NCBI GenBank assembly: GCA_031255175.1
Contig: JAIRTA010000067.1
Location: 1-39,172 of the forward strand
DNA: 39,172 bases
Source: Oscillospiraceae bacterium
GTDB taxonomy: Bacteria > Bacillota > Clostridia > Oscillospirales > UBA929
Direction: 5' to 3'
Notes under the pieces: generated by a model
The model's input: only the letters and a program-made list of their open reading frames with translations
The model's database searches: none
Told to the model about the DNA's origin: nothing
Made by a program: the position numbers and the translations under genes
Shown here: piece by piece, positions 1 through 39,172 of the stretch
How the letters are laid out: each line of letters opens with the position of its first letter
How positions within the stretch are numbered: the stretch's first letter is position 1

Positions 1-20
1 GGCAAATATTTTCTCCCCTC

Positions 21-49
21 TTTACATCGCGCCTGGCGCGTGGTATGAT
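21..49 (+). promoter_or_regulatory. SigA-type promoter of tRNA-Arg
   Basis: TTTACA at 21-26 and TATGAT at 44-49 are separated by exactly 17 nt, and the tRNA begins about 57 nt downstream of the -10. Seen directly; use in vivo is inferred. Confidence 0.7.
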
Positions 50-105
50 AGATGTCAAGAACACGCCGGTGGGCGGGAGCGTTGCGGCGGCCGTGTTTTT
101 ATTAT

Positions 106-181
106 GCGCCCGTGGCTCAATGGATAGAGCATCAGATTCCGGTTCTGAGGGCTGGGGGTTCGAGTCCCTCCGGGCGTGCCA
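106..181 (+). tRNA. tRNA-Arg (anticodon CCG)
   Basis: A complete cloverleaf can be folded. The acceptor arm is GCGCCCG (106-112) with CGGGCGT (171-177), the D stem is GCTC/GAGC, and the anticodon stem TCAGA/TCTGA encloses loop TTCCGGT, giving anticodon CCG. The T arm contains TTCGAGT, followed by discriminator G178. CCA (179-181) is encoded. It reads the CGG arginine codon, common in GC-rich genomes. It has its own promoter upstream and a strong terminator about 90 nt downstream. Confidence 0.97.
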
Positions 182-271
182 GACGATGCAATCTCGGACC
201 AGCCCACGACCATCTACTTTTTCAAAAAAGTGGTAGCCGTGGTGGTGAAAGTGGGTTGCAGGTAAAGGGTT

Positions 272-305
272 CCCCCGATCTCACATGAGATCGGGGCCTT
301 TTGCG
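272..305 (+). terminator. Rho-independent terminator after tRNA-Arg
   Basis: A GC-rich hairpin (CCCCGATCT, loop CACATG, AGATCGGGG) is followed by CCTTTTGCGTTTT. It ends the tRNA-Arg transcript; the ~90 nt between tRNA and hairpin show no coding signal. Confidence 0.75.
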
Positions 306-317
306 TTTTCGTCGCCG

Positions 318-419
318 TCACCCTTGCTCCTTTTCGAGCGCCTTGCATATGGCTTCCTCGATGAGGTTATTGCGCTTGCGTGATGTCTCGGAGTCAAGAT
401 CTTCTGAGATGAACCGCAC
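318..419 (-). CDS. Possible small ORF or gene remnant downstream of the HTH gene
   Basis: The minus strand is open for 40 codons (440 down to 318) just behind the HTH gene. The only in-frame start is GTG at 419, giving 33 residues rich in charged helix formers (ends ALEKEQG). An AGGAGG lies at 427-422 but only 2 nt before the GTG, too close for normal initiation. The helical, non-random composition suggests a fragment of a real protein, possibly the C-terminal end of a decayed gene. No family is recognised. Confidence 0.25.
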   Translation of the reverse strand: MRFISEDLDSETSRKRNNLIEEAICKALEKEQG

Positions 420-466
420 AACCTCCTCGCGTACGGCGTCTCACTCTAGCAATCCCAAGTGCCCCC

Positions 467-676
467 CTATACTTCCGTTCCGTCCGGGAACCGGAAGAGA
501 CAAACGAACTCGGCGCCGATCGCCGCTGCGATGTCTGCCAAGTCTCGCGGCCCCAACGAGCCCCGCATGACGCGCTGATTGAGTGCTGATGCACTGGTGC
601 CTAAGCGCCGCGCCAGCTCTGCCTCACTGATATCAGCGCAGGCCAGCGCCATCTTGACCATTTTCTTGATGTCCAT
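467..676 (-). CDS. Small XRE-type (Cro/cI) HTH protein
   Basis: A 69-residue protein, essentially one helix-turn-helix. 'SEAELARRLGTSASALNQRV' is a typical helix 2-turn-helix 3 with an alanine/glycine turn, followed by a third helix starting 'GPRDLADIAAAIGAEF'. It probably binds DNA as a dimer. ATG at 676 is chosen because GAGGTGG lies 5 nt upstream; an earlier in-frame start at 703 would lie upstream of the -10 of its own promoter. It has a promoter at 723-695 whose -35 sits inside one arm of a perfect 11-bp inverted repeat, and the divergent partner gene has its -35 in the other arm. Autorepression and co-control of the partner are inferred. The setting beside a tRNA recalls a phage or island remnant, but no integrase is present. 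Confidence 0.8.
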   Translation of the reverse strand: MDIKKMVKMALACADISEAELARRLGTSASALNQRVMRGSLGPRDLADIAAAIGAEFVCLFRFPDGTEV

Positions 677-694
677 TTTTACCACCTCGACACT

Positions 695-723
695 AGCATA
701 CACCCTCCCCGGAATGTTGTCAA
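695..723 (-). promoter_or_regulatory. Promoter of the HTH gene
   Basis: On the minus strand TTGACA (723-718) and TATGCT (700-695) are 17 nt apart. The predicted start of transcription lies at the ribosome binding site, so the leader would be very short. The -35 hexamer is part of the inverted repeat 713-763. Confidence 0.7.
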
Positions 724-763
724 TATTTTTTCAAAAAATCTTTAGAAAACACTTGACAACATT
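713..763. promoter_or_regulatory. Paired inverted operator arms covering both divergent -35 boxes
   Basis: AATGTTGTCAA (713-723) and TTGACAACATT (753-763) are perfect reverse complements separated by 29 nt. Each arm contains the consensus -35 of one of two divergent promoters. A dimeric repressor bound to either arm would block one promoter; bound to both it could bridge them. That the neighbouring HTH protein is the ligand is inferred. Confidence 0.65.
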
Positions 764-781
764 TAGATTATAGTGTATACT
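753..781 (+). promoter_or_regulatory. Promoter of the 44-codon ORF
   Basis: Consensus TTGACA (753-758), 17 nt, TATACT (776-781). It mirrors the promoter of the HTH gene on the other strand. Confidence 0.8.
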
Positions 782-831
782 TAGATTGTAAGGACGGGGG
801 AACACCCCAGGTACAGAAAGAGGTGAGGTGA

Positions 832-966
832 ATGGACATCACGGATGGCGAACTGGTCGAGCGACTGGCCCGCGAGACCGAGAGGCTGAGGATTTTGGCG
901 ATCCTCCGGGAGTGCGAGACACTGCCAGAAGCGATCGACAAGATCAAGGCCATCTCAGAAAAATAA
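832..966 (+). CDS. Small 44-residue protein, divergent from the HTH gene
   Basis: ATG at 832 is preceded by a strong purine-rich ribosome binding site (AGAGGTGAGGTG), itself behind a near-consensus SigA promoter. The product is acidic and strongly helical: it starts MDITDGELVERLARETERLR, continues with a Leu/Ile-rich helix, and ends AISEK. It has no signal peptide or membrane segment. A terminator follows 35 nt after the stop. Promoter, SD, ORF and terminator together make a real small gene likely. The family is not recognised; a DNA-binding partner, antirepressor-like protein or short regulator would fit the context, but that is guesswork. Confidence 0.65.
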   Translation: MDITDGELVERLARETERLRILAILRECETLPEAIDKIKAISEK

Positions 967-1001
967 AGCGGTTCGCGGCCTCCACTCTGTGCCAGAACAA
1001 A

Positions 1002-1037
1002 GACGGTCTGAACCGCATGGTTTGGGCCGTCTTTTTT
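1002..1037. terminator. Bidirectional terminator between the small ORF and the EAL/HDOD gene
   Basis: GACGGTCTGAACC (1002-1014) pairs, with a few G-U pairs, with GGTTTGGGCCGTC (1019-1031) and is followed by six T. Read leftward the same hairpin is followed by TTTGTTCT, so it can also end the converging gene. Confidence 0.8.
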
Positions 1038-1049
1038 GCGCCGCAGCCC

Positions 1050-2261
1050 TCACAAAAAGGTGTTGCACCACGAGACGGCGTCCAGATACAGCCGCAGCAG
1101 CTGCTCCTCCGTGACTCCAAAGTGGCCGCAGCGCTCCACGGCGTCCTCCCATTCGCCGCGCTCATAGGAGGCGATGATCCCCAAAATATCGGCGATGGGG
1201 CCGCAGCCCTCGACGAGCGCATCTTCGATCTCGGCCACGCCGGAGATCTGGGGCAAAACATCGGCCATCGGCATCTCCATGATCACATCGAGCAGAGAGA
1301 ACAGCCCGCTCATGAACAGCTGCTCGGGGTCGATCGAACGGCAGTGGCGCTCGCCGAATATTTCGAGAAAGCGTCCGCGGATCAGGGATGTGCGGATGAT
1401 CTCGTCCGATTTGCTCGACGTGATGCCGATCATAGCGAGCAGAGAGATCCATTTTTTGATCTCACGCAGCCCCAGAACCGCCAGCGCGTGGCGGATGCTT
1501 TTGATCTCGTGCCGCACGCCGAAGTAGGCGGAGTTTACAAGGCGCAGCAGGCGGTAGGAGAGCACCACATCGCGGCGGATGATGCGGGCCAGCTGCACAA
1601 AATCCACATCCGCCCGGCTGACATGCTGAATAAGCCGGACGTAATTGACCATCAACGGGTCAATTTTTTTGTTGGACAAAATGACCGGCTTGCTGAAAAA
1701 ATAGCCCTGGAAATAGCTAAAGCCCATGTCCATAGCCTGCTGGAAGATCTCGTGCGTCTCCACCTTCTCCGCCAGCAGCCTGGGAGAACGCGGCCGCAGC
1801 TTTTTGACGACTTCGCGGATCTCCTCCGGGTCCGCGTCCAGCCAGTCGATCTTTACGATGTCGGCCCACCGGATCAGGGGTTCGAGCTCCGGCCGGTACA
1901 CAAAGTCGTCCAGCGCGATGGTATACCCCGCCTCTTTCAGCGAGCGGCAGGCCTCCACCACCGAGGGCAGCGGCGCCACATCTTCCAGGACCTCAATCAC
2001 CAGATATTGGTTCGGAAAAAGCGTGGCAATGCCTGACTCCAACAGATTTTGCGTAAAATTAATAAACGCCGGTTTGTTCCCGGTGATTTTTTTAATGTCG
2101 TTTCCGTAAAAGCTGGCCATAATCGTCTCCGAAGAGGCTTTGTCCGGGTCTGAGAGCATGGCGGCGAAATTCCGCGTCCCGTCGAAGCGATAGAGCAGCT
2201 CATACGCAAACACTTTCATCCTGCGGTCGAAGATGGGTTGACGAGCAATGAATTGATTCAA
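1050..2261 (-). CDS. EAL plus HDOD domain signalling protein (YuxH type)
   Basis: About 403 residues. The N-terminal half is an EAL domain: 'ARQPIFDRRMKVFAYELLYR' carries the ExLxR motif, followed by 'INFT', 'IEVLED', 'ALDDF', 'VKIDW', 'AEKVET' and 'FQGYFFSKP'. Most metal-binding positions of c-di-GMP phosphodiesterases are recognisable, but DDFGTG reads DDFVYR. The C-terminal half is an HDOD (degenerate HD) domain with 'SYRLLRLVNSAYFG'. Family members are often signal proteins with weak or no hydrolase activity, so degradation of c-di-GMP cannot be assumed. TTG at 2261 is chosen: GAGGGAG lies 8 nt upstream, the protein then begins LNQFIARQPIF as in the family, and the earlier in-frame ATG at 2339 is upstream of the -10. 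It is monocistronic. A c-di-GMP riboswitch occurs at 28.5 kb. Confidence 0.88.
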   Translation of the reverse strand: MNQFIARQPIFDRRMKVFAYELLYRFDGTRNFAAMLSDPDKASSETIMASFYGNDIKKITGNKPAFINFTQNLLESGIATLFPNQYLVIEVLEDVAPLPSVVEACRSLKEAGYTIALDDFVYRPELEPLIRWADIVKIDWLDADPEEIREVVKKLRPRSPRLLAEKVETHEIFQQAMDMGFSYFQGYFFSKPVILSNKKIDPLMVNYVRLIQHVSRADVDFVQLARIIRRDVVLSYRLLRLVNSAYFGVRHEIKSIRHALAVLGLREIKKWISLLAMIGITSSKSDEIIRTSLIRGRFLEIFGERHCRSIDPEQLFMSGLFSLLDVIMEMPMADVLPQISGVAEIEDALVEGCGPIADILGIIASYERGEWEDAVERCGHFGVTEEQLLRLYLDAVSWCNTFL

Positions 2262-2330
2262 AGTTCCGTCTCCCTCTGAACCATTATATGGTCCTGGCGC
2301 CGAAAACGGCTCGAAATCCAGCTTATTTTT

Positions 2331-2359
2331 ATTATACACCGCCGGTGCGCGTTCGTCAA
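2331..2359 (-). promoter_or_regulatory. Promoter of the EAL/HDOD gene
   Basis: Minus-strand TTGACG (2359-2354), 17 nt, TATAAT (2336-2331). It leaves a ~60-nt leader to the TTG start at 2261. The rest of the 306-nt gap to mraZ is AT-rich and holds the mraZ promoter region. Confidence 0.8.
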
Positions 2360-2467
2360 TTGGGACCTCTGAAATCGAACATATGTTTTTTGTTTTCGAT
2401 TTTCCCGTGTTTTTTGAAAATACTGAAGATTTATACCGAACAGATGTACGATTTTGAAAAATAATGC

Positions 2468-2496
2468 TTGCTTTTTGATGCGATATCTATTATACT
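2468..2496 (+). promoter_or_regulatory. Promoter of the mraZ / dcw operon
   Basis: TTGCTT (2468-2473), 17 nt, TATACT (2491-2496). Transcription should start near 2503, directly at the MraZ boxes. Confidence 0.7.
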
Positions 2497-2505
2497 AAAT
2501 GAGCA

Positions 2506-2521
2506 GTGGGGGAAAGTGGTG
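2506..2521 (+). promoter_or_regulatory. MraZ operator (GTGG direct repeats)
   Basis: GTGGGG (2506) and GTGGTG (2516) are direct repeats with 10-bp spacing just downstream of the mraZ -10. MraZ proteins are known to bind tandem GTGG/TGGG repeats with about one helical turn spacing in front of their own gene, so autoregulation is the expected role. Confidence 0.65.
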
Positions 2522-2567
2522 AAGTAGACGCAAATTTTTTACGATATAATAAGCGAGGTGGGGAAAG

Positions 2568-2981
2568 ATGCTCGGCACATACCAGTACGCGCTCGACGCG
2601 AAGGGCCGCGTGTTTGTCCCCGCCAAGCTGCGTGAAGAACTGGGGGACATCATCTATGTCTCCAAAGGCATCGACAACTGCCTCTTTGTCTACGGCGCCC
2701 CGGAATGGGGCAAGATAGAAGAAAAACTGGCCGCCATGCCGGTGAGCCGCGCCCGCTACTTGCAGCGCAGCCTCTTCCCCTCGGCCGCCCGGTTTGAGCT
2801 GGACGCGCAGGGGCGCATTTTGCTCCCGCAGGCGCTGCGCGAACACGCGGGGCTCACCAAAGACGTGACGATTGTGGGCGTGGGCAACCGGGCGGAGATC
2901 TGGAGCCTCGAGAGCTGGACGCGCTACAACGAACAGACCGACGACAAACTGGCGGAAGCCATGGATGAGCTGGGATTCTAA
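2568..2981 (+). CDS. mraZ: Transcriptional regulator MraZ
   Basis: 137 residues, near the usual ~143. It holds two SpoVT/AbrB-like swapped-hairpin halves, each with the typical 'D.KGR..(V/L)P..LRE' signature: 'LDAKGRVFVPAKLREELG' near the N-terminus and 'LDAQGRILLPQALREHAG' near residue 80. MraZ forms ring oligomers that bind repeats in its own promoter and represses or modulates the division/cell-wall operon. Start ATG follows GAGGTGGGG at a good distance. It is first in the operon; its stop codon TAA overlaps the rsmH ATG by one base (TAATG), so the two are translationally coupled. Confidence 0.97.
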   Translation: MLGTYQYALDAKGRVFVPAKLREELGDIIYVSKGIDNCLFVYGAPEWGKIEEKLAAMPVSRARYLQRSLFPSAARFELDAQGRILLPQALREHAGLTKDVTIVGVGNRAEIWSLESWTRYNEQTDDKLAEAMDELGF

Positions 2982-3913
2982 TGCCGTACGATCACACCCC
3001 CGTGATGCTGGCCCGGTGCCTGGAGATGCTGCGCGTGCGGCCCGAGGGTTTTTACGTGGACGCGACCGCGGGCGCGGGCGGACATGCCGAGGCCGTGGCC
3101 CATTCTCTCAAAGGCGGCCGGCTCCTCTGCCTGGACAAGGACCCCGAAGCCCTGGAACGGGCCCGGGCGCGGCTTGCGCCCTTCGGAGACCGGGTGCTGC
3201 TGGTACGCAGCGACTACCGGCGTCTCTCCGATGTATTGGCGGCGCACCGCCTGCCCGGCGCGGACGGCATTTTGTTCGATCTCGGCGTCTCCTCGCCCCA
3301 GTTCGACGACCCCGCGCGCGGGTTCAGCTACCGCTTCGACGCGGCTCTGGACATGCGTATGAACCCGGAGGACCCTCTGACGGCCCGCGAGATTGTAAAC
3401 ACATGGCCTCAGTCGGAACTCAGGCGCATCCTGTTTGACTACGGAGAGGAACCCCACGCGCCGCTCATCGCCGCCGCCCTCGTCAGGCGGCGGGCGGAGG
3501 CCCCCATTGAGACCACGGGGCAGTTGGCCGACATCATCGCGCAGGCATTGCCGGCCAAGTCCCGCCGGCGGCCGGGGCACCCCGCCAAACGGAGTTTTCA
3601 GGCCGTTCGGATCGCGGTGAACGACGAACTCGGCGGGTTGGCACAGGGTCTCGCGGCCGCCATCGGCGCGTTGCGTCCGGGCGGGCGGCTTGTGGTTCTC
3701 AGCTTTCATTCATTGGAAGATAGGATCGTCAAAACCGCTCTGGCCGACGCCGCGCGGGGCTGTATCTGTCCCAAAGACCTGCCGGTGTGCGTCTGCGGAC
3801 ACACCCCCGCGCTGCGGATCCTCACGCGGCGGCCGCTCACGGCCGACCCCACGGAATTGTCAGAAAACCGGCGCGCCCACAGCGCCAAACTGCGGGCCGC
3901 CGAAAAGTTGTAG
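2981..3913 (+). CDS. rsmH: 16S rRNA (cytosine-1402 N4) methyltransferase RsmH
   Basis: 310 residues, the usual length. RsmH (MraW) uses S-adenosylmethionine to methylate N4 of C1402 in the ribosomal P site. The SAM-binding motif I is 'YVDATAGAGGHAEA' near residue 25. 'FDLGVSSPQFDDPARGFSYR' is the family hallmark, with 'LDMRMNP', 'HPAKRSFQAVRIAVN' and 'VVLSFHSLEDRIVK' following. It is the standard second gene of dcw clusters and overlaps mraZ by one base. Confidence 0.98.
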   Translation: MPYDHTPVMLARCLEMLRVRPEGFYVDATAGAGGHAEAVAHSLKGGRLLCLDKDPEALERARARLAPFGDRVLLVRSDYRRLSDVLAAHRLPGADGILFDLGVSSPQFDDPARGFSYRFDAALDMRMNPEDPLTAREIVNTWPQSELRRILFDYGEEPHAPLIAAALVRRRAEAPIETTGQLADIIAQALPAKSRRRPGHPAKRSFQAVRIAVNDELGGLAQGLAAAIGALRPGGRLVVLSFHSLEDRIVKTALADAARGCICPKDLPVCVCGHTPALRILTRRPLTADPTELSENRRAHSAKLRAAEKL

Positions 3914-3967
3914 ATATTCCATTAATTTCCATTTTCACTCCCCTATTTTCGGGCAGGAGGTGTTCCC

Positions 3968-4438
3968 ATGAGCGTGCAGACCGCGAAGGTGGCGCAGGAT
4001 CTCTCCCGTTTTGACAACCGGCGCCGTGTGCGTGAGGCCGTGGCCCAGGACATCCTGGAGCAGTCGGCCGCCAAGGTGCGCGCGCAGCCGCGGGTCAAAG
4101 AAACCGTCCGCATATCCGGTTGGATGCTGCTGGGTTTCGCGACGTTCGCCGTCTCCATGTTCATCGTCGTTTACTCCAACGTGCGGCTCGCGGAGCTGTC
4201 ATCGAAGACCGGCGCGCTGTCCAGGGAGATCGCGGAGCTGAAACAGGAGGAATCCCTTCTACAAAAGCTGGGCGACAGCAAGGTCAACATGGCGGAGATC
4301 GAACGGATCGCCACCGAGGAACTCGGAATGATCAAGCCCACGCGCGACCAGGTGATCTACATCGACCTGTCCGACGGCGACCACGCCGTTGTGCTGAAAG
4401 ACACAGGCGGTTTCTGGCGCGACCTGTTCGGCGGCTGA
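3968..4438 (+). CDS. ftsL: Cell division protein FtsL (FtsL/DivIC type)
   Basis: 156 residues. A basic cytoplasmic N-terminus (~50 residues) is followed by one membrane span ('WMLLGFATFAVSMFIVVYSN'), a coiled coil ('LSREIAELKQEESLLQKL'), and the conserved end 'ERIATEELGMIKPTRDQVIYI' seen in FtsL and DivIC. The bitopic protein joins FtsQ/DivIB and DivIC in the divisome and helps activate septal peptidoglycan synthesis. A strong SD (GGCAGGAGG) precedes the ATG. FtsL sequences diverge widely; the position between rsmH and the class B PBP supports the name. Confidence 0.88.
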   Translation: MSVQTAKVAQDLSRFDNRRRVREAVAQDILEQSAAKVRAQPRVKETVRISGWMLLGFATFAVSMFIVVYSNVRLAELSSKTGALSREIAELKQEESLLQKLGDSKVNMAEIERIATEELGMIKPTRDQVIYIDLSDGDHAVVLKDTGGFWRDLFGG

Positions 4439-4462
4439 GTTTCCGGGCCGCCCGGTCTCAGA

Positions 4463-4549
4463 CATACCCGTATGTGTCCGGTCTATATCAAAAATTTAAT
4501 TCTATTGAAGAATTAGATGACGGCATACCCGTATGTGTTCGGTCTATAT
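4463..4549 (+). repeat. Pair of 26-bp direct repeats around a small hairpin
   Basis: The 26-nt segments at 4463-4488 and 4524-4549 differ at one base; each begins with the interrupted palindrome CATAC-CC-GTATG. The 35-nt spacer is AT-rich and contains a perfect 7-bp stem TAATTCT-ATTGA-AGAATTA. The pair fills most of the gap between ftsL and spoVD. Function unknown. Confidence 0.7.
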
Positions 4550-4630
4550 ATAGAGAGTGGGAGGAGTGGAAAACAAGAGCGCTCCTCCTTCGTGTATTAC
4601 CACGCCGGGGGCCCGAGGGGAAGGAGTTTC

Positions 4631-6904
4631 ATGTTGAAGGCGTCAAAACAACTGCCGGCGTCCCGCCGCGCGAACCGCACCGTGCTCTTTCGCACCTTTG
4701 TCCTGATGGCCCTTTGCGGCGTCGGCCTTTTTGTGCCGCTCGGGATGAAGCTCTACGACATCCAGATCGTAAACCACGACAAATACGAACGGATGGCGGT
4801 GGAACAGCAGACAAAAAACACCGTGATCTCACCGCTGCGCGGGACGATCTTCGACCGCAACTACAAGACGCTGGCCGTGTGCGCCGGTGTGGACACCGTT
4901 TTCATCTCCCCGGCGGACATCGAGACCGAAGACCAGGCCCAACGCATCGCGCGCGGGCTGTCGGAGATCCTGGACGTGGACTACGACGTCATATATGAAA
5001 AGACGCAAAAGAAAAACCGCCAGTATGAGGAGATCCGCAAAAAGATCGAGAAAGACCTGGCCGACCGGGTGCGGACCTTCATCTCGGACAACGACCTTCA
5101 GGGGATCGTGTACGTGACGCCGGATTCCAAGCGCTACTACCCGAACGGCAATTTCGCCTCCCACGTGCTCGGCTTCGTCGGCGACGACAACCAGGGGCTG
5201 GACGGCGTGGAGGCCATCTACGACGAGAGCCTGAAGGGGACGCCGGGCCGGGTGGTGGCCGCGCGGGACGCCAGGAACCGCGTCATGCCCTTTCAATACG
5301 AAAAACACTACGACGCGCAGGACGGTCTGGGCGTTGTCCTCACCCTGGACGAGACGATGCAGCACTTCTTAGAAAATCACCTGCAGACGGCCCTGGTGGA
5401 AAACGACGTGCGCAACAAAGCGGCCGGCATCATCATGGATGTGAAAACCGGGGAGATCCTGGCGATGGACACCCAGTACGGATATGACCCAAACGAACCG
5501 CGGGCACTGACGGACCCCGCCGTCATCGACGCGCTCACGGGCCTCGAGGGCGAGGAGCGGAGCGCGCTGCTGAAAGACGCGCTGCTCACGCAGTGGCGCA
5601 ACAAGATCGTAAACGACACCTACGAACCCGGTTCGACCTTTAAGATCGTCACGACGGCGGTGGCGCTGGAGGAAAACGCCGTCTCGCTGAACGACACGTT
5701 CTTTTGCCAGGGCTCGATCATGGTGCCCGGCTGGAGCAAACCCATCCACTGCCACAAACTGTCCGGCCACGGCGAGGAGAGCTTCTTGCAGGGCGTGCAA
5801 AACTCCTGCAACCCGGTGTTTATCACGGTGGCCCAACGGGTTGGACAGACACGGTTTTATGATTATTTCCGGGCCTTCGGCTTCACGGAAAAGACGGGCG
5901 TCGACCTGCCCGGCGAATCGGGCAGCGTATTTCACTCGCGGGACGCCTTCCACGAGGATACGGTCGCGCTGTCGACATACGCCTTCGGCCAGACCTTCAA
6001 CATCACGCCGATTCAGCTCATCACGGCGGTGTCGGCGGTGGCCAACGGCGGCAACCTGATGAAACCGCACATCGTCCGGGAACTGGTGGACGACCAGGGC
6101 CGCGTGGTCCGGAGCATCCAGCCCGAGATCGTCCGGCAGGTGATCTCCGCGGAGACCTCCCGGACCGTGTGTGAGATCTTGGAATCCGTTGTCAGCGTGG
6201 GCACCGGCAGAAACGCCAACATCGCGGGCTACCGCATCGCCGGCAAAACCGGCACATCCCAAAAGCGCGACCCGGAGACACATGAATATATGCCGGGCAA
6301 ATACGTCGTCTCGTTTGTGGGCTTCGCCCCGGCCGACGACCCGCAGGTGGCCGTGCTGGTCCTGCTCGACGAGCCGATGTACGGGCCGCCGAACCTCCGC
6401 TCCGGCGGCGGCATGGCGGCACCCGTGGTGCGCCGCATCATGTCCGACATCCTGCCCTACATCGGGATCGCGCCGCAGTACACGCCCGGAGAGGGCGTCG
6501 CGCCGGAGATCACCGTGCCGTCTGTGAGCGGACTGCCGGTGGCGGACGCGGAACAGCTTTTGAAAGACCGGGACATCCCATATTCGGTGGTGGGCCAGGG
6601 CGACACGGTGTCCGCGCAGACGCCGGCGGCCGGCGCGCAGGTGCCGGAGAGCGCCGAAATCATCCTCTACCTGGGCGATGAGCGGCCGCCGGAGAGCGCG
6701 ACGGTGCCGAACGTGGTCGGGATGACGGCCGAAAAAGCCAACCGGGCACTGGTGAACGCGGGGTTCTACATGCGGGCCGTGGGCGCCACCACCGCCGTCG
6801 GCGGCACGATTGCGGCAGCCGGCCAGAGCGTGGAGGCCGGCACGCAGGCGCCTCCCGGCACAACCATCGAAGTGGAATTCTTAGACACGAGCTTGCGAGA
6901 CTGA
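4631..6904 (+). CDS. spoVD: Class B penicillin-binding protein with two PASTA domains (SpoVD/PBP2B)
   Basis: 757 residues from ATG 4631, preceded by GGGGAAGGAG; the frame is open from 4517, but that start has no SD. Order: short basic N-terminus, one membrane anchor (about residues 20-42), dimerisation/pedestal domain ('ISPLRGTIFDRN'), and a transpeptidase with the three penicillin-binding motifs S335-T-F-K, S392-C-N and K539-T-G. Two PASTA domains end the protein ('VPSVSGLPVADAEQLL', 'VPNVVGMTAEKANRAL'). It cross-links septal or spore-cortex peptidoglycan with an FtsW/SpoVE partner, encoded four genes on. Sporulation-specific SpoVD and vegetative PBP2B cannot be separated by sequence alone; with no second class B PBP in this cluster it may serve division. 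Confidence 0.93.
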   Translation: MLKASKQLPASRRANRTVLFRTFVLMALCGVGLFVPLGMKLYDIQIVNHDKYERMAVEQQTKNTVISPLRGTIFDRNYKTLAVCAGVDTVFISPADIETEDQAQRIARGLSEILDVDYDVIYEKTQKKNRQYEEIRKKIEKDLADRVRTFISDNDLQGIVYVTPDSKRYYPNGNFASHVLGFVGDDNQGLDGVEAIYDESLKGTPGRVVAARDARNRVMPFQYEKHYDAQDGLGVVLTLDETMQHFLENHLQTALVENDVRNKAAGIIMDVKTGEILAMDTQYGYDPNEPRALTDPAVIDALTGLEGEERSALLKDALLTQWRNKIVNDTYEPGSTFKIVTTAVALEENAVSLNDTFFCQGSIMVPGWSKPIHCHKLSGHGEESFLQGVQNSCNPVFITVAQRVGQTRFYDYFRAFGFTEKTGVDLPGESGSVFHSRDAFHEDTVALSTYAFGQTFNITPIQLITAVSAVANGGNLMKPHIVRELVDDQGRVVRSIQPEIVRQVISAETSRTVCEILESVVSVGTGRNANIAGYRIAGKTGTSQKRDPETHEYMPGKYVVSFVGFAPADDPQVAVLVLLDEPMYGPPNLRSGGGMAAPVVRRIMSDILPYIGIAPQYTPGEGVAPEITVPSVSGLPVADAEQLLKDRDIPYSVVGQGDTVSAQTPAAGAQVPESAEIILYLGDERPPESATVPNVVGMTAEKANRALVNAGFYMRAVGATTAVGGTIAAAGQSVEAGTQAPPGTTIEVEFLDTSLRD

Positions 6905-6948
6905 CGCGCGCGGGGCATAAACCTGAAAAGAGGGGCGAGGGGGAGCGT

Positions 6949-8409
6949 ATGAAACTGGCGGAACTGTTGGCGGAGATCACACCCGTTTCTCTGGGCGTCA
7001 GCCTCGATCTGGACGTGAAGGGGCTGTGCCTCGACTCCCGCCTGGTGTCGGCGGGGGACCTGTTTTTTGCCGTACCCGGCGCCCGGGAAGACGGCGCCGC
7101 CTACATCCCGCAGGCGCTGGCCGCCGGGGCGGCGGCCGTCGTGACAGAGGCGGAGACGGACCCCGCGCTGCCGGCCGTGCGCGTGCCGGACCTGCGCGCC
7201 GCGATGGCCGCGATGGCCGCGCGCTTTTATGGGCGCCCGGCCGCCCGTCTTCGTATGATCGGGGTCACGGGCACCAACGGCAAGACCACCGTCACCCATA
7301 TTGTCAAGGGCATTTTGGAGCGGGCCGGCGGCTTTCGGGTGGGCCTCATCGGCACCAACGGCAACCGGATCGGCGACACGCTCCTCCCCTCCGAACGCAC
7401 GACGCCCGACATCCTGACCTTGCAGGCGCTGCTGGCGCGGATGGCCGAAGCGGGCTGCTCCCACTGCGTGATGGAGGTCTCATCCCACGCGCTCTCCCAG
7501 CACCGCGTGTACGGCGTCGAATTTCGGGAGGCGCTGTTCACAAACCTCACACAGGACCACATGGACTATCACCGCGACATGGAAGAATATTTTCGCGCCA
7601 AGGCGCTTCTTTTTCAACAGTCCGACGCCGCCGTGCTGAACCTGGACGACCCCTACGGCCGGCGGCTGGCGGAGGACGGTTCCCTCAACTCCATCACCTA
7701 TTCGACGCGGCGCGACGAAGCGGACGTGGTGGCCAAAAACATCCGTTTCAAGGCCAACCGGGTTGAATTTGAAGTCGTGACCACATCCGGCATCGCCCGG
7801 ATCGAATGGGCGACGCCGGGCCTTTTCTCCGTCTACAACGCGCTGGCCGCCGTGGCGTGCGCGCTGATGGAGGGCGTCGCGCTGCGGGACATCGCGGCGG
7901 CGACGCGGGAGATCCCCCCGGTGCGCGGGCGCATGGAGGTGGTGCCGGGGCCCGAGGGCGTCACGGTCGTCATCGACTACGCCCACACGCCGGACGCGCT
8001 GGAAAACCTGCTCTTGGCCGTGCGCGAATACCACGGCGGGCGCGTCATCACGCTGTTCGGGTGCGGCGGTGACCGCGACCGGAGCAAGCGCCCCCTGATG
8101 GGCGCCGCCGCGGCCCGGCTGTCCGATCTCGTCATCGTGACCTCCGACAACCCGCGCACGGAGAAACCGGCGCAAATCATCGAGGAGATCACGGCCGGCA
8201 TCCCGGCGTCCGGCACGCCCGCGCTGGTGGTGGAAAACCGCGTCGAGGCCGTCGGCCGGGCGCTCTCGGAGGCCAAACCGGGGGATATAGTCCTGCTGGC
8301 CGGCAAGGGGCATGAGGACTACCAGGAAATAGACAGACAAAAATTTCCGCTCGACGAACGCGAGGTCGTGGCCGATTGGGTCCGCCGGACGCGGGAACGG
8401 GAGGGATAG
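6949..8409 (+). CDS. murE: UDP-MurNAc-L-Ala-D-Glu : meso-diaminopimelate ligase MurE
   Basis: 486 residues, usual size. It is a Mur ligase adding the third amino acid to the peptidoglycan stem peptide in the cytoplasm, using ATP. The ATP-binding loop is 'GVTGTNGKTTVTH' (about residue 105), with 'TTPD' and 'MEVSSHALSQHRV' for UDP-substrate binding. The substrate motif is D400-N-P-R403, the DNPR form that marks meso-diaminopimelate rather than lysine as substrate. SD GAGGGGGAG precedes the ATG. murF normally follows but is absent here; mraY begins 6 nt after the stop. Confidence 0.97.
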   Translation: MKLAELLAEITPVSLGVSLDLDVKGLCLDSRLVSAGDLFFAVPGAREDGAAYIPQALAAGAAAVVTEAETDPALPAVRVPDLRAAMAAMAARFYGRPAARLRMIGVTGTNGKTTVTHIVKGILERAGGFRVGLIGTNGNRIGDTLLPSERTTPDILTLQALLARMAEAGCSHCVMEVSSHALSQHRVYGVEFREALFTNLTQDHMDYHRDMEEYFRAKALLFQQSDAAVLNLDDPYGRRLAEDGSLNSITYSTRRDEADVVAKNIRFKANRVEFEVVTTSGIARIEWATPGLFSVYNALAAVACALMEGVALRDIAAATREIPPVRGRMEVVPGPEGVTVVIDYAHTPDALENLLLAVREYHGGRVITLFGCGGDRDRSKRPLMGAAAARLSDLVIVTSDNPRTEKPAQIIEEITAGIPASGTPALVVENRVEAVGRALSEAKPGDIVLLAGKGHEDYQEIDRQKFPLDEREVVADWVRRTREREG

Positions 8410-8415
8410 GCACCT

Positions 8416-9390
8416 ATGATCGAACTTTTCTGCGCCTTTGCCCTCTCCTTCGGACTGACGGCCGCGTCCGGTCTGCCGCTGCTTCCGCTGCTGCGCCGGC
8501 TGAAGCTCGGCCAGAGCATCCGTGAGGAGGGGCCGCGCTGGCACATGTCCAAATCCGGCACCCCCACGATGGGCGGCCTCATGTTCGCCGTCGGCATCAC
8601 GGTCACCGTGTTGCTCCTGGGGCTGCCGTACCTCTCGCGGGGCCGCTACGAGCACATGCTCGCGCTGGCCTTCGCCTGGCTTTACGGGGGCATCGGCTTC
8701 GCGGACGACTTTTTCAAAGTGGCGCGCCGCCGCAACCTTGGGCTCACGGCGCTGCAAAAATTGATGCTCCAGCTCGCCGCCGCCGCCGCGCTGCTCGCTC
8801 TCATGCGGCTGTGCGGCTACACGACGGCGGACGTCTATCTCCCCCTCTTGCGTCTGACGGCGCCGCTGCCGTGGATCCTGTTCTTGACACTGGCACTGCT
8901 GTATGTGGCGGGGTTTGTCAACGCCGTCAACCTGACCGACGGCGTTGACGGGCTGTGCAGCGGCGTGACGCTGCCCGTGGCCGTCTTCTTCGCGGCGCTC
9001 TGCCTGGCCTGGAACCGCCCCGCGCCCGCCCTGTTCGCGGCGGCGCTGGCCGGCGGGACAGCCGGTTTTCTGCCCTACAACTTTCACCCGGCGCGGGTGT
9101 TCATGGGGGACACGGGTTCGCTGTTTTTGGGCGGCGCGCTGTGCGGGCTCGCGCTGGCGATCGACGCGCCGCTGCTGCTGCCGCTCGTGGGGCTTGTCTA
9201 TCTGATCGAGATCGTGTCGGTTGTCCTGCAGGTGGGGTATTTTAAGGCGACGGGCGGCCGGCGGCTCTTCAAGATGACGCCTATCCACCACCATTTTGAA
9301 ATGTCCGGCTGGAGCGAACCCAAAATTTTCTGCGTCTTCTCCGCTCTGACCGCGCTCCTGTGCCTCGCCGTCTACCTGGCGGAACGGTAA
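8416..9390 (+). CDS. mraY: Phospho-MurNAc-pentapeptide transferase MraY
   Basis: 324 residues with about ten hydrophobic segments. MraY moves phospho-MurNAc-pentapeptide from UDP to undecaprenyl phosphate, giving lipid I at the inner face of the membrane. Family motifs are present: 'GTPTMGG' near the N-terminus, 'FADDFFKV', 'NAVNLTDGVDGL' with the catalytic aspartates, 'VFMGDTGSLFLGG', and the histidine cluster 'TPIHHHFEMSGW'. It follows murE closely. The usual next gene murD is missing and ftsW follows. Confidence 0.97.
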   Translation: MIELFCAFALSFGLTAASGLPLLPLLRRLKLGQSIREEGPRWHMSKSGTPTMGGLMFAVGITVTVLLLGLPYLSRGRYEHMLALAFAWLYGGIGFADDFFKVARRRNLGLTALQKLMLQLAAAAALLALMRLCGYTTADVYLPLLRLTAPLPWILFLTLALLYVAGFVNAVNLTDGVDGLCSGVTLPVAVFFAALCLAWNRPAPALFAAALAGGTAGFLPYNFHPARVFMGDTGSLFLGGALCGLALAIDAPLLLPLVGLVYLIEIVSVVLQVGYFKATGGRRLFKMTPIHHHFEMSGWSEPKIFCVFSALTALLCLAVYLAER

Positions 9391-9446
9391 ATGCCTGCAC
9401 GGCACAGCGCCTATAATTTACAATAAATAGAAAAAGGTGGGATTTT

Positions 9447-10646
9447 ATGGATGAGTCGAATGCGGCACGCCGCCCGGACGCGCGGACGTACGGCGAACCG
9501 GAGACACTCGAAAAACCCCACAAGGGGCCTATGGACCTCCCTTTTCTCATGTTGGTCGTCATGCTCTCCGTCATTGGGCTCGTGATGATGTTCTCCGCCA
9601 GCTACGCCTCGGCGCTGAACGACAAAGACACAGGCTACAACGCCGCCTATTATTTTATACGCCAGGGCCTGTTTGCTGTGATGGGCATGGGCCTCATGCT
9701 GCTCATCTCCCGGATCAATTATCAGATCTTTCGTCCGCTCGCCGTGCCGCTCATGGCCTCCTCGATCGCGCTGCTGGTCCTGGTTCTCATCGTCGGCGTG
9801 GAGCGGAATTCCGCCAAACGGTGGATCCTCATCCCGGGATTTTCTCAGTTCCAACCCTCGGAGATCGCGAAACTGGCGGTCATCGTGTGTTTCGCGGCGA
9901 TGATCTCCGTCTATAAAGACCGCATGAAGACATTCCGGTACGGCATACTGCCCTTCATGGCCATTTTGGGCGTCATCGCCTTCCTCATGTTTTTGGAACC
10001 GCACCTATCCGGGACAGTGCTGATCCTGGGCGTCGGCGGCGCGCTGATGTTTGTCGGCGGCGTGCATTGGGGCTGGTTCGCCGCCCTCCTCGGCGGCGGC
10101 GGTCTCGGGGTCTATCTGATTTTGACGACGGACTTGCTGGGCAAGATCCTGCCCTATGCCATGCGGCGCATTGAGCTCTGGCGCAACCCCTTTTTGGACC
10201 CGCGCGGCAGCGGCTACCAGGCCATACAATCCCTGTACGCCATCGGCTCCGGGGGCGCGTTTGGGCTGGGCCTCGGCAAGAGTCGGCAGAAATATCTCTA
10301 CCTGCCGGAGGAACACAACGACTTTGTCTTTGCCATCGTCTGCGAGGAGTTGGGGCTCATCGGCGCCTGCATCGTGCTGCTGCTGTTCGCTGTGCTCATC
10401 TTGCGCGGGTACTGGATCGCCATCCACGCGCGGGACCGCTTCGGCTCCCTGATGGTGACCGGCATCGTCACCCTGCTCGCCATGCAGACCTTCTTCAACG
10501 TGGCGGTCGTCACAAATCTGATCCCCGTGACCGGCATGAGTATGCCGTTTTTCAGTTACGGAGGGACTTCCCTGCTCATTCAGCTCATGGAGATGGGCAT
10601 TGTGCTGGCTGTCTCCCGTCAAATCCCCGCCCCAAAATCAGGCTGA
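9447..10646 (+). CDS. ftsW: Lipid II polymerase FtsW (SEDS family)
   Basis: 399 residues, ten predicted membrane spans after a ~28-residue charged N-terminus. SEDS proteins are peptidoglycan glycosyltransferases working with a class B PBP. The signatures 'FQPSEIAKLAVI', 'EPHLSGTVLI', 'GYQAIQSLYAIGSGG', 'EEHNDFVFAIVCEELG' and the C-terminal 'IPVTGMSMPFFSYGGTS' are all present. ATG at 9447 follows AAAAAGGTGGG. Its likely partner is the PBP at 4.6 kb. FtsW, SpoVE and RodA are close relatives; the position in the division cluster favours FtsW/SpoVE. Confidence 0.95.
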   Translation: MDESNAARRPDARTYGEPETLEKPHKGPMDLPFLMLVVMLSVIGLVMMFSASYASALNDKDTGYNAAYYFIRQGLFAVMGMGLMLLISRINYQIFRPLAVPLMASSIALLVLVLIVGVERNSAKRWILIPGFSQFQPSEIAKLAVIVCFAAMISVYKDRMKTFRYGILPFMAILGVIAFLMFLEPHLSGTVLILGVGGALMFVGGVHWGWFAALLGGGGLGVYLILTTDLLGKILPYAMRRIELWRNPFLDPRGSGYQAIQSLYAIGSGGAFGLGLGKSRQKYLYLPEEHNDFVFAIVCEELGLIGACIVLLLFAVLILRGYWIAIHARDRFGSLMVTGIVTLLAMQTFFNVAVVTNLIPVTGMSMPFFSYGGTSLLIQLMEMGIVLAVSRQIPAPKSG

Positions 10647-10660
10647 CGCCGCCGGAGCCC

Positions 10661-10792
10661 GTGTGAAAACGCGAGAGTTTTCACCGGACTATACAATACA
10701 TAGTCCGGTTTTGCGGGATACACTATATATTGTATGTTCATAATTGCATGCCCAAATATTGCATGTTCAATGTGAAAACGTGGTTTTTACAC
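10661..10792. mobile_element. MITE-like palindromic element, copy 1 (ftsW-murG gap)
   Basis: 132 bp bounded by GTGTGAAAAC (10661-10670) and GTTTTTACAC (10783-10792), a 10-bp terminal inverted repeat with one mismatch, flanked on both sides by AGCCC (10656-10660 and 10793-10797), a candidate 5-bp target duplication. Each end also folds locally: GTGAAAAC-GCGAGA-GTTTTCAC on the left, TGTGAAAAC-GTG-GTTTTTACACA on the right. The AT-rich middle holds CCGGACTA/TAGTCCGG around TACAATACA, then ACTATATATTGTA. It carries no ORF and ends about 30 nt before murG. Confidence 0.65.
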
Positions 10793-10823
10793 AGCCCGGC
10801 CGGGGGATGACGGAGGGATCGCG

Positions 10824-11975
10824 ATGAGAATCTTGTTCGCCTGCGGCGGAACGGCGGGGCACATCAACCCGGCGCTGGCGGTGGCGGGCCTGTTGCGGGC
10901 GCGGCACTCGCACGCCGAGGTCCTGTTTGTGGGCGCCGACGGCGGCATGGAATGCGACCTCGTACCGCGCGCCGGCTACCGCATCCAAACGGTATCCATC
11001 CGCAGCCTGCGGCACCGGCTCACGCCGGCGGCCCTGTGGTACAACCTCAAAGTGCTGGGCGGCCTGGCGGGCAGTCTCAGAGCCGCCGGGCACATTTTGG
11101 ATGAATTCAAACCCGACGCCGTCCTCGGGACCGGCGGTTACGCCAGCTTCCCCGTTGTGTACACGGCGAGCCGGCGCGGCATTCCGTCGGCGGTTCACGA
11201 ATCCAACGCGCTGCCGGGGCTCACGACAAAGCTGCTGGCCCGCCGGGCGGACCGGGTGCTGGTCAGCTTTCCGGAGGCCGTATCCGCGTATCGCCGCCCG
11301 GACCGGGTGACGGTGACGGGCACACCGGTGCGGCAGGCGTTCTTGGAGGCGGACAGGGGCGCGGCGCGGCGCGCGCTCGGGCTTGACGAGAGGCCCGTCG
11401 TGCTCTCTTACTTCGGCTCGCTGGGAGCCCGCGACATGAACCGGCACATGGTGGATTTCATCCGGCGCGAGAGTGAGACGGGGGCCTTTCAGCACTTCCA
11501 CGTCACCGGCCGGTTCGGCTGGGCCTGGATGCCGGACGCGGTCCGTCAGGCCGGCGTCGACTTGGCGTCGCACCCCGAGATCCGGCTGTCCGAATACCTT
11601 CACGACATGCCCACCGCTATGGCGGCGGCCGATCTGCTCATCACGCGCGCCGGCGCCTCGACGCTGGCCGAACTGATGGCCACGGGCAAGCCCGCCATAT
11701 TGGTCCCTTCGCCCAACGTCACGGGCCACCACCAGGAAGAAAACGCCCGCGTACTGGCGCGCGCCGGCGCCGCCGTGCTGCTGCCGGAGTCGGAATGCGG
11801 GGACGGGGCGCTGTTCTCCGCCGCGAGCGGCCTGCTTCGGGAAAACGCCAAACGGGAGGCGATATCGGCCCGTTTGCGCGGCCTGGCGGTCTTGGACGCA
11901 ACCGAGAAGATTTATCAGATTGTGACATCCCTGGCGGCCAAACGCGGCGTACACAGCCAAAACGGGAAGATCTGA
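10824..11975 (+). CDS. murG: Lipid I N-acetylglucosaminyltransferase MurG
   Basis: 383 residues, GT-B fold, family GT28. It adds GlcNAc from UDP-GlcNAc to lipid I to give lipid II, at the cytoplasmic face of the membrane. N-terminal glycine loop 'GGTAGHINPALA', 'GTGGYASFP', 'HESNALPG', and the C-terminal donor-binding stretch starting 'ITRAGASTLAEL' and continuing to 'NVTGHHQEENARVL' are typical. SD GGAGGGA lies 7 nt before the ATG. It is separated from ftsW by the repeat element at 10.7 kb, and from murA by another non-coding element. Confidence 0.97.
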   Translation: MRILFACGGTAGHINPALAVAGLLRARHSHAEVLFVGADGGMECDLVPRAGYRIQTVSIRSLRHRLTPAALWYNLKVLGGLAGSLRAAGHILDEFKPDAVLGTGGYASFPVVYTASRRGIPSAVHESNALPGLTTKLLARRADRVLVSFPEAVSAYRRPDRVTVTGTPVRQAFLEADRGAARRALGLDERPVVLSYFGSLGARDMNRHMVDFIRRESETGAFQHFHVTGRFGWAWMPDAVRQAGVDLASHPEIRLSEYLHDMPTAMAAADLLITRAGASTLAELMATGKPAILVPSPNVTGHHQEENARVLARAGAAVLLPESECGDGALFSAASGLLRENAKREAISARLRGLAVLDATEKIYQIVTSLAAKRGVHSQNGKI

Positions 11976-12018
11976 AGACCCGCCGCGCCGGTCACGTCTT
12001 CCGCAAAAGTCGCATAAG

Positions 12019-12244
12019 ATGGTTTGGGTGTCAAAAGCGCGTCCGCCGAAGGCCGATTCACCTTTTTCGGCAGATGAAGCAAAAAACGCCTCGGGGCCCC
12101 CGCTGCGCCTGTCCGGCGGGGCGGGCACGAATACCGGGTGTATTCGCGAGGCTTTTGTGGTCGATGTTCCCACGCGGCTTGCCGCACAGGGCGGCGAGTA
12201 CGGCGGGATCCATCGCCGGGCGGGGCTTTCGACACCAAAACCAT
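12019..12244. repeat. 226-bp GC-rich inverted-repeat element between murG and murA
   Basis: The left end (from 12019) and the reverse complement of the right end (up to 12244) match at 18 of 20 positions and continue with weaker pairing for about 10 more. Nested inside are GCCTCG (12088-12093) with CGAGGC (12147-12152), flanked by A and T runs, and the hairpin CGAATA-CCGGGTG-TATTCG (12128-12146). The segment could fold as one long branched hairpin. It has no ORF with a ribosome binding site and fills most of the 329-nt gap. A non-autonomous repeat or structured RNA are both possible. Confidence 0.55.
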
Positions 12245-12304
12245 GCAATGGCTCAGTGACGCACGGAGCGTCAACTTGCGCCGGGCGGCGGCGGGGGATT
12301 GGAT

Positions 12305-13612
12305 ATGAACAGCGCGTTGACAATCAGAGGAGGGCGGCCGCTGCACGGTGCCGTCGGCATCCAGGGCGCCAAAAACAGCGTGCTGCCGATCTTGGCGGCA
12401 ACTGTCATGGGCGGGGGGGAGCAGATCGTGCGCCGATGCCCCCGGCTCAGCGACGTGGAATCGACCCTGCGCATTCTCCGCTATTTGGGCTGCCGCGTGC
12501 GGCGGGAGGGAGAGGCCGTGGCGGTCGACCCCGGACCGATGGACCGTTGCGACGTGCCGGACCATTTGATGCGGGAGATGCGCTCCTCCGTCGTATTTTT
12601 GGGCGCGATCCTGGCGCGGTCGGGAGAGGCCTGCATGAGCTTCCCCGGCGGCTGCGAATTGGGGCCCCGCCCCATCGACCTCCACCTGTCCGCCCTTCGC
12701 GCGCTGGGCGCCGAGATCCTCGAAGTGGGCGGCAACCTCATCTGCCGGGGGCACCGCATGGTGGGCCGGGAGATAAACCTCACCTTCCCCAGCGTGGGGG
12801 CCACGGAAAACATCATGCTGGCCGCCTGCGGCGCGTCGGGCGTCACGCGGATCACCAACGCGGCGCACGAGCCGGAGATTGAAGATTTGCAGCACTTTCT
12901 GCAAGCTATGGGCGCGCGCGTGGACGGGGCGGGCAGCTCGACCATCGTCATCGAGGGCGGGCACGCGCTGCACGCGGCCGAATACGCGGTTCTCCCCGAT
13001 CGCATCGCCGCCGCCACATACCTGGCGGCCGGCGCGGCGGCCGGCGGGGCGGTCACCGTGGAGGACGTCTGCCCGGAGCATCTGTCAACCGTGACGTCCA
13101 TTTTGGCTGAGGCAGGCTGCGAGATCCGCGCCTGGCGCGACCGCATCACACTGCGCAGGGACGCACCGCTGCGCGCAGTACGCCCCGTGCGCACCATGCC
13201 CTACCCGGGGTTTCCCACCGACGCGCAGTCCCCTCTCATGGCGGTGGCCGCCCGCGCGGAGGGCACAACGGTCTTTGTGGAGAACATTTTTGAAAACCGG
13301 TTTCGGCATATCGGCGAACTGTCCAGAATGGGCGCCGACATCAAAGTGGCCGGACGCGTCGCCGTCGTGTGCGGGGTGCCTCGCCTGTATGGCGCGCGCG
13401 TATGCGCCACCGATCTGCGCGGCGGCGCGGCGCTGCTGGTGGCGGCGCTCAGCGCGGAGGGCGAGAGCCGTCTGACCGGGCTGCGCCATCTCGACCGCGG
13501 GTACGAGACGCCGGAACGGTGGCTGGCGGCGCTCGGCGCCGACATCCGCCGGGAGACGGAGACAGACGCCGACGACACAGACCGGCGGGCGGCCGGATAC
13601 GCATGCGATTGA
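12305..13612 (+). CDS. murA: UDP-N-acetylglucosamine 1-carboxyvinyltransferase MurA
   Basis: 435 residues, the usual size. It transfers enolpyruvate from PEP to UDP-GlcNAc, the first committed step of peptidoglycan precursor synthesis in the cytoplasm. 'GAKNSVLPIL' carries the catalytic lysine near residue 20. The active-site loop 'GGCELGPRPIDLHL' keeps the cysteine (C117 here, Cys115 in E. coli), so fosfomycin sensitivity is expected in principle. 'YPGFPTDAQSP' and 'ENRFRHIGEL' follow. ATG 12305 is preferred over TTG 12299 because the GGGGG tract is better spaced. Clostridia often carry two murA paralogues; this is the dcw copy. ftsQ follows 12 nt after the stop. Confidence 0.96.
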   Translation: MNSALTIRGGRPLHGAVGIQGAKNSVLPILAATVMGGGEQIVRRCPRLSDVESTLRILRYLGCRVRREGEAVAVDPGPMDRCDVPDHLMREMRSSVVFLGAILARSGEACMSFPGGCELGPRPIDLHLSALRALGAEILEVGGNLICRGHRMVGREINLTFPSVGATENIMLAACGASGVTRITNAAHEPEIEDLQHFLQAMGARVDGAGSSTIVIEGGHALHAAEYAVLPDRIAAATYLAAGAAAGGAVTVEDVCPEHLSTVTSILAEAGCEIRAWRDRITLRRDAPLRAVRPVRTMPYPGFPTDAQSPLMAVAARAEGTTVFVENIFENRFRHIGELSRMGADIKVAGRVAVVCGVPRLYGARVCATDLRGGAALLVAALSAEGESRLTGLRHLDRGYETPERWLAALGADIRRETETDADDTDRRAAGYACD

Positions 13613-13624
13613 GGAATCACGACT

Positions 13625-14446
13625 ATGCCACGTTATGTACAGAAAAATCGAAAACGGCACAGAAAGAAGCGGGGCGGCCCCGTTTACTTTCTGCTGAGTC
13701 TGGCCCTGATCGCGGCGTCGGTGACGCTCGCCGTCGGCGTGTTTTTCAAAGTGGCCCGCATTGAGGTGGAGGGGTCCACAATCTACACCCCCGCCGGCAT
13801 CGCGGCGGCGTCGGGCCTCAAAGAAGGGGACAACCTGTTCTTTCTCCGCAAGAACGCCGCCATTCGGGCCATTTTTGACGAATTCCCCTATGTCGAAGAT
13901 GTGCGCCTGCGGCGCCGGCTGCCGGACACCATCGTCATTGAAATTACCGAGCGCGTCTCGGTGGGCATGATCCCGCACGAGGGCCTCTTTTGGATGATCG
14001 ACGGTTCGGGCAAGCTGCTGGAAAAGATCATGCTCCACACAGCGGTACCGAAGCCCGTTGTCAAGGGAATCACACTGCTCTCACCCTCTCTGGGCGAAGA
14101 TATGGCTCTGCCGCAGAACGAGCGGGACCGGCTGCGGCCCGCGCTGTCGCTGCTGCTGTCGCTGCATTGGCGCTCCCTATCGGCCCGGGTGTCCGAAATC
14201 GACGTGTCCCGCCTGGACCAGATCACGCTGGAGTACGAGGACCGCCTTCACGTCATCTTGGGCGCGGCGGATGAGATCGAGATCAAGCTCGCATTTATGG
14301 AAAAATCTGTAAAAGAACTCCCCGCCGGCGCGAAGGGAACGTTGGATCTGGCGCGGGCCGGGGACAAAATCGCCTCCTTCCTGCCCGCCTCGGCGCCGCC
14401 GACACCTCCGGAAACACCGGACGAAACCGACGCGGAGACCGGATGA
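13625..14446 (+). CDS. ftsQ: Cell division protein FtsQ/DivIB
   Basis: 273 residues. A strongly basic cytoplasmic N-terminus (~20 residues), one membrane span ('FLLSLALIAASVTLAVGVFF') and then a POTRA domain ('VARIEVEGSTIYTPAGI', through 'FPYVEDVRLRRRLPDTIVIE') and the FtsQ domain, ending in a Pro/Asp/Glu-rich tail. It is a bitopic divisome protein that binds FtsL and DivIC and regulates septal synthesis. Its place between murA and ftsZ is usual. Confidence 0.92.
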   Translation: MPRYVQKNRKRHRKKRGGPVYFLLSLALIAASVTLAVGVFFKVARIEVEGSTIYTPAGIAAASGLKEGDNLFFLRKNAAIRAIFDEFPYVEDVRLRRRLPDTIVIEITERVSVGMIPHEGLFWMIDGSGKLLEKIMLHTAVPKPVVKGITLLSPSLGEDMALPQNERDRLRPALSLLLSLHWRSLSARVSEIDVSRLDQITLEYEDRLHVILGAADEIEIKLAFMEKSVKELPAGAKGTLDLARAGDKIASFLPASAPPTPPETPDETDAETG

Positions 14447-14491
14447 AAGGCACTTTCTGTTAAAACTTCCAGAGAAATATGCGACCGGCTA

Positions 14492-14520
14492 TTGACCGGA
14501 CAGATAAAAAAAGATACAAT
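14492..14520 (+). promoter_or_regulatory. Promoter of ftsZ
   Basis: TTGACC (14492-14497), 17 nt, TACAAT (14515-14520), giving a ~105-nt leader to ftsZ. It allows ftsZ expression independent of the mraZ promoter. Confidence 0.75.
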
Positions 14521-14631
14521 GATTAAGAAAGAACAGAGGGGACATTGCTTTTTTCGTCTTTTATCCCAATAAATATAAATCATCAAAAGCCTCGCCCGCC
14601 GGGCAAGCTGAGAATATAGGGAGGAAGTAGC

Positions 14632-15726
14632 ATGCCGTTTGAAATGGATTTGGGTTCCGACAGTGTGGTATCCATCAAAGTGATCGGAATCGGCGGCGCG
14701 GGCAACAACGTCGTCAACCGCATGATGTCCGCGGGAATGCGTGGTGTGGAGTTTGTGTCCATCAACACGGACCGGCAAGCACTCGGCAACTCAAACGCCA
14801 CACACAAGCTCCAGATCGGCGAGAAACTCACCGGCGGCAAGGGCGCCGGCTCCGATCCGGAGATCGGCCGGAAATCGGCGGAAGAGAACCGGGCCCAGAT
14901 CGCAAAATTGCTGGAAAATACCGACATGGTCTTCATCACGGCCGGCATGGGCGGCGGCACCGGAACCGGGGCCTCCCCCATTGTGGCGGACATCGCCCGC
15001 GAGGCCGGGATCCTGACCGTGGGGGTGGTGACAAAGCCCTTCCACTTCGAGGGCAGCCGCCGTATGGAACAGGCCGAACGCGGCATCGAAGAGCTGCGCG
15101 CCCGCGTGGACTCCCTCGTGGTGATCCCCAACGAGCGCCTCAAGCATGTGACCGAGCAGAAGATCACCTTCTTGAACGCCTTTGAGATCGCGGACGACGT
15201 GCTAAAGCAGGCCGTACAGAGCATCTCCGACCTCATCAAGATCCCCGGTCTCGTCAACCTGGACTTTGCCGACGTGGCCACGATCATGAAAGACGCTGGC
15301 TATGCCCACATGGGCGTGGGCCGCGCGGCCGGCAAGGGCAAGGCGGAGGACGCCTCGCGGATGGCCGTGCAAAGCCCTCTGCTCGAGACCTCCATCAACG
15401 GCGCGAAGGGCGTGCTGATCAACATCACCGGCTCGGCCGACATCGGCCTGGAGGAAGTGGAGATCGCCTGCAATCTGGTGCAGCAAGCGGCGCACCGCGA
15501 CGCCAACATCATCTTCGGCGCGGCCTTCGACGAGACGCTGGAGGATGAGATCCGCGTGACGGTCATCGCCACCGGCTTTGACGAGGCGGCGCCCACGGCC
15601 TCTGAGGCGGGCGGCGGCTTCTACTCCACCCTGCAACAGACCGCCGGCACCGATTCGTCCTCCAAGGGCGTGGACGACGACGACTTCGTAGACGGCGTCC
15701 TCTTCAAGATCTTCAACCGGAAATAA
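14632..15726 (+). CDS. ftsZ: Cell division GTPase FtsZ
   Basis: 364 residues, a little short for the family. It is the tubulin-like GTPase that forms the Z ring. 'GIGGAGNNVVNRM' at the N-terminus, tubulin signature 'GGGTGTGASP' near residue 107, 'NVDFADV'-type T7 loop present as 'NLDFADVATIM'. SD GGGAGGAAG precedes the ATG. The linker after the GTPase body is short and the C-terminal peptide reads DDDFVDGVLFKIFNRK, which departs from the common D-IPxFLR-type tail. ftsA is not adjacent, so the membrane anchor is probably SepF or an unlinked gene (inference). Confidence 0.97.
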   Translation: MPFEMDLGSDSVVSIKVIGIGGAGNNVVNRMMSAGMRGVEFVSINTDRQALGNSNATHKLQIGEKLTGGKGAGSDPEIGRKSAEENRAQIAKLLENTDMVFITAGMGGGTGTGASPIVADIAREAGILTVGVVTKPFHFEGSRRMEQAERGIEELRARVDSLVVIPNERLKHVTEQKITFLNAFEIADDVLKQAVQSISDLIKIPGLVNLDFADVATIMKDAGYAHMGVGRAAGKGKAEDASRMAVQSPLLETSINGAKGVLINITGSADIGLEEVEIACNLVQQAAHRDANIIFGAAFDETLEDEIRVTVIATGFDEAAPTASEAGGGFYSTLQQTAGTDSSSKGVDDDDFVDGVLFKIFNRK

Positions 15727-15860
15727 CCGGCGGAAATAACCGGACGGCGCAAAACGGAATTTTCTTTTTCGTCCAAAGCGGGCCATGCCCGCAGCCGGCA
15801 GGCTTGTTTTCACCGCCGCTTCGCGGCAATCCGGGTATTCAAAAATCGGGCCGGCGGGGC

Positions 15861-15889
15861 TTGACGGCCGCCGTGTCTTTGGCTATAAT
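15861..15889 (+). promoter_or_regulatory. Promoter of tRNA-Ser
   Basis: TTGACG (15861-15866), 17 nt, TATAAT (15884-15889); the tRNA starts 78 nt downstream of the -10. Confidence 0.8.
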
Positions 15890-15967
15890 AAAAAGAGCGC
15901 GCCCGGGGCCGACCTGGCCCCGGCCCGCGCCGGCCGTCCGGCCCAGACAACCGAACGACCGCCATAC

Positions 15968-16059
<92 letters not shown>

Positions 16060-16068
16060 GATTTTTCC

Positions 16069-16126
16069 AAATCCGAACCCCGACACCCGCCGATATGCCG
16101 GTAGGTCAGGGATTCGGATTTGTTTT
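16069..16126 (+). terminator. Terminator after tRNA-Ser
   Basis: AAATCCGAACCCC pairs with GGGATTCGGATTT across a ~27-nt loop and is followed by GTTTTG. The long loop contains a second small stem (CCGCCGATATGCCGG). Confidence 0.65.
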
Positions 16127-16209
16127 GTGGCCAGGGCGAGAGCCACAGCCGCACCGCAACCCCCGGTCCTGTAAGGGCGGATATCATCCGCCGCCTCGTA
16201 TTTCACCCT

Positions 16210-16238
16210 TTGACACAAATGCGCGTGATGCGTATAAT
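16210..16238 (+). promoter_or_regulatory. Perfect-consensus promoter of the DNA glycosylase gene
   Basis: TTGACA (16210-16215), exactly 17 nt, TATAAT (16233-16238): full consensus at both hexamers and spacing. The transcript includes a 9-codon leader ORF before the glycosylase. Confidence 0.85.
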
Positions 16239-16288
16239 GGGTTTGCGAACACGCCGAAACCACAACATCCGATATCGGGGGGGAAAAC

Positions 16289-16318
16289 ATGACGATGAAC
16301 AGACGACGGCACGTGTGA
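16289..16318 (+). CDS. Possible 9-codon leader ORF
   Basis: ATG at 16289 is preceded by a G-run (SD-like GGGGGG) and ends in TGA at 16316-16318, three bases before the glycosylase ATG and in the same frame. The glycosylase ATG itself has no clear SD, so ribosomes could reach it by termination-reinitiation. Peptide is basic (three consecutive Arg). A role is inference only. Confidence 0.35.
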   Translation: MTMNRRRHV

Positions 16319-16321
16319 GAC

Positions 16322-16837
16322 ATGGAATGGATACAACATCCGTTTGCGCCCTTTTGGGAGGGGACGCCCCGCGTGTTGATTTTGGGCACGCTGCCGTCGC
16401 GCGCCTCGCGGGCGGCGGGGTTTTATTATGGGCACCCGCGCAATCGTTTTTGGCCGCTGATGGCCCGGTTGGCCGGCGCGGAGGCGCCGGCGCCGGAAGA
16501 TATTTCGGGCAAGAAGGCCCTGCTGCGTGCGCTCGACGTCGCGCTGTGGGATGTGGCGGCCGGTTGTGAGATTGCGGGTTCGTCGGACGCCAGCATTCGA
16601 AACGTGCGGGCAAACGATCTGGAACCGCTCCTGGCGGCGCGTCCCGCGCTCCGCGTCTGCGCCAATGGTGCAACCGCGGGGCGGCTCTATCGTTTGCACT
16701 GTGAGCCGCGCACGGGCCGGGAGTGCCTTGTTTTGCCCTCCACCAGCCCCGCCAACGCGGCATGGACTCTTCCCCGCCTCGTCGAAGCCTGGCGGGCGGG
16801 GATTGTGGTTGACAATAACAAAAAATTCATTGTTTAA
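16322..16837 (+). CDS. Hypoxanthine/uracil-DNA glycosylase (UDG family 6 type)
   Basis: 171 residues. The N-terminal block 'VLILGTLPSRASRAAGFYYG' followed by HPRNRFWPL matches the hypoxanthine-DNA glycosylase (HDG) branch of the uracil-DNA glycosylase superfamily; the Asn of 'HPRN' is the presumed catalytic residue in that family. The C-terminal motif 'VLPSTSPANA' is the usual second active-site loop. It should excise deaminated adenine (hypoxanthine) from DNA in base excision repair. The last residues (after 'EAWRAGI') differ from what a downstream near-duplicate would encode (see findings). It has its own consensus promoter and ends before a bidirectional terminator. Confidence 0.85.
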   Translation: MEWIQHPFAPFWEGTPRVLILGTLPSRASRAAGFYYGHPRNRFWPLMARLAGAEAPAPEDISGKKALLRALDVALWDVAAGCEIAGSSDASIRNVRANDLEPLLAARPALRVCANGATAGRLYRLHCEPRTGRECLVLPSTSPANAAWTLPRLVEAWRAGIVVDNNKKFIV

Positions 16838-16865
16838 TACAATCGAAACCTGGCGGGCGGGGATT
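16782..16865 (+). repeat. 23-bp direct repeats at the 3' end of the glycosylase gene
   Basis: Segments 16782-16804 and 16843-16865 agree at 22 of 23 bases and are offset by 61 bp. The 38-nt spacer is AT-rich, with the possible stem AACAA/TTGTT. The first copy is coding (…EAWRAGI), the second lies after the stop codon. Confidence 0.65.
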
Positions 16866-16892
16866 TTGGACGGCGGCGGACAATGAAAAACA

Positions 16893-16945
16893 ACCCCGGA
16901 ACCGGCAAACCATGAGGTTCACCGCCGGTTCCGGGGTATTTTACA
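16893..16945. terminator. Bidirectional terminator between glycosylase gene and hydrogenase operon
   Basis: A 14-bp stem, ACCCCGGAACCGGC with GCCGGTTCCGGGGT, is followed by ATTTTA rightward and TTGTTTTTC leftward. It serves both converging units. Confidence 0.85.
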
Positions 16946-16975
16946 GATAAACGGTCACAAAACCGCCGGCCGCTG

Positions 16976-18739
16976 TCAGCCGTTTGTTGACGTGGGGTAC
17001 TTGGGGCGGGCGCGGTAGGTGGTGTGGAGCCATTTGTGGGCGTTGTGGCTGCCCGGCTTGCCGTCCATCACCTCGTCGTAAAGGCGCTTCACCAGCGGGT
17101 TCTCATGGCTTTTGCGCAGCGGCATGTGCTTGTCCTGTTCGTAGATTGTGGCCGCGCGGCGTTCGCGCAGGCTGACGAAGTTGCGGACCACGGCCGGCTG
17201 AATCGGCTGGCCGCCGCCGTTGATGCAGCCGCCGGGGCAGGCCATCATCTCTACGATGTCGTAGGAGGCCTCGCCGGATTTGATCCGGTCCAGCAGCCGG
17301 CGGCAGTTCGACAGCCCCGAGGCGACGGCGGCGCGCACGGTCCGCCCGTTGAGTACAAAGGAGGCCGCTTTGATGCCCTCCATGCCGCGGACTTCCATGA
17401 AGTCCAGGCTTGACAGCGGCTGGCCGGTCACGAGTTCCGTCACCGTCCGCAGCGCCGCCTCCATGACGCCGCCGCTGGCGCCGAAGATGACGCCGGCGCC
17501 GGTGGAGATGCCGAAGGCGGGGTCAAACTCCTCGTCGGGCAGATGCGGGAAGTACATGCCCGTGCGGGAGATCATCCGGGCCAGCTCACGCGTTGTGAGG
17601 GCCACGTCGATGTCGTACAGACCGGGCACCGCCTGCTGGTCCTCCCGGCGGATCTCAAACTTTTTCGCGGTGCAGGGCATGATGCCCACCGTGAAGATGT
17701 CGGCGGGGTCGAGGTTCATCTTTTTGGCGTAGTAGGTCTTCATCATCGCGCCGAACATCTGCTGCGGCGATTTGCAAGTGGAAAGATTTGGAATAAATTC
17801 AGGATAATATTGCTCGCAAAAACGGATCCACCCGGGGCTGCACGAGGTGATGAGCGGCAGATCGTGGCCCGATTCGAGCCGCTTCAAAAATTCGGCGCCC
17901 TCCTCCATGATCGTGAGGTCGGCCGTCACGTCGACGTCAAACACGCCGTCGAAGCCGATGCGCCGGAGCGCCGCCACCATCTTGCCCTGGACATTGCTGC
18001 CGATGTGCATCTTAAAGGCCTCGCCCAGCGTCACGCGGATGGAGGGGGCCACGCCCACAACGACGTGCTTCTTCGGGTCGGCGAGCGCCGCCCAGACGTG
18101 TTCGGTGTCGTCTTTTTCGGTGAGCGCGCCGGTGGGGCAGACCGTGATGCACTGGCCGCAGGAGACGCAGGCGGTCTCGTCCAGGTTGCGGTCGAAAGCG
18201 CAGGAGATATGCGTCTCAAAACCCCGGTCATTGGGGCCGATGACGGCCACGGACTGGGAATTTTTGCAAACGGCCACACAGCGGCGGCAGAGTATGCACT
18301 TGGAGTTGTCGCGCACGAGGTGCAGCGAGGAATCTTCGATCTGCGGGTGCATGTTGTCGGTGTGGAAGCGCACTTCTTGGATCCCAAAATCGCTGGCCAG
18401 CTTTTGCAGCTCACAGTTTTGGTTGCGCAGGCAGGTCAGGCAGTCCATCCGGTGGTTCGAGAGAATGAGCTCCAGCGTGTTCTTCCGGGCCCGGATCACG
18501 GCGCCGGTGTTGGTAAACACCTCCATGCCCTCAGACACCGGGTACACACAGGCGGCGATCAGCGAACGGGCGCCCTTGACTTCCACCACACAGATGCGGC
18601 AGGCGCCAATGGCGTTGATGTTGCGCATGTAGCACAGCGTGGGGATCTCGATGCCCACGAGGCGCGCGGCTTCCAGAATGGTGGCGGTTTTGGGGGCCTC
18701 CACCTCAATGTTGTTGATCTTCAGCTTTACGGTGTCCAT
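16976..18739 (-). CDS. hndD: [FeFe]-hydrogenase catalytic subunit (HndD/HydA type)
   Basis: 587 residues. Domains in order: N-terminal [2Fe-2S] ferredoxin ('TLCYM', 'GACRICVVEV', 'ACVYP'), a His-Cys3 cluster segment ('NHRMDCLTCLRNQNC'), two [4Fe-4S] motifs ('CILCRRCVAVC', 'CVSCGQCITVCP'), the H-cluster domain with L1 'TSCSPGW', L2 'MPCTAKKFE' and L3 'MACPGGCINGGGQP', and the C-terminal small-subunit-like tail ('RKSHENPLVKRLY'). It reduces protons or oxidises H2 in the cytoplasm. Together with HndA, B and C it should form an NAD(P)-linked, probably electron-bifurcating complex. L1 has Ser where CpI has a second Cys. SD GGAAAGGAG precedes the ATG. It is last in the operon. Confidence 0.95.
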   Translation of the reverse strand: MDTVKLKINNIEVEAPKTATILEAARLVGIEIPTLCYMRNINAIGACRICVVEVKGARSLIAACVYPVSEGMEVFTNTGAVIRARKNTLELILSNHRMDCLTCLRNQNCELQKLASDFGIQEVRFHTDNMHPQIEDSSLHLVRDNSKCILCRRCVAVCKNSQSVAVIGPNDRGFETHISCAFDRNLDETACVSCGQCITVCPTGALTEKDDTEHVWAALADPKKHVVVGVAPSIRVTLGEAFKMHIGSNVQGKMVAALRRIGFDGVFDVDVTADLTIMEEGAEFLKRLESGHDLPLITSCSPGWIRFCEQYYPEFIPNLSTCKSPQQMFGAMMKTYYAKKMNLDPADIFTVGIMPCTAKKFEIRREDQQAVPGLYDIDVALTTRELARMISRTGMYFPHLPDEEFDPAFGISTGAGVIFGASGGVMEAALRTVTELVTGQPLSSLDFMEVRGMEGIKAASFVLNGRTVRAAVASGLSNCRRLLDRIKSGEASYDIVEMMACPGGCINGGGQPIQPAVVRNFVSLRERRAATIYEQDKHMPLRKSHENPLVKRLYDEVMDGKPGSHNAHKWLHTTYRARPKYPTSTNG

Positions 18740-18776
18740 GACGGGCGCGCTCCTTTCCTAGCGAATCTCTTTGGGG

Positions 18777-20567
18777 TCACTCCTTGACAATGGCCGAGAA
18801 TTTGCATTTTTCCAGGCAGGCGCCGCACTTGATGCACTTGTCCTGATCGATGACATGGACTTCTTTGACCTTGCCGGAGATGGCGGAAACCGGGCAGACG
18901 CGCGCGCAGGCCGTGCAGCCGCGGCAGTTTTCCAAAATGTTGTATTGCATCAGGGCTTTGCAGACGTGGGCCGGGCATTTGCGGTCGCGCACGTGGGCCT
19001 CGTACTCATGCCGGAAGTGGCGGAGCGTGGAGAGCACGGGGTTGGGGGCCGTCTGGCCCAGACCGCACAGGGAACTGCCCTTGATGTGGTAGCAGAGTTC
19101 TTCCAGCAGGTCGAGGTCCTCCATAGTACCCTGACCGTTGGTTATTTTATCCAATATCTGGTAAAGACGCTTGGTGCCGATGCGGCAGGGGGTGCATTTG
19201 CCGCAGGACTCGTCCACCGTGAAGTCGAGGAAGTATTTCGCGATGTCCACCATGCAGTTGTCCTCGTCCATGATGATCATACCGCCTGAACCCATCATCG
19301 AGCCGATGGCCGTCAGCGTGTCGTATTCGATAGGCGTGTCGATCATCGAGGCGGGGATGCAACCGCCGGACGGGCCGCCGGTCTGCGCGGCCTTGAAGGC
19401 CTTGCCGTTCGGGCAGCCGCCGCCGATCTCCTCCACCACTTCGCGCATTGTGGTGCCCATAGGGATCTCCACAAGACCGGTGTTGACGATCTTGCCGCCC
19501 AGCGCAAACACCTTGGTGCCGGCGGAGCGCTCGGTGCCGATGGCGCGAAACGCCTCGGCGCCGTTGTTTAAGATCCAGGGGATGTTGGCATATGTCTCCA
19601 CGTTGTTGAGGATCGTGGGCTTTCCAAACAGCCCCTTCACGGCCGGGAAGGGCGGGCGCGGCCTCGGTTCGCCGCGGTGCCCCTCAATGGAGGTCATCAG
19701 CGCCGTCTCCTCGCCGCAGACGAAGGCGCCGGCCCCGAGGCGGATCTCCAGGTCGAACGAGAAGTCGCTGCCAAAGATATTCTCGCCCAGCAACCCGTAT
19801 TCCTTGGCCTGGGCAATGGCGATCTTCAGCCGTTCGACGGCAATGGGATACTCAGCGCGCACGTAGATATAGCCCTGGTTCGCGCCGATGCAGTAGCCGG
19901 CGACGGCCATAGCTTCGATGACGCTGTGCGGGTCCCCCTCCAGGATGGAGCGGTCCATAAAGGCGCCCGGGTCGCCCTCGTCGGCGTTGCAGCAGACGTA
20001 TTTTTGGCCCGGCGGCTGCTTAAAGGCAAATTCCCACTTGAGGCCGGTGGGGAAGCCGCCGCCGCCGCGCCCGCGCAGGCCGGAACTTTTGATGGTCTCG
20101 ATGATCTCGGCGGGGGTCCTCTCGGTGAGCGCGTGGCTGAGGGCCTGATACCCGTCGAACGCGATGTACTCGTCGATGACCTCCGGGTTGATCACGCCGC
20201 AGTTGCGCAACGCAATGCGAAGCTGTTTTTTGTAAAAGCCCGTCTCGTTCAAAGATTTGATCTCGTTGCCCTGCACCGTCTCCTGGTACAGCAGACGGCG
20301 TACGACGCGGCCCTTTAAGATGTGCTCCCGGACGATCTCCTCCGCGTCGCTCGGCGTGACGCGGGAGTAGAACGAACCCTCCGGGTAGACGACGACAATG
20401 GGGCCCAGCGCGCACAGGCCGAAGCAGCCGGTCTTGATGACGCGCACCTCCTTCTCGAGGTGGACCGCCCGCAGTTCATCCTCCAGCGAAGCGATGATCT
20501 TCGCGCTGCCCGACGAGCTGCAGCCGGTGCCGGCGCACACCAGAATATGGCTCCTAACAAGTTCCAT
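18777..20567 (-). CDS. hndC: NAD(P)-linked hydrogenase flavoprotein subunit (HndC/HydB, NuoF-like)
   Basis: 596 residues. N-terminal thioredoxin-like [2Fe-2S] domain ('CAGTGCSSSG', 'GCFGLCALGP'), then the NuoF core with the glycine-rich NAD/FMN sites ('GLRGRGGGGFPTGLKWEF', 'NADEGDPGAFMDR', 'GAGAFVCGEETALM'), the [4Fe-4S] site 'ESCGKCTPCRIGTKR', and a C-terminal 2x[4Fe-4S] ferredoxin ('CRGCTACARVCP', 'CIKCGACLEKC'). It carries FMN and exchanges electrons between NAD(P)H and the hydrogenase subunit. SD GGGAGG is 8 nt from the ATG. hndD follows 37 nt downstream. Confidence 0.96.
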   Translation of the reverse strand: MELVRSHILVCAGTGCSSSGSAKIIASLEDELRAVHLEKEVRVIKTGCFGLCALGPIVVVYPEGSFYSRVTPSDAEEIVREHILKGRVVRRLLYQETVQGNEIKSLNETGFYKKQLRIALRNCGVINPEVIDEYIAFDGYQALSHALTERTPAEIIETIKSSGLRGRGGGGFPTGLKWEFAFKQPPGQKYVCCNADEGDPGAFMDRSILEGDPHSVIEAMAVAGYCIGANQGYIYVRAEYPIAVERLKIAIAQAKEYGLLGENIFGSDFSFDLEIRLGAGAFVCGEETALMTSIEGHRGEPRPRPPFPAVKGLFGKPTILNNVETYANIPWILNNGAEAFRAIGTERSAGTKVFALGGKIVNTGLVEIPMGTTMREVVEEIGGGCPNGKAFKAAQTGGPSGGCIPASMIDTPIEYDTLTAIGSMMGSGGMIIMDEDNCMVDIAKYFLDFTVDESCGKCTPCRIGTKRLYQILDKITNGQGTMEDLDLLEELCYHIKGSSLCGLGQTAPNPVLSTLRHFRHEYEAHVRDRKCPAHVCKALMQYNILENCRGCTACARVCPVSAISGKVKEVHVIDQDKCIKCGACLEKCKFSAIVKE

Positions 20568-20660
20568 GGCATATCCCTCCCATGCCGCTTGGCATGATGT
20601 TATCCCCTGTTTGGGGGGAAACCGGCGCGCCTCACCCGCGGCGGGCCGCCGGGGCGGCGC

Positions 20661-21035
20661 TTATTGGTTGGCGCCGATCGTGTACTCCGACTTGACGCGG
20701 CCGTTTACAACGTGCTCCGTGACGATCTGCGAGACCTTTTCCGGCGTCATGTTCACGTACGTGACTTTCTCCTCGCCGGGGACAAAGACCTCGACGATCG
20801 GCTCCAAACGGCACACGCCGATGCAGCCGGTCTGCGTGACGGTCACCCGCTCGGAGAGACCGCGCCGCTGTACTTCCTCAAGGCAAGCCGCCAGCACCGG
20901 GCGGGCGCCGGCCGCGATACCGCAGGTGGCCATCCCCACAACGAGGCGGGTGTTGTTTTCACCGCTGTCCCGGAGCGCCCCCATCTGGGCACGCGCCTTG
21001 TCGCGAATGGCGTTGAGTTCTGCCAAGGTTTTCAA
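20661..21035 (-). CDS. hndB: [2Fe-2S] thioredoxin-like subunit HndB
   Basis: 124 residues from a TTG start at 21035, preceded by AAGGAG 9 nt upstream and giving the family-typical beginning 'MKTLAELNAIRDKAR'. Upstream in-frame codons belong to intergenic repeat sequence. Cysteines in 'GMATCGIAAGARPVL', 'ACLEE' and 'TGCIGVCRLEPI' fit the thioredoxin-like [2Fe-2S] ferredoxin family found between the NuoE- and NuoF-like genes of hydrogenase operons. It ends 'YTIGANQ'. It is separated from the HATPase gene by about 200 nt that contain repeat copy 2. Confidence 0.9.
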   Translation of the reverse strand: MKTLAELNAIRDKARAQMGALRDSGENNTRLVVGMATCGIAAGARPVLAACLEEVQRRGLSERVTVTQTGCIGVCRLEPIVEVFVPGEEKVTYVNMTPEKVSQIVTEHVVNGRVKSEYTIGANQ

Positions 21036-21094
21036 TGCCGACAACTCCTTATATTTTGTGATCTGCCAAACTGTCTGTTCTCGCGGGAAAAACC

Positions 21095-21177
21095 GTGTGA
21101 GAGATGAAAAACTCCCGGTGCGCCATACAATATATAGCATGTGCATACTATATATTGTGGTTTTGAGTGTGAAAACC
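21095..21177. mobile_element. MITE-like palindromic element, copy 2 (inside the hydrogenase operon)
   Basis: The core is a near-perfect inverted repeat: the 15-nt arm 21127-21141 and the arm 21144-21158 pair at 14 of 15 positions around two bases and contain ACAATATATAG and CTATATATTGT. GTGTGA (21095) and the hairpin GGTTTT-GAGTGTG-AAAACC (21159-21177) mark degraded ends. It lies between hndB and the HATPase gene. Confidence 0.55.
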
Positions 21178-21232
21178 GCGATGTTTGTATATGCGGTATT
21201 TGCATAGTCTGGAAGAAGATCAACGCGGCGGC

Positions 21233-21760
21233 TCACCCGGCGAGGTTTTCTTTGAGAAAGGCGGAAAGCCAGGCCAGCACATCCGGGCTGTCGAGCGGCA
21301 CATCCTCCAGCGTGTCCCGCAGGGTGCGGGTGTCCAGCGTGAAGTCGATGCCGCCCGCGCGGTGTGTGTAAAGAAAGTCGACCCGCGGGTGCCCCTGCAC
21401 CAAGGTGACCAGCGTGCCCGGCATATCGCCGACGGGCGGTGTGTCGATGTGCCCGGAGACGAAAACGGCGGTGACGCATGTCCCGACGCCCACGGTGCTC
21501 TCAATGGAAAACCGCCCGCCGGTCTGTTCGGCGGCCATCTTCCAAAAGGGGAGCCCCAGCCCCACGGGGCGGGTGGTGCGGGTGGTGGTGAAAGGGTCCG
21601 CCACGGTGGGCAAGACATCGGGCGGAATGCCGCGGCCGTTGTCCCGAACTGTGACGGTCAGCGCGCCCGCCTCCTCCACGAGAGAGATCTCGACGAGAGA
21701 GGCGTCCGCCGTCAGGCTGTTTTCCGCGATGTCTAAGATATGGAGCGAGAGTTCCTTCAT
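21233..21760 (-). CDS. Orphan HATPase_c-domain protein in the hydrogenase operon
   Basis: 175 residues. The first ~100 are a histidine-kinase-type ATP-binding domain: N box 'LDIAENSLTADA', G1 'DNGRGIPPD', 'DPFTTTR', and G2 'VGLGLPFWKMAAEQTGG'. No phosphoacceptor His domain, sensor or membrane span is present. The C-terminal ~75 residues are not recognised. Such stand-alone ATPases are known in clostridial hydrogenase operons; a role in complex assembly or regulation is only inferred. Its ATG lies 4 nt after the hndA stop and there is no clear SD, so translation is probably coupled. Confidence 0.85.
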   Translation of the reverse strand: MKELSLHILDIAENSLTADASLVEISLVEEAGALTVTVRDNGRGIPPDVLPTVADPFTTTRTTRPVGLGLPFWKMAAEQTGGRFSIESTVGVGTCVTAVFVSGHIDTPPVGDMPGTLVTLVQGHPRVDFLYTHRAGGIDFTLDTRTLRDTLEDVPLDSPDVLAWLSAFLKENLAG

Positions 21761-21764
21761 CGGA

Positions 21765-22259
21765 TCACAGGTACTTGTCTAAAATGGCGTCCACGTCGTC
21801 GGGCACGAGCCGGCCGTAGACGTCGCCGTCCACGACGATGACGGGGGCCAGGCCGCACGCGCCGATGCACCGGGTGGCGTCGACGGAGAACTTGCCGTCC
21901 GGTGTGACGGCGCCGGCCTTGCAGCCCAGCTTACGTTCGATGCGGGCCAGGATCTCCCCCGCGCCCTTGACGTAGCAGGCGGTGCCGAGGCAGACGTTGA
22001 CCTCGATCTGGCCCTTGGGGTTCAGGGAGAACTGCGTATAGAAAGAAGCGATCCCGTAGACTTCGGAGAGCGAGATCCCCAACCCCTCAGCCACTTTGAT
22101 CTGCACTTCCTCCGGCAGATATCCGTAGATCGCCTGCGCCTCCTGCAGCACCGGCATGGTGGCGCCGGACTGCCCCTTGTGGCGCGCGATGACGTCCATC
22201 AGCCGCTGCTCCTGCTCCGCCGTCCCGGTGAAGGGGACAACGGTTTTTGTGTTCGGCAT
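21765..22259 (-). CDS. hndA: NuoE-like [2Fe-2S] subunit HndA
   Basis: 164 residues. A helical N-terminal region ('YGYLPEEVQIKVAEGLGISL', then 'EVYGIASFYTQF') precedes a thioredoxin-fold [2Fe-2S] domain whose four cysteines are in 'NVCLGTACYVKGA' and 'DATRCIGACGLAPV'. It passes electrons within the NAD(P)-linked hydrogenase. It is the first gene of the operon; AAGGAGG lies 7 nt before the ATG. Confidence 0.95.
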   Translation of the reverse strand: MPNTKTVVPFTGTAEQEQRLMDVIARHKGQSGATMPVLQEAQAIYGYLPEEVQIKVAEGLGISLSEVYGIASFYTQFSLNPKGQIEVNVCLGTACYVKGAGEILARIERKLGCKAGAVTPDGKFSVDATRCIGACGLAPVIVVDGDVYGRLVPDDVDAILDKYL

Positions 22260-22370
22260 GAGTAAACCTCCTTGTGTGCGTTCCGCCCAGCCGCCCGCCT
22301 GAAAGGCCCCGCGCGCGGCTTATTGGAAGGATTCGGGAGTTGTTAGACAAATAACGATCTCTATTTGCTA

Positions 22371-22379
22371 ATTATACCA
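22371..22379 (-). promoter_or_regulatory. Extended -10 promoter of the hydrogenase operon
   Basis: Minus-strand TGGTATAAT (22379-22371) fits the extended -10 pattern TGnTATAAT; no good -35 lies 17 nt upstream. The leader to hndA is about 105 nt. Confidence 0.5.
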
Positions 22380-22479
22380 CAAGCCGAAGAACAATGCTAT
22401 AGGCGATCGGAATTTTTTCGAAAAAAATGTGACCAAATGGGCGGGTGGCGCGCGAAAAAACAATGTTTTAACGTTCAAA

Positions 22480-22537
22480 CATTCAAAAACCCGCAAACCC
22501 CGCGGCAGCCGGACGGCGTGCCGCGGGGTTTGCGGGT
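22480..22537 (-). terminator. Terminator of proS
   Basis: A perfect 19-bp stem (ACCCGCAAACCCCGCGGCA with its complement) and an 11-nt loop; read leftward it is followed by TTTTTGAATG. It starts 17 nt past the proS stop codon. Confidence 0.88.
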
Positions 22538-22553
22538 ATCCGGAGATAAATTC

Positions 22554-23990
22554 CTAATATTGGAAACCCCAATAGATCATGGTGTCTGTCTTCGCGCCGC
22601 AGCACACGCAGGTGTCGCCGAGGGGTTCCTGCGCGAAGGGGATGCAGCGGGACTTCATGCCGGTGACTTCCCTGACCTTCTCCTCGCAGGCGCCGTCGCC
22701 GCACCACATGGTCTTCACAAAGCCGCCCCGGGTCTGGGCGATGTGCCGCATCTCTTCCAGCGAGGCGGCCGTGTGGGTGCGCTCCCGCAGGTTTGTCCGC
22801 GCGGCGTCGAGGAGGCGCGCTTGGATCTCCTCCAGCAGGGCCGCGACGGCTGTTTCCGCTTGGTCCAGCGGCGCCGTCTGTTTCGCGCCGGTGTCCCGGC
22901 ACGCCAGCACGCACCGGTTCTCCGCGAGGTCGCGCGGGCCCAGTTCGACGCGCAGCGGCACGCCTTTCATCTCGTGCTCGGCAAACTTCCAGCCGGGGCT
23001 CTGGTCGCCGTCGTCCAGCCGGACGCGCAGCCCCGCCGCGCGCAGCCGCGCGCACAGCGCCCGGGCCGCGTCGAGAACGCCCGGTTTGTGGGCCGCCACG
23101 GGGATCACCACGACCTGCACCGGCGCGATGCGCGGCGGCAGGATCAGCCCGTTGTCGTCGCCGTGGGTCATGATGATGCCGCCGATGATCCGGGTGGAGA
23201 GCCCCCAGGAGGTCTGGAACGGATATTGCAGCGTGTTGTTGCGGTCGGTGAATTGGATGTTGAACGCGCGGGCAAAGCCGTCCCCAAAGAAGTGGGAGGT
23301 CCCCGACTGCAACGCCTGGCCGTCGTGCATCATGCATTCTATGGTATAGGTGTTCTCGGCGCCGGCAAAGCGTTCGGACGCCGTCTTTTGGCCTTTGATG
23401 ACCGGCATGGCGAGGCTCTCCTCGGCAAACGTCGCGTAGACGTTTAACATCCGGAGCGTCTCCTCCTCGGCCTCCTCGCGGGTGGCGTGGATCGTGTGCC
23501 CCTCCTGCCACCAAAATTCGCGGCTCCTGAGGAAGGGGCGCGTGGTCTTTTCCCACCGCACCACGCTGCACCACTGGTTGTAGAGCTTCGGCAGGTCGCG
23601 CCAGGACTGGATGATGTGGGCGTAGTGCTCGCAAAAGAGCACCTCAGAAGTCGGGCGCACGCACAGACGCTCCGTCAGCGGTTCGCCGCCGCCGTGCGTG
23701 ATCCAGGCCACCTCGGGCGCGAAGCCCTCCACGTGGTCCTTTTCTTTTTGAAGCAGCGATTCGGGGATAAATAGCGGCATGGAGACATTTTCGTGGCCCG
23801 TCTCTTTGAACATGCCGTCCAGCGTGCGCTGGATGTTCTCCCAGAGCGCGTGGGCATACGGCCGCAGGATCACGCAGCCCTTCACGCTGGAGTAGTCGAT
23901 GAGTTCGGCTTTTTTGACAACATCTGTGTACCACTGGGCAAAATCGACGTCGCGGGCCGTGATCTGTTCCACCTTTTTCTCCGTAGCCAT
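22554..23990 (-). CDS. proS: Prolyl-tRNA synthetase, archaeal/eukaryotic (short) type
   Basis: 478 residues, the length of the short class that lacks the bacterial editing insertion. It charges tRNA-Pro with proline. Class II motif 2 '[21 protein letters not shown]', the proline-binding '[11 protein letters not shown]', motif 3 '[20 protein letters not shown]' and an anticodon-binding domain ('VVVIPV') are present. The C-terminal zinc-type domain has '[15 protein letters not shown]' and ends in Tyr, typical of this type. It has its own promoter and a 143-nt leader with short repeats. No T-box consensus was found. Confidence 0.96.
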
Positions 23991-24044
23991 GACCGACTTC
24001 CTCTACCGAATGGATTTACGGTGTTTGGGACGAGGACACCGAAT

Positions 24045-24084
24045 GAACCTCAAAGAACCTCAGAGAGTCTCAGAGAGTCTCAGA
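24045..24084. repeat. Four 10-bp tandem repeats in the proS leader
   Basis: GAACCTCAAA, GAACCTCAGA, GAGTCTCAGA, GAGTCTCAGA follow without gaps (plus-strand reading), a fifth GAAC starts at 24085. Period equals one helical turn. It lies in the 5' leader of proS. Function unknown. Confidence 0.65.
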
Positions 24085-24139
24085 GAACGCGGGCTCCTGC
24101 CGCTCGACCGTCGCCGGACGTACTTTCGACATCTAAATC

Positions 24140-24168
24140 ATTGTATTCGTTCTCCCCATGCTTGTCAA
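24140..24168 (-). promoter_or_regulatory. Promoter of proS
   Basis: Minus-strand TTGACA (24168-24163), 17 nt, TACAAT (24145-24140). Confidence 0.82.
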
Positions 24169-24254
24169 GGCGGGCTCACACCGGGGCCGCGGGGGCATAA
24201 AATGGGGTGGCGGAAGCATACCCGCCGGGTTTCGGAAGAGAGGGAGATGTGAGT

Positions 24255-24593
24255 GTGAGCGCGTTTACCAAGTTTTATTTTCGCCCCGGCGAGGGCGAAC
24301 GGGTGGAGACCGCGGTGCATCTGGAGCCGGACCGGCGCTCGTCGATCCACGGCGTGGTGCGGGAGGCGCGCGGCGGCCGGCCGATCGCCGACGCCCTGGT
24401 CATGCTGCTGGCGGCCGGCGGCGCCGGCGATCCCGCGCCGGTCGGGCAGATGTTTACGGACGACGCGGGCCAGTTTGTGTTCGGCCCGCTGACGGCCGGC
24501 CGGCTGTACCTGGTCAAGGTCTACAAAAACGCCGTCAAACTGCGGGAGCTGGAGATCGTCGCGGAGGAACCGGAACCGGCGGGGACCGTGTAA
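24255..24593 (+). CDS. Small beta-sandwich (carboxypeptidase-regulatory-like) protein
   Basis: 112 residues from GTG at 24255; GAGGGAG lies 9 nt upstream, whereas the GTG at 24249 would be too close. The middle reads as a transthyretin-like/carboxypeptidase regulatory fold: 'SIHGVVREARGGRPIADALV' then '..FTDDAGQFVFGPLTAGRLY' and 'LVKVYKN', the common pattern of G.V.....P..A.V..T...G.F.F..L..G.Y. No signal peptide is seen. The exact function is unknown; similar small proteins occur in spore or envelope contexts in clostridia, but that is not shown here. Its TAA stop lies within the GTGTAAAAAC end of repeat copy 3. Confidence 0.7.
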   Translation: MSAFTKFYFRPGEGERVETAVHLEPDRRSSIHGVVREARGGRPIADALVMLLAAGGAGDPAPVGQMFTDDAGQFVFGPLTAGRLYLVKVYKNAVKLRELEIVAEEPEPAGTV

Positions 24594-24694
24594 AAACGTG
24601 GGCATTTTTGCAATACCATACAATATGTAGAAATTATCTTGCAATCTATATGCTTTGTGCTGTGTATCCAACTGTAAAAATTGTGTTTTTCACA
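24588..24694. mobile_element. MITE-like palindromic element, copy 3
   Basis: About 107 bp from GTGTAAAAAC (24588) to GTTTTTCACA (24685-24694), ends roughly complementary. The right end also folds as TGTAAAAA/TTTTTCACA. The centre (CATACAATATGTAG … CTATATGC) is a decayed form of the family core. No flanking duplication is evident. It begins inside the stop codon region of the upstream gene. Confidence 0.5.
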
Positions 24695-24843
24695 TGGCCC
24701 GGGCGGAGAGCGAGGCGTGAAAAATGTGATTTTTTTGAATTTTCGTTGCCAAGCCCCCGCGAACGTGATATGATAACTTAGATCGTGAATTTTGAGTAAA
24801 AGCGCAAAGGCGGGTGTCCGCCCGCGCGCGAGGGGGTGTCTGT

Positions 24844-25731
24844 TTGCGCCGTCCGTTTGTGTATATCATCATCACGCTGTTCTTTGGGTTCGCCGCCGGG
24901 GGGCTCAGGGCGCTGGAACTTCAGACCGCGTGGGACAAGGAGCTCGGTGTGATGAGCCCCGGCCATCCGGCGTCCCTGGGTTTGATCATCGTGTCGGTCG
25001 CGTTTCTCCTCATCATGCTGCCGCTCACCCGCGTGAAGTCCAAGCCAACCGGGGAGCGCGTGATCTCCGCCCGGCACACGCCGGCCTATCTGGCCGCCGA
25101 CATTTTTGCCACGGCCGCGCTCCTCGTCTCGGCCTATCTGGACATCAGCCGCTATGCCGGGCTCTCGGACGTCACCGTGGAGGCGCCGGTCTCCCTTTTG
25201 GTGTTCTCCCTGCTGACGGTGTTCACAGGGCTCTGTATGTTGATGCTGATGCGCATGACGCTGCGCGGCATGGTTGACAGGGCCTACGGCTTCTATATGA
25301 CGGTGCCCGTCTTTTGGTCCTGCTTCTGGCTGATCATGGAGTTTGCCGCGAACTCCGCCAATCCGATCTTGCTGACCTACGCCTACGAGATCCTCGCCAT
25401 TGTGTTTATCGTGCTGGCCCTCTACTCAATGGCCGGGTTCTTCTTCGACATGCCTCACACGTCGCAGACGCTCCTGTACTGCGTCCTGGGCGCGTTCTTC
25501 TCGTGCGTCACCGTACTCGGCCCCATCTTGTCCTATGTATTCTGGCAGGTCTGGCCGGTGGAGGGCAGCGCGGACGGGGCGCAGTTCTTCCGCTTCTTGT
25601 ACGCGACGATCCATCTGTTGGCGTCGGTGTACGTACTGCGGGGCCGCAAGATCTCCCAGCGCCCCGCGGCGGCGGCCCGGACAGCGCCGGCGCCGGCACC
25701 GGCGGAGGGGGAAAGCGGCGGAGGGCTGTGA
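24844..25731 (+). CDS. Polytopic membrane protein of unknown function
   Basis: 295 residues from TTG 24844 (SD GAGGGGG 7 nt upstream); an earlier GTG at 24814 lacks an SD. About seven hydrophobic segments are visible: 'PFVYIIITLFFGFAAGGL', 'SLGLIIVSVAFLLIMLPL', 'LAADIFATAALLVSAYL', 'LLVFSLLTVFTGLCMLML', 'MTVPVFWSCFWLIMEFAA', 'ILAIVFIVLALYSMAGFFF', then 'LYCVLGAFFSCVTVLGPILS'. The C-terminal ~35 residues are Ala/Pro-rich and cytosolic or disordered. No catalytic motif is recognised. It is preceded by repeat copy 3 and followed by a terminator, so it is probably monocistronic. Confidence 0.75.
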   Translation: MRRPFVYIIITLFFGFAAGGLRALELQTAWDKELGVMSPGHPASLGLIIVSVAFLLIMLPLTRVKSKPTGERVISARHTPAYLAADIFATAALLVSAYLDISRYAGLSDVTVEAPVSLLVFSLLTVFTGLCMLMLMRMTLRGMVDRAYGFYMTVPVFWSCFWLIMEFAANSANPILLTYAYEILAIVFIVLALYSMAGFFFDMPHTSQTLLYCVLGAFFSCVTVLGPILSYVFWQVWPVEGSADGAQFFRFLYATIHLLASVYVLRGRKISQRPAAAARTAPAPAPAEGESGGGL

Positions 25732-25787
25732 TAAGCCCGCGCCCCATCGTGTAATCCTCCGAACAGTGACAGTGGCAAAAATGCCCC

Positions 25788-25819
25788 GCGCCCCCGCGAG
25801 ATCGCGGGGGCGCTTTGTT
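25788..25819. terminator. Bidirectional terminator between membrane-protein gene and capA-like gene
   Basis: GCGCCCCCGCG pairs with CGCGGGGGCGC (11 bp) and is followed by TTTGTT; leftward the stem is followed by GGCATTTTTG. Confidence 0.8.
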
Positions 25820-25828
25820 ATGCGCCGC

Positions 25829-27058
25829 TCACGGGTATACGTTCATGACGGGGATCGCCTCGCCGACGATGCCGGTGACGTGATCGAAGGCCGCCTGCGC
25901 GCCGGTGCGCGCGCCCTCCGGCGCGGACGCCGGCGCGTAGACGGGGATGAGCCGGTAGTCGGTGCCGCCGTCCTCGCCCGCGTAACGGTGTGTCAGCGTG
26001 GGCAGATAGTCCGTCGTGCCCCAGCGCAGCCGCCCCGCCTCATCTTTGCGGACGGTGAGACTGACGAGCATACCGTACTGCGTCTTGGGTAAGGGCGGTT
26101 TCAGCGCGATCTGGTCGGCGAAAAAATTTCCGAGCGAATAGAGAATCAGGCAGGACCGCCCGTCCGGCGCCTCGTGCCGGCGGACGGGCTGGACGCAGTG
26201 GGAATGCCCGCCCAAAATCACGTCGGCGCCCGCGTCGCACAGACGCGCGGCGATCTCCTCCTGCACGTCGTTCGGCGCGTCCCGGTATTCGGCGCCCCAG
26301 TGCAGCGCCGCAATGACAAACTCCGCGCCCGCCGCCCGCAGTGCCTGAATCTCCTCCGACATGGCGGGGACGCTCTCGGTGGAGGCGGTGGTAAACCGGC
26401 GCATGGCAAAGGGCCGTTTGTCGGCGGGGAGAGCCGCGCCCATGCCGTTGTCGGCGTCGGAGTAGTTGAGAATGCCCACGGTCAACCCGCCGAGGTCCAC
26501 GAGGGTGTGGGCGTCGTACTGTTCCTGCGTCTCGTAGGTGCCGGTGAAGCGAAAACCGGCCGCCTCGATGTTGCGGCGGGTGGCGGTGAGGCCGTCCCAC
26601 CGTTTGTCAAACGCGTGGTTGTTGGCCGTCAGCAGGAAGTTGAAGCCCGCGCCGCGCAGAGCGGGCAAAATCTCGAAGGGCACGTTGAACATGGGGTAAG
26701 ATGAGATGTTTTGGTTGCCGCCAAAGGCGTCCACGGGCGACTCCATGTTGCAGATCGCCAGGTCGCCGTCGATGAACGGCGCGATTTCAGAAAAAAACGG
26801 CGTAAAATCATAGCTGTCGCCGCCGGCGGCGGCGGCCTTCACGGGTCCGCTGTGCAACAAAATGTCCCCCGCCATTTGGATCTTGAAATCGCGGGTGGAC
26901 AGATCGGGCGGCGGCGTGGGCGTGGGGGGCGGCGCGGGCGTTTCGGCGCGGGCCGTGGGCGGCGGCGCGGGTGCGGGCGTTGTCTCCGCCGGGCCGGTAC
27001 AGCCGGGGAGCGACAGCAGGAGAAGCAAGAGGCAGAGGCGTTTTTTCCCCATCCGCAT
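25829..27058 (-). CDS. CapA-family (PgsA-like) lipoprotein, metallophosphatase fold
   Basis: 409 residues. A lipoprotein signal peptide, 'MRMGKKRLCLLLLLLSLPGC', is followed by a Pro/Thr/Ala-rich linker (about residues 20-52) and the CapA/PgsA domain: 'AGDILLHSG', 'ICNMESPVDAFGG', 'LLTANNHAFDKRWDG', 'IAALHWGAEY', 'GGHSHCVQPV', 'ILYSLGNFFADQ'. CapA proteins are linked to poly-gamma-glutamate capsule production, but many clostridial members stand alone and their substrate is unknown; no capBC genes are nearby. ATG at 27058 is chosen because AAAGGAGGG lies 6 nt upstream and the lipobox then falls at position 20. Expected on the outer face of the cell membrane. Confidence 0.9.
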   Translation of the reverse strand: MRMGKKRLCLLLLLLSLPGCTGPAETTPAPAPPPTARAETPAPPPTPTPPPDLSTRDFKIQMAGDILLHSGPVKAAAAGGDSYDFTPFFSEIAPFIDGDLAICNMESPVDAFGGNQNISSYPMFNVPFEILPALRGAGFNFLLTANNHAFDKRWDGLTATRRNIEAAGFRFTGTYETQEQYDAHTLVDLGGLTVGILNYSDADNGMGAALPADKRPFAMRRFTTASTESVPAMSEEIQALRAAGAEFVIAALHWGAEYRDAPNDVQEEIAARLCDAGADVILGGHSHCVQPVRRHEAPDGRSCLILYSLGNFFADQIALKPPLPKTQYGMLVSLTVRKDEAGRLRWGTTDYLPTLTHRYAGEDGGTDYRLIPVYAPASAPEGARTGAQAAFDHVTGIVGEAIPVMNVYP

Positions 27059-27109
27059 GGGTGTCCCTCCTTTGCGCGGCATGCGGACATGCGCGCCGGT
27101 ATGATACCC

Positions 27110-27137
27110 ATTATAGCACAAATTGACAGAGGGGCAA
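27110..27137 (-). promoter_or_regulatory. Promoter of the capA-like gene
   Basis: Minus-strand TTGCCC (27137-27132), 16 nt, TGC-TATAAT with extended -10 (hexamer 27115-27110). Confidence 0.6.
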
Positions 27138-27259
27138 CCCCAAAGCGTCCGCAAAGCATCCGCAAAGAAGGAAACGCGCCCCAGCGGGATGAGGCGCGAA
27201 AAAATGGGCAAAGGACACGGTCGCCCGCGCCCTTTGCCCTGTCAGAAGATGGGTATAAG

Positions 27260-27399
27260 ATAAAGAAAAAGAATAGAGAAAAGCGAAAAAGAGAAGAAAG
27301 GGAAGAAAGAAGAAAGAGAAAGAAGAAAGAAGAAGAAAGAGAAAGAAGAAGAAAGAAGAAGAAAGTAAAGAGAAAGAAGAAAGAAAGAAGAAGAGAAGG
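27260..27399 (+). repeat. ~140-nt polypurine tract (GAA/GAAA-rich)
   Basis: Nearly all bases are A or G: 27285-27365 is 81 consecutive purines and 27367-27399 another 33; only four pyrimidines interrupt 27260-27399. It is made of irregular GAA, GAAA and GAGAAA units. On the minus strand it is a C/U tract in the 3' region after the transglutaminase-like gene. Together with the capA promoter it fills the 378-nt gap 27059-27436. A minus-strand frame across it (Phe/Ser/Leu only) is not regarded as a gene. Confidence 0.85.
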
Positions 27400-27436
27400 T
27401 AGTATGGTAAAGGGAGAATCTCCCCAATACCCGGGA

Positions 27437-28360
27437 TCAGTACTCGTACTTTTTCGAGTAGTTTTGGCCGTTGCCTATGAATTCGGTCTGCTTGCCGCTC
27501 TTGTTGCCGGCGGCGAAAGTGGGATCCATCCGGGACCAGTGCTCCCCGTCGAAATAGATGGAGCCGTTGATTTTGATCCAGCCCTGGCCCTCGATGTAGA
27601 CTTCGTTCCAGGAGTGGTAGGCATTGTTGGGGGCCACATATCCCATGATCAGCTTGGTCGGAATGTTCAGGCTGCGGAGCATGGCGCCCATCAATGAGGA
27701 ATAATCAAAACAGATGCCTTTTCTGTCGGCCAGTACGGTGTCGACGGTGGGGATGTATCCGCTCAATTTACCGTCGATGACCAATTGAGCCTTTTTCTTG
27801 TCGTAGACAATGTGGTTGACAATGAAACGGTAGACAGATTGCACTTTTTCGAGATCCGTCTTGGCGTCTTTGGTCAGTTCCTTCGCTTTGATGACAGCCT
27901 TGGAGCTGCTCTGGTAGTTGATGAGCTGAATCGGAACGAGGAATGGCGCGAATTCGTTTTTCAGTGAGACTTCTACAGTCTCGGTCTGGACCACGGAATA
28001 CTTGGTGCCCTCAATGTTTTCTAAAACTTTGATGCGGTATTTTCCGTTTCCGCTCTGGAAGGAGAATGTCTCCGCTATCCCTTTGCCTGACAGGTCGTAG
28101 GTGTATTCGGTGCCCTCTCGGCCGCTCGCGTCCAATTTGCTGATCCTGACTTTGATCTTTTTGGAGGTCTCTTTTAAGTAGCGGATCTTGACGTAACCGT
28201 CACTCTTGTTGGAGGCGTCGACTTCAGATTTGCTTCCCTTGAGAATCTGAGAGGCGGAGCCGCCTCCGCCGACTTCCGCCGCAAGGACGGAGGGAGCGGA
28301 CAGGCTGGCGAAGGGGATTAGCAACGCCAGCAGGACAAAGAACATCAGTGCTCGTTTCAA
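27437..28360 (-). CDS. Exported transglutaminase-like (papain-fold) protein
   Basis: 307 residues from TTG 28360 (AAAGGAG 7-8 nt upstream), which puts a signal peptide at the start: 'KRALMFFVLLALLIPFASL' with a cleavage-type 'SVLAAE'. Residues ~40-150 form a domain with repeated charged beta strands. The C-terminal half is a transglutaminase-like core with the Cys-His-Asp triad: C217 in 'RKGICFDYSSLMGAML', H249 in 'AYHSWNEVYIEGQGW' and D279 in 'MDPTF'. Proteins of this fold are proteases or cross-linking enzymes; the substrate is unknown. The gene is less GC-rich than its neighbours. Expression is under a c-di-GMP-I riboswitch with a terminator, suggesting a role in surface, adhesion or motility switching. 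Confidence 0.9.
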   Translation of the reverse strand: MKRALMFFVLLALLIPFASLSAPSVLAAEVGGGGSASQILKGSKSEVDASNKSDGYVKIRYLKETSKKIKVRISKLDASGREGTEYTYDLSGKGIAETFSFQSGNGKYRIKVLENIEGTKYSVVQTETVEVSLKNEFAPFLVPIQLINYQSSSKAVIKAKELTKDAKTDLEKVQSVYRFIVNHIVYDKKKAQLVIDGKLSGYIPTVDTVLADRKGICFDYSSLMGAMLRSLNIPTKLIMGYVAPNNAYHSWNEVYIEGQGWIKINGSIYFDGEHWSRMDPTFAAGNKSGKQTEFIGNGQNYSKKYEY

Positions 28361-28411
28361 TAGATCTCTCCTTTCGGTTTGGTCCGTGTACAAGCTTCCG
28401 AAAGGCCCAGA

Positions 28412-28462
28412 AGAAAAACAAAAAACACTTTTTCTTACCTGTGCCGGCAAGAAAGAGTGTTT
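28412..28462 (-). terminator. Riboswitch expression-platform terminator
   Basis: Leftward AAACACTCTTTCTTGCC pairs with GGTAAGAAAAAGTGTTT (loop GGCACA) and is followed by TTTGTTTTTC. It lies 3' of the c-di-GMP aptamer and about 50 nt before the TTG start, so ligand binding can decide between read-through and termination. Confidence 0.85.
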
Positions 28463-28473
28463 CTCCACTTCTC

Positions 28474-28568
28474 CCTCGGCAACTGGCTACCATTTGCTCC
28501 GGCACAAGACCGAAAGCATCAGGCCCTATAGTTTTGCGTCACTGCCTTTCGACAGCTTTGCCTTTTCG
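28474..28568 (-). promoter_or_regulatory. c-di-GMP-I (GEMM) riboswitch aptamer
   Basis: Read leftward from 28568: GGCAAA, a short stem CTGTC-GAAA-GGCAG capped by the GAAA tetraloop, then GACGCAAA, CTATAGGGCC, a variable P3 stem region, and GGTAGCCAGTTGCC, the tetraloop-receptor strand. GGCAA pairs with TTGCC to close P1. These are the hallmark blocks of the GEMM-I family that binds cyclic di-GMP. Direction of control (on or off) cannot be read with certainty. Confidence 0.9.
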
Positions 28569-28612
28569 ATGAGACTCGATTCACGATTCACTGGATTCAG
28601 TGTACGCTCTTA

Positions 28613-28641
28613 AGTATACCGATGCCGGCGCGTTTTGTCAA
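28613..28641 (-). promoter_or_regulatory. Promoter of the riboswitch-transglutaminase transcript
   Basis: Minus-strand TTGACA (28641-28636), 17 nt, TATACT (28618-28613). The start near 28606 leaves the whole aptamer inside the leader. Upstream (28642-28820) is a spacer holding a hairpin near 28690-28730 (CCCC…GGGG) of unknown role and no gene. Confidence 0.85.
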
Positions 28642-28820
28642 CACTTTTTTGCAAAAAATTTTATTTTTTTCTGCGCCGCACTTCCAAAAAACCCCAAAAT
28701 CCTTGCGCCGCAAGGGATTGCGGGGTCGAAAAAAAGGTGCGCGCCCGGTCGCGGACGGGTGCGCGCCGCCGGCATTCGGCCCGGCCGGCCCCCGCCGCGC
28801 CGCTTACGGAAGATTTTTAC

Positions 28821-28850
28821 TTGTCAAACCCCCGCCGATTGTGTTAAAAT
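28821..28850 (+). promoter_or_regulatory. Promoter of hom-lysC
   Basis: TTGTCA (28821-28826), 18 nt, TAAAAT (28845-28850). The leader to hom is only ~50 nt; no amino-acid riboswitch is seen in it. Confidence 0.6.
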
Positions 28851-28906
28851 TATGAACGCTTTTGGTAGACGGCGAGAACGCCGTCGCGCGAAGGGAGACG
28901 GTCGCT

Positions 28907-30058
28907 ATGGCAGGAGTTGCGGTTTTGGGGTTCGGCGTTGTGGGCGCCGGGGTTGTCGGGTTGCTGGAGCAAAACGCCGGTCGTATTGCCGAGAAGGCCG
29001 GGCAGGCGGTGACATTAAAATACATCTTAGACATCCGCGAATTCCCGGGTTCCCCGTACGCCGGGTTCGTGGTGCGCGATTTCGCGCTCATCGAAAACGA
29101 CCCGGAGGTCCAGGTGGTGGTGGAGTGCATCGGCGGCGTCGGCGCCGCGCTGACGCTCACCCGCCGGGCGCTGCTGGCCGGCAAGCATGTGGTCACCACC
29201 AACAAAGAACTTGTGGCCGAGCACGGGGCCGAGCTGCAGTCGCTCGCGGAGGCGCGCAATCTCAATTATCTCTTCGAGGGCAGCGTGGGGGGCGGCATTC
29301 CGGTGCTGCGCCCGCTTGCCCAATGTCTGACGGCCAACCATATTCGTGAGATCACCGGCATATTAAATGGTACGACCAACTATGTGCTCACCCGGATGGT
29401 CCGCGCCGGCGTATCCTTTGAGGAGGCGCTGGCCGAGGCCCAGTCGTTGGGGTACGCGGAGGCGGACCCGTCCGACGACATCCAGGGCAAAGACACCTGC
29501 CGCAAGATCTGCATCCTGGCCTCCCTCGCCTTCGGGCGGCACGTATATCCGGAACAGGTGGCCACCGAGGGCATTGCCGGCGTCACGCGGGAGGACGTGG
29601 GCTTTGCCCACGCGCGCGGCTGTCAGATCAAGCTGCTGGGCCGGGCGCTTCCGGGGCCGGACGGCGGCCCCGCCTGCCTCTATGTGGCGCCCCACTTTGT
29701 GCGGGACGAACACCCGCTGGCCGGCGTGCACGATGTGTTCAACGGCATCTGGATGGAGGGCGACGCCATAGGCGAGGTCATGTTTTACGGCCGGGGCGCG
29801 GGCGCGCTGCCCACCGCGTCGGCGGTGGTGGCCGACATCATCGACTCCGTAAAACACATGGGCGCACGCAAGTGGGTCGGCTGGCGGCCCGCCGACTCCC
29901 GGGAACCGCTGACGGATGAGAACCTGCGAACAGCCTGGTATGTGCGGCTGGACGAAACCGGCGGCGGGGCCGTCACCGAGCCCATGACGCGCGCCGAACG
30001 GACGGCATGGGAAGCGACCCTGCCGCACCCTCCGGCCTGCTGCATGCGCGTATTATAA
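28907..30058 (+). CDS. hom: Homoserine dehydrogenase without ACT domain
   Basis: 383 residues from ATG 28907 (AAGGGAG 9 nt upstream). It reduces aspartate semialdehyde to homoserine in the threonine/methionine branch. NAD(P)-binding 'VLGFGVVGAGVVGLL' at the N-terminus, 'VVTTNKELVAEHG', 'EGSVGGGIPVLRP', 'ITGILNGTTNYVLTRM' and 'EADPSDDIQGKDTCRK' with the catalytic acidic/lysine residues. The usual C-terminal ACT domain (~430-residue form) is missing, the protein ending about 60 residues past the catalytic domain. Allosteric threonine control through ACT is therefore not expected. lysC follows 17 nt downstream. Confidence 0.95.
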   Translation: MAGVAVLGFGVVGAGVVGLLEQNAGRIAEKAGQAVTLKYILDIREFPGSPYAGFVVRDFALIENDPEVQVVVECIGGVGAALTLTRRALLAGKHVVTTNKELVAEHGAELQSLAEARNLNYLFEGSVGGGIPVLRPLAQCLTANHIREITGILNGTTNYVLTRMVRAGVSFEEALAEAQSLGYAEADPSDDIQGKDTCRKICILASLAFGRHVYPEQVATEGIAGVTREDVGFAHARGCQIKLLGRALPGPDGGPACLYVAPHFVRDEHPLAGVHDVFNGIWMEGDAIGEVMFYGRGAGALPTASAVVADIIDSVKHMGARKWVGWRPADSREPLTDENLRTAWYVRLDETGGGAVTEPMTRAERTAWEATLPHPPACCMRVL

Positions 30059-30075
30059 AGTAAGGGGGAACCCCG

Positions 30076-31281
30076 ATGTCCTTGATTGTGCAGAAATTCG
30101 GCGGCACTTCGGTGGCCGACGCCGAGTGTATCCGGCGAGTGGCCGGCATTGTGGCGAAGACATACCGGGCCGGCCACGGAGTCGTCGTGGTGCTCTCGGC
30201 GCAGGGTGACACCACAGACGAGCTGATCGCGAAAGCCCGGGAGGTGTCGAGGAGCCCTTCGCCCCGCGAGCTGGACATGCTGCTGTCCACCGGAGAGCAG
30301 ATCTCCGTGGCGCTGTTTGCGATGGCGGTGGAGACGCTGGGGCTTCCGGTGGTCTCGCTGACCGGCTGGCAGATCGGCCTCAAGACAGACCGCAACTACG
30401 GCAACGCCCGCATCAAAAAAGTGGAGTGTGAGCGGCTGCGCGTGGAGCTGGACCGGAAAAATATTGTGGTCGTGTGCGGGTTTCAGGGCGTCAACCGCTA
30501 CGACGACGTGACGACCCTGGGCCGGGGCGGTTCCGACACGACCGCCGTGGCCATTGCCGCCGCCCTGAAGGCCGACCTGTGCCAGATCTATACGGATGTG
30601 GACGGCGTATACACCACAGACCCGCGGAGCGTACCCGAGGCGCGCAAGCTGGATGAGATCACCTACGACGAGATGCTGGAGCTCTCGTCACTCGGCGCGC
30701 GCGTGCTGCACAACCGCTCGGTGGAGATGGCCAAGCGGTACCATGTCCCGCTGGAGGTCATCTCCAGCTTCACCGGACAGCCCGGCACCCAAGTCAAGGA
30801 GGGATTGAAAGTGGAACAGCTCAATGTCAGCGGCGTCACGCGGGACGACAACGTGGCGCGCATCGCGCTGGTCGGTTTGGACGACATGCCCGGCAAGGCC
30901 TTCCGGATCTTCTCGCTGCTGGCGGCCAAGAAGATCAACGTCGACGTCATCTTGCAGTCCATCGGCCGCGGAGATACCAAAGACATCAGTTTTACCGTGC
31001 CAAAACAGATGTTGAACGCGGCCCGCGCCATCCTGGAGGAGCACCGCGACGCGATCGGCTACACCGACATGGTGATCAGCGATGAGATCAGCAAGGTCTC
31101 GATCGTGGGCGCCGGCATGGTGGGCAACGCCGGGGTGGCCGCCGAGATGTTCGAGGCGCTGGCGGCGGCCAACATCAACATCCAGATGATCTCCACCAGT
31201 GAGATCAAAGTGTCCGTTCTCATCGACGCGCGCGACGCCAAGCAGGCCGTTCAGGTCATCCACGACAAATTTTTCGGCTGA
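30076..31281 (+). CDS. lysC: Aspartate kinase
   Basis: 401 residues. It phosphorylates aspartate, the first step to lysine, diaminopimelate, threonine and methionine. 'VQKFGGTSVADAE' (substrate/ATP motif) at the N-terminus, 'LLSTGEQISVAL', 'TLGRGGSDTTAVAIAAAL', 'YTDVDGVYTTDPR', then two ACT domains at the C-terminus ('VGLDDMPGKAFRIFSLLA', 'VSIVGAGMVGNAGVAAEMF'), where lysine or threonine feedback would bind. Forms a hom-lysC operon; diaminopimelate from this pathway is what MurE uses. Confidence 0.97.
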   Translation: MSLIVQKFGGTSVADAECIRRVAGIVAKTYRAGHGVVVVLSAQGDTTDELIAKAREVSRSPSPRELDMLLSTGEQISVALFAMAVETLGLPVVSLTGWQIGLKTDRNYGNARIKKVECERLRVELDRKNIVVVCGFQGVNRYDDVTTLGRGGSDTTAVAIAAALKADLCQIYTDVDGVYTTDPRSVPEARKLDEITYDEMLELSSLGARVLHNRSVEMAKRYHVPLEVISSFTGQPGTQVKEGLKVEQLNVSGVTRDDNVARIALVGLDDMPGKAFRIFSLLAAKKINVDVILQSIGRGDTKDISFTVPKQMLNAARAILEEHRDAIGYTDMVISDEISKVSIVGAGMVGNAGVAAEMFEALAAANINIQMISTSEIKVSVLIDARDAKQAVQVIHDKFFG

Positions 31282-31315
31282 CCCGCGGCCGGCCGCGGGT
31301 GCGAGAGGGCTTTTG
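31282..31315 (+). terminator. Candidate terminator after lysC
   Basis: A palindromic stem ACCCGCGG-CCGG-CCGCGGGT is followed only ~10 nt later by CTTTTGTG, so it is a weak rho-independent terminator. Confidence 0.45.
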
Positions 31316-31347
31316 TGTAAAAAAGTGGAATATAAAGCGGTTGGCGC

Positions 31348-31376
31348 TTGTCAAAGAGTGGCATTCATGGTACAAT
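31348..31376 (+). promoter_or_regulatory. Promoter of the nfeD-SPFH operon
   Basis: TTGTCA (31348-31353), 17 nt, TACAAT (31371-31376). Two tandem 21-bp repeats begin immediately after the -10. The rest of the 332-nt gap up to 31613 holds repeat copy 4. Confidence 0.65.
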
Positions 31377-31418
31377 ATGAGGGTATATTGACACGCGATG
31401 AGGGTATATTGACACGCG
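31377..31418 (+). repeat. Two perfect 21-bp tandem repeats at the promoter start site
   Basis: ATGAGGGTATATTGACACGCG at 31377-31397 is repeated exactly at 31398-31418. The first copy covers the expected transcription start, an operator-like position. Confidence 0.8.
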
Positions 31419-31485
31419 CTCGATCGCAAAGGCGATGGGAAGACCGCCGCGCGAAGCGCGGCGCCGGACCGACAAAAAAGAGACC

Positions 31486-31590
31486 GTGTGAAAACCCGAA
31501 CGTTTTCACCGCGTCGAACAATATATAGTATTATTTTTTCATATAATACTATATATTGTGTACGTAAGGCAAAACTGTGGGCTTTACACA
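31486..31590. mobile_element. MITE-like palindromic element, copy 4 (before nfeD)
   Basis: About 105 bp, from GTGTGAAAAC (31486) to GCTTTACACA (31581-31590). Left hairpin GTGAAAAC-CCGAAC-GTTTTCAC (31488-31509). The centre is a perfect 17-bp inverted repeat, 31518-31534 with 31543-31559, containing ACAATATATAGTAT and ATACTATATATTGT. It ends 23 nt before the nfeD start. Confidence 0.65.
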
Positions 31591-31613
31591 ACCGGGAAGA
31601 GGGGGTGGGGACC

Positions 31614-32063
31614 GTGTGGTTGTACCTGTGGCTGGGCGTAATGGTGCTGATGCTGTGCATCGAGGCCGCGACAATGGGGCTGACCACGATTTGGTTTGCC
31701 CTCGGCGCGCTGGCGGCGATGCTGGTTTCCGCATTCGCGCCGTGGCAGGTGCAGATGTTTGTATTTATTGCCCTGTCCGCCCTGACGCTGTGGTTGGTGC
31801 GCCCGTTGGCCCGGCGCGCGCTCATGCGGCGCGAGAGGACAAACGCCGACAGGGTCATCGATCAGGTGGGCATTGTGTCGGAGCCGGTAGACAACGTGGC
31901 GGGTACGGGCGTTGTGCAGGTGGGCGGGCGGACGTGGACGGCCCGCTCTCACACCGGCGAGATCATCCCGGGCGGCGCGTATGTGCGCGTGTGCCGGATC
32001 GAGGGTGTGAAGGTGATGGTGGAGGCGCTCCCCACGGAGCGCGAAAACGACGCGGGCCGGTGA
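31614..32063 (+). CDS. NfeD-like membrane protein
   Basis: 149 residues from GTG 31614 (GAGGGGGTGGGG just upstream); longer frames would start inside the repeat element. Two to three membrane spans ('WLYLWLGVMVLMLCIEAA', 'IWFALGALAAMLVSAF', 'MFVFIALSALTLWLV') and a C-terminal OB-fold domain ('ADRVIDQVGIVSEPVDN', 'GVVQVGGRTWTARS', then 'IIPGGAYVRVCRIEGVKVMV') make the short NfeD type. NfeD proteins act with SPFH/stomatin-like partners at membrane microdomains; the next gene is exactly such a protein. Confidence 0.9.
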   Translation: MWLYLWLGVMVLMLCIEAATMGLTTIWFALGALAAMLVSAFAPWQVQMFVFIALSALTLWLVRPLARRALMRRERTNADRVIDQVGIVSEPVDNVAGTGVVQVGGRTWTARSHTGEIIPGGAYVRVCRIEGVKVMVEALPTERENDAGR

Positions 32064-32097
32064 CGGGACGCGCGGGAGGAGACAAGGAGGACAGTCG

Positions 32098-33000
32098 ATG
32101 AACGACATTTTTCCGTATATCGTTTGGGGCACACTCGGTGTGATCGCGCTCATCATTATAGGTTCCAACGTCCGCGTGGTGCGGCAGGCGCGCGCCTATG
32201 TCATCGAGCGGCTGGGCGCGTTCCAGACAGTGTGGGGCACCGGGCTGCACATCACAATCCCTTTCCTCGAGCGGGTGGCGCGTTCGGTCTCGCTCAAAGA
32301 GCAGGTGGTCGATTTCCCGCCCCAGCCGGTGATCACCAAAGACAACGTGACGATGCAGATCGACACGGTCATCTATTTTGAGATCACGGACCCCAAGCTG
32401 TACACCTACGGGGTGGAGCGCCCGATGTCGGCCATTGAGAACCTCACGGCCACCACGTTGCGCAACATCGTCGGCGACCTGGAACTGGACCAGACGCTGA
32501 CCTCGCGCGACGTTATCAACACCAAGATGCGCGCCATTCTTGACGAGGCCACAGACCCGTGGGGGATCAAAGTAAACCGCGTGGAGCTCAAAAGCATCAT
32601 CCCCCCGCGGGAGATCCAAGACGCGATGGAAAAGCAGATGAAGGCGGAGCGCGAGCGCCGTCAGGCGATTTTGAAGGCCGAGGGCGAAAAGCAGTCCCAG
32701 ATTCTTGTGGCCGAGGGCGAGAAGCAGTCGGTCATCTTGCGGGCCGACGCCCTCAAACAGGCCAAAATTTTGGAGGCGGAGGGCGAGGCCGTCGCCATCA
32801 TGCGGGTGCAGACGGCGCTGGCCGACTCCATCAAGCTGCTCAACGAGGCGGCGGCCAGCGACAAAGTCATTCAAATCAAAGCGCTGGAGGCCTTCGCCCA
32901 CGCGGCCGACGGAAAGGCGACGAAGATCATCATCCCCTCGGAGATCCAGGGCCTGGCCGGTCTGGCCACGGCGCTGAAAGAAGTTGTCATCGACTCATAA
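32098..33000 (+). CDS. SPFH/stomatin-family membrane protein
   Basis: 300 residues. An N-terminal membrane hairpin ('YIVWGTLGVIALIIIGSN'), then the SPFH/PHB domain ('VRQARAYVIERLGAFQTVWG', 'GLHITIPFLERV', 'ITKDNVTMQIDTVIYFEITD'), a charged helical coiled-coil ('PREIQDAMEKQMKAERERR' with repeated KAEGEK/AEGEKQS units), and a hydrophobic C-terminal helix. It resembles QmcA/stomatin. Likely forms oligomeric ring scaffolds with the NfeD protein. SD AAGGAGG precedes the ATG; the genes are 34 nt apart. Confidence 0.93.
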   Translation: MNDIFPYIVWGTLGVIALIIIGSNVRVVRQARAYVIERLGAFQTVWGTGLHITIPFLERVARSVSLKEQVVDFPPQPVITKDNVTMQIDTVIYFEITDPKLYTYGVERPMSAIENLTATTLRNIVGDLELDQTLTSRDVINTKMRAILDEATDPWGIKVNRVELKSIIPPREIQDAMEKQMKAERERRQAILKAEGEKQSQILVAEGEKQSVILRADALKQAKILEAEGEAVAIMRVQTALADSIKLLNEAAASDKVIQIKALEAFAHAADGKATKIIIPSEIQGLAGLATALKEVVIDS

Positions 33001-33010
33001 CGCGTGAGGA

Positions 33011-33036
33011 GAGAGGGGGCGCCGTCCCCTCTTTTC
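33011..33036 (+). terminator. Candidate terminator after the SPFH gene
   Basis: AGAGGGG pairs with CCCCTCT around GCGCCGT and runs into TTTT. Confidence 0.6.
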
Positions 33037-33108
33037 ACTGCCGCGCGGGAGAGCCGGGCCGAGAGCCGCCCAACAGGCGCGGACAGATAACAGTGGGAGT
33101 GGGCAAAT

Positions 33109-34059
33109 ATGGAAACACCGGCATTGGTCGTCATGGCGGCGGGCATGGGCAGCCGCTATGGCGGTCTCAAACAAGTCGAACCGGTCGGCGCGCACGGAGA
33201 GGTGATCATCGATTATTCCGTCTACGACGCGGTGCGGGCCGGATTTCAGAAGATTATTTTTGTTGTGACCCGCGCGATGGAACAGACGTTCACCGAGATC
33301 GCCGGCGCCCGCATCGGGCGATATGCCGACGTCTCCTACGTCCACCAGGAGATGGACAACTTGCCCGACGGGTACGCCGTGCCGGCGGGGCGCGTGAAGC
33401 CGTGGGGCACGGCGCACGCCGTGCTGGCCGCGCGCGAGCGGGTGCGCGGCCCCTTCGCGGTGATCAACGCGGACGATTACTACGGCCCCGAGGCCTTCCG
33501 GCGTGTCTACGGGTGGCTGACGGCCCCCCGCCCGCGGGACGGCCGCCACCACTACTGCATGGTGGGCTATCGGATCGAAAACACGCTGACGGACAACGGG
33601 CGCGTCACGCGCGGCGTCTGCGCGGCGGACGCGTGCGGTTTTCTCGTGCGCGTTACGGAATGCGTCGGCTTGGAGAAGACGCCCGGCGGCGCGCGGCTTT
33701 TTGAGGACGGCGTCTGGCGGCATCTGCCGGCGGGTACGCTGGTGTCAATGAATTTTTGGGGGTTCGACGGGAGTTTCCTCGACGCGGCGGCGGCCGATTT
33801 CCCCGCTTTTCTCGACCGCCGGCTGCCGGAGGATCCGCTCGGCTGCGAATATTTGCTGCCCCAAGAGGTGGACAGCCTGTTGCGGCGCGGTCTGGCGGAT
33901 GTCCGGGTCCTCGAAAGCGGAGAGGTCTGGTACGGCGTCACCTACCGGGAGGACCGGAAGGCCGTGGTCGGCGCCGTGGCGGAGATGCACGGGACGGGGC
34001 GTTATCCGACGCCCCTGTGGGCGGCGGCCGGCGGACGCGTGCCGGTCGCGGGCAAATAG
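33109..34059 (+). CDS. NTP-transferase (sugar-nucleotidyltransferase-like) protein
   Basis: 316 residues, Rossmann-like nucleotidyltransferase fold. 'VVMAAGMGSRYGGLKQVEPVG' is the nucleotide-binding signature, and 'VKPWGTAHAVLAARE' and 'VINADDYYGPEAF' hold the metal-binding Asp. C-terminal part includes 'SMNFWGFDGSFLDA'. It belongs to NDP-sugar pyrophosphorylase-like proteins found in clostridia; the substrate is not known. SD GGGAGTGGG is close to ATG 33109. A small GC hairpin after the stop (34059-34077) may slow transcription. Confidence 0.85.
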   Translation: METPALVVMAAGMGSRYGGLKQVEPVGAHGEVIIDYSVYDAVRAGFQKIIFVVTRAMEQTFTEIAGARIGRYADVSYVHQEMDNLPDGYAVPAGRVKPWGTAHAVLAARERVRGPFAVINADDYYGPEAFRRVYGWLTAPRPRDGRHHYCMVGYRIENTLTDNGRVTRGVCAADACGFLVRVTECVGLEKTPGGARLFEDGVWRHLPAGTLVSMNFWGFDGSFLDAAAADFPAFLDRRLPEDPLGCEYLLPQEVDSLLRRGLADVRVLESGEVWYGVTYREDRKAVVGAVAEMHGTGRYPTPLWAAAGGRVPVAGK

Positions 34060-34115
34060 CCGCCGTTTGCCGGCGGCCGATTCTGTTCTCTATAGATCGA
34101 AGGAGGTTGGAAGTT

Positions 34116-35036
34116 TTGAAAACCATCAAACTGGGCCGGTCGGACCTGCAAGTGCCTGTGGTCGCGGTGGGGTGCATGCGCATCAACCGGTTGAGCGCGG
34201 CGGAGGCGGAGCGCTTTGTCCGGACGTCTCTGGAGCTCGGCGCCAATTTTTTTGACCACGCCGACATCTACGGCGTCGGCGACTGCGAGGAGATCTTCGC
34301 CAAAGCCGTCTCAATGAGCCCCGGCATCCGGGAGACGCTCATCCTGCAATCGAAGTGCGGCATCATACCGGGGCGCATGTACGATTTTTCCAAAGAACAC
34401 ATCCTGCGCTCGGTGGACGGGATCCTGAAGCGCCTCAAGACGGACTACCTGGATGTGCTGCTGCTGCACCGGCCGGACGCGCTGGTCGAACCCGAGGAGG
34501 TGGCCGAGGCGTTTGAGGCGCTGCACGGCGCGGGGAAGGTGCGCCACTTCGGCGTCTCCAACCAAAATCCGTCGCAGATGGCACTGCTGCAAAAATTCAT
34601 CTCCCGGCCGATCGTCGCGAACCAGCTTCAGCTCAGCGTCGCGTTCGCGACGATGATCGCGCGGGGGCTTCTTGTCAACACGGGGGACGCCGCCGCCGTG
34701 GACCGGGACGGCGGGGCGCTGGACTACTGCCGTCTGCACGACATCACGGTCCAGCCGTGGTCGCCGTTTCAGTACGGCAACTTTGCGGGCGTGTTCCTCG
34801 GCAGCGATGAATACCCGGAACTCAACGCCAAAATCGACGAGCTGGCCGGCCTCCACGGGGTGTCGAATACGACGATCGCCATCGCCTGGCTGCTCCGGCA
34901 CCCCGCGCGGATGCAGCCCGTGATCGGCACCATGAACCTCCAACGGCTGCGGGACTGTGTTCGCGCGGCGGAGGTGACGCTGACCCGCGAGGAGTGGTAC
35001 CAGATCTATCTCGCGGCGGGCAACGCATTGCCGTAA
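34116..35036 (+). CDS. Aldo/keto reductase
   Basis: 306 residues from TTG 34116 (GAAGGAGG upstream). It is a (beta/alpha)8 NADPH-dependent oxidoreductase with the catalytic tetrad Asp and Tyr in 'FDHADIYGVGDCEEIF', Lys in 'LQSKCGI' and His in 'LLLHRPDAL'. The cofactor site starts 'GVSNQNPSQM' and ends 'PVIGTMNLQRLRD'. Resembles the YdhF-type branch. Longer upstream frame lies inside the preceding gene and is not used. Physiological substrate unknown. Confidence 0.93.
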   Translation: MKTIKLGRSDLQVPVVAVGCMRINRLSAAEAERFVRTSLELGANFFDHADIYGVGDCEEIFAKAVSMSPGIRETLILQSKCGIIPGRMYDFSKEHILRSVDGILKRLKTDYLDVLLLHRPDALVEPEEVAEAFEALHGAGKVRHFGVSNQNPSQMALLQKFISRPIVANQLQLSVAFATMIARGLLVNTGDAAAVDRDGGALDYCRLHDITVQPWSPFQYGNFAGVFLGSDEYPELNAKIDELAGLHGVSNTTIAIAWLLRHPARMQPVIGTMNLQRLRDCVRAAEVTLTREEWYQIYLAAGNALP

Positions 35037-35064
35037 CGGCCGCGCGCACGCACACTACATATAG

Positions 35065-35115
35065 CATACTATATATGGCATACTACATATGGCATAAAAC
35101 ACAATATATAGTATG
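35065..35115. mobile_element. Fragment of the MITE-like family, copy 5 (before topB)
   Basis: CATACTATATAT (35065-35076) and ATATATAGTATG (35104-35115) are a perfect 12-bp inverted repeat, with ACAATATATAGTATG as in the other copies. Between them are CATACTACATATGGCATA-like near-repeats. The GTGTGAAAAC ends are missing. Confidence 0.4.
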
Positions 35116-35178
35116 ATAGGGCGGCGTGCCGCCCTATCATACGGAACTGCAGGGGACCGGCGGGGCGCCGGTCCCCTG
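35111..35178 (+). other. Two strong hairpins in the topB leader
   Basis: GTATGATAGGGCGGC (35111-35125) pairs perfectly over 15 bp with 35128-35142 around a 2-nt turn. Then CAGGGGACCGGC (35150-35161) pairs over 12 bp with 35167-35178 around GGGGC. Neither is followed by a T-run, so a leader RNA structure is more likely than a terminator. The second ends just before the topB SD. Confidence 0.65.
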
Positions 35179-35197
35179 TGGGAAAGGAGGGCCTCCG

Positions 35198-37375
35198 ATG
35201 CCGGGTAAGGCGTTGGTTTTGGCGGAGAAACCGTCCGTCGCGCGCGAAATAGCCAAGGTCCTGGGGGCGCGCCAGGGCGGCGAGGGTTACATGGAGGGCC
35301 CCCAATATGTGATCACCTGGGCGCTGGGGCATCTGGTCACGCTGGCCGATCCGGAGGCCTACGGCGAGCAGTACAAGACGTGGAATCTGGAATCGCTGCC
35401 CATGCTGCCGAAAAAGATGCAGCTCGTCGTGATCAAGGAGACGTCAAAGCAGTTTCGCGTTGTGCAGTCGCTCCTAAAGCGCGGCGACATCGGCGAGATC
35501 ATCATCGCCACGGACTCCGGCCGCGAGGGGGAGTTGGTGGCGCGCTGGATCTTGATCAAGGCCGGCTGCCGGAAGCCGCTCAAACGTCTGTGGATCTCGT
35601 CGCAGACGGCCCGGGCGGTCAAGGAGGGGTTCGCCTCCCTGCGGCCGGGCCACGCGTACGACAACCTCTATCTCTCGGCGCAGGCCCGCGCCGAGGCGGA
35701 TTGGCTGGTGGGGCTCAACGTCACGCGCGCGCTGACGTGCAAGTACAACGCGCAGCTCTCCGGCGGCCGGGTGCAGACGCCGACGCTGGCGCTTATCGTC
35801 GCGCGGGAGCAGGAGATCCGAAATTTTCAGCCGAGGGAATTTTATACGGTCCGCGCGAAGTTCGAGGGGTTTTCCGCCCGGTGGGTGGGAGAGCAGCGGC
35901 AGAGCCGGCTCTTCGACCGCGCGGCGGCCGAGGCGATTCTGGCCGCTGTCCAGGGGAAGAGCGCCGTGGTGACGACGGTGTCCAAGCAGTTCAAAAGCAA
36001 GGCGCCGCCCGCCGCGTACGACTTGACGGAGCTGCAGAGGGACGCAAACCGCCGCTACGCGTACTCCGCCAAGGAGACGCTCGCCTGTATGCAGTCGCTG
36101 TATGAGCGCCACAAATTGCTCACTTACCCGCGCACGGACTCCCGTTACATCACGCCGGACGTGGCGGCCACGCTGCCGGAGCGGCTGCGGAGCGTCGCCG
36201 TCGGCCCCTACCGGGAGATCGCGGGCGCGTTGCTGCGCGGCCGCCTCTCGACGCGGTATCTTGTGGACGCCTCCAAGGTCACGGACCACCATGCCATCAT
36301 CCCCACGGAAGAACCGGTCAATCTGGCGGGGTTGTCGCCGGAGGAGCGCAGGGTTTACGATCTTGTCGTGCGGCGGTTTTTGGCGGTGCTCTCGCAGCCG
36401 TTTGAGTACGAGGAGACAAAGCTGACCATCGCCATTGGGAAGGAGATATTCGCGGCGGGCGGAAAGACCGTCAAATCGCCCGGGTGGAAGACCGCCTACG
36501 AGAAGGCGCCGGAACCGGACGAACCGGAGGAGGACGAGGAGGAAACCCAAAATCTTCCAGTCATCCGTCAGGGCGACAGGCTGCGCGTTGTTTCCTGCGC
36601 GATCGAAACCGGCAAGACCAAGCCGCCGGCCCGCTATACGGAGGCCACGCTGCTCTCGGCTATGGAGAACCCGCCGATGGAAAACCGGTCGCTGCGCGAC
36701 ATCATGAAAAACACAAGCGGGCTCGGCACGCCGGCCACGCGCGCGGACATCATCGAGAAGTTGTTCGCCTCATTTTACATGGAGCGGCACGGAAAAGAAC
36801 TCGTGCCGACGTCCAAAGGGATCCAGCTTGTCTCGCTGGTGCCGGCGGACTTGAAATCGGCCGAGCTGACGGCCCGGTGGGAACAGCAGCTCATGCTGAT
36901 CAGCCAGGGTCAGGCGCGGACCGACGCCTTTCTCGAAGAGATGCGGACATATACCGCGCGTCTCGTCTCTCAGGTCGTCGCGAGCGGCGCGGTATACCAT
37001 CACGACAACCAGACGCGGGAGAAATGCCCGGAGTGTTCAAAGTTTTTGCTCGCCGTGAACGGGAAGAAGGGGAAGATGCTGGTCTGCCCCGACCGGGCGT
37101 GCGGCTATCGCCGGAGTTTGTCGATCCAAACCAACGCGCGCTGCCCAAACTGCCACAAAAAGCTGGAACTGCGCGGGGAGGGGGAAAAGCGGCTCTTTGT
37201 CTGTGTCTGCGGCCACCGCGAAAAATACGCGGACTTTGAAAAACGCCGCGTCGACGCGGGCGCCGGCAAACGTGAGGTGGAAAAATTCCTGGCCGGTCAG
37301 CAGCCCGCCGCCGGAGGCAACTTCGCGCTGGCGGCGGCGCTGGCAAAATGGCAGGAGAACAAGCGGGAAAAATAA
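35198..37375 (+). CDS. topB: DNA topoisomerase III
   Basis: 725 residues from ATG 35198 (AAAGGAGGG upstream; the frame upstream lies over hairpins). Type IA topoisomerase: TOPRIM domain at the N-terminus ('ALVLAEKPSVAREIAKVLG', 'IIIATDSGREGELVARWI'), the core with catalytic Y310 in 'LLTYPRTDSRYITPDVA', and 'SGLGTPATRADIIEKL'. The C-terminal part has two zinc-finger-like blocks ('CPECSKF', 'CPDRACGY'; 'CPNCHKK', 'CVCGH'). It decatenates DNA by single-strand passage. It is a chromosomal-type TopB; no conjugation genes are nearby. Confidence 0.96.
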   Translation: MPGKALVLAEKPSVAREIAKVLGARQGGEGYMEGPQYVITWALGHLVTLADPEAYGEQYKTWNLESLPMLPKKMQLVVIKETSKQFRVVQSLLKRGDIGEIIIATDSGREGELVARWILIKAGCRKPLKRLWISSQTARAVKEGFASLRPGHAYDNLYLSAQARAEADWLVGLNVTRALTCKYNAQLSGGRVQTPTLALIVAREQEIRNFQPREFYTVRAKFEGFSARWVGEQRQSRLFDRAAAEAILAAVQGKSAVVTTVSKQFKSKAPPAAYDLTELQRDANRRYAYSAKETLACMQSLYERHKLLTYPRTDSRYITPDVAATLPERLRSVAVGPYREIAGALLRGRLSTRYLVDASKVTDHHAIIPTEEPVNLAGLSPEERRVYDLVVRRFLAVLSQPFEYEETKLTIAIGKEIFAAGGKTVKSPGWKTAYEKAPEPDEPEEDEEETQNLPVIRQGDRLRVVSCAIETGKTKPPARYTEATLLSAMENPPMENRSLRDIMKNTSGLGTPATRADIIEKLFASFYMERHGKELVPTSKGIQLVSLVPADLKSAELTARWEQQLMLISQGQARTDAFLEEMRTYTARLVSQVVASGAVYHHDNQTREKCPECSKFLLAVNGKKGKMLVCPDRACGYRRSLSIQTNARCPNCHKKLELRGEGEKRLFVCVCGHREKYADFEKRRVDAGAGKREVEKFLAGQQPAAGGNFALAAALAKWQENKREK

Positions 37376-37398
37376 AAGACAAGATGGCGTTTATGGAA

Positions 37399-37438
37399 GT
37401 CCGGCAGGCGGTCGTCGTGAGGCGGCCACCTGCCGGAC
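37399..37438. terminator. Hairpin between converging topB and the collagen-like gene
   Basis: GTCCGGCAGG pairs perfectly with CCTGCCGGAC, with extra pairs within the loop. The T-rich follow-up rightward (AGTCGTTTATT) is weak; as the only hairpin between the two stops it is the likely shared terminator. Confidence 0.55.
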
Positions 37439-37444
37439 AGTCGT

Positions 37445-39172
37445 TTATTGCTGTTTTAGGGCGATCCCGCCTGTGAAATAAAAATAATAGGTATGAAGCA
37501 GGGGCCCCGTGCCGGAGATCTCCAGGTGTCCGCCGATGAGAACCCTCGTACCGGCTGTGAGTTGCAGGCCGATCTGCCGGACGGAGGCCGCCTGTGCGGT
37601 ATTGCTGGGTATCGGGCCGCCGCTGTACCCCGGTTGCACAGTGAGTTTCGTCGACGGCACGGGGGTGAAGACATTGCTGTCGGGCGCCGCGGTGTACAGT
37701 TCCAAAAACGGACGCACAGTTATGCCGGAGGGAAAGGTAAAGGTGGCACGGCTATTGACAGTCATGTAGATGTTTTCGAGCGTTGCGTCAAAAGGCAGCG
37801 AAAAGACGTCTTGCCGATTGCCCGAGAGCGTCACGGTTCCGTTTGCATCGAGCGAGGCCACGGGGGACGTTCCGGCAAACGTTAAGAGACTGACATTTGT
37901 CGCGTTGCCCGAGCTGTCCGTTATGAGGGCCGGTGCGGTGTGGGAAGCGAACGGAATGGCCGTGAGGGGGGAAGGCCCGGCGGGCCCTGGGGATCCCTGT
38001 GCGCCCTGCGGCCCTGTGGGACCCGGATTGCCTTGCGGCCCCTGTGGCCCCGCAGGCCCGGGGTTGCCTTGGAGCCCCTGTGGACCCTGCGGACCTGCGG
38101 CACCCAGATCGCCTTGCGGCCCTTGCGATCCCTGCGGTCCGGTGGGGCCGGGGTTGCCTTGCGGTCCCTGCGGACCCGTGGGCCCGGGATCACCCTGTGT
38201 TCCCTGCGGGCCCTGCGGGCCTGTAGGACCCGGATTGCCCTGCGGTCCCGGCGATCCCTGCGGCCCCGCGGAACCCGGATTGCCTTGCGGTCCCGACGAG
38301 CCCTGCGGCCCTGCGGGTCCGGGATCGCCTCGCGGCCCTTGCGGTCCCGTGGCACCCGGATCGCCCTGTGTTCCCTGCGGTCCCGCGGGTCCGGGGTTGC
38401 CTTGCGGTCCCTGCGGTCCCGTGGAACCCGGATCGCCCTGCGGCCCCTGTGTTCCCTGCGGTCCCGCGGGTCCGGGGTTGCCTTGCGGTCCCTGCGGTCC
38501 CGTGGAACCCGGATCGCCCTGTGTTCCCTGCGGCCCAGTGGGTCCCGGTTCGCCCTGTGGTCCCTGAGGCCCAGTGGGGCCCGGATTGCCTTGTGGTCCC
38601 TGCGGTCCCGTGGAGCCTGGATCGCCTTGCGGCCCCTGTGTTCCTTGCGGACCTGCGGGCCCGGGGTTGCCTTGTGGCCCTTGCGGTCCCGTGGAACCCG
38701 GATCGCCCTGTGTTCCCTGCGGTCCAGTGGGTCCGGGGTTGCCTTGCGGACCCTGCGGTCCCGTGGAACCCGGATCGCCTTGCGGCCCGTGTGGTCCCTG
38801 CGGCCCAGGGGGTCCCGGATCGCCCTGTGGTCCCTGCGGCCCAGTGGGGCCCGGCTTGCCTTGGGGTCCCTGCGGTCCCGTGGAGCCCGGATCGCCTTGT
38901 GCGCCCTGCGGTCCCGTGGAGCCTGGATCGCCTTGCGGCCCCTGTGTTCCCTGCGGTCCCGTGGAGCCCGGATTGCCTTGTGCGCCCTGCGGACCCGCGG
39001 GACCCGGGTTGCCTTGCGGTCCCTGCGGCCCTGTGGAGCCCGGATCGCCTTGCGGCCCCTGTGTTCCCTGCGGCCCCGCGGGTCCGGGGTTGCCTTGCGG
39101 TCCCTGCGGTCCCGTGGAACCCGGATCGCCCTGCGGCCCCTGTGTTCCCTGCGGTCCCGCGGGTCCGGGGTT
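37445..39172 (-). CDS. Collagen-like (BclA-type) exosporium/spore-surface protein, C-terminal part
   Basis: The leftward frame is open from the window end to TAA at 37445, so the N-terminus is missing (partial). About 1.2 kb (37975-39172) encodes an unbroken run of Gly-X-Y triplets with X/Y chosen from Pro, Gln, Asn, Asp, Ser, Thr, Ala, e.g. [13 protein letters not shown]. Sampled phases stay in 9-nt register. A nine-triplet (81-nt) unit recurs. A non-collagen C-terminal domain of about 175 residues follows ('[20 protein letters not shown]' to '[14 protein letters not shown]'), resembling the jelly-roll trimerisation head of BclA-like spore proteins. It would form a triple-helical filament on the spore surface. 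Codon use across the repeat is dominated by proline CCG/CCC and glycine GGN. Confidence 0.88.

Follow-up and report, generated by a model that had tools for sequence, protein, structure and literature searches.

What is the short, palindrome-rich segment between ftsW (9447–10646, + strand; TIGR02614, above cut-off) and murG (10824–11975, + strand; TIGR01133, E = 1e-72, just below the curated cut-off), and what might it do there? In the window, by which we mean the whole 39,172-nucleotide stretch analysed, it is a 143-bp mobile element copy (10656–10798, + strand) which scores 94 bits with R1, a covariance model of the family described below; the site is empty in two sister genomes (L038, L039) and in a more distant relative (L040). 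The left end (10656–10684, +) consists of AGCCC and a hairpin (GTGTGAAAAC-GCGAGA-GTTTTCAC), and the right end (10770–10798, +) of a hairpin (ATGTGAAAAC-GTG-GTTTTTACAC) and AGCCCG. Between them lie two core boxes resembling NrdR boxes, ACAATACATAGT (10693–10704, +; 11/12) and, 29 bp from it, ACTATATATTGT (10722–10733, +; 12/12); no promoter- or terminator-like signal was seen in this copy. An earlier note on this DNA had described a 132-bp segment bounded by GTGTGAAAAC/GTTTTTACAC, with a hairpin at each end and a palindromic, AT-rich centre; these are all present at 10661–10792, but the full element extends beyond them on both sides. The end pattern is matched 8 times in the window, compared with 2.3 in shuffled sequences (0 of 100 shuffles as high).

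The boundaries follow from comparison with other copies and with empty sites. The AGCCC previously taken for a target duplication corresponds to AGACC and AGYCTG at the same positions in other copies, and is hence made up of the element's own terminal bases; the window copy reads AGCCC and AGCCCG there, and its two ends resemble each other by chance. A left end AGACCGTGTGAAAAC and a right end TGTGATTTTCACACAGCCTG are common to the aligned copies. The flanking direct repeat is instead GCCGG (10651–10655 on the left, 10799–10803 on the right), which L038 and L039 have only once where the element is missing, and which is indicated by the flank match analysis also. These sister genomes, whose MurG is ~90% identical to that of the window, read GACGCCGCCGGGGA(C/T)GACGG at ftsW–murG, and their empty site, GACGCCGCCGGGGATGACGG, backs GCCGG as the repeat. 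The window junctions (GACGCC-GCCGG-[element]-GCCGG-GGGATGACGG) contain one G above the empty-site prediction.

The segment belongs to a large family. Used as a BLAST query against the host genome (a 2.5-Mb draft in 159 contigs), the 132-bp copy found 12 places; R1, built from 18 copies, gave 123 hits at E ≤ 1 and 79 at E ≤ 1e-3, reverse-strand echoes included, and 60–65 distinct places once such echoes were dropped, the weakest of which share the element only in part. The whole-genome search that the earlier note proposed thus brings up about 60 related copies, spread genome-wide with shared ends, where a solitary segment or non-coinciding ends would speak against a family. Copies are mostly about 95–150 bp long, with no ORF of their own seen. 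The note counted five in the window. Those at 21.1 kb (21090–21211, +; boxes at 21127 and 21147, 20 bp apart; right end AGTCTG), 24.6 kb (24583–24701, +; GGCGG on both flanks; one good box, at 24620) and 31.5 kb (31481–31595, +; boxes at 31518 and 31548, 30 bp apart) are true members, with R1 scores of 71, 111 and 105 bits, the window copy and two of these three having been in the training set. The fifth, at 35.07 kb (35054–35112, +), is not a copy: it holds four AC(A/T)A(T/C)ATAT(A/T)GT-like boxes, unphased (spacing 14, 14 and 19 bp) and without element ends (R1 E = 0.55). Elsewhere in the window are a c-di-GMP-I riboswitch (28475–28572, − strand; Rfam RF01051) and, at 37949–39172, an extended run of 36/45-bp repeat units with a 9-bp step, which by eye looks like a Gly-X-Y coding repeat of the collagen type.

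The terminal inverted repeats are imperfect (AGACCGTGTGAAAA versus CAGRCTGTGTGAAAA at the opposite end), and the flanks carry a copy-specific signal. Over 60 copies, left and right flanking 5-mers gave 163 matches against 131 expected (sd 6.6) from between-copy shuffles; exact repeats numbered 6 against 1.1 expected (p = 6e-4), and repeats with at least 4 of 5 positions matching 19 against 7.8 (p = 5e-5). A target duplication, as the earlier note proposed, is upheld as a copy-specific flanking repeat of 4–5 bp, although at ftsW–murG its sequence is GCCGG, and an offset scan allows lengths of 3 to 5 bp. Pairing between the arms of the left hairpin is better when both come from one copy than when they come from different copies (0 of 5000 shuffles as good); no co-variation was found for the right-hairpin arms, nor any signal of co-evolution between the two terminal repeats within copies. 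Mini-copies of ~35–45 bp, in which both ends are joined in one hairpin, occur at L167 (C95:8378), L172 (C41:6880), L173 (C86:890) and L174 (C111:19405). The high copy number, lack of genes, short imperfect terminal inverted repeats and copy-specific flanking repeat, together with relatives whose sites are empty, agree with the earlier reading of a MITE, and the sequence evidence supports a MITE-like, non-autonomous mobile element.

The orthologous flanks of further copies are likewise empty, or differently filled, in the sister genomes G002–G004, and at the sites compared these alignments place insertion after the split from the sampled relatives; the nearest named relatives of the window MurG are Oscillospiraceae metagenome-assembled genomes, from whose isolate codes one might guess at a termite or cockroach gut as the source. 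At one differently filled site (L156 in G003, orthologous to copy L092), ~140 nt with a single ACAATATGTTGT box in a hairpin and no element ends are possibly a remnant. The family was searched for in 38 genomes (the host and 37 relatives) at E ≤ 1e-3, and one other genome matched, only through a pair of boxes inside a terminator-like hairpin; a larger search with stricter filters, over 394 genomes from the order, gave one further weak match, to boxes only. In 352 kb of the sister G003 no end was found at 0–1 mismatch, with ~7 expected from the host density (48 in 2.5 Mb). Despite its very divergent copies, the family was thus not found among the sampled relatives. Phage, plasmid and viral-contig collections contained no match to the element, and an origin from such sources was rejected; Rfam gave no match either, and a known RNA family was likewise rejected. 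Another interspersed palindromic repeat, AACGTGGGTTGC...GCAACCCACAACCCAAATTCTTGTTTTTTGTTGCCGC..GCGGCAACAAG, is intergenic in the sister genomes G003, G004 and G002 (L160, L162, L151, L164), and is fused to the element's ends at two places in the host (inside L129 and near an end match in L166).

The copies differ widely from one another. Spacer columns are about 30–45% identical between copies, with ends and boxes conserved, whereas fourfold sites of ftsW and murG are 80–86% identical between the host and its sister L038; since parting from L038 the host has therefore diverged less than the copies have from one another. Pairwise identity was discarded as a measure of age, since shuffled sequences align at 68%. 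As judged from these sequence comparisons, a single recent burst does not explain the divergence; possible explanations are an old, diverse family with turnover of sites that was lost from the sisters, acquisition from a donor, and mutagenic copying.

Placement among genes is strongly biased, a feature which, with the location of copies at operon junctions, the earlier note overlooked. By gene calls from a codon-usage score trained on the window genes, which make the counts approximate, 45 of the 59 copies with callable neighbours lie between genes on the element's strand and 7 between genes on the other; convergent genes flank 3 copies and divergent genes 4. Tandem sites are thus occupied in one orientation in 45 of 52 cases, and the downstream gene is co-stranded with the element in 49 of 59. 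The right end is commonly separated from the predicted start codon by a few tens of bases at most, the insertion targets are G-rich and Shine-Dalgarno-like, and in about 9 copies the upstream reading frame stops at the TGA of GTGTGA in the left end. Downstream genes above the curated cut-off include mnmA, recR, xseA, hemW, ftsY, recN, ychF, rsmD and cmk; murG-, addA- and lon-like genes fall below it, the latter two as partial sequences. No functional theme was seen across these genes.

The AT-rich core (ACAATATATAGTAT type) proved to be a pair of 12-bp palindromes. NrdR is a switch that senses the supply of DNA building blocks and represses the ribonucleotide reductase genes; its 16-bp box has the consensus acaCwAtATaTwGtgt. 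The earlier note knew of no family to match the element, and no resource searched recognised the family; its core resembles an NrdR operator box pair. With a box defined as 11–12 of 12 positions of a degenerate palindromic consensus, picked after the copies had been viewed, at least two boxes occur in 46 of the scanned places and no recognisable box in 13. Their spacings (n = 51) fall at 19–21 bp (27), 29–32 bp (19) and 42–43 bp (2), with one each at 14, 23 and 25 bp; they come from related copies, such that Rayleigh values overstate the evidence for phasing. NrdR is reported to bind two 16-bp palindromic boxes best with spacers of 14–17 or 24–27 bp, the boxes lying an integral number of helix turns apart on one helix face with centres three or four turns apart; spacers of 12–27 bp were tested, and two-turn spacing was not among them (PMC12051234). 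By this three/four-turn rule the classes at 30 and 42 bp agree with NrdR sites already known, and the 20-bp class, about half of the pairs, would be an NrdR site only by extrapolation.

The host itself encodes NrdR (TIGR00244) and the class III ribonucleotide reductase NrdD, as identified with NCBIfam. Its nrdD promoter (TTGACA-17-TACTAT) carries a weak box over the −10 element (ACTATATATGTA; 9/12) and, 31 bp on, a better one (GCAATATATAGT; 11/12). The strict box-pair pattern occurs 0–4 times per genome in relatives, and of the loci read none evidently belonged to an nrd gene; in view of this sparseness the nrdD upstream regions were examined directly, and at a loose threshold similar pairs ~31–33 bp apart were found in most of the relatives sampled, a few being without. 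Within the family, the conserved columns are the boxes and the ends, and the spacers are near random; such conservation against a divergent background suggests selection on both, and family structure could contribute to it. Boxes paired at 20 bp are not confined to the element: the loops of some terminator-like hairpins hold them too (L133, C60:16827; L130, C60:6096; and L100 in the sister G003, C70).

Taken together, the segment between ftsW and murG is probably one of ~60 places occupied by a MITE-like element that carries NrdR operators; that NrdR binds them, and that gene regulation is affected, are predictions from sequence. According to this proposal, a transposase acting in trans would join the ends (AGACCGTGTGAAAA.../...TTTTCACACAGYCTG) to a G-rich, Shine-Dalgarno-like target of 4–5 bp, which is duplicated in the process; because of the duplication, the downstream gene would retain a ribosome-binding site and a copy would be tolerated inside an operon, with the Shine-Dalgarno sequence left by the G-rich target favouring retention. 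Most copies have two palindromic boxes that face the same side of the DNA helix and closely resemble those of the host nrdD promoter. NrdR loaded with dATP may bind these pairs, and may either stop RNA polymerase on its way into the downstream gene or be titrated away from nrdD; dozens of genes would in this way become tied to dNTP supply. Several findings speak against this reading: no transposase with matching ends was found, about half of the pairs have the two-turn spacing, 13 places are box-less, the first nrdD box is weak, the downstream genes lack a theme, the window copy shows no promoter or terminator signature, and the copies diverge widely. That functional operators have been dispersed to some 40 sites, mostly intra-operon, forming a dNTP-responsive regulon peculiar to this lineage or else a sink for NrdR, is a possibility that we put forward tentatively.

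The alternative which survives best, though we consider it rather unlikely, is an ordinary selfish MITE whose core palindromes are subterminal binding sites for the transposase or a host factor, with a coincidental likeness to NrdR boxes; orientation and position would reflect the choice of Shine-Dalgarno targets together with purifying selection against harmful insertions. The boxes do lie inside a mobile element and are copied along with it, the downstream genes lack a theme, and the G-rich flanking 5-mers fit target choice. Coincidence does not, however, readily account for the similar pair 31 bp apart at the host nrdD promoter, for the nrdD pairs of most relatives sampled, where no element was found, or for box pairs outside the element in terminator-like hairpins; moreover, several copies have ends but no box, as if boxes were dispensable for movement, unless they were lost later.

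A REP/BIME-type repeat, moved by a REP-associated tyrosine or IS200-like transposase, is improbable. Each element end is a hairpin, the mini-copies are single hairpins, and the host genome encodes both transposase types (REP-associated tyrosine, L182, C50:563–799; and IS200/IS605). Such transposases are generally known to act on hairpins without producing a target duplication, which makes the copy-specific flanking 5-mers unexpected. Neither the 2.3-kb stretch around the REP-associated transposase gene nor the stretch analysed around the IS200-type gene contains element-type ends, and with these missing both enzymes were rejected as the mover; nor do the element's ends, AGACC/AGYCTG, have the GT(A/G)G head of REPs (PMC2817692). 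A transposase gene bounded by the same terminal repeats, for which the earlier note suggested a search, was not found: none was recognised near the 0–1-mismatch end matches in the 159-contig draft, where neighbouring ORFs are partly annotated. An IS256 origin, hinted at by the end sequence, was rejected as well, there being no Mutator-type transposase (PF00872) in the genome. Finally, a non-mobile, riboswitch-like structured RNA leader inherited with each gene might explain the fixed orientation ahead of start codons, the stable folds (z −1.9 to −6.4) and the co-varying left-hairpin arms, but is scarcely credible given the empty orthologous sites, the lack of matches in the relatives and in Rfam, the unrelated downstream genes, right-hairpin arms that show no co-variation, and boxes whose spacing rises by about 10 bp at a time, as fits duplex DNA.

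If the operator reading of the MITE-like element holds, this would be a MITE carrying the site of a host regulator, here NrdR, and an example from nature of transposition rewiring gene regulation; with whole-turn spacing kept while the rest diverged, the copies would also offer spacing variants of two, three and four turns for the study of NrdR binding rules. In the literature searched, dispersal of NrdR operators by a mobile repeat has not been described; in Pseudomonas, array experiments revealed other deregulated genes whose promoters lack NrdR boxes (PMC4409342).

The element combines features of several known systems. With NrdR operators of ribonucleotide reductase operons (PMC12051234) the core shares paired palindromic boxes, spaced mostly at about whole helix turns, but in the element the boxes belong to a repeat found beside dozens of unrelated genes, and two-turn spacing accounts for half of the pairs. 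REP/BIME repeats are similar in hairpin ends, high copy number and the presence of a REP-class transposase in the host genome; they differ in that the element lacks the GT(A/G)G head, has flanking duplications, and was not seen to flank the transposase gene. BOX, RUP and SPRITE of Streptococcus pneumoniae are also intergenic, mostly <200 bp and capable of secondary structure, BOX and RUP with terminal repeats and target duplications, but they are over-represented between convergent genes (PMC3049150), whereas the element lies mostly between co-directional genes, near start codons. The Correia elements of Neisseria are likewise short, gene-less, multi-copy MITEs with terminal inverted repeats, which carry a DNA-binding site for a host protein (IHF) and can affect the adjacent operon (PMC10969869); the element described here differs in that it lies mostly inside operons, in one orientation, and in that the site it carries looks like an operator for one particular dNTP-sensing repressor, NrdR.
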